This document shows, in pieces, positions 1 to 21,388 of a stretch of DNA of 21,388 nt (the first letter of the stretch is position 1; each line of letters opens with the position of its first letter). The position numbers were made by a program, and so were the translations under genes. The DNA lies in the IMG/VR virus record IMGVR_UViG_3300042509_001366, positions 1 to 21,388 of that record. One strand, written 5' to 3'. This stretch comes from a virus. The notes below the pieces were generated by a model. That model did not search any database. It saw only the letters and a program-made list of their open reading frames with translations, and was not told the DNA's origin.

Positions 1-2321
1 CCGTTGAAGAACCGTTGCAGTGAGAGCGATGCCGTCCCGGCCGTGGGCGTGTACAGCACACTGACTGCCTGCCGCCCGTCTTCGTTGGACAGCGCCATGT
101 TGCCGGTGCGCAGGCTGTAGGGAATAGACGCGCCGCTGTCGGAAAAGCCCGCCATTCGCACAAACCCACCGGAGGCGGTGGCATAGGCCACGCCTTGTTG
201 ACCGCCAACGGCATACGGCGCCGCGGCCGTCAGAGAAACGGCGTACCGCTCCTCCCACCAAGCCTTGGTGGTGGTGCTGTAGCACAGCGCGCGAGAGGGT
301 GTGGAATCACTGGCCGTGCAGTAAAAGAAACGAACCACCTTGGTGGCCAAGTCAGCCCGTACAAAGCACTGCGACGACTTTGAGAAGTCGATGATGCCGT
401 CGCGGAAATAGTCGTCCACCGGAACGGAGAGCGGCTGGTCGCCTTGGCCATCGAAGGCGTACAGGCCGTAGCTGTCTGCGATGTACGCCACGCCGCCCAT
501 AACGTCGAAGCAGCGGCTGTTGAGTACGCCGCGGTAGGCCACCAACATGATGCTCGCGTCCAGCACCGGCTGGGCTACGTACGACAGTTTGTAGAGATGG
601 CGAGATTGGGCTGCTAGCAGAAACGACCCGAGCGGTATGAGTGCGACGATGGCGTCAGAATCCCCGGCGTTCTCTTGGACAACCAGTTCGTTCTCGGAGG
701 GGATCGATTCTGGCTCGTCCACCTCTGAGAAAAACAGGCTGTTGGGCCGCTCTCCGGTGGTGTCTACGGCCAGCCAGCACCTGTCTTGAAACATGCAGGC
801 TTCTGCGAAGTTGCCCGGGGGAACCCCAAAGCGGCGCGCGTTTAACTGGCCACTGGGCATGGTAACGGGAAGAAGTGCATACCCGTCCCGCTCCGCGTCC
901 GAGAGCCGTTCATCATCCAATGCGTCGGTGTATGTGCCCGAGAAATTGTTGGCCGACCGAAGGATCTTGGCCACGCGAAACAGCAGCACGCTCTGGTCGG
1001 CGGTTGTCCGGTACAGTTCCACCGCATGCACGCGGTCATCCAGCCCGGCGTGCGAGAGCGTCCAAGTCAGCGACGACGCCCCGGCAGTTGCGTCTACTTC
1101 CACTAGCTCAGAGATAGACGAGCTAATCGGGCCGCTCTGGCTTTCGGGCGTGGCGTCGATGTAGCGGATGGCGCACTTGTACGTGCCTCGCAGAGCATTG
1201 CTGATGGTGGCGGTGGCGGTGGCCTGGTAGTCGCCAAGAACAACCGTGGGCGGCGCAGAGTACTGGCCCGCTCCGGACACTGTGATCTTGGTCACTGACC
1301 CGCCAGAGACGGTTGCAGTTGCAGCAGCAGCGCTGGAGGTAACATCCGCGACAGCTGGCTGGAACGAAACCTGGGGCGGCGTGAGAAAGCCCGTGCCCCC
1401 AGAGACTACTGTCACAGCGTTGACGCCGTACTGCATGCCGACAAGAAGGCTTGCCCCCGAGCCTCCGCCGCCCGAGAGCGTGGCCGTCACGCCGGTAGTT
1501 GCTCCAGTGCCACCACTCAGCACGTCCACGGACAGCACTTGGCCCGTGTCGGACACGTTGACGGTCGCTCGCGCATTGGCCAATCCCTGGCTAGAGGAAA
1601 ACACAACTGTCGGCGCGGACGTGTAGCCAGACCCGCCATTGGCAACCGTCACCGCGGAGATGGACCCAACCACGCCCACATTGAAGGAAGCGTTCGCTGC
1701 GTTGCTGGCGCTGAGCGTGACAGTGGGCGCAGCCTGGTAACCGACTCCCGGCTCCGAGATGTCGATGCCGACTACGCGGCCACCGGCAATCTGCGCTTTT
1801 GCAGTCGCGGGCGTCGTCGGTGTTCCACCGGCAAACGTCACGGATGGAGCGGTGGAGTAGCCGCTGCCTGGGCTGACCACGCTGACAGAGTCCACATAGC
1901 CCGCCATCGCGGCGCTCGCTATGGTCACGGCAGGGCCTTTGTGCGGCTTCTGCACGCCGATTGGTTGCATCGTCCCGGCCGCGCCATTCCACCGCAGACC
2001 GCGCCCCATGCCGTCAAACACATAGAGGTCATTCAATCGCGACCGCACAAAGCTGGCCGGCAAGAGGGGGCCAGCGTAAACCTTCGCGGTCGCCGCTGCA
2101 TTGCCACCGATGGTGACAGTCGGCGCCGTTGTGTAACCCGTGCCACCGTTGATGATCGCGACCGACTCCACTTGCGTGCCGGCCATGTGGGCAATGCCTG
2201 ACGCACCCGTTCCACCACCACCCGAGAACGTCACTGTGGGCGGCGCGGTATACCCAGACCCTCCGGTGGACATGGAGATCGAAACAACCTGCCCAGAGCG
2301 CCGTTGCGCAAGGAATGTCAT
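1..2321 (-). CDS. Tail nozzle / stabilization-like protein with GGSGYT repeats (3' end cut off)
   Basis: An open frame of 773 codons runs off the left edge. Its ATG overlaps the stop of the preceding gene (ATGA at 2321-2318). Residues 12-84 and 141-375 are degenerate beta repeats built on a GGSGYTxAPTVT core. Between them lies a segment with LNDLYVFDGMGRGLRW, and after them RGTYKCAIRYIDATPES and FFSEVDEPESIPSENE (near residue 529). The last motif and the later pattern of short beta strands (RHLYKLSY, YGLYAFDGQG, KAWWEERYA) resemble the beta-propeller tail proteins of short-tailed phages (P22 gp10 stabilization protein, T7 gp12 nozzle). By position and family resemblance it would sit at the distal end of the tail, after the adaptor gene. 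The repeats are not part of the usual propeller and look like surface insertions. The family call is by motif memory and not by alignment. Confidence 0.72.
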   Translation of the reverse strand, partial: MTFLAQRRSGQVVSISMSTGGSGYTAPPTVTFSGGGGTGASGIAHMAGTQVESVAIINGGTGYTTAPTVTIGGNAAATAKVYAGPLLPASFVRSRLNDLYVFDGMGRGLRWNGAAGTMQPIGVQKPHKGPAVTIASAAMAGYVDSVSVVSPGSGYSTAPSVTFAGGTPTTPATAKAQIAGGRVVGIDISEPGVGYQAAPTVTLSASNAANASFNVGVVGSISAVTVANGGSGYTSAPTVVFSSSQGLANARATVNVSDTGQVLSVDVLSGGTGATTGVTATLSGGGGSGASLLVGMQYGVNAVTVVSGGTGFLTPPQVSFQPAVADVTSSAAAATATVSGGSVTKITVSGAGQYSAPPTVVLGDYQATATATISNALRGTYKCAIRYIDATPESQSGPISSSISELVEVDATAGASSLTWTLSHAGLDDRVHAVELYRTTADQSVLLFRVAKILRSANNFSGTYTDALDDERLSDAERDGYALLPVTMPSGQLNARRFGVPPGNFAEACMFQDRCWLAVDTTGERPNSLFFSEVDEPESIPSENELVVQENAGDSDAIVALIPLGSFLLAAQSRHLYKLSYVAQPVLDASIMLVAYRGVLNSRCFDVMGGVAYIADSYGLYAFDGQGDQPLSVPVDDYFRDGIIDFSKSSQCFVRADLATKVVRFFYCTASDSTPSRALCYSTTTKAWWEERYAVSLTAAAPYAVGGQQGVAYATASGGFVRMAGFSDSGASIPYSLRTGNMALSNEDGRQAVSVLYTPTAGTASLSLQRFFN
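1197..1901 (-). repeat. Second GGSGYT repeat block of the nozzle-like gene
   Basis: This encodes residues 141-375, with six degenerate units. Cores read SPGSGYSTAPSVTFAG, EPGVGYQAAPTVTLS, NGGSGYTSAPTVVFSS, SGGTGATTGVTATLSG, SGGTGFLTPPQVSFQP and SGAGQYSAPPTVVLGD. Units 4 and 6-8 have drifted most. The block separates the first propeller strands from the RGTYKCAIRY segment. Confidence 0.8.
2070..2288 (-). repeat. First GGSGYT repeat block of the nozzle-like gene
   Basis: This encodes residues 12-84 of the nozzle-like protein. There are two copies of a unit of about 35-40 residues with the cores TGGSGYTAPPTVTFSG and NGGTGYTTAPTVTIGG. They sit immediately after the first ten residues and before the first recognisable propeller strand. 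Confidence 0.8.
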
Positions 2322-2593
2322 GCGGTGCCCGTGATAATGGAGGAATAGATGCGGCCGGCAGAGTCCTGGTAGACGAGATGCTCAGCCGTGCCGTTCTGGT
2401 ATCTGTAGGCAGAGCGCACCGGCTGCGTGGCGGCATCGGCAGACGCGAACGCTAGAGCCTGCATGCCCGGGCGGGCGGTGAGCTTCCCAGGAACCAGGCA
2501 TTGCAGGTTGATCTGCTGCACCGTAGCGCCTGGAGGAATGGCGTACGGCGAGGCGTTGGTCACCAGCCCAGACCAGCGGTCGATCTGAATCAC
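2318..2593 (-). CDS. Small tail-module protein of unknown function (91 aa)
   Basis: The start is GTG at 2593, which overlaps the stop of the adaptor gene (GTGA). A GGAGG Shine-Dalgarno lies 6 bases upstream, inside the last codons of that gene. The product is 91 residues, starting MIQIDRWSGLVTNASPY, with no signal peptide or membrane segment. It ends in an ATGA overlap with the nozzle-like gene. The text (PPGATVQQINLQCLVPGKL, then a Tyr-rich stretch, then VYQDSAGRIYSSI) looks like the first beta strands that usually open nozzle or stabilization proteins. It may therefore be a split-off N-terminal part of the downstream protein or a partner that binds it. I cannot assign a function beyond tail assembly by context. 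Confidence 0.75.
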   Translation of the reverse strand: MIQIDRWSGLVTNASPYAIPPGATVQQINLQCLVPGKLTARPGMQALAFASADAATQPVRSAYRYQNGTAEHLVYQDSAGRIYSSIITGTA

Positions 2594-3726
2594 GGCGTGC
2601 CTCCATCAAAGTTATCGCTCTGAAGCGGCGTCCTCCAAGCCATGGCGTCGAAGATCACGCGGGACGGTGGCTGGAACGGAGTCAACGCATCCGACTCCAT
2701 CGCGAGACGCAAGTCCCTCTGGTACATCGCAAAGGCATTGTCCGGCTTGGACCCGCGCGTGCGAGCCAGCCAGTAGGCAGCGCAAGACAGGAAGCCGTTG
2801 TGCATGCCAGCGGACATGTCTACTATGTCGGTGACCAGATACTTTGCATTCGTCGCGGTCAGGGAGGTGGCGAGCGTGCAGGCTGTGGCGCTCGCAACAG
2901 ACGCAATCACCGCCTCGCCTTGGTATGGCGTGAGCGATCCGTCACTGCCCGGGAGGTCGGTGGCCGTGCCCACCCGAAGGACCGACCCAACCATCGCAGC
3001 CGTGAAGGCCGTGCCCGAGCCTGTCACTGCCGTACCGGAAACAGTCACCGTCCCCTGCCGCGAACTGACCTCATGCCCAGAGATACGCAGGCGGCGTGGC
3101 AGACGCCTATAGGTAAAATCCAGGTTTGAGTTGGCGACGGGGTAGCCGACTACCTTGATTGCCCAGCCTGGGCCGTGAGGATCTTTGATAACCGTCCACG
3201 CATGCGGCGGGCCGGCAAGGTTGTTTGCATTCTCCAGCTTCATCGCTTGGTCGGCGGACACGTAGACAAAGCGCGTCCAAGCGACATGGTCGATGGGCGA
3301 GTCCAGTGAGCGAAAGTCCGATGGCAGCGGGAACGTGTCTTGGTACAGCGTGGCGACCGTGGGGTTCAGCAAGTCTTCGGCCGGCGTCAGCACGGGGTCG
3401 CACAGTAGGCGCGTGTTGTTGACGCGGGTGGCGATCTTGGCGACCGTGTTGTTCAGACGCATGCGGCACAGGACAGCGTTCAGAGGGAATGCGTCTCCCG
3501 ATGCCAGATCAAAGAACCGCGTGTCCTTGCTGTAGGTCACCGAGCCGACCCAGTTCTCCAGGAATGGAATCCGGCCATGCGCTTGGTAGTAGTTCCAGTC
3601 TCGCAGCGTGGAAAGCTCAGAGTACGCTCGCTGTATGGCGGAGCGGATGTCGGTCTGTTCAGCATCTTGCGGCCCGCCCGCACTGCTTGTGATGAGATGT
3701 TCGACGGCGTCGTAGTAGGTCAACAC
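2590..3726 (-). CDS. Head-to-tail adaptor-like protein
   Basis: The product is 378 residues. Residues 26-50 (DIRSAIQRAYSELSTLRDW, then YYQAHGRIP) match the helical opening seen in adaptor proteins of short-tailed phages (T7 gp11 / P22 gp4 type). These proteins form the ring between portal and nozzle. Residues 130-160 carry LPSDFRSLDSP, also common in this group. Residues 225-300 form an inserted beta-rich unit starting GTVTVSGTAVTGSGTAFT, a small Ig-like insertion seen in many phage connector proteins. The C-terminal helix region resumes near residue 303. The start is GTG at 3726, with GGAG about 10 bases upstream inside the previous gene; TTG one codon later is less likely. The end overlaps the next gene and encodes its GGAGG. 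The position directly before the nozzle-like genes supports the role. Confidence 0.75.
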   Translation of the reverse strand: MLTYYDAVEHLITSSAGGPQDAEQTDIRSAIQRAYSELSTLRDWNYYQAHGRIPFLENWVGSVTYSKDTRFFDLASGDAFPLNAVLCRMRLNNTVAKIATRVNNTRLLCDPVLTPAEDLLNPTVATLYQDTFPLPSDFRSLDSPIDHVAWTRFVYVSADQAMKLENANNLAGPPHAWTVIKDPHGPGWAIKVVGYPVANSNLDFTYRRLPRRLRISGHEVSSRQGTVTVSGTAVTGSGTAFTAAMVGSVLRVGTATDLPGSDGSLTPYQGEAVIASVASATACTLATSLTATNAKYLVTDIVDMSAGMHNGFLSCAAYWLARTRGSKPDNAFAMYQRDLRLAMESDALTPFQPPSRVIFDAMAWRTPLQSDNFDGGTP

Positions 3727-3728
3727 AG

Positions 3729-3977
3729 TTACGCATCTCCGTTCAGGCTGGCTTGATATGCAGCAACAACTTCAGCTGTGTGCGCTGCGGCGCATACGGC
3801 TTGCACTAGCGGGGATGCTGACGAGTAATCGTCGCCCGGGCGAATGATGTGGCGATGGAAGGTGCGTGCGATCTCAACCTCTCCATCCATGACGATAATG
3901 ACCGCGCGCACTTGCACAGCGCGATGAACGCCGACCACCTCCACCCGATCTACTTCCGTACTCTGCGTAAGCGCCAT
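3729..3977 (-). CDS. Small conserved phage protein of unknown function (82 aa)
   Basis: The frame is open from an ATG at 4019, but I chose the ATG at 3977. It follows the fibre stop by two bases (TAACAATG), and the resulting N-terminus MALTQSTEVDRVEVVG matches a recurrent family of small phage proteins that begin MALT and contain VQVR plus a short EDG/DGE strand. The product is beta-rich at the N-terminus (VQVRAVIIVMDGEVEIAR), has FHRHII near residue 40 and a helical C-terminus (LVQAVCAAAHTAEVVAAY). It has no signal or membrane segment. It sits between fibre and adaptor genes, so a virion or assembly role is plausible, but the function is unknown. No strong Shine-Dalgarno is visible for either start. 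Confidence 0.7.
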   Translation of the reverse strand: MALTQSTEVDRVEVVGVHRAVQVRAVIIVMDGEVEIARTFHRHIIRPGDDYSSASPLVQAVCAAAHTAEVVAAYQASLNGDA

Positions 3978-3979
3978 TG

Positions 3980-6247
3980 TTAATCTGCCGTGTAAAGGAC
4001 TGTGAACCCTATCGTCCATGGGGGCGCTCTCAAGTCGCTCGCCAAAAAACCCTCATTGTTCGCCTTGGTTAAGTTCGCCGTGGATGAACTGGCGTCTGGG
4101 CCAGTGAGCATGGGCGGTGACGTTGTGCCGGTAGTAAAGGCCCCTGTTAGATGAACAAATCCACCGCCGAAGGATGGAGACGAAGCCGTGAAGGGCAGCG
4201 ATACCCCAACAGTGGCCCCATTGCCAGTGAAGGCACTCACACCAATACGGAGATGCGCCACTACCGTCTTGCCGATCTTGACATACCGGCCAGAGGAGGA
4301 GGCCACTGTCACGGAGGAGAACCCGGCAACGAACGCAGGGGTCCACGTTCCTTCTTCGTAATCGGAGAGCGTGTTGGCAGTAGCAGTGTCAGTTCCAAAC
4401 CGGATGCCTGTCGATGCCCGTATCGCACCCGAGACATTCATGCCAGCGGAATCAATGCGCGCCACCTCGGCCGAGTTGGCAAAGAATCTGTGTGAACCAG
4501 CGCCGATCTGCGAGAAGTTGAAGTGGCCCGCACTTACGTAGTTAGTCAGCCAGAAGTTGCCGTCCGAACCGGCCGACACCTGTGCCGTACCTGCCGAACT
4601 CGTCAGGTTCACGCTCGCGCCGGCTGACACGGACACCGTCATGGCACCCGTGAGAGTCCCGCCGGAAGAGGGCAGATAGGCGGTAGCGGCAGCGGTCGCA
4701 ATCGTTCCCAGTCCAAGAGTGGTGCGCGCAGTCGCGGCGTCGGCGTCATCAATCAGAGATCGCCCATAGGCCGAACATGCGATCTCTTCGACCAATCCAG
4801 CGCCACTAGACGCCCGGCCCAGGATGCGGTCTGCGGAGACGTTTTGAATCTTTGCGTACGTGACGGCGGAGTTTGCTATGTCCACCGTCACCACGGCGCC
4901 ATCGGCCAGCTTCGCGGTGGTCACGCTACCGTCAACGAGCTTGGCGGTTGTGACCGTGTTGTCTGGTGGCGTGCGCGAGTCGGACAACCGCGCATCGTTA
5001 CCGGCACATGCGGTCCCGGCAAGCGTTCCATAGCTGACGCTCACGGTCCCACTGGACACGGCAAGCCCGGCGCCAACGATCACGCCGCCCAAAGAGGAAG
5101 TAGTAGCTGCCGGGAGCGTGTAACTGTTGGCCACAGAAATCACGCCACTGGCGTCGATGGACACTCCGGAGCCAATACGCACGCCGCCCAAGCTAGCGGC
5201 GCTCGCAATCGGCAGCGAGTAGCCGGCAGGATTGCTGCCTGCCGTGACGCGCCCCTTTGCGTCCACCGTAACGCTAGTGTATGTGCCAGCCGCAACGCCC
5301 GAAGTCACCAGTGTTGGATTGGGGAAAGTCCCTGTCAGGTCGCCGCCAGCAGCCCCGGCGGGCGCGCGAGAGTCGGATAGTCGCGAGTCATCGCCCCTGC
5401 AGGCGGTTGCGGAAGTCGTTCCGTACGACACGCTCACCGTGCCGCTGGCGACACCAAGCCCAGTGCCTACGACCACACCACCCAAGGTTGAAGTCGTAGC
5501 CTGCGGAAGGCTATAGCTGGCAACCGTGACAGCGCCCACCAAGCCATTAACGCTGGTCACAGGTCCGTACTTCGCAGCCTCAGTCGCAAAGTCGGTGATT
5601 GTGGAAGCGGCCTGCGTATGGGCAACAGGCGTGCGGGCGTCCGCGAGCCGTGAGTCATTGGTCAGCACAACAGCCGTGCCGTTTACCGTGAGGCTGTTGG
5701 TGAAGTTGCTGGCAGTCGGTGTGACGGCCAGGAAAATCGGCTGCGCAGAGCCGTCGCCAACCGCAAACTCCATCATCGTCCGGATAGACGCTTCCCCAGC
5801 CGCCGGGGCTTGGGTGCATTGCAGCCGAATAAATCCCCCGCCCGCACCAGCGCCTGCCGTTGTCACGCTATGCCAAGAAAGAATTCCCAGCGAGTCCGCA
5901 GCCTGCACAATCGACTGCGTGGCTGTGGTGCCGCGCGTCCGCCGGAATCGCAGCCCTGGCCCCATCGCCAAATCGCCGTTGCGCTGGATCGACACAGAGG
6001 CGGTAGTGTTGTCGCCAATGACCTGCACCGAGCCAGCGGGGGCAGCCGGGCCGACCGCGGGCTGGACGGTCAGAACGCCTGTCATGGTCGCATCGCCCGT
6101 GGGCAAGGCGTTAAATGACGCCACGCCCCCGGCAGCGGTGTGGTAGTACAGCCGGCCGTCCTGCTGATTAATGGCGATTTCCCCATCCTCAAGCGAGGCT
6201 GGGGCGACACCGGCCGTATTAGAGCGTTTGAGGCGGGGCGGGGGCAT
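3980..6247 (-). CDS. Large tail fibre protein with Mtd-like N-terminal module
   Basis: The product is 755 residues. Residues 1-45 (LKRSNTAGVAPASLEDGEIA then QDGRLYYHTAAGGV) form the attachment module shared with three neighbouring fibre genes. Residues 244-296 and 375-427 are two copies of a repeat (SYxLPxATTSxLGGVxVGxG, SGTVSVSYGT, DxRLSDSR), with a third partial copy at 343-371. Residues 432-467 contain short repeats of the type VTTAKLADGSVTTAKL, frequent in fibre shafts. Residues 629-668 (DYEEGTWTPAF, GRYVKIGKTV) match a common C-terminal fibre domain thought to be near the receptor-binding tip. Low-complexity Ala/Gly/Ser/Thr text throughout fits a trimeric beta fibre. The ATG at 6247 has AGGA 6 bases upstream. 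The role is receptor recognition, and the actual receptor is unknown. Confidence 0.85.
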   Translation of the reverse strand: MPPPRLKRSNTAGVAPASLEDGEIAINQQDGRLYYHTAAGGVASFNALPTGDATMTGVLTVQPAVGPAAPAGSVQVIGDNTTASVSIQRNGDLAMGPGLRFRRTRGTTATQSIVQAADSLGILSWHSVTTAGAGAGGGFIRLQCTQAPAAGEASIRTMMEFAVGDGSAQPIFLAVTPTASNFTNSLTVNGTAVVLTNDSRLADARTPVAHTQAASTITDFATEAAKYGPVTSVNGLVGAVTVASYSLPQATTSTLGGVVVGTGLGVASGTVSVSYGTTSATACRGDDSRLSDSRAPAGAAGGDLTGTFPNPTLVTSGVAAGTYTSVTVDAKGRVTAGSNPAGYSLPIASAASLGGVRIGSGVSIDASGVISVANSYTLPAATTSSLGGVIVGAGLAVSSGTVSVSYGTLAGTACAGNDARLSDSRTPPDNTVTTAKLVDGSVTTAKLADGAVVTVDIANSAVTYAKIQNVSADRILGRASSGAGLVEEIACSAYGRSLIDDADAATARTTLGLGTIATAAATAYLPSSGGTLTGAMTVSVSAGASVNLTSSAGTAQVSAGSDGNFWLTNYVSAGHFNFSQIGAGSHRFFANSAEVARIDSAGMNVSGAIRASTGIRFGTDTATANTLSDYEEGTWTPAFVAGFSSVTVASSSGRYVKIGKTVVAHLRIGVSAFTGNGATVGVSLPFTASSPSFGGGFVHLTGAFTTGTTSPPMLTGPDASSSTANLTKANNEGFLASDLRAPPWTIGFTVLYTAD
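4967..5125 (-). repeat. Fibre internal repeat, copy 2
   Basis: Residues 375-427 of the 755-residue fibre. This is the second copy of the LGGV/SVSYGT/RLSDSR unit, about 393 bases away from copy 1. A shorter third relative lies between them (residues 343-371). Confidence 0.8.
5360..5518 (-). repeat. Fibre internal repeat, copy 1
   Basis: Residues 244-296 of the 755-residue fibre. They are closely similar to residues 375-427 (SYSLPQATTSTLGGVVVGTG versus SYTLPAATTSSLGGVIVGAG, both followed by SGTVSVSYGT and DxRLSDSR). Confidence 0.8.
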
Positions 6248-6285
6248 GCAAGTCCTGCGTAATGGGCCTAAAGACTATTGTCCCG

Positions 6286-6645
6286 CTACAGCACAGACGC
6301 CTCTCGGAAGGCATCGTCCACCTGCTCAGCCGTCAGACCCAAGGCTTCTGCGAGCGGCCCGAGCATGGGGTGCGACAACTCTATATAAGGCGCGTATTCC
6401 CACTCCACTCGCACCAAATCCCGCTGTAGGGTGTCAGGGATCGCGTCGATTGCCACCTCCACGCTGGCGAGCGATATGCCGTGTTGGATGAGCCAGAGGC
6501 GTATCTGGCGAGCGGAGACGCTTGCCGGCACGGCTGGCGACTCAGGCTCTACTGCCTGCTGATTGAGGCCGATGACGTTGCCCGCCTCGTCACGGACTTC
6601 CCAGACACGCAGGCCGTCAATGATGCCGATGTAGGTGGTGGTCAT
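6286..6645 (-). CDS. Possible fibre-associated accessory protein (119 aa)
   Basis: The ATG at 6645 overlaps the stop of the upstream fibre gene (ATGA), so translation is probably coupled. The N-terminus (TYIGIIDGLRVWEVRDEAGNV) is a small beta unit. The C-terminal two thirds are helical: SARQIRLWLIQHGISLASVE, then RVEWEYA, HPMLGPLAEALGL and EQVDDAFREA. I recognise this helical pattern (ARQxRLxL, then xEWEYAxxxxRxHP, then LGLxxxQxDDxF) from short proteins encoded beside fibre genes in many phages and prophages, where the function is not firmly known. A chaperone or adaptor role in fibre assembly is inferred from position only. There is no signal peptide, transmembrane helix or lysis motif. Confidence 0.7.
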   Translation of the reverse strand: MTTTYIGIIDGLRVWEVRDEAGNVIGLNQQAVEPESPAVPASVSARQIRLWLIQHGISLASVEVAIDAIPDTLQRDLVRVEWEYAPYIELSHPMLGPLAEALGLTAEQVDDAFREASVL

Positions 6646-7691
6646 GACAGCCTCGCAAACGGTGCTTGGCTGTTTTGGTTGGGCGTGAACGACGCGGGCA
6701 GATCGCTAAGACCTGTCGTAGAACCGCCAGACAATCGCGGAGGCAAGACGCCCACGGCCGTCAGCACCGTGCGACCAATCAACTGCGGCTGCGTCGTTCC
6801 AACACAGATATACGCCACGCCGTAACGAGTCCCTGCATTGAGCGTGTAGGTAGACGGGTATCCGCCAGCAGTGTCCAGCGACCGCGTGTAGGTGGTGTTG
6901 GTTGCCGCGAATAGGCTTGTGTCTGATGCTGTGCGTGCCACTAGCGTTGCAGTGCCGCCCTCCGTCGGGTAGGTGTAGATGCCCATACGCGCGAGCGTCA
7001 GCCCAGCAGCAACCGCACCAGTGCCGTTCGACATCGCGATTTGCGAAACCGTGATAGTTGTCACGGGCGTGAAGAAGGCCATTATCGCCTGCCCAGCACC
7101 GGCAGTCACGCCAGCGGAGCATGTAGTGCGCGGGATGCTATCAATCACACCGGCAGCCTGCCCTAGCGTGGTGTTGATCTGTGAGTGCAGTGCCACGGCT
7201 GTACTCAGTCTCGCATCCGCAAGCGTGCCCGTAAGGTCAGCTGCCGATCCGCTCGTCGCCACCGCTGCGAGGCCGCTCACCTGACTCGCCGCCGAGATCG
7301 TCGCCGCCGTGGTCAGAACTCCGCTTGCGGTCGTCACCACCACTTGGCCGCTGCTTGATCCGATAGCACCTGCGTCGGTCAGGTTGCCGTGGGCGTGGCT
7401 TGTCGGTGTGCGGGCGTCCGACAGCCTACTGTCAGAAGTCAACACTACGTTAGCTGACAGGCGAGCGTCGGGCAGGGTGCCAGAGGTGATGGAGGTGGCC
7501 GAGTGCGCGTGGGTGCTAGCAGCAGCGCCGATGCTGGCCGGGGTGATGGGGTCGCTGCCATCAGACGCATGCGCGGCTGCATGGCTGGCAACCACGGGGA
7601 CCAGTTCCCACACGCCCGTCCAGACATAGAGGCGTCCGTTTTGCTCGGAGGTCTGGCCGATGTCTGGGCTGGCCGGGAAGGAGAAGGGCAT
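6642..7691 (-). CDS. Tail fibre-like protein
   Basis: The product is 349 residues and begins with a short module (MPFSFPASPDIGQTSEQNGR, then YVWTGVWELV) that resembles the cell-surface or virion-attachment start of many fibre proteins. It continues with HASDGSDPITPASIG, a collagen-like spacer widely found in fibres. The centre contains SDSRLSDARTPTSHAHGNL and two DARLS elements, clearly related to the repeats in the 755-residue fibre downstream. The last 150 residues (from about 195) are a more compact beta domain with AIMAFFTPVTTITVSQIAM and an alternating Tyr/Thr pattern, a candidate receptor-binding head. The ATG at 7691 has no good Shine-Dalgarno. The 47 bases upstream are non-coding, and this is the largest gap in the fibre cluster. 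The stop overlaps the next start. Confidence 0.8.
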   Translation of the reverse strand: MPFSFPASPDIGQTSEQNGRLYVWTGVWELVPVVASHAAAHASDGSDPITPASIGAAASTHAHSATSITSGTLPDARLSANVVLTSDSRLSDARTPTSHAHGNLTDAGAIGSSSGQVVVTTASGVLTTAATISAASQVSGLAAVATSGSAADLTGTLADARLSTAVALHSQINTTLGQAAGVIDSIPRTTCSAGVTAGAGQAIMAFFTPVTTITVSQIAMSNGTGAVAAGLTLARMGIYTYPTEGGTATLVARTASDTSLFAATNTTYTRSLDTAGGYPSTYTLNAGTRYGVAYICVGTTQPQLIGRTVLTAVGVLPPRLSGGSTTGLSDLPASFTPNQNSQAPFARLS

Positions 7692-7738
7692 GCTGAAGAC
7701 CGTTTATAGTCGGGTGTCAGTGAGGTGGTGAGAAGGGA

Positions 7739-8638
7739 TCATTCCAGTAGCTGGGCTGTGGCAATCAGGATGGAATCGCCCAGGTCGGAAACGTCCTGAA
7801 ACACCCAGCGGTATGCTGTGTAGTTCGCAGGGCTTGCCAGCGTAAAATTGCTGGAGGGAGAACCAGACGAAAAGCTCTGACCGCTGCGAGAGTCCAACAG
7901 CGTCCAGTCTGTCAGGTTGTCGCTGCCAAAAAACTTCCATTGATTTGGCGAGTCGCCATAGCCCGGAAATGCTACTCTCAGCATGTAGCCCGTAGTTCTG
8001 GATTTCTGGCCTACTGGGAACGCATATTGCAATGTCCGAGCGGGGGTGTTGGAGCCAGCACGCTGAAACTGCGCCCACGTTGACGAGTCGCCGTCAAAAG
8101 CCATCCATCGCGGCTGAAAGGTGGGGCTTTCAATGTTATTGACGCCCGACACTTCGCCGCTGGGCGATGTGAGCGAAGTCATGGTTGGGATTGCGCGAAA
8201 CACGTCGCCCGGCGTCACGCTACTCGTCGCGCTGGAGTAAGTTCCCGCGCCAACGCCATTCACCGCCGCCACGCGGAAGATATAGCCCGTTCCGTTGGTC
8301 AGTCCCGTGACCGTTGCGCTGGTCGCCGTCGAAGTGCCGTCGCTCACGGTCGTCCATGTGGAGCCGCTGTTGGTGCTGGACTGGACGAGGTAGTCGGTGA
8401 TCGGCGTCTGGGCAGAGACGGTCGGTGCAGTCCACGCCAGAATGACCTGCGCGTTGCCTGCGGTCGCTGTCAGCGAGGTCGGTGCGGCTGGCAGGAACAA
8501 CGCCCACCGCGCGTCGGCGTTGAGGATCGCCTGCACGGTGACCTTGTTGGTGACAGTCCCGGCCGAATCGCTGACTGGCAGGACGCTGGTCAGTGTCGGC
8601 GTGCCGGACACCAGTTCAGAAATCTTCTTATTGGGCAT
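7739..8638 (-). CDS. Adhesin with FN3 and discoidin-like domains
   Basis: The product is 299 residues in three parts. Residues 1-45 (KKISELVSGTPTLTSVLPVS, then NKVTVQAIL) are a standard N-terminal attachment motif of phage fibres. Residues 51-144 form a fibronectin type III domain: APTSLTATAGNAQVILAWTA, the conserved Trp, TDYLVQSS, TVTGLTNGTGYIFRVAAVN and the closing SSVTP. Residues 150-299 resemble an F5/8 type C (discoidin) domain: MAFDGDSSTWAQF, then QWKFFGSDNLTDWTLLDSRS and AYRWVF. Such domains usually bind carbohydrate, so this is a likely glycan-binding fibre tip or side fibre. The ATG at 8638 has GGAG 7 bases upstream. It is a separate gene in the fibre array and shows no overlap with its neighbours. 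Confidence 0.82.
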   Translation of the reverse strand: MPNKKISELVSGTPTLTSVLPVSDSAGTVTNKVTVQAILNADARWALFLPAAPTSLTATAGNAQVILAWTAPTVSAQTPITDYLVQSSTNSGSTWTTVSDGTSTATSATVTGLTNGTGYIFRVAAVNGVGAGTYSSATSSVTPGDVFRAIPTMTSLTSPSGEVSGVNNIESPTFQPRWMAFDGDSSTWAQFQRAGSNTPARTLQYAFPVGQKSRTTGYMLRVAFPGYGDSPNQWKFFGSDNLTDWTLLDSRSGQSFSSGSPSSNFTLASPANYTAYRWVFQDVSDLGDSILIATAQLLE

Positions 8639-8661
8639 GCCCTATCTCCGCGTTCATCTGG

Positions 8662-9021
8662 TTAAAACAGCAGGGGATCCCCGCCCTCAGTGGTCAGGAA
8701 GTCTCCGCTCTCGGTCATAATCCCACCGTCAATGCCACCCACCCCAGGCCCTACCTCCACGTACACGCTGGTTTCCCAGCGAAACAGTTTGTTGCGAGTA
8801 AGATCGACAAAGATGGCAGGGGCTGTGCCCGTGGCCGGGAAGTCGGCAAACGAGTCAAATGCGTACAGTGATGTAGCACCCGTGGCCAGCTGCGTAACCG
8901 CACCCGCACCGTTGCGGTAAAACAGCTTCCCGTCCGCTTCGTTGATGGCGATCTGCCCAGAGACGAGCGAAGGCGGCGTGTTACCGGCAGTCGTAGATCG
9001 GAGGATCCGAACGGTAGCCAA
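8662..9021 (-). CDS. Short fibre-type protein with Mtd-like module (TTG start)
   Basis: The product is 119 residues. I chose the TTG at 9021 as the start because it gives MATVRILRSTTAGNTPPS followed by GQIAINEADGKLFYRNGAG. This aligns residue by residue with the N-termini of the neighbouring fibre genes (MATIRIKRRASGGG and LKRSNTAGVAPASLEDGEIA). A GGAGG lies 12 bases upstream, inside the last codons of the preceding gene, which is a long spacing. After the module come a linker with a possible SGNH-like or hyaluronidase-like short strand set (ATSLYAFDSFADFPATG, then RNKLFRWETSVYVEV) and a Gly/Asp-rich end (GGIDGGIMTESGD). It is too short for a full receptor-binding head, so it may be an attachment or branching piece for other fibres. 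Confidence 0.75.
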   Translation of the reverse strand: MATVRILRSTTAGNTPPSLVSGQIAINEADGKLFYRNGAGAVTQLATGATSLYAFDSFADFPATGTAPAIFVDLTRNKLFRWETSVYVEVGPGVGGIDGGIMTESGDFLTTEGGDPLLF

Positions 9022-9023
9022 AG

Positions 9024-9794
9024 CTAAAACGTGCCTCCATCAATATCGGAGCTAGGGGCCAAATAATCAGTGCCGGCAACGGCCAAGGCGTACGTGGAGC
9101 CATTGCCCTTCAGCAGTCCGTTCACGGCGGAGGTCAGCCCCGTGCCGCCCTGCGCTGGCGCGACCGCAGAGAACCCTGTCCCCAGCGCGCCGCTCGTCAG
9201 CGTGCCCACGCTTGTCAGGCTGGAGCCGGTAACACCCGATCCCAGCGCCGTCGAAGACAGGACGCTCGCACCAGCGATCCGGTATGACTTGCCGCTCAAA
9301 AGATTGAAGTGTTCGCTACTTGTCCAAGCGGAGGTTGCTGCGACCCAAGTCAGCGTGTACGTGCCAGTCCCGGACAGCGAGATGCCGCCACCGTCTGCCG
9401 CGGCGTCGGTAGTCGAACCCTTGGCAAGCTCAATGTTCTTGTCGGCAATCGCCAGGGTGGTGGACGAGATGGTGGTTGTAGTGCCGTTGACAACCAAGTT
9501 GCCGCCAACTGTCACGTTGCCCGTGAAAGATGCGCCAGCCAGCTGCGCGTACCCAGACAGATCGACGTTGCCGCCGGCAGCAGCCACCGCAGAATCGACA
9601 TACGCTATGGTTGCATAAACGCCACTGCCCGCAATGGCAATCGCCTGCGTGGCCAAGCCGCCGGCGCCGCCCGTGCCCGTGCCGTAATACAAAATGTTTG
9701 TCTGCTCGTTGTAGCCAAGCTCTGCGTTGGCAAGCGAACTCGGAGCGCCGGCACCACCGCCGCTCGCGCGTCGTTTGATACGAATTGTCGCCAT
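9024..9794 (-). CDS. Tail fibre protein with Mtd-like module (256 aa)
   Basis: The ATG at 9794 overlaps the previous stop (TGATG). Residues 1-45 are the shared module (MATIRIKRRASGGGAGAPSS, AELGYNEQTNILYYGTGTGG). The remainder is fibre shaft text: AYVDSAVAAAGGNVDLSGYA, GASFTGNVTVGGNLVVNGTT, a GTGTYTLTW segment, and AQGGTGLTSAVNGLLKGNGS, which is a common phage fibre signature. The protein ends SSDIDGGTF with no tip domain, so it may be a scaffold fibre onto which other proteins bind. The DGG codons carry the GGAGG for the next gene. The Shine-Dalgarno of this gene is in turn encoded by the DGG of the preceding gene, so translation of the three is probably coupled. Confidence 0.83.
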   Translation of the reverse strand: MATIRIKRRASGGGAGAPSSLANAELGYNEQTNILYYGTGTGGAGGLATQAIAIAGSGVYATIAYVDSAVAAAGGNVDLSGYAQLAGASFTGNVTVGGNLVVNGTTTTISSTTLAIADKNIELAKGSTTDAAADGGGISLSGTGTYTLTWVAATSAWTSSEHFNLLSGKSYRIAGASVLSSTALGSGVTGSSLTSVGTLTSGALGTGFSAVAPAQGGTGLTSAVNGLLKGNGSTYALAVAGTDYLAPSSDIDGGTF

Positions 9795-10150
9795 CAGAAA
9801 TTACCCCCGTCTAAAAGCTGGTTCTCAGAGAAATTGCGCCACTTGCCGTTCGACCATCGCAGAACGTCGCCGGTCCTTATGTCCGACATTTCCACGTCGC
9901 TGGAAGACGGCAGTGAGAATCGCAGTGAATTGAGTAGGTACGGCAACGACAGCCATCGCGTCACACCGTCTCCGATCTTGATCGCTCCCGATCCGAATGC
10001 TGGATCTGAGTAACTGTAAGTGTCCACCGAAGGCTCGGTGCTGGATGGAACGTCCCGCTCATAGCCGATCTCACCAGCCTGGAGGATCGGATTAGTGGCA
10101 GTCCACTCTGCGGCCGTGCCTCTCCGGAACTGAATGAGCTTCGTACTCAC
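9794..10150 (-). CDS. Mtd N-terminal-like fibre attachment protein (118 aa)
   Basis: The start is GTG at 10150, overlapping the upstream stop (GTGA), with GGGGAGGGG immediately upstream. The text TKLIQFRRGTAAEWTATNPI, then LQAGEIGYERD and GAIKIGDGVTRWLSLPYL, is the hallmark of the N-terminal domain of major tropism determinant and hyaluronidase-like phage tail proteins. That domain trimerises and anchors fibres to the virion. The normal fibre body is missing: after about 75 residues there is only a short beta segment (SSDVEMSDIRTGDVLRWSNG) and the ending LLDGGNF. The protein therefore looks like a free-standing anchor domain, perhaps the base of a multi-part fibre made with the next genes. 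That role is inference from position and family. Confidence 0.8.
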   Translation of the reverse strand: MSTKLIQFRRGTAAEWTATNPILQAGEIGYERDVPSSTEPSVDTYSYSDPAFGSGAIKIGDGVTRWLSLPYLLNSLRFSLPSSSDVEMSDIRTGDVLRWSNGKWRNFSENQLLDGGNF

Positions 10151-10680
10151 ACACCCCTCCCCTTGGCGCGGTAAGCGTGCTTCTCAATGACCTGAGCGCG
10201 GAGATCCTTGGTCTTGGCTTCTGGGTTTTTACGCTTCGCCAACCGGACGGCTTCGCGGACGCTGGACTCGCTCATCAGCTTGCGATGCGGATCGGCGGCA
10301 CCAGGGTCGTAGTTGACCGTACCCGCCACGCTCAACCGTCGCTTGTGGGCAACCTTCAGGATCTCATCGTTGCTGGACACCCAGGCTTCCGGATCCCGCC
10401 AGCCGCGCTTATCAGCTAAACCACCTACGTAATACTTGCCCGAGATGCTCACGCCGGCCTGCCGGGCTTCCGCGGCCACGTACCGAGCCTGACGCAGCGG
10501 CATTTCATCCAGCTGCTGGTTGTTCAGGCGACCCTCCATGAATGCCCTGTCTGAGCCGGATGTACCGGGGGCAACCTGGAGAGCAACCATCGCCGCCCAC
10601 TTCTCGCCGTAGGGCAGGGCACGCTTGTAGCTTTCGACGGCCTCACGGCCTGCGCGTTGTACTTCAACCGGGATTTGCAT
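10147..10680 (-). CDS. Conserved phage protein of unknown function (177 aa)
   Basis: The ATG at 10680 lies 17 bases inside the end of the portal gene. The product is basic and helical, with ESYKRALPYGEKWAAMVALQ, then PGTSGSDRAFMEGRLNNQQL and QARYVAAEARQAGVSISGKY. This is followed by GGLADKRGWRDPEAWV and a C-terminal helix-rich basic region (REAVRLAKRKNPEAKTKDLR). I recognise the pattern of a short helical protein with YxGGLADxRGxxDPxAWV from many phage genomes, where it is uncharacterised. It is encoded directly after the portal and before the fibre genes, so a virion assembly or internal-head role is possible. The C-terminal codons KGRGV carry the Shine-Dalgarno of the next gene. Confidence 0.75.
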   Translation of the reverse strand: MQIPVEVQRAGREAVESYKRALPYGEKWAAMVALQVAPGTSGSDRAFMEGRLNNQQLDEMPLRQARYVAAEARQAGVSISGKYYVGGLADKRGWRDPEAWVSSNDEILKVAHKRRLSVAGTVNYDPGAADPHRKLMSESSVREAVRLAKRKNPEAKTKDLRAQVIEKHAYRAKGRGV

Positions 10681-12634
10681 TGGGCGGTCCTTCGGGTGGG
10701 GGCGGAGGAGGAGGTGGCGGCACCATGTAGCGGGTCACATCGACATTCATCGCCTTGCCCCAGTCTTCCAAGAGCGCGTTGAACAACTCTGGGCGACCGG
10801 CCTGCAGCATGCCCTGACTGATCGGGGCAAGGATCTGCATGGCAGTGGTGATGTTCTCAATGCGAGTGGCGTTGTTGGGCTTCTTCACAGAACCCGCCTC
10901 AACGCGGTACGAATACTCGCGGACGATTGTGTCGGGGTCTTCGCCCTGCACGTGCATCTGCCAAGCCTGTGCGGCCATGGGACCAAGCAGCGGCGCAACG
11001 TCCTGCGGAGCGATCAGCCACCGGGCCAAGAGCGCTTCCTTGCGGGCGACCAAAGACAATGCGTCCTCCAGAATGGAAGCATAGTCGTCCGGCCGAACCG
11101 AAATCTGCTCTGCCTTGACCGTCGCCTCTGCGGCGCTGCGGAACTGATTCCGCGTCATGCCGTAAATTAGCTCGGTCAAACCGACGCGCCGGTCAAACAG
11201 CGCCGTGACTTCTGAGATGATCTGATACATGTCCGACGTGACGCCGGGCATCTGGAACACCGAGATCACATCATTGACAGAACGACCGATGGCCTCGGAA
11301 ATCTCCACCACCTTAAAGCCGCCCTCGTCCTTCTCCAGGATCTTATTTTTTAGATCCGGGTCAGCTGACTTCGCCACGCCGATCAGTACTTGGGCGCTCG
11401 TCGCAATCCGCGTAGCCAAGAAGCTCATCGCCCAATTGATGAAGCGAAGCTCCCCAATACCCGGCCGGATCATGCTGATCGGCCAGCTGTAACCCGGCTT
11501 GCCGTGCCAGGCCAGGAGCGTGAACGGCCAGCCGCCCGGCTCTGCCCAGAAAGGCACGGGCCACTGTGCAGCCATGAACATCGACGGCGGCACGCCCGTC
11601 TCGTCCACTTCCTCCTGCAGCATCTTCTCAGGCATATTGAGCGGATAGTCCACGCCTTCCGCAACAACGATGTAGCAGTTGGGTCCGAAGGCGTCGAACT
11701 TGCCACGCAAGTCCTGGTCGGCGTTCTTGAGGCGATCACCGAACCCTGTCTTGCTGTAGATTTCCCAGTAGCAGATAAGGTCGTTGCTCAGCCCGAACTT
11801 CTTCTTGTACTCAAAGCCACGCTCGTTGCTGTCCGCCCTAGACGAATAGCTTTCAATGTGACCCTTGAGATCCTCGCGAGACAAACCGAACTTCTGCGCC
11901 ACCTCGTCCACGGGCTGCACGCGCTTGCGAGCGACCCAGCGAATGTCCTCAAACTCATCGGCGTCCGGATCCCAGACCAGATTGTCGATGGTGTCGTAGA
12001 AGCTGCCGGCCAGCTTGGTGGGCGATCCGGCGTGCGAATACAGTTCATGCCACCAGACACCCGCGCCCTTAATGAACGCTTCCTCCACCACCTTGCGGGA
12101 GTGACGCTTCAGATCCAGTTCGTTGGGCGTGTAGTTCAGGTAGTCTTCCAGCAGTCGGGAGACGAGCTTCCGGCGCTCCAGCATCATCTGCTGCTGCTGC
12201 AAGCCCTGCTGGTACATCTGCACGCCCGGGTCGGGCATCAGCACAGGCTGGCCATCGGGGCCAATGATGGGCTGGCCATCCGGACCCATGGCGGGCACGG
12301 GCGGCTGGGGCTGTATGCCCAGCAACTCAGGACCGATGATGGGGTAGTCCTTGGGAGTCACCGCCCGGTTGGGGTTGCGGTGGTGAATGACCGCCGTGAA
12401 CAAACGAACAGCCTCCCACACCCGGTTGACCTGCATCCGGAATGCAGGGGGAGCCATGCCCTTGTTGTAGCCACGCTCACCACGGGCGTACCCATCTTTC
12501 CACATGAAATCCGGGTCGCCAGCGAAGAAGTTCATCGCCTCGTCCGCGTCCTCCTGGAAGGGGCGCTTGTGCTTGGTGGCCTGGCGAATGCAGTCCAGCC
12601 AGCGGGCGACGATTGGGCGCAACGGTTTGTCCAT
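10664..12634 (-). CDS. Portal protein (P22-like)
   Basis: The product is 656 residues, the usual size for portals of short-tailed phages. The N-terminal text (QEDADEAMNFFAGDPDFMW, then MQVNRVWEAVRLFTAVI) and the central VWDPDADEFEDIRWVARK are typical of the P22-like portal family. In that family twelve copies form the DNA entry ring. Residues 100-150 hold a Pro/Gly/Gln-rich insertion with a tandem GPDGQPIIGPDGQPVL and a following glutamine run. Residues 638-646 are nine consecutive prolines near the C-terminus, encoded by a GGC/GGA/GGT-type low-complexity tract at about 10694-10722. The ATG at 12634 has AGGAG 7 bases upstream. It follows the large terminase gene with only a small protein between, which supports the call. 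Confidence 0.88.
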   Translation of the reverse strand: MDKPLRPIVARWLDCIRQATKHKRPFQEDADEAMNFFAGDPDFMWKDGYARGERGYNKGMAPPAFRMQVNRVWEAVRLFTAVIHHRNPNRAVTPKDYPIIGPELLGIQPQPPVPAMGPDGQPIIGPDGQPVLMPDPGVQMYQQGLQQQQMMLERRKLVSRLLEDYLNYTPNELDLKRHSRKVVEEAFIKGAGVWWHELYSHAGSPTKLAGSFYDTIDNLVWDPDADEFEDIRWVARKRVQPVDEVAQKFGLSREDLKGHIESYSSRADSNERGFEYKKKFGLSNDLICYWEIYSKTGFGDRLKNADQDLRGKFDAFGPNCYIVVAEGVDYPLNMPEKMLQEEVDETGVPPSMFMAAQWPVPFWAEPGGWPFTLLAWHGKPGYSWPISMIRPGIGELRFINWAMSFLATRIATSAQVLIGVAKSADPDLKNKILEKDEGGFKVVEISEAIGRSVNDVISVFQMPGVTSDMYQIISEVTALFDRRVGLTELIYGMTRNQFRSAAEATVKAEQISVRPDDYASILEDALSLVARKEALLARWLIAPQDVAPLLGPMAAQAWQMHVQGEDPDTIVREYSYRVEAGSVKKPNNATRIENITTAMQILAPISQGMLQAGRPELFNALLEDWGKAMNVDVTRYMVPPPPPPPPPEGPPNANPG

Positions 12635-12660
12635 GGAAAGCTCCTAAAGGGTTAGTGGCC

Positions 12661-12978
12661 TCACTTGCCCCTTCGGGCTTCCAGGTCCGCCACCTTGCGT
12701 TCCAAGACCGCTACTTTCTCCGAGAGAATGGCGTTTTTCTGCGGCTTGTGTTCCCACATCCCATACTCTTTCCAAGCCGGAAACTCTGCCACGCCGGGGT
12801 CTGTGGCGTGGTGAACGCTGCCCTTTTCGATGCCGCCGTAGCCCGGCGCCAAGGCCCAGACCGTCAGGGTGCGGGACGAGACTCGCGTCACAACCGCCGG
12901 CACTGGCTCGGCATGCTCATGCGCCCGGTAAAACACCCAGTCTCCCAATTCCGCCGTTGGCATTACATACTCACTCAT
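12661..12978 (-). CDS. Small protein with SH3-like N-terminus and coiled-coil end (105 aa)
   Basis: The ATG at 12978 overlaps the terminase stop (ATGA). Residues 10-45 (ELGDWVFYRAHEHAEPVPAV, then RTLTVWALAPG) look like a small beta-barrel of SH3 type, a fold common in short phage head-completion and accessory proteins. The last 25 residues (ILSEKVAVLERKVADLEARR) are a heptad coiled coil, which suggests oligomerisation. It lies between large terminase and portal. I do not recognise a named family, and the context allows either a packaging accessory or a head protein. No membrane segment or signal is visible. Confidence 0.75.
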   Translation of the reverse strand: MSEYVMPTAELGDWVFYRAHEHAEPVPAVVTRVSSRTLTVWALAPGYGGIEKGSVHHATDPGVAEFPAWKEYGMWEHKPQKNAILSEKVAVLERKVADLEARRGK

Positions 12979-14660
12979 TGTCGTCTACCTCCCATGGGAC
13001 CAAGAACAATGCAGTTGTCGTCGGACGACTGCTGTCGGCGGCGCTTGTCCGCCAGATACCGCACCCACCAAGGCTCCGGACCCGCTGTCCGTTGGGGTGG
13101 GTGATACTCAGGTTCGTACGCACACAGGTACTCCACCGTCTGGATGGCATGCACCTCGCCGCGGCTCTGAGGCTCGTCGGTCACGTACACCTGCCCGTTG
13201 ACGGTTGTGGTCTTCTTGCGATAGCGCCGAATCTCCCGCATCAGATTCGGGCACGCCCCCTCCAGGAACTTGAGCCTGGTCGTACCATCGCCGCGGATGT
13301 GAAGCATCTGCCGGACGAGAGCCGTGCGGGCGGGAATGTCGTCGCTGCCCGGGATGAAGCCGTTCCCGCTGATCTGCGCCCGTATGCCGCGCTTCTTCAG
13401 TTCTTCGGAATACAGTTCATGGGGGAGACGGCCGGAACCCAAGTCCCGCAGCATGCCGCCGTGCATGTCGATGATGAAGTTGTAGAAGTGCTGGCCTTCC
13501 GCCTTCTGGGCAAACTGCTCGCCAAAGATGAGGCTGTTTGCTTGGCGGATGTAGAGTTCGTCATAGATCAAAAGGAACTTTTCGTCCGGGGGCACCGCTC
13601 CAAACACACACGCGAGGACCGTGTGGCCCGGATCGATTGCAACATAGCGAGTCCAGTCTTGAGGCACCCGCCCATCGGGTAGATCCTCTCGCCGCAGTAC
13701 ATGCACGCCAGGATTGAACGACGGGTACATGAGCGTGCTTTCCGTGGTGAACTCGCCCTCCGCTCGCATGCGAAGCTCGTCCATCCCCAGGGCAGACCAC
13801 CGTTCGATGTTTTTCTGCTTTTCCTCGTTGTCAATATGGGCGTTGTCCAAGAACCGCAGCGTGAACTTCTTAATGATCGGATTTGGATGCCCGTCTTCCT
13901 CCGCCTTGTCCGCACGTTCACACAACCCCAGCAACGCATCGTTTTTGCTATGGGGCATAGCCGACCAAACAAACCGGCCTTTGCGGTCTGCAAGACGGGC
14001 CTGCATTTCACCGACCCACCGTTCGTTGTTGATGTCCTCGTCAATGTGGACGAGGTCGGCCTGAAAGCCCTGTGGCGGTTCTCCCTCGGACGAGAAGCAG
14101 TTAATCGTCCAGCCATTGGTTAGCTCTGCCTTATTGAGGTAGCCGGCGTTCTTCAGAACCCAACTCATCTCCTTGATCAGGCGCGGCGGGATGAGCGGTG
14201 GCGCCGGTTTAGCTTTGGAGGGATCGTCCACCCCGGGCTTAAAGGCCCGCCACTGATTCGTCTTCTCGTCCTTGATCATCTTGAACGCCCCTGCACGGAA
14301 CAGCATCGGCACCACCACCAAACCGATGTGGGGCCAGTTCCGCCCGATGATCACCAGATTCCCGCCCTCTTTGGGATACTTCCCGTACGGGTCTTGTCCG
14401 GTGGCTGCGCGAGCATCCTCTATGAAACTTGCGGCGCTCTTGCCTGACCGATTGCCACCGATTAGCAGGCGCTCGCTCGCCATGCACTGATGGAACTCCT
14501 CCTGCTTTGCCATCGGGACATAGAGACGCAGGGCTTCGATCCGGCGTTCAGCCAGTTCGATCTGCACATCGCGCAGCTGGTTGAGAGCATGCTGCGTGAT
14601 GCCTTGGACCGCCGGTTCGTCAGGCGTCGGCGGTGGGGGGATTGGCGGGTGCTTCCGCAT
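12975..14660 (-). CDS. Terminase large subunit
   Basis: The product is 561 residues with the two domains of a packaging motor. In the ATPase domain, residues 67-75 (IGGNRSGKS) are the Walker A motif and residues 203-209 (LVHIDED) the Walker B motif with its catalytic Glu. In the nuclease domain, AIDPGHTVLACVFG places the first acidic residue at D343, and NFIIDMHGGM the second at D398. A later acidic/His site (RGEVHAIQTVEYL) near 501-513 probably completes the metal centre. The N-terminus is proline-rich (PPIPPPPTPDEP). The ATG at 14660 has GGAG 5 bases upstream, and the gene overlaps the Cys-rich mini-gene by 41 bases. The role is ATP-driven DNA translocation into the prohead and cleavage of the concatemer. 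The motifs are intact. Confidence 0.93.
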   Translation of the reverse strand: MRKHPPIPPPPTPDEPAVQGITQHALNQLRDVQIELAERRIEALRLYVPMAKQEEFHQCMASERLLIGGNRSGKSAASFIEDARAATGQDPYGKYPKEGGNLVIIGRNWPHIGLVVVPMLFRAGAFKMIKDEKTNQWRAFKPGVDDPSKAKPAPPLIPPRLIKEMSWVLKNAGYLNKAELTNGWTINCFSSEGEPPQGFQADLVHIDEDINNERWVGEMQARLADRKGRFVWSAMPHSKNDALLGLCERADKAEEDGHPNPIIKKFTLRFLDNAHIDNEEKQKNIERWSALGMDELRMRAEGEFTTESTLMYPSFNPGVHVLRREDLPDGRVPQDWTRYVAIDPGHTVLACVFGAVPPDEKFLLIYDELYIRQANSLIFGEQFAQKAEGQHFYNFIIDMHGGMLRDLGSGRLPHELYSEELKKRGIRAQISGNGFIPGSDDIPARTALVRQMLHIRGDGTTRLKFLEGACPNLMREIRRYRKKTTTVNGQVYVTDEPQSRGEVHAIQTVEYLCAYEPEYHPPQRTAGPEPWWVRYLADKRRRQQSSDDNCIVLGPMGGRRQ

Positions 14661-14793
14661 ATTCTCCGCAGTAGTCAGTCGGGTCGGTGATCGGGTTGCA
14701 ATCCTCTTCCACCGTCACCTGCGGCGGGTATCGCTTGCACCTGCCCCACGTCGCCACGGTCGGCGCCCACCACCGGCATGTTTTGCACTCCAT
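14620..14793 (-). CDS. Cys-rich mini-protein, probable zinc ribbon (57 aa)
   Basis: This short frame lies in another register inside the 3' end of the zinc-finger gene (14675-14793) and runs 41 bases into the terminase gene. The ATG at 14793 has the best Shine-Dalgarno in the window (AAAGGAGGT, 5 bases away). The product starts MECKTCRWWAPTVATWGRCK and continues RYPP, then YCGEY. Cys3, Cys6, Cys19 and Cys42 follow the CxxCxWW...GxCxRxPP...YCGxY pattern that I know from small phage and bacterial zinc-binding proteins of unknown role. The strong ribosome-binding site and the conserved pattern make it a real gene despite its size. It ends with an Ala/Pro-rich tail. A regulatory or packaging-associated function would be a guess. 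Confidence 0.82.
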   Translation of the reverse strand: MECKTCRWWAPTVATWGRCKRYPPQVTVEEDCNPITDPTDYCGEYAEAPANPPTADA

Positions 14794-15304
14794 GTTGCAC
14801 CTCCTTTAAGGGAATTCCCTGCACAGTAATTGTCGTTGCGGCTTCAAGGATTCGCTCCCGCAACTCATCTTCCAGTTCCTCTTCAGTCCACGCCGTGAGC
14901 GGTTTCTTAGCCCCACCCATAGCCGTGTTGGCAGACACCAGCCGAACGACCGTATCCAGCATCTTGGTGCGGAACGCGCCGCCGGACGGGGAGTCGAACA
15001 GCTGCTTCATGTAGCAGTTTGCGAACCCCCGAACACCGCCGAAGTACTCCATCAGCACTTCCAAGAGTTCCGACGAATGCGGGATGTTGGCGCCGCCGAT
15101 GCGCGCGGATGCGACGAACAGATCGACAGCGCCCTTCTCAATCTCCGCTAGCTTCTTGTTGGTCTTCTTCTTGCGAGACTTCTTCTCATGGGCGTTGCGG
15201 CACTTGCGACACCGGGCGTGAAACCCATCCTTCGACTTATGCCAGTTAGCGGGAGTCAACTCATAGGAGTTTCCGCACTGGATGCACGCCTTGTACTCTG
15301 CCAT
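14675..15304 (-). CDS. Zinc-finger protein, candidate small terminase subunit (209 aa)
   Basis: I start this gene at the ATG at 15304 (MAEYKACIQCGNSYE), which overlaps the glycosyltransferase stop (TAATG), and not further upstream. Cys7, Cys10, Cys32 and Cys35 form a four-Cys zinc knuckle, followed by a Lys-rich stretch (HEKKSRKKKTNKK) suited to DNA binding. The central part is helical (SSELLEVLMEYFGGVRGFAN, then KMLDTVVRLVSANTAMGG) and then acidic (TAWTEEELEDELRERIL). A DNA-binding N-terminus plus helical oligomerisation core, placed just before the large terminase, fits a small terminase subunit. This is inference; a CxxC-zinc transcription factor is the alternative. The last 39 codons overlap the mini-gene at 14793 in another frame and read as low-quality text. 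Confidence 0.7.
   Translation of the reverse strand: MAEYKACIQCGNSYELTPANWHKSKDGFHARCRKCRNAHEKKSRKKKTNKKLAEIEKGAVDLFVASARIGGANIPHSSELLEVLMEYFGGVRGFANCYMKQLFDSPSGGAFRTKMLDTVVRLVSANTAMGGAKKPLTAWTEEELEDELRERILEAATTITVQGIPLKEVQHGVQNMPVVGADRGDVGQVQAIPAAGDGGRGLQPDHRPD
14799..14807 (-). promoter_or_regulatory. Strong Shine-Dalgarno for the Cys-rich mini-gene
   Basis: The minus strand reads AAAGGAGGT, five bases before the ATG at 14793. It is a near-complete anti-Shine-Dalgarno match and lies inside the upstream zinc-finger gene. Its presence decides that the 57-residue frame is translated. Confidence 0.85.
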
Positions 15305-16197
15305 TACCGCGGCTTGTCGCTCTCCTGCTGGAGGTACTGCCGCAACTGGGCGGGCGGGGTCACAGACACCAGCTTCACGCCGTTGTCGTAGTTGGCCTCC
15401 CAGCACTGCTTGAGCTTGGAACTGACATCGACAGCCTGGATGATCTGCGGCTTGCCGACGCACTTGGGCTTCCAATGCCCGGCCCACGCATCCCAGTTAC
15501 AGAACACCGGGTTGTAGCCCAGCTTCTGCGTGCCGGCGAGCGACAGGTCGCGGGTCATCGTCACGTCCTCAGTCGAAGACTTTTCCGCTTGGTAATGGTC
15601 CGGGTATTCGTAGTAAAACCACGGCTTGTCGTCCGAGCCTTTTGGCTCCGTGATCTCAAAGGCACGCATGTCGTACATGATCAACCCAGTTGGGAGAGCA
15701 GCGCACTCCTGAATGCCAGCGAGCTTGGCGCCCGTGTCGCGGTCGTACATCTCCAGCTTGAAGTCTGGGTTTGCGTTCGCTGACTGATGGGCCTGCCAAC
15801 GGAACACGTACACGTTCTCATGGGGCGGCGGGCCGCAGTAGGGCGCGCCAATCACAACCGGACCCTTGGGGTAATGCTCCACCAAGAAGTCAAACGAAGA
15901 CTTCAGGAACGGCTTTGCATCAGCCTGCCCGGCGTACAGGTCGGGCTTCATGTCCGAATCAATCATCACCAAGACATCGACTCCGTACTGCCGTGCCATG
16001 AGAACGGCACGGTTTCTGGTCATGGTGATGGGTGTGTCTGAGAGGTTCCAGACTTGGATGTTGGAAACGCGAGGATCTTGGGACAGGCTGGTGACCGATG
16101 GCAGCATCCATTCGCGAATGTCAGGCACCTCAGAGGAGATGCCACCATTGCCGCCATACGAAAACGTGCAGAAGCCGATATGAAATTTCTGCTGCAT
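15304..16197 (-). CDS. GT-A glycosyltransferase (GT2-like)
   Basis: The product is 297 residues with the features of a GT-A fold enzyme. TRNRAVLMARQ at 60-70 is the usual nucleotide-sugar side helix, and VLVMIDSDMKP has the DxD-type metal site at D80-D82. PTGLIMYD at 169-176 is the acceptor-side strand, STEDVTMTRDLSLAG holds the ED pair at 210-211, and NWDAWAGHWKP carries the late metal-binding His (H241). All key residues are present, so it should be active. It may add sugar to phage structural protein or DNA, or to host surface glycan. The donor and acceptor are unknown. It is the first gene after the promoter at 16250-16215, with GGGGG 4 bases before the ATG. Glycosyltransferases in structural regions occur in other phages, but the target there is generally unclear. 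Confidence 0.8.
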   Translation of the reverse strand: MQQKFHIGFCTFSYGGNGGISSEVPDIREWMLPSVTSLSQDPRVSNIQVWNLSDTPITMTRNRAVLMARQYGVDVLVMIDSDMKPDLYAGQADAKPFLKSSFDFLVEHYPKGPVVIGAPYCGPPPHENVYVFRWQAHQSANANPDFKLEMYDRDTGAKLAGIQECAALPTGLIMYDMRAFEITEPKGSDDKPWFYYEYPDHYQAEKSSTEDVTMTRDLSLAGTQKLGYNPVFCNWDAWAGHWKPKCVGKPQIIQAVDVSSKLKQCWEANYDNGVKLVSVTPPAQLRQYLQQESDKPR

Positions 16198-16214
16198 AAC
16201 ACCCCCGGGGTTAG

Positions 16215-16250
16215 GTGTACAATTTTACACTAGCTTGACGCGCACGTCAA
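16215..16250 (-). promoter_or_regulatory. Sigma70-like promoter with two 16-bp dyads
   Basis: On the minus strand TTGACG (16250-16245) and TAAAAT (16227-16222) are separated by exactly 17 bases, matching the consensus of a sigma70 promoter. A start near 16216 would give a leader of about 19 bases before the glycosyltransferase ATG at 16197. Two inverted repeats coincide with it. TTGACGTGCGCGTCAA (16250-16235) covers the -35 and GTGTAAAATTGTACAC (16230-16215) covers the -10. Each pairs at 7 of 8 positions, and their centres are 20 bp apart. Dyads in such places are typical of repressor operators, but no regulator is seen here. The stop of the upstream gene lies in the -35. Confidence 0.7.
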
Positions 16251-17437
16251 CGACGATTGTCGCCGTTTTGACGCAGCCCTCCGCGTCGAACTGAACTGCC
16301 TCTGCGATTGGTTGGCACGGGCGGGCGGACGTTGGGCGGCGGAGCTTGCATTCTGGGTTGCCACGCCAGTGCCGCGGGATCGCCTGCCTGTGCCCGCGTA
16401 CGCAGACGCTCCAAGGCGCGGATGTGTGCGCTCCATTCGGCGGGTGGCGCGGCGCCTTGTCGCGTGCCGTAGGTCGCCGCTCGCCACTTGTTCAGTTCAC
16501 CATCGATCCGGGTGAGTTGGGGATTCTGCGTTGGCCTCTCTTGCGGCGCGCTTGCGAGGCGGGCGGGTTTCGACTGCGCGCGATAACCATACCTTCGCGC
16601 CGGTGCTGGCCTCGCCTGTTGAGGGACATCGGGCAACCCAAGAGCAGACTCCTGCGGGTTGTATGCCGTTCCACTCGCAGGCGGCGGCACGGGCCGGGCG
16701 GCACTCATTGCCGGGGCAGGCTGCTCATCGTAGCCCATCGATGGATCGTAGGCGTCCTGCGCTAGCGACGGCCTTGGTTGGTTCGCGGCGGGGTCGTTGC
16801 CAAACGGATTCTGCCACTGAGTGCCGGTCATGTACGGGCTGGCGGCTGACCGAGTCCGCTGAACGTCTTGGCCGGCGAGGTTGAATGGATTGGCGAATTC
16901 GCCACGCTCCAACTGCCCTTCGGCCTGCTGCATGATTTGCGGGAAATCGTAAGTCTTGGGGCCAGTTGCCTGACCGCCACTGTATTGCTGGAGTCGCTCA
17001 GACAGATTTCCGGCAAACGCCTCGCGCTGGCGAAACGTGTCCTGCCAAGGCGCCGCCCTGCCATCGACCCCAGTGGCCTGTGCAACAATCGGACCTGGCC
17101 GATCATCCATAGCGTTGTACGCCATGTTGCCAGCCCAGCTGGGCGATACCTGCGGTGCGCTGTACTGGCCTGTCATGGGATTGAAAGCACGGCTGCTCGC
17201 CGTACCGGGCATCGTCCAAGACTGCACGGGCGAGGTTCCGCCCGCCTGCCCGTACGCCTGCGCGAAGACTTGGTTGGACGGCACCCGTCCGGAGAGATCG
17301 TTCTGACGCGCACCCTGTGGAGGCGTGCCATAAGCGGACATGTTCACAGACGATGCCGCGGGCGCCTGAGAAGCTCCCCAGCCGGGAGCAGGCGACTTGT
17401 TAGGCTGTTGCGTGGGACCGCCGCTCGTCACCCGCAT
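16247..17437 (-). CDS. Long disordered Pro/Gln/Gly-rich protein (396 aa)
   Basis: The ATG at 17437 has AAGGAG 7 bases upstream and overlaps the stop of the 51-residue ORF (TGATG); a TTG one codon earlier is the alternative start. The whole product is low-complexity and rich in Pro, Gln, Ala, Gly and Ser, with hardly any hydrophobic core, so it is probably unstructured. There are scattered short motifs (NPFNLAGQD, NPFGNDP) and a helical patch near residues 310-350 (RIDGELNKWRAATYG, SAHIRALERLRTRAQAGDP). The last 20 residues are strongly basic (RRGSSVRRGGLRQNGDNRR), suggesting nucleic acid or capsid-lattice contact. It lies between the head genes and the packaging genes. I do not recognise a family, and an internal-head or scaffold-like role is only suggested by composition and place. 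Confidence 0.75.
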   Translation of the reverse strand: MRVTSGGPTQQPNKSPAPGWGASQAPAASSVNMSAYGTPPQGARQNDLSGRVPSNQVFAQAYGQAGGTSPVQSWTMPGTASSRAFNPMTGQYSAPQVSPSWAGNMAYNAMDDRPGPIVAQATGVDGRAAPWQDTFRQREAFAGNLSERLQQYSGGQATGPKTYDFPQIMQQAEGQLERGEFANPFNLAGQDVQRTRSAASPYMTGTQWQNPFGNDPAANQPRPSLAQDAYDPSMGYDEQPAPAMSAARPVPPPASGTAYNPQESALGLPDVPQQARPAPARRYGYRAQSKPARLASAPQERPTQNPQLTRIDGELNKWRAATYGTRQGAAPPAEWSAHIRALERLRTRAQAGDPAALAWQPRMQAPPPNVRPPVPTNRRGSSVRRGGLRQNGDNRR

Positions 17438-17592
17438 CAACGATCTCCTTGTTGCGTGGACAGGCCGTCAGTGCCCGTGCCAGACCCGTAGAACATCCGG
17501 AGACGCTCAGCGTCGTCCTGCGAAAGACTGCGGATCTCAGCGATCAGCTGACGCAGGAAGTCCAGGTTCTGGATGGCGGGAGGTTGATCCAT
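17437..17592 (-). CDS. Small coupled ORF (51 aa)
   Basis: The frame opens at the ATG at 17592, right at the end of the terminator T-run, and closes with TGA shared with the next ATG (TGATG). The product is 51 residues starting MDQPPAIQNLDFLRQLIAEI and then RSLSQDDAERLRMFYGSGTG. It is mainly one amphipathic helix with a polar tail. No clear Shine-Dalgarno precedes the start, and transcripts would arrive only by terminator read-through or an unseen promoter. The text has a natural amino-acid composition and translational coupling to the next gene, so I consider it real but of unknown function. Confidence 0.55.
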   Translation of the reverse strand: MDQPPAIQNLDFLRQLIAEIRSLSQDDAERLRMFYGSGTGTDGLSTQQGDR

Positions 17593-17596
17593 ATAG

Positions 17597-17630
17597 AAAA
17601 CGGGGCCAGGATGTTCCCACCCTGGCCCCG
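17597..17630 (-). terminator. Intrinsic terminator after the decoration gene
   Basis: On the minus strand the sequence CGGGGCCAGG is followed by ten loop bases and the exact complement CCTGGCCCCG, then TTTTC. The 10-bp perfect GC-rich stem plus the T tract is a classical rho-independent terminator. It ends the capsid-gene transcript and leaves 27 bases between the decoration stop and the stem. It would let the abundant head messages be shorter than the rest of the region. Confidence 0.85.
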
Positions 17631-17656
17631 CCCCCGAAAGCCCGCGAAGGGCAGTT

Positions 17657-18274
17657 TTACGAAGCCCGAGTCTTCACAAGAGCCAGAACAGCAGTGCCGG
17701 TCGTCTGACCCGAGCTTGCTGCGTAGCCGATGACACCGATGCCGTTGTCGTTGCCGCCAGTGGTAGCCGCAGCCAGCGGAGACACCGTGACACGGCCAGC
17801 CGTGGTGGAGGTGCTGGCCGCAGCCGTCACCACCGACAGGGCCGAGCGAACAGCAACGTCCGAACCGGAGAGGGCAACCGACACTTCGGTCGGGCCATCC
17901 ACCGTCACCCAGAACACATCGTTGTTAGCCACGCCGCCAGCAGGGAGGAACTCGTCCACCACGCCAACGTACGGATCGTTCGCAACGGCCGCGTAACCGT
18001 CAGCAACGGTCGCCACGCCCCGAGCAGACGATGTCAGCCGTACAACCCGCTTGGGCAGCAGGGCCGCGCCGGAAGTGTTCCGAACAGCAATGCAGACCTT
18101 GCGACGATTGCTGCGGACCTGACCGCTGACGGGGTTCACATCGGTGAACTCCTTCACGCAGCCAACCCAGTTGTCGCCGTACGATGCACCACTGATGCCG
18201 TACAGACTGTCATTCACACCATCGATTCCGAGCGTCTGGCCAAGGCCGAACGGCGGATCAGCTTGCAATCCCAT
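17657..18274 (-). CDS. Capsid decoration / head fibre-like protein
   Basis: The product is 205 residues, starting MGLQADPPFGLGQTLGIDGV. The centre reads as a beta-barrel cement protein: KVCIAVRNTSGAALLPKRVV, VADGYAAVANDPYVGVVDEF, LPAGGVANNDVFWVTVDGPT, then VRSALSVVTAAASTSTTAGR and GVIGYAASSGQTTGTAVLAL. The pattern (xxNxSGxxLxxxxVVRL, VGVVDEF, VxxGxxFWVTVxGP) is common among short proteins encoded directly after major capsid genes, which bind the outer capsid and stabilise it. AAGGA lies about 12 bases before the ATG at 18274. It is followed by the terminator. The role is family-level inference and I cannot name the phage group. Confidence 0.72.
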   Translation of the reverse strand: MGLQADPPFGLGQTLGIDGVNDSLYGISGASYGDNWVGCVKEFTDVNPVSGQVRSNRRKVCIAVRNTSGAALLPKRVVRLTSSARGVATVADGYAAVANDPYVGVVDEFLPAGGVANNDVFWVTVDGPTEVSVALSGSDVAVRSALSVVTAAASTSTTAGRVTVSPLAAATTGGNDNGIGVIGYAASSGQTTGTAVLALVKTRAS

Positions 18275-18292
18275 TTCTGTTTTTATCCTTTC

Positions 18293-19411
18293 TCAGGCGG
18301 TGATGATCTTGAAGAAGTTGCGCGGCGACTTGAACTTCAGGTTGCCGAGCGTGGAAACCACGTACCTAAATTGCTGCGTGATTTCGTCGTAGAACGGTCC
18401 CTCACTGTTGAGCAACTGGCCTTCCATGCACAACAGTTCGATGTTGCCGACCGACAGACCGTAGCCCGTGCCTGCGGGAACACTCCCCTCAGACCCGATT
18501 TCCACGCCGTCCAACTCAAACACATCGGTGAAGCCATAGCTCCGCAGACCGTTGGTGCGGCTGACGATCACCCGCTCCTTGGAGTCCAGCGTGTTGAGGA
18601 AGTCGATGTAGCTGCGCCGGTCAAGGAGCAGCATGTCCACTTGATCTTCCTTGCTATCGTTCCGGCGAGTCTGATGAATCGCCTCACGCACAGCCTTCAC
18701 GCAGTTGCTCGCCCACGTGTTGTTGGGCGAAGCGTTGAAGTACGTGCTGGTTCCGTTGACAATCACAGGCGTGAAAAAATCGAACTCCGCCTCGGCCGAG
18801 CCGTTGGGCCAGACGCCCGTGGTCTGCGAGCCGCCGTACGCACCCAGCACCGTCGAAAGACCGGCGTAGGTGTCGGACGGGAAGTAGAACGGATCGGCAG
18901 GGTTCGCCGCCCGAGCCGCGCCGGTGGTGATGTTGATCGTCTGGCCACCGTGCGCCAGCATCGATTCAATGCCGTGGAAGCGAAGCTCGTTGCCAGCAGC
19001 GTAGCCGTCAACGATCCACTCCTTGGCAAGATACTGCTCCATGCTCGTCAGGAGACGGCTGGACATCTTGCCGGCGACGTTGACCAGAGCCTGTGCGCTC
19101 CGATTTTCCAACATCTCCTTTTTGTAGATCGCGTCACTGACCTGTGCGCCCCGGAATTCCAACTCTGCTCGCTTCCAGAGATTCTGCCGAGCGAACACGC
19201 GAGGCGTTTCACCGTTGTTCCCCGATGGAACGTGATTTTTAAACTGGATCTCCCAGTCGAAACCTCTGCCGCTCATGTTGGTCCGGATCTGTCCCGCACC
19301 CTCAAGCGCGGCAAACAACTTGTACTTACGAAGCGATGCAACCTCCTCCTCGCGGAGGTGATTGACAATCGTCGTAGCGATAGACCTTGCCCAGTCGGTC
19401 GAACTAGCCAT
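18293..19411 (-). CDS. Major capsid protein (HK97-fold candidate)
   Basis: The product is 372 residues and begins MASSTDWARSIATTIVNHLR. Its ATG overlaps the scaffold stop (TGATG). Text typical of an HK97-fold capsid shell protein is present: an N-terminal arm, SGRGFDWEIQFKNHV, AELEFRGAQVSDAIYKKEML with the long spine helix from 100 to 140, and SRLLTSMEQYLAKEWIVDGY. The P-domain strand is VDMLLLDRRSYIDFLNTL. The end SVGNIELLCMEGQLLNSEGPFY then RYVVSTLGNLKFKSPRNFFKIITA is the usual closing beta strand. The position after a scaffold-like gene and before a cement-like gene is the standard head order. No cleavage or protease domain is visible. The fold is inferred from size and context. Confidence 0.82.
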   Translation of the reverse strand: MASSTDWARSIATTIVNHLREEEVASLRKYKLFAALEGAGQIRTNMSGRGFDWEIQFKNHVPSGNNGETPRVFARQNLWKRAELEFRGAQVSDAIYKKEMLENRSAQALVNVAGKMSSRLLTSMEQYLAKEWIVDGYAAGNELRFHGIESMLAHGGQTINITTGAARAANPADPFYFPSDTYAGLSTVLGAYGGSQTTGVWPNGSAEAEFDFFTPVIVNGTSTYFNASPNNTWASNCVKAVREAIHQTRRNDSKEDQVDMLLLDRRSYIDFLNTLDSKERVIVSRTNGLRSYGFTDVFELDGVEIGSEGSVPAGTGYGLSVGNIELLCMEGQLLNSEGPFYDEITQQFRYVVSTLGNLKFKSPRNFFKIITA

Positions 19412-20445
19412 CAGATAACTCCATCGTTAGCGAGTTGGCTTCTCAGCCGTTCCTCAAAACTCATCCGCTGGCGCGGTGCCCGCGGTTCCGTAGTCCCAGC
19501 ACTTCGATTCGGGGTGCGTGTTGCGCGCTCCCGAAGGAACTGCATGTTCTGTTGTGCCACCGGGTCCGCAGGTGCCGCTGGGGCCGGTGCTGGCGCTGGC
19601 ACCCCTGCGAAACCCTGCGCCGGTTGTGCCTGCTGCATCTGCTGATAGCGCATGTTCAAAAGATCGCGCTGCAGCATGCCGGTCGCGTACTTCCAGCGAG
19701 ACTCAGGCGAGGCAATGCCTAGCTCCTGGGCCTGCGCGATGTACTGCGAGATTGCCTGACCTTCACGGGTCGGCTGGCCGTTCTGGTCATAGAGCCAGTC
19801 AGCGTTCTGTCGCTCAAGATCCGAAACGTAGTTCTGGGTCTTGTACTGGTTGAGATGGTTCTGCACCATCTCCTGCGCCTTCTGGATCGCAACCTGCTCA
19901 ACGAAGGGCTTGAGCGTGTTTTCGGGATCGGTCACCAGCTTGCGGGCGAAGTCCGCCGTGTAGCTCTGATATTCCCTCAGAGCCTGCTGGGCCTCATAGG
20001 GAGCGTCGGGTGCGATGACTTCCTTGCCCGTGGCGGGGTCGCGGACGATGTAGCTCTTCCACGTATCCTTCACCTGCGGCGGCGACCACCACTTCGGAGC
20101 TTCGGGTTCCTTCGGCTTGGCAGCTTCAGCCTGGGACTTCTTCCAAGCCTCAAACTCCCGCTGGTTCCGCAGGTACTCTTGGGCGTAGGGAACGACCTGC
20201 TGGTACTGCTGCAGCTGACGCTGGGTTTCCCCGTAGCCGTTGTAGGCCCGGTAGAGGTTCTGGGCGATGGAGAGATCGTCCTGCCCTTGGAAGTCGGGGA
20301 GATGCCGGAACGCAGAGTAGGGGGTGTCGAAGCCGGGAGTAGAAGTCTCCGTACCGGCCGAACTCTCAACTGGAGAGTCGTAGCTCGCCGTCTGCTCTGC
20401 GACGGGAGCGTCCTGCGTCTGGATGTCTGGTGTTTCGTCTGACAT
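19411..20445 (-). CDS. Scaffolding-like protein (344 aa)
   Basis: The ATG at 20445 has AAGGA 6 bases upstream. Residues 1-45 are acidic and disordered (MSDETPDIQTQDAPVAEQTA). Residues 60-120 are Gln/Arg-rich helices (QRQLQQYQQVVPYAQEYLRN then EAWKKSQAEAAKPKEPEAPK), and residues 165-275 are long amphipathic helices (YTADFARKLVTDPENTL, EQVAIQKAQEMVQNHLNQYK). A Pro/Ala linker (GVPAPAPAPAAPADP) precedes a basic C-terminus (RATRTPNRSAGTTEPRAPRQ and SFEERLRSQL). An acidic start, coiled-coil core and basic capsid-binding tail immediately upstream of the capsid gene are typical of phage scaffolding proteins. No protease motif is visible, so head maturation may use scaffold release. The identification is by composition and position. 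Confidence 0.75.
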   Translation of the reverse strand: MSDETPDIQTQDAPVAEQTASYDSPVESSAGTETSTPGFDTPYSAFRHLPDFQGQDDLSIAQNLYRAYNGYGETQRQLQQYQQVVPYAQEYLRNQREFEAWKKSQAEAAKPKEPEAPKWWSPPQVKDTWKSYIVRDPATGKEVIAPDAPYEAQQALREYQSYTADFARKLVTDPENTLKPFVEQVAIQKAQEMVQNHLNQYKTQNYVSDLERQNADWLYDQNGQPTREGQAISQYIAQAQELGIASPESRWKYATGMLQRDLLNMRYQQMQQAQPAQGFAGVPAPAPAPAAPADPVAQQNMQFLRERATRTPNRSAGTTEPRAPRQRMSFEERLRSQLANDGVI

Positions 20446-20493
20446 GTATTTCCTTTCGGGGGAAGGGTCTACATAGTCAGTGTCCTGTTTCTC

Positions 20494-21174
20494 CTATTTT
20501 GTTACGGTTCCGTAGATGGCGGCGCTCTCATCTGGAGTCAGGCGAAGCATGCGAATGGCTTCTTCAGCCGAAATATCAGGGCGCTTCCATTCAGGATGAG
20601 CTGGGAAAACCCAGCCATCGATCACCCCCCACGTTCCGTCTGGCATGGCGCCGACGTTTGACTTGTGCGCATCGCCCCAATCGACGCCCCTAGCCAAAAG
20701 CGACTGCTTGAGCCTCTCTGCCCCGCTAGAAAACGGGGCGGCGTACATGCCTCGCGAATAGACCGTGCGCGCCATCGGCTGGAACGCAACCGCCACGTTC
20801 GGGCCAGCCTGCTCCGCGCCCCAGTACGGAACGATTCCTGGAACGTCATGCGGATGACCTGCGCTGAAGTCGGTTGGAGCCGCATCTCCGACCCTCACTT
20901 TCAGTACGTGCGCCGGGGATCCTTGGCGAGGCATGGCTTCCCACACCAAAGACTCAGCCCCGGATCCCAGGTAGCGGCCAAGCTCCATCTTGTTGTCGCA
21001 AACAACCTGATCGATGCGATCCAGAGACTTCGGATATTGGTAAAGCAGATCCTCCGCCATCCGCCACCCGGCTCGCTCGGCGGCGTAGACGGCGTCTGCC
21101 GCTTCACGCATGCGCGGCGCTTTGGATGCGGAATGCCCGAGACGCAGGATCAGATCGTCTAGGTAGTTAGGCAC
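20494..21174 (-). CDS. Small protein kinase-fold (APH-like) protein
   Basis: The start is GTG at 21174, with AGGAG 8 bases upstream. The product is 226 residues. Residues 70-75 (GSGAES) match a glycine-rich nucleotide loop. Residues 90-93 (VLKV) carry the strand-3 Lys at K92, and VAVAFQPMARTV near 127-138 resembles the hinge strand. WGDAHKSNVG at 166-175 is a catalytic loop of the aminoglycoside phosphotransferase type (GDxHxxN) with Asp168 and Asn173. VIDGW has the metal-binding Asp186. All catalytic positions are present, so phosphotransfer activity is plausible. The N-terminal 60 residues form a helical extension. Both the ATP-binding lobe and the C-lobe are short. The substrate is unknown. 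It is encoded just upstream of the scaffold gene. A degenerate or structural use of the fold cannot be excluded. Confidence 0.65.
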   Translation of the reverse strand: MPNYLDDLILRLGHSASKAPRMREAADAVYAAERAGWRMAEDLLYQYPKSLDRIDQVVCDNKMELGRYLGSGAESLVWEAMPRQGSPAHVLKVRVGDAAPTDFSAGHPHDVPGIVPYWGAEQAGPNVAVAFQPMARTVYSRGMYAAPFSSGAERLKQSLLARGVDWGDAHKSNVGAMPDGTWGVIDGWVFPAHPEWKRPDISAEEAIRMLRLTPDESAAIYGTVTK

Positions 21175-21182
21175 TGAGCAGG

Positions 21183-21200
21183 CTCCTGTATTGCTACAGG
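21183..21200 (-). promoter_or_regulatory. GCAA-tetraloop hairpin covering the Shine-Dalgarno of the kinase-like gene
   Basis: The minus strand reads CCTGTA GCAA TACAGG AG. A 6-bp perfect stem is closed by a GNRA tetraloop, and the 3' arm includes AGG of the AGGAG ribosome-binding site. Folding would reduce initiation at the GTG (21174). It could also simply be a weak hairpin after the stop of the upstream gene. No T tract follows, so it is not a terminator. Confidence 0.5.
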
Positions 21201-21212
21201 ACTAGTGCCCAG

Positions 21213-21388
21213 CTACTCCACATCAACGTCCGACTCAGTCTCTATCCACACTCTTGCGCCGCAGCTGAGAGGGTGGTCTGGCTCATACCGGATCACGCAC
21301 GGGCCGCTGATTTTCACCGAATGGCCGTACCTGTTCTCTTTGTAGTTCTTCACTGTGAGGACAGGATTCCGCTCACCAGTCTTCTGGT
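21213..21388 (-). CDS. Partial gene at the right edge (C-terminal 57 residues)
   Basis: A frame is open from the right edge to TAG at 21215-21213. The visible text (QKTGERNPVLTVKNYKENRY, then KISGPCVIRYEPDHPLSCGA and WIETESDVDVE) has a natural composition and an acidic end. It contains two Cys residues and a beta-strand character, but no motif that I recognise. It is on the same strand as all other genes and precedes the kinase-like gene by 38 bases. The start lies outside the window. The function is unknown. Confidence 0.65.
   Translation of the reverse strand, partial: QKTGERNPVLTVKNYKENRYGHSVKISGPCVIRYEPDHPLSCGARVWIETESDVDVE

What the first reader, a model, noticed from the sequence alone, without database searches (positions are those of the whole stretch)
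20494..21174. Phage protein with a complete small kinase-type active site beside the capsid operon
A 226-residue protein carries a glycine-rich loop (70-75), strand-3 Lys (K92), a GDAHKSN catalytic loop (D168, N173) and a metal Asp (D186) in the right order and spacing for an aminoglycoside-phosphotransferase or eukaryotic-type kinase fold. Small kinases in phages usually act early on host enzymes. Here the gene sits directly upstream of the scaffold and capsid genes. It might phosphorylate a structural protein, for example the scaffold, or a host target. I see the motifs directly; the activity and target are inferred.
Basis: partly seen in the sequence, partly recalled or inferred. Interest (0 to 1): 0.6.

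Follow-up and report, generated by a model that had tools for sequence, protein, structure and literature searches.

The report
Swappable phage kinase beside capsid genes
The phage gene really does look like a very small protein kinase, but it is one of many interchangeable add-on genes slotted in just before the capsid genes, so it is more likely a protein carried in the virus particle and injected into the bacterium than a tool for building the capsid.

Summary
Observation confirmed: a 226-aa ORF on the minus strand, every cited residue in place. It has no Pfam, PHROG or NCBIfam match. Four divergent homologues (33-37% identical) keep G72, S75, K92, D168, H170, N173 and D186. A profile matches only kinases in the PDB, and an AlphaFold model (pLDDT 70) matches protein kinases (Foldseek E 9e-5). 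The core is minimal: no helix C, no C-lobe. E74 and Q132 fit the published description of 'Kinase-PolyVal' domains, although PF18762 does not match.

The 'acts on scaffold/capsid' idea is disfavoured. The gene is an accessory cassette: a relative with 91% identical capsid protein has a precise empty site. The kinase is in 4 of 56 distinct relatives; others carry ART-PolyVal or unknown genes in the slot. The slot ends at a conserved junction (CCCGTAACAAAA) that supplies the kinase's last four codons.

Unexpected: many unrelated cassette proteins share a short terminal peptide (LDDLIxRLG/DxIRxL; z 11, control 1.5; held-out 9 hits versus 1.4 expected). Best reading: interchangeable effectors with a candidate encapsidation tag, injected with the DNA, like T4 internal proteins. 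The kinase fold is well supported; activity, packaging and targets are inferred.

The parts
20494..21174 (-). 226-aa minimal protein-kinase-like protein
   Evidence: ORF; homologues; fold
21136..21162 (-). N-terminal peptide LDDLILRLG (residues 5-13), shared with termini of unrelated cassette proteins
20944..20967 (-). glycine-rich loop GSGAESLV (residues 70-77) with E74 just before strand 2
   Evidence: G72, S75, V77 invariant; E74 in 4 of 5 homologues
20899..20901 (-). K92, strand-3 lysine (VLK)
   Evidence: invariant in 5 of 5
20779..20781 (-). Q132 in the last N-lobe strand (model strand 127-133)
   Evidence: invariant in 5 of 5; strand
20656..20679 (-). catalytic loop WGDAHKSN (residues 166-173)
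   Evidence: W166, D168, H170, N173 invariant
20617..20619 (-). D186, metal-binding Asp (DG in place of DFG)
   Evidence: D186 and G187 invariant
20542..20568 (-). C-terminal AEEAIRMLR (residues 203-211), the DxIRxL form of the shared terminal peptide
   Evidence: E204, A206, R208, L210, R211 invariant; resembles ART C-termini EDSIRILR
20509..21212 (-). 704-bp insertion relative to the empty site in L006 (from just after the upstream gene's TAG to just before ACCGTAACAAAATAG)
20491..20508 (-). conserved cassette junction ACCGTAACAAAATAGGAG; supplies kinase codons 223-226 and the stop
   Evidence: present before the scaffold gene in most relatives whatever gene precedes it
19411..20445 (-). presumed scaffold gene downstream of the slot
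   Evidence: position before the MCP; conserved in relatives
18293..19411 (-). major head protein
   Evidence: phrog_9953 E 5.6e-8

Best explanation
The gene encodes a stand-alone, minimal Ser/Thr/Tyr-type protein kinase (N-lobe, catalytic loop and metal Asp; no helix C, no C-lobe) that resembles the kinase domains of phage 'polyvalent' proteins. It is one of a set of interchangeable accessory genes placed between the small virion genes and the scaffold/capsid genes of a freshwater tailed-phage group. Proposed working: late expression just before scaffold; capture into the prohead through a short terminal peptide (LDDLIxRLG at the N end, EEAIRMLR at the C end) that unrelated cassette proteins share; injection with the DNA; phosphorylation of host proteins at the start of infection. 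Shown here: the ORF, conserved active site, kinase fold match, cassette behaviour, shared terminal peptides. Inferred: catalytic activity, packaging, injection, target.
For: Invariant G72/S75/K92/D168/H170/N173/D186 in 5 divergent homologues. Profile-vs-PDB hits are four kinases only (lanthipeptide-synthetase kinase E 0.008, two ABC1-family kinases, RIO2); ABC1 is the only weak Pfam hit, to homologues. AlphaFold with 5 sequences: pLDDT 69.9, pTM 0.68, kinase strand order; all 50 listed PDB Foldseek hits are kinases, best E 9.4e-5; VIA rows all kinases, mostly residues 52-187, best Z 7.8; BFVD top hits are kinases. The same slot holds ART-PolyVal (PF18760, E 8.5e-6, 27 bits versus cut-off 31.2), ART in 31-32 of 56 distinct loci and kinase in 4. 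Precise empty site and conserved junction. Terminal peptides: z 11.1 cassette versus 1.5 downstream genes; z 7.4 N and 3.7 C after removing pairs with possible core homology; held-out loci 9 hits versus 1.4 expected, 0 of 69 downstream proteins. Polyvalent-protein kinases and their virion packaging are proposed in PMC5512222; T-even internal proteins are a diverse set sharing only a capsid-targeting sequence (PMC3012670).
Against: PF18762 (Kinase-PolyVal) does not match at all. The model is only moderately confident (C-terminal half pLDDT about 45-70) and VIA Z stays below 8. No virion proteomics were available for these phages. The terminal motif was noticed post hoc; held-out proteins include homologues of cassettes already seen, so the test is not fully independent. 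The ART C-terminal EDSIRILR may be part of the ART fold, and C-terminal ERLGE codons overlap a possible ribosome-binding site (GAAAGG...GGTGAG) of the next gene.
Confidence: 0.55

Rival explanations
1. Assembly kinase: it phosphorylates the scaffold, capsid or another structural protein.
For: Gene lies 48 nt upstream of the scaffold gene, same strand.
Against: Absent from most relatives, including L006 with 91% MCP and 86% scaffold identity and an exact empty site. The slot holds unrelated genes in other phages. Phages with 91% identical MCPs carry kinases only 37% identical (window versus L004), so kinase and capsid do not co-vary.
Confidence: 0.1
2. Accessory host-takeover or anti-defence kinase made inside the infected cell and not packaged; the spot is only a permissive cassette site.
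For: Cassette exchange at a fixed junction needs no packaging; the T7 protein kinase, the precedent cited in PMC5512222, acts after synthesis in the cell (own knowledge).
Against: Insertion within the late virion block, ART-PolyVal neighbours and shared terminal peptides fit packaged proteins better.
Confidence: 0.25
3. Phosphotransferase for a small molecule (APH-like), for example modifying a nucleotide signal or an antibiotic.
For: Small size and a D-x-H-x-x-N loop also occur in APH and related atypical kinases (own knowledge).
Against: Profile and fold matches listed are protein kinases, ABC1, RIO-type and lanthipeptide-synthetase kinases; no APH among listed rows, though an unlisted family is not excluded. 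No C-lobe to form an APH-type substrate pocket.
Confidence: 0.07
4. Pseudokinase or ATP-binding regulator without phosphotransfer.
For: No helix-C glutamate is recognisable and the model has no helix between strands 89-95 and 118-124.
Against: K92, D168, N173 and D186 are all invariant at 33-37% identity, which is unexpected if catalysis was lost.
Confidence: 0.13

Closest known systems
Kinase-PolyVal domain (PF18762; Iyer et al. 2017, PMC5512222)
   Same: Active-site residues kept, C-lobe lost, Glu just before strand 2 (E74), Gln in the last N-lobe strand (Q132), phage late-gene context with ART-PolyVal, stand-alone versions known.
   Different: PF18762 does not match; the published 'insert between His and Asp' could not be checked; described versions are mainly from Verrucomicrobia-Chlamydia and Bacteroidetes.
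ABC1/UbiB, RIO and lanthipeptide-synthetase (CurKC) kinases
   Same: Weak profile matches, mostly over the catalytic loop (RIO2 over the glycine loop and Lys strand); D-x-H-x-x-N loop and metal Asp.
   Different: They have full C-lobes and cellular roles; similarity is far below family cut-offs.
T4 internal proteins and Alt (capsid-targeting sequence)
   Same: A diverse set of head proteins sharing only a short targeting peptide (PMC3012670); Alt is an injected ART (PMC5512222).
   Different: Different peptide, found here at either the N or C end; no cleavage or packaging shown; no homology to T4 seen.
Encapsulin cargo-loading peptides
   Same: Short terminal peptides that load cargo into an HK97-fold shell (own knowledge, analogy only).
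   Different: Different sequence; no evidence of direct binding here.

Membership tests
Protein-kinase-like fold | Gly-rich loop, strand-3 Lys, catalytic Asp + Asn, metal Asp in order | tested here: met
   Invariant in 5 divergent homologues
Protein-kinase-like fold | Kinase N-lobe and active-site fold | tested here: met
   Foldseek PDB E 9.4e-5, all listed rows kinases; VIA Z up to 7.8, a middling value, over residues mostly 52-187
Protein-kinase-like fold | Helix C with Glu that pairs with the Lys | tested here: not met
   No helix predicted at residues 96-117 and no invariant Glu there
Kinase-PolyVal (PF18762) | Match to the curated HMM | tested here: not met
   No match
Kinase-PolyVal (PF18762) | Loss of the C-terminal subdomain | tested here: met
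   Only about 35 residues follow the last core strand (189-191)
Kinase-PolyVal (PF18762) | Glutamate N-terminal to strand 2 | tested here: met
   E74 just before strand 75-82; 4 of 5 homologues, Thr in L168
Kinase-PolyVal (PF18762) | Conserved Gln in last N-lobe strand | tested here: met
   Q132 in strand 127-133, 5 of 5
Kinase-PolyVal (PF18762) | Insert between conserved His and Asp | tested here: inconclusive
   Reference alignment (File S2 of the paper) not available
Aminoglycoside phosphotransferase (APH) | APH-type C-lobe and substrate pocket | tested here: inconclusive
   No APH among listed rows, but an unlisted family is not excluded; no C-lobe in the model
Capsid-targeted internal proteins (T4 IP type) | Shared short peptide on otherwise unrelated proteins | tested here: met
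   that the peptide targets the capsid is not shown
Capsid-targeted internal proteins (T4 IP type) | Presence in the virion and ejection into the host | not testable with these tools
   Needs virion proteomics or reporter packaging

The most novel reading that the evidence does not exclude
This uncultured phage group carries an exchangeable effector island next to its scaffold gene in which kinases, ADP-ribosyltransferases, a methyltransferase-like protein and unknown proteins are swapped at a fixed DNA junction and are marked by one short terminal peptide (LDDLIxRLG/DxIRxL), usable at either end, that acts as a prohead-loading tag.
Probability: 0.4. Interest if true: 0.8.

Novelty: new variant of a known kind. 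Interest (0 to 1): 0.55.

Why it matters
Polyvalent-protein kinases were predicted to be packaged and injected, but how a phage selects cargo for its head is known for few phages. Here a natural series of unrelated cargo candidates shares a short terminal peptide and a common slot, which makes a loading signal directly testable by fusing the peptide to a reporter. It could also give a way to list injected effectors in uncultured phages from sequence, and it adds a very small kinase core that may show how little of the fold is needed for phosphotransfer.

Tried and rejected
PF18762 in ten related records and 294 planctomycete-group genomes: no hit over the cut-off; the single weak match (L257) holds an integrase ORF. 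Cultured phages: no convincing relative of the kinase. Bacterial/archaeal genomes: no kinase homologue; one weak match in the Pirellulaceae MAG (E 0.0017 over 29 positions) was not followed. First AlphaFold model (3 sequences, pLDDT 51) was discarded. PADLOC and NCBIfam: nothing convincing. A first fixed-regex test on held-out loci was unclear (11 of 51 cassette proteins versus 9 of 84 downstream), probably because the pattern was narrow and homologues were counted repeatedly; I then used a regex-free shuffle test and a PSSM test. Considered that the N-terminal peptide is only a shared DNA recombination arm: possible for the window versus L005 (31 nt at 93.5%), but L041, L123, L036 and L076 encode the same peptide with different codons.

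Full report
WHAT IS THERE. The ORF at 20494-21174 lies on the minus strand and codes for 226 aa from a GTG start preceded by an AGGAG-type site. The gene order on that strand is: small gene (C-terminal part at 21213-21386), kinase, presumed scaffold (19411-20445), major head protein (18293-19411, phrog_9953 E 5.6e-8), further structural genes, terminase and portal.

IS IT A KINASE. No family library recognises it. The 2.9-million-contig viral collection gave only seven loci with relatives, which amount to the window's protein plus four other distinct ones at 33-37% identity. Across these, G72, S75, K92, D168, H170, N173 and D186 never vary. A profile of three of them against all PDB sequences finds four sequences at E up to 10, every one a kinase. 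AlphaFold with five sequences gives pLDDT 69.9 and pTM 0.68, with strands 63-71, 75-82, 89-95, 118-124, 127-133, helix 149-161 and short strands around the catalytic loop. Foldseek's 50 best listed PDB matches are all protein kinases (best E 9.4e-5, but TM only about 0.3). VIA-align gives Z up to 7.8, mostly over residues 52-187; that Z is middling on its own, so the case rests on the agreement of conservation, profile and fold. There is no helix C and no C-lobe in the model.

WHICH KIND. Iyer et al. 2017 (PMC5512222) describe kinase domains of phage polyvalent proteins that lost the C-terminal subdomain, kept the active site, and carry a Glu before strand 2 and a Gln in the last N-lobe strand. 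E74 and Q132 fit. PF18762 itself does not match, so I call it Kinase-PolyVal-like, not a proven member.

THE SLOT. Loci from major-head-protein and portal searches show that the stretch before the scaffold gene is hypervariable. In 56 distinct loci with enough upstream DNA, ART genes occur in 31-32, an 'INELQSD' protein in 19, kinase in 4, a methyltransferase-like gene in 2, and unknown genes in others. An ART gene from this slot matches ART-PolyVal (E 8.5e-6, just under the curated cut-off). L006 matches the window (99% up to the upstream gene's stop codon, about 96% beyond the slot) but lacks the 704 bp that hold the kinase. Just before the scaffold gene most loci carry CCCGTAACAAAA or a variant, whatever gene precedes it; in the window the kinase reads through it, so its last residues TVTK and its stop come from the junction. 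Window and L004 have 91% identical MCPs but kinases only 37% identical, while L004's kinase is 55-57% identical to those of phages whose MCPs are about 82% identical to its own: the kinase moves independently of the capsid.

SHARED TERMINAL PEPTIDES. Unrelated cassette proteins share short peptides at their ends: N-terminal LDDLILRLG (window kinase), LDDLIQRVG (L005), IDDLIARLG (L076/L077), LDELITRLG (L123), LDELIRRLG (L041), LDKLIQRVG (L036); C-terminal DDLIERLNQ (INELQSD protein), DSLIERLGEQ (L047), SDLIERLGEYG (L005), ADELIRRLR (L025). A related form is DxIRxL. A test without any pattern (ungapped similarity of 24-residue ends between clusters, versus shuffled ends) gives z 11.1 for cassette proteins and 1.5 for downstream genes. 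After removing pairs with any hint of core homology, z is 7.4 for N ends and 3.7 for C ends; some strong pairs there are cysteine-rich proteins or other resemblances unrelated to this peptide. A PSSM built from the first loci and applied to eleven later loci without close DNA overlap gives 9 terminal hits in 50 cassette proteins (1.4 expected) and none in 69 downstream proteins. Caveats: the motif was seen first and tested afterwards, gene starts were chosen by a simple rule, some held-out genes are homologues of known cassettes, and C-terminal ERLGE codons may also serve as a ribosome-binding site.

HOW IT MOST LIKELY WORKS. [quoted passage not shown] The cassette island has the same layout: interchangeable proteins, a common short peptide and a place beside the scaffold gene. 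I therefore think the kinase is loaded into the prohead and injected, and phosphorylates host proteins. Fold and cassette nature are supported here; activity, packaging and target are inferred.

HOST. Two contigs of one Pirellulaceae MAG carry portals 80-81% identical to this phage's. This suggests a planctomycete host, but binning error cannot be excluded. No cultured phage is close: terminase and portal matches are under 35% identical and partial.

Noticed in passing
L254 and L255 (Pirellulaceae MAG M30B19 contigs): Two contigs binned with a Pirellulaceae genome carry portals 80-81% identical to the window's, hinting at a planctomycete host for this phage group.
   Followed up: partly
window 20491-20508 and the same place before the scaffold gene in most related loci: Conserved CCCGTAACAAAA element at the right edge of the exchangeable slot; it may be a recombination site or a 5' leader of the scaffold gene.
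   Followed up: partly
L049 125-1168, L055 1356-1952, L163 3-803, L242 836-1489: Cysteine-rich proteins (CCKCCCG...) lie further upstream in many relatives; diverse sequences with a similar start, function unknown.
   Followed up: no
L001 163-435 (MDREGDKIRQLKAGAW...): Conserved 90-aa protein strongly matches the C-terminal part of several larger phage protein families (phrog_3477, phrog_727 and others, E to 1.5e-34), so it is a widespread domain found alone or fused.
   Followed up: no
L001 1320-2780 and homologues: About 490-aa 'INELQSDLG' protein in the same block, no usable Pfam or PHROG match, often ending in DDLIERLNQ; probably another polyvalent-type domain.
   Followed up: no
window 3-2321 (-): Long protein with GGSGYTAPPTVT-type repeats matching repeats of many phage structural proteins (phrog_460 E 7.7e-28 and others).
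   Followed up: no
window 15304-16197 (-): Protein with a DSDMKPD motif reminiscent of a glycosyltransferase, between head and terminase genes; conserved in relatives, no PHROG match.
   Followed up: no
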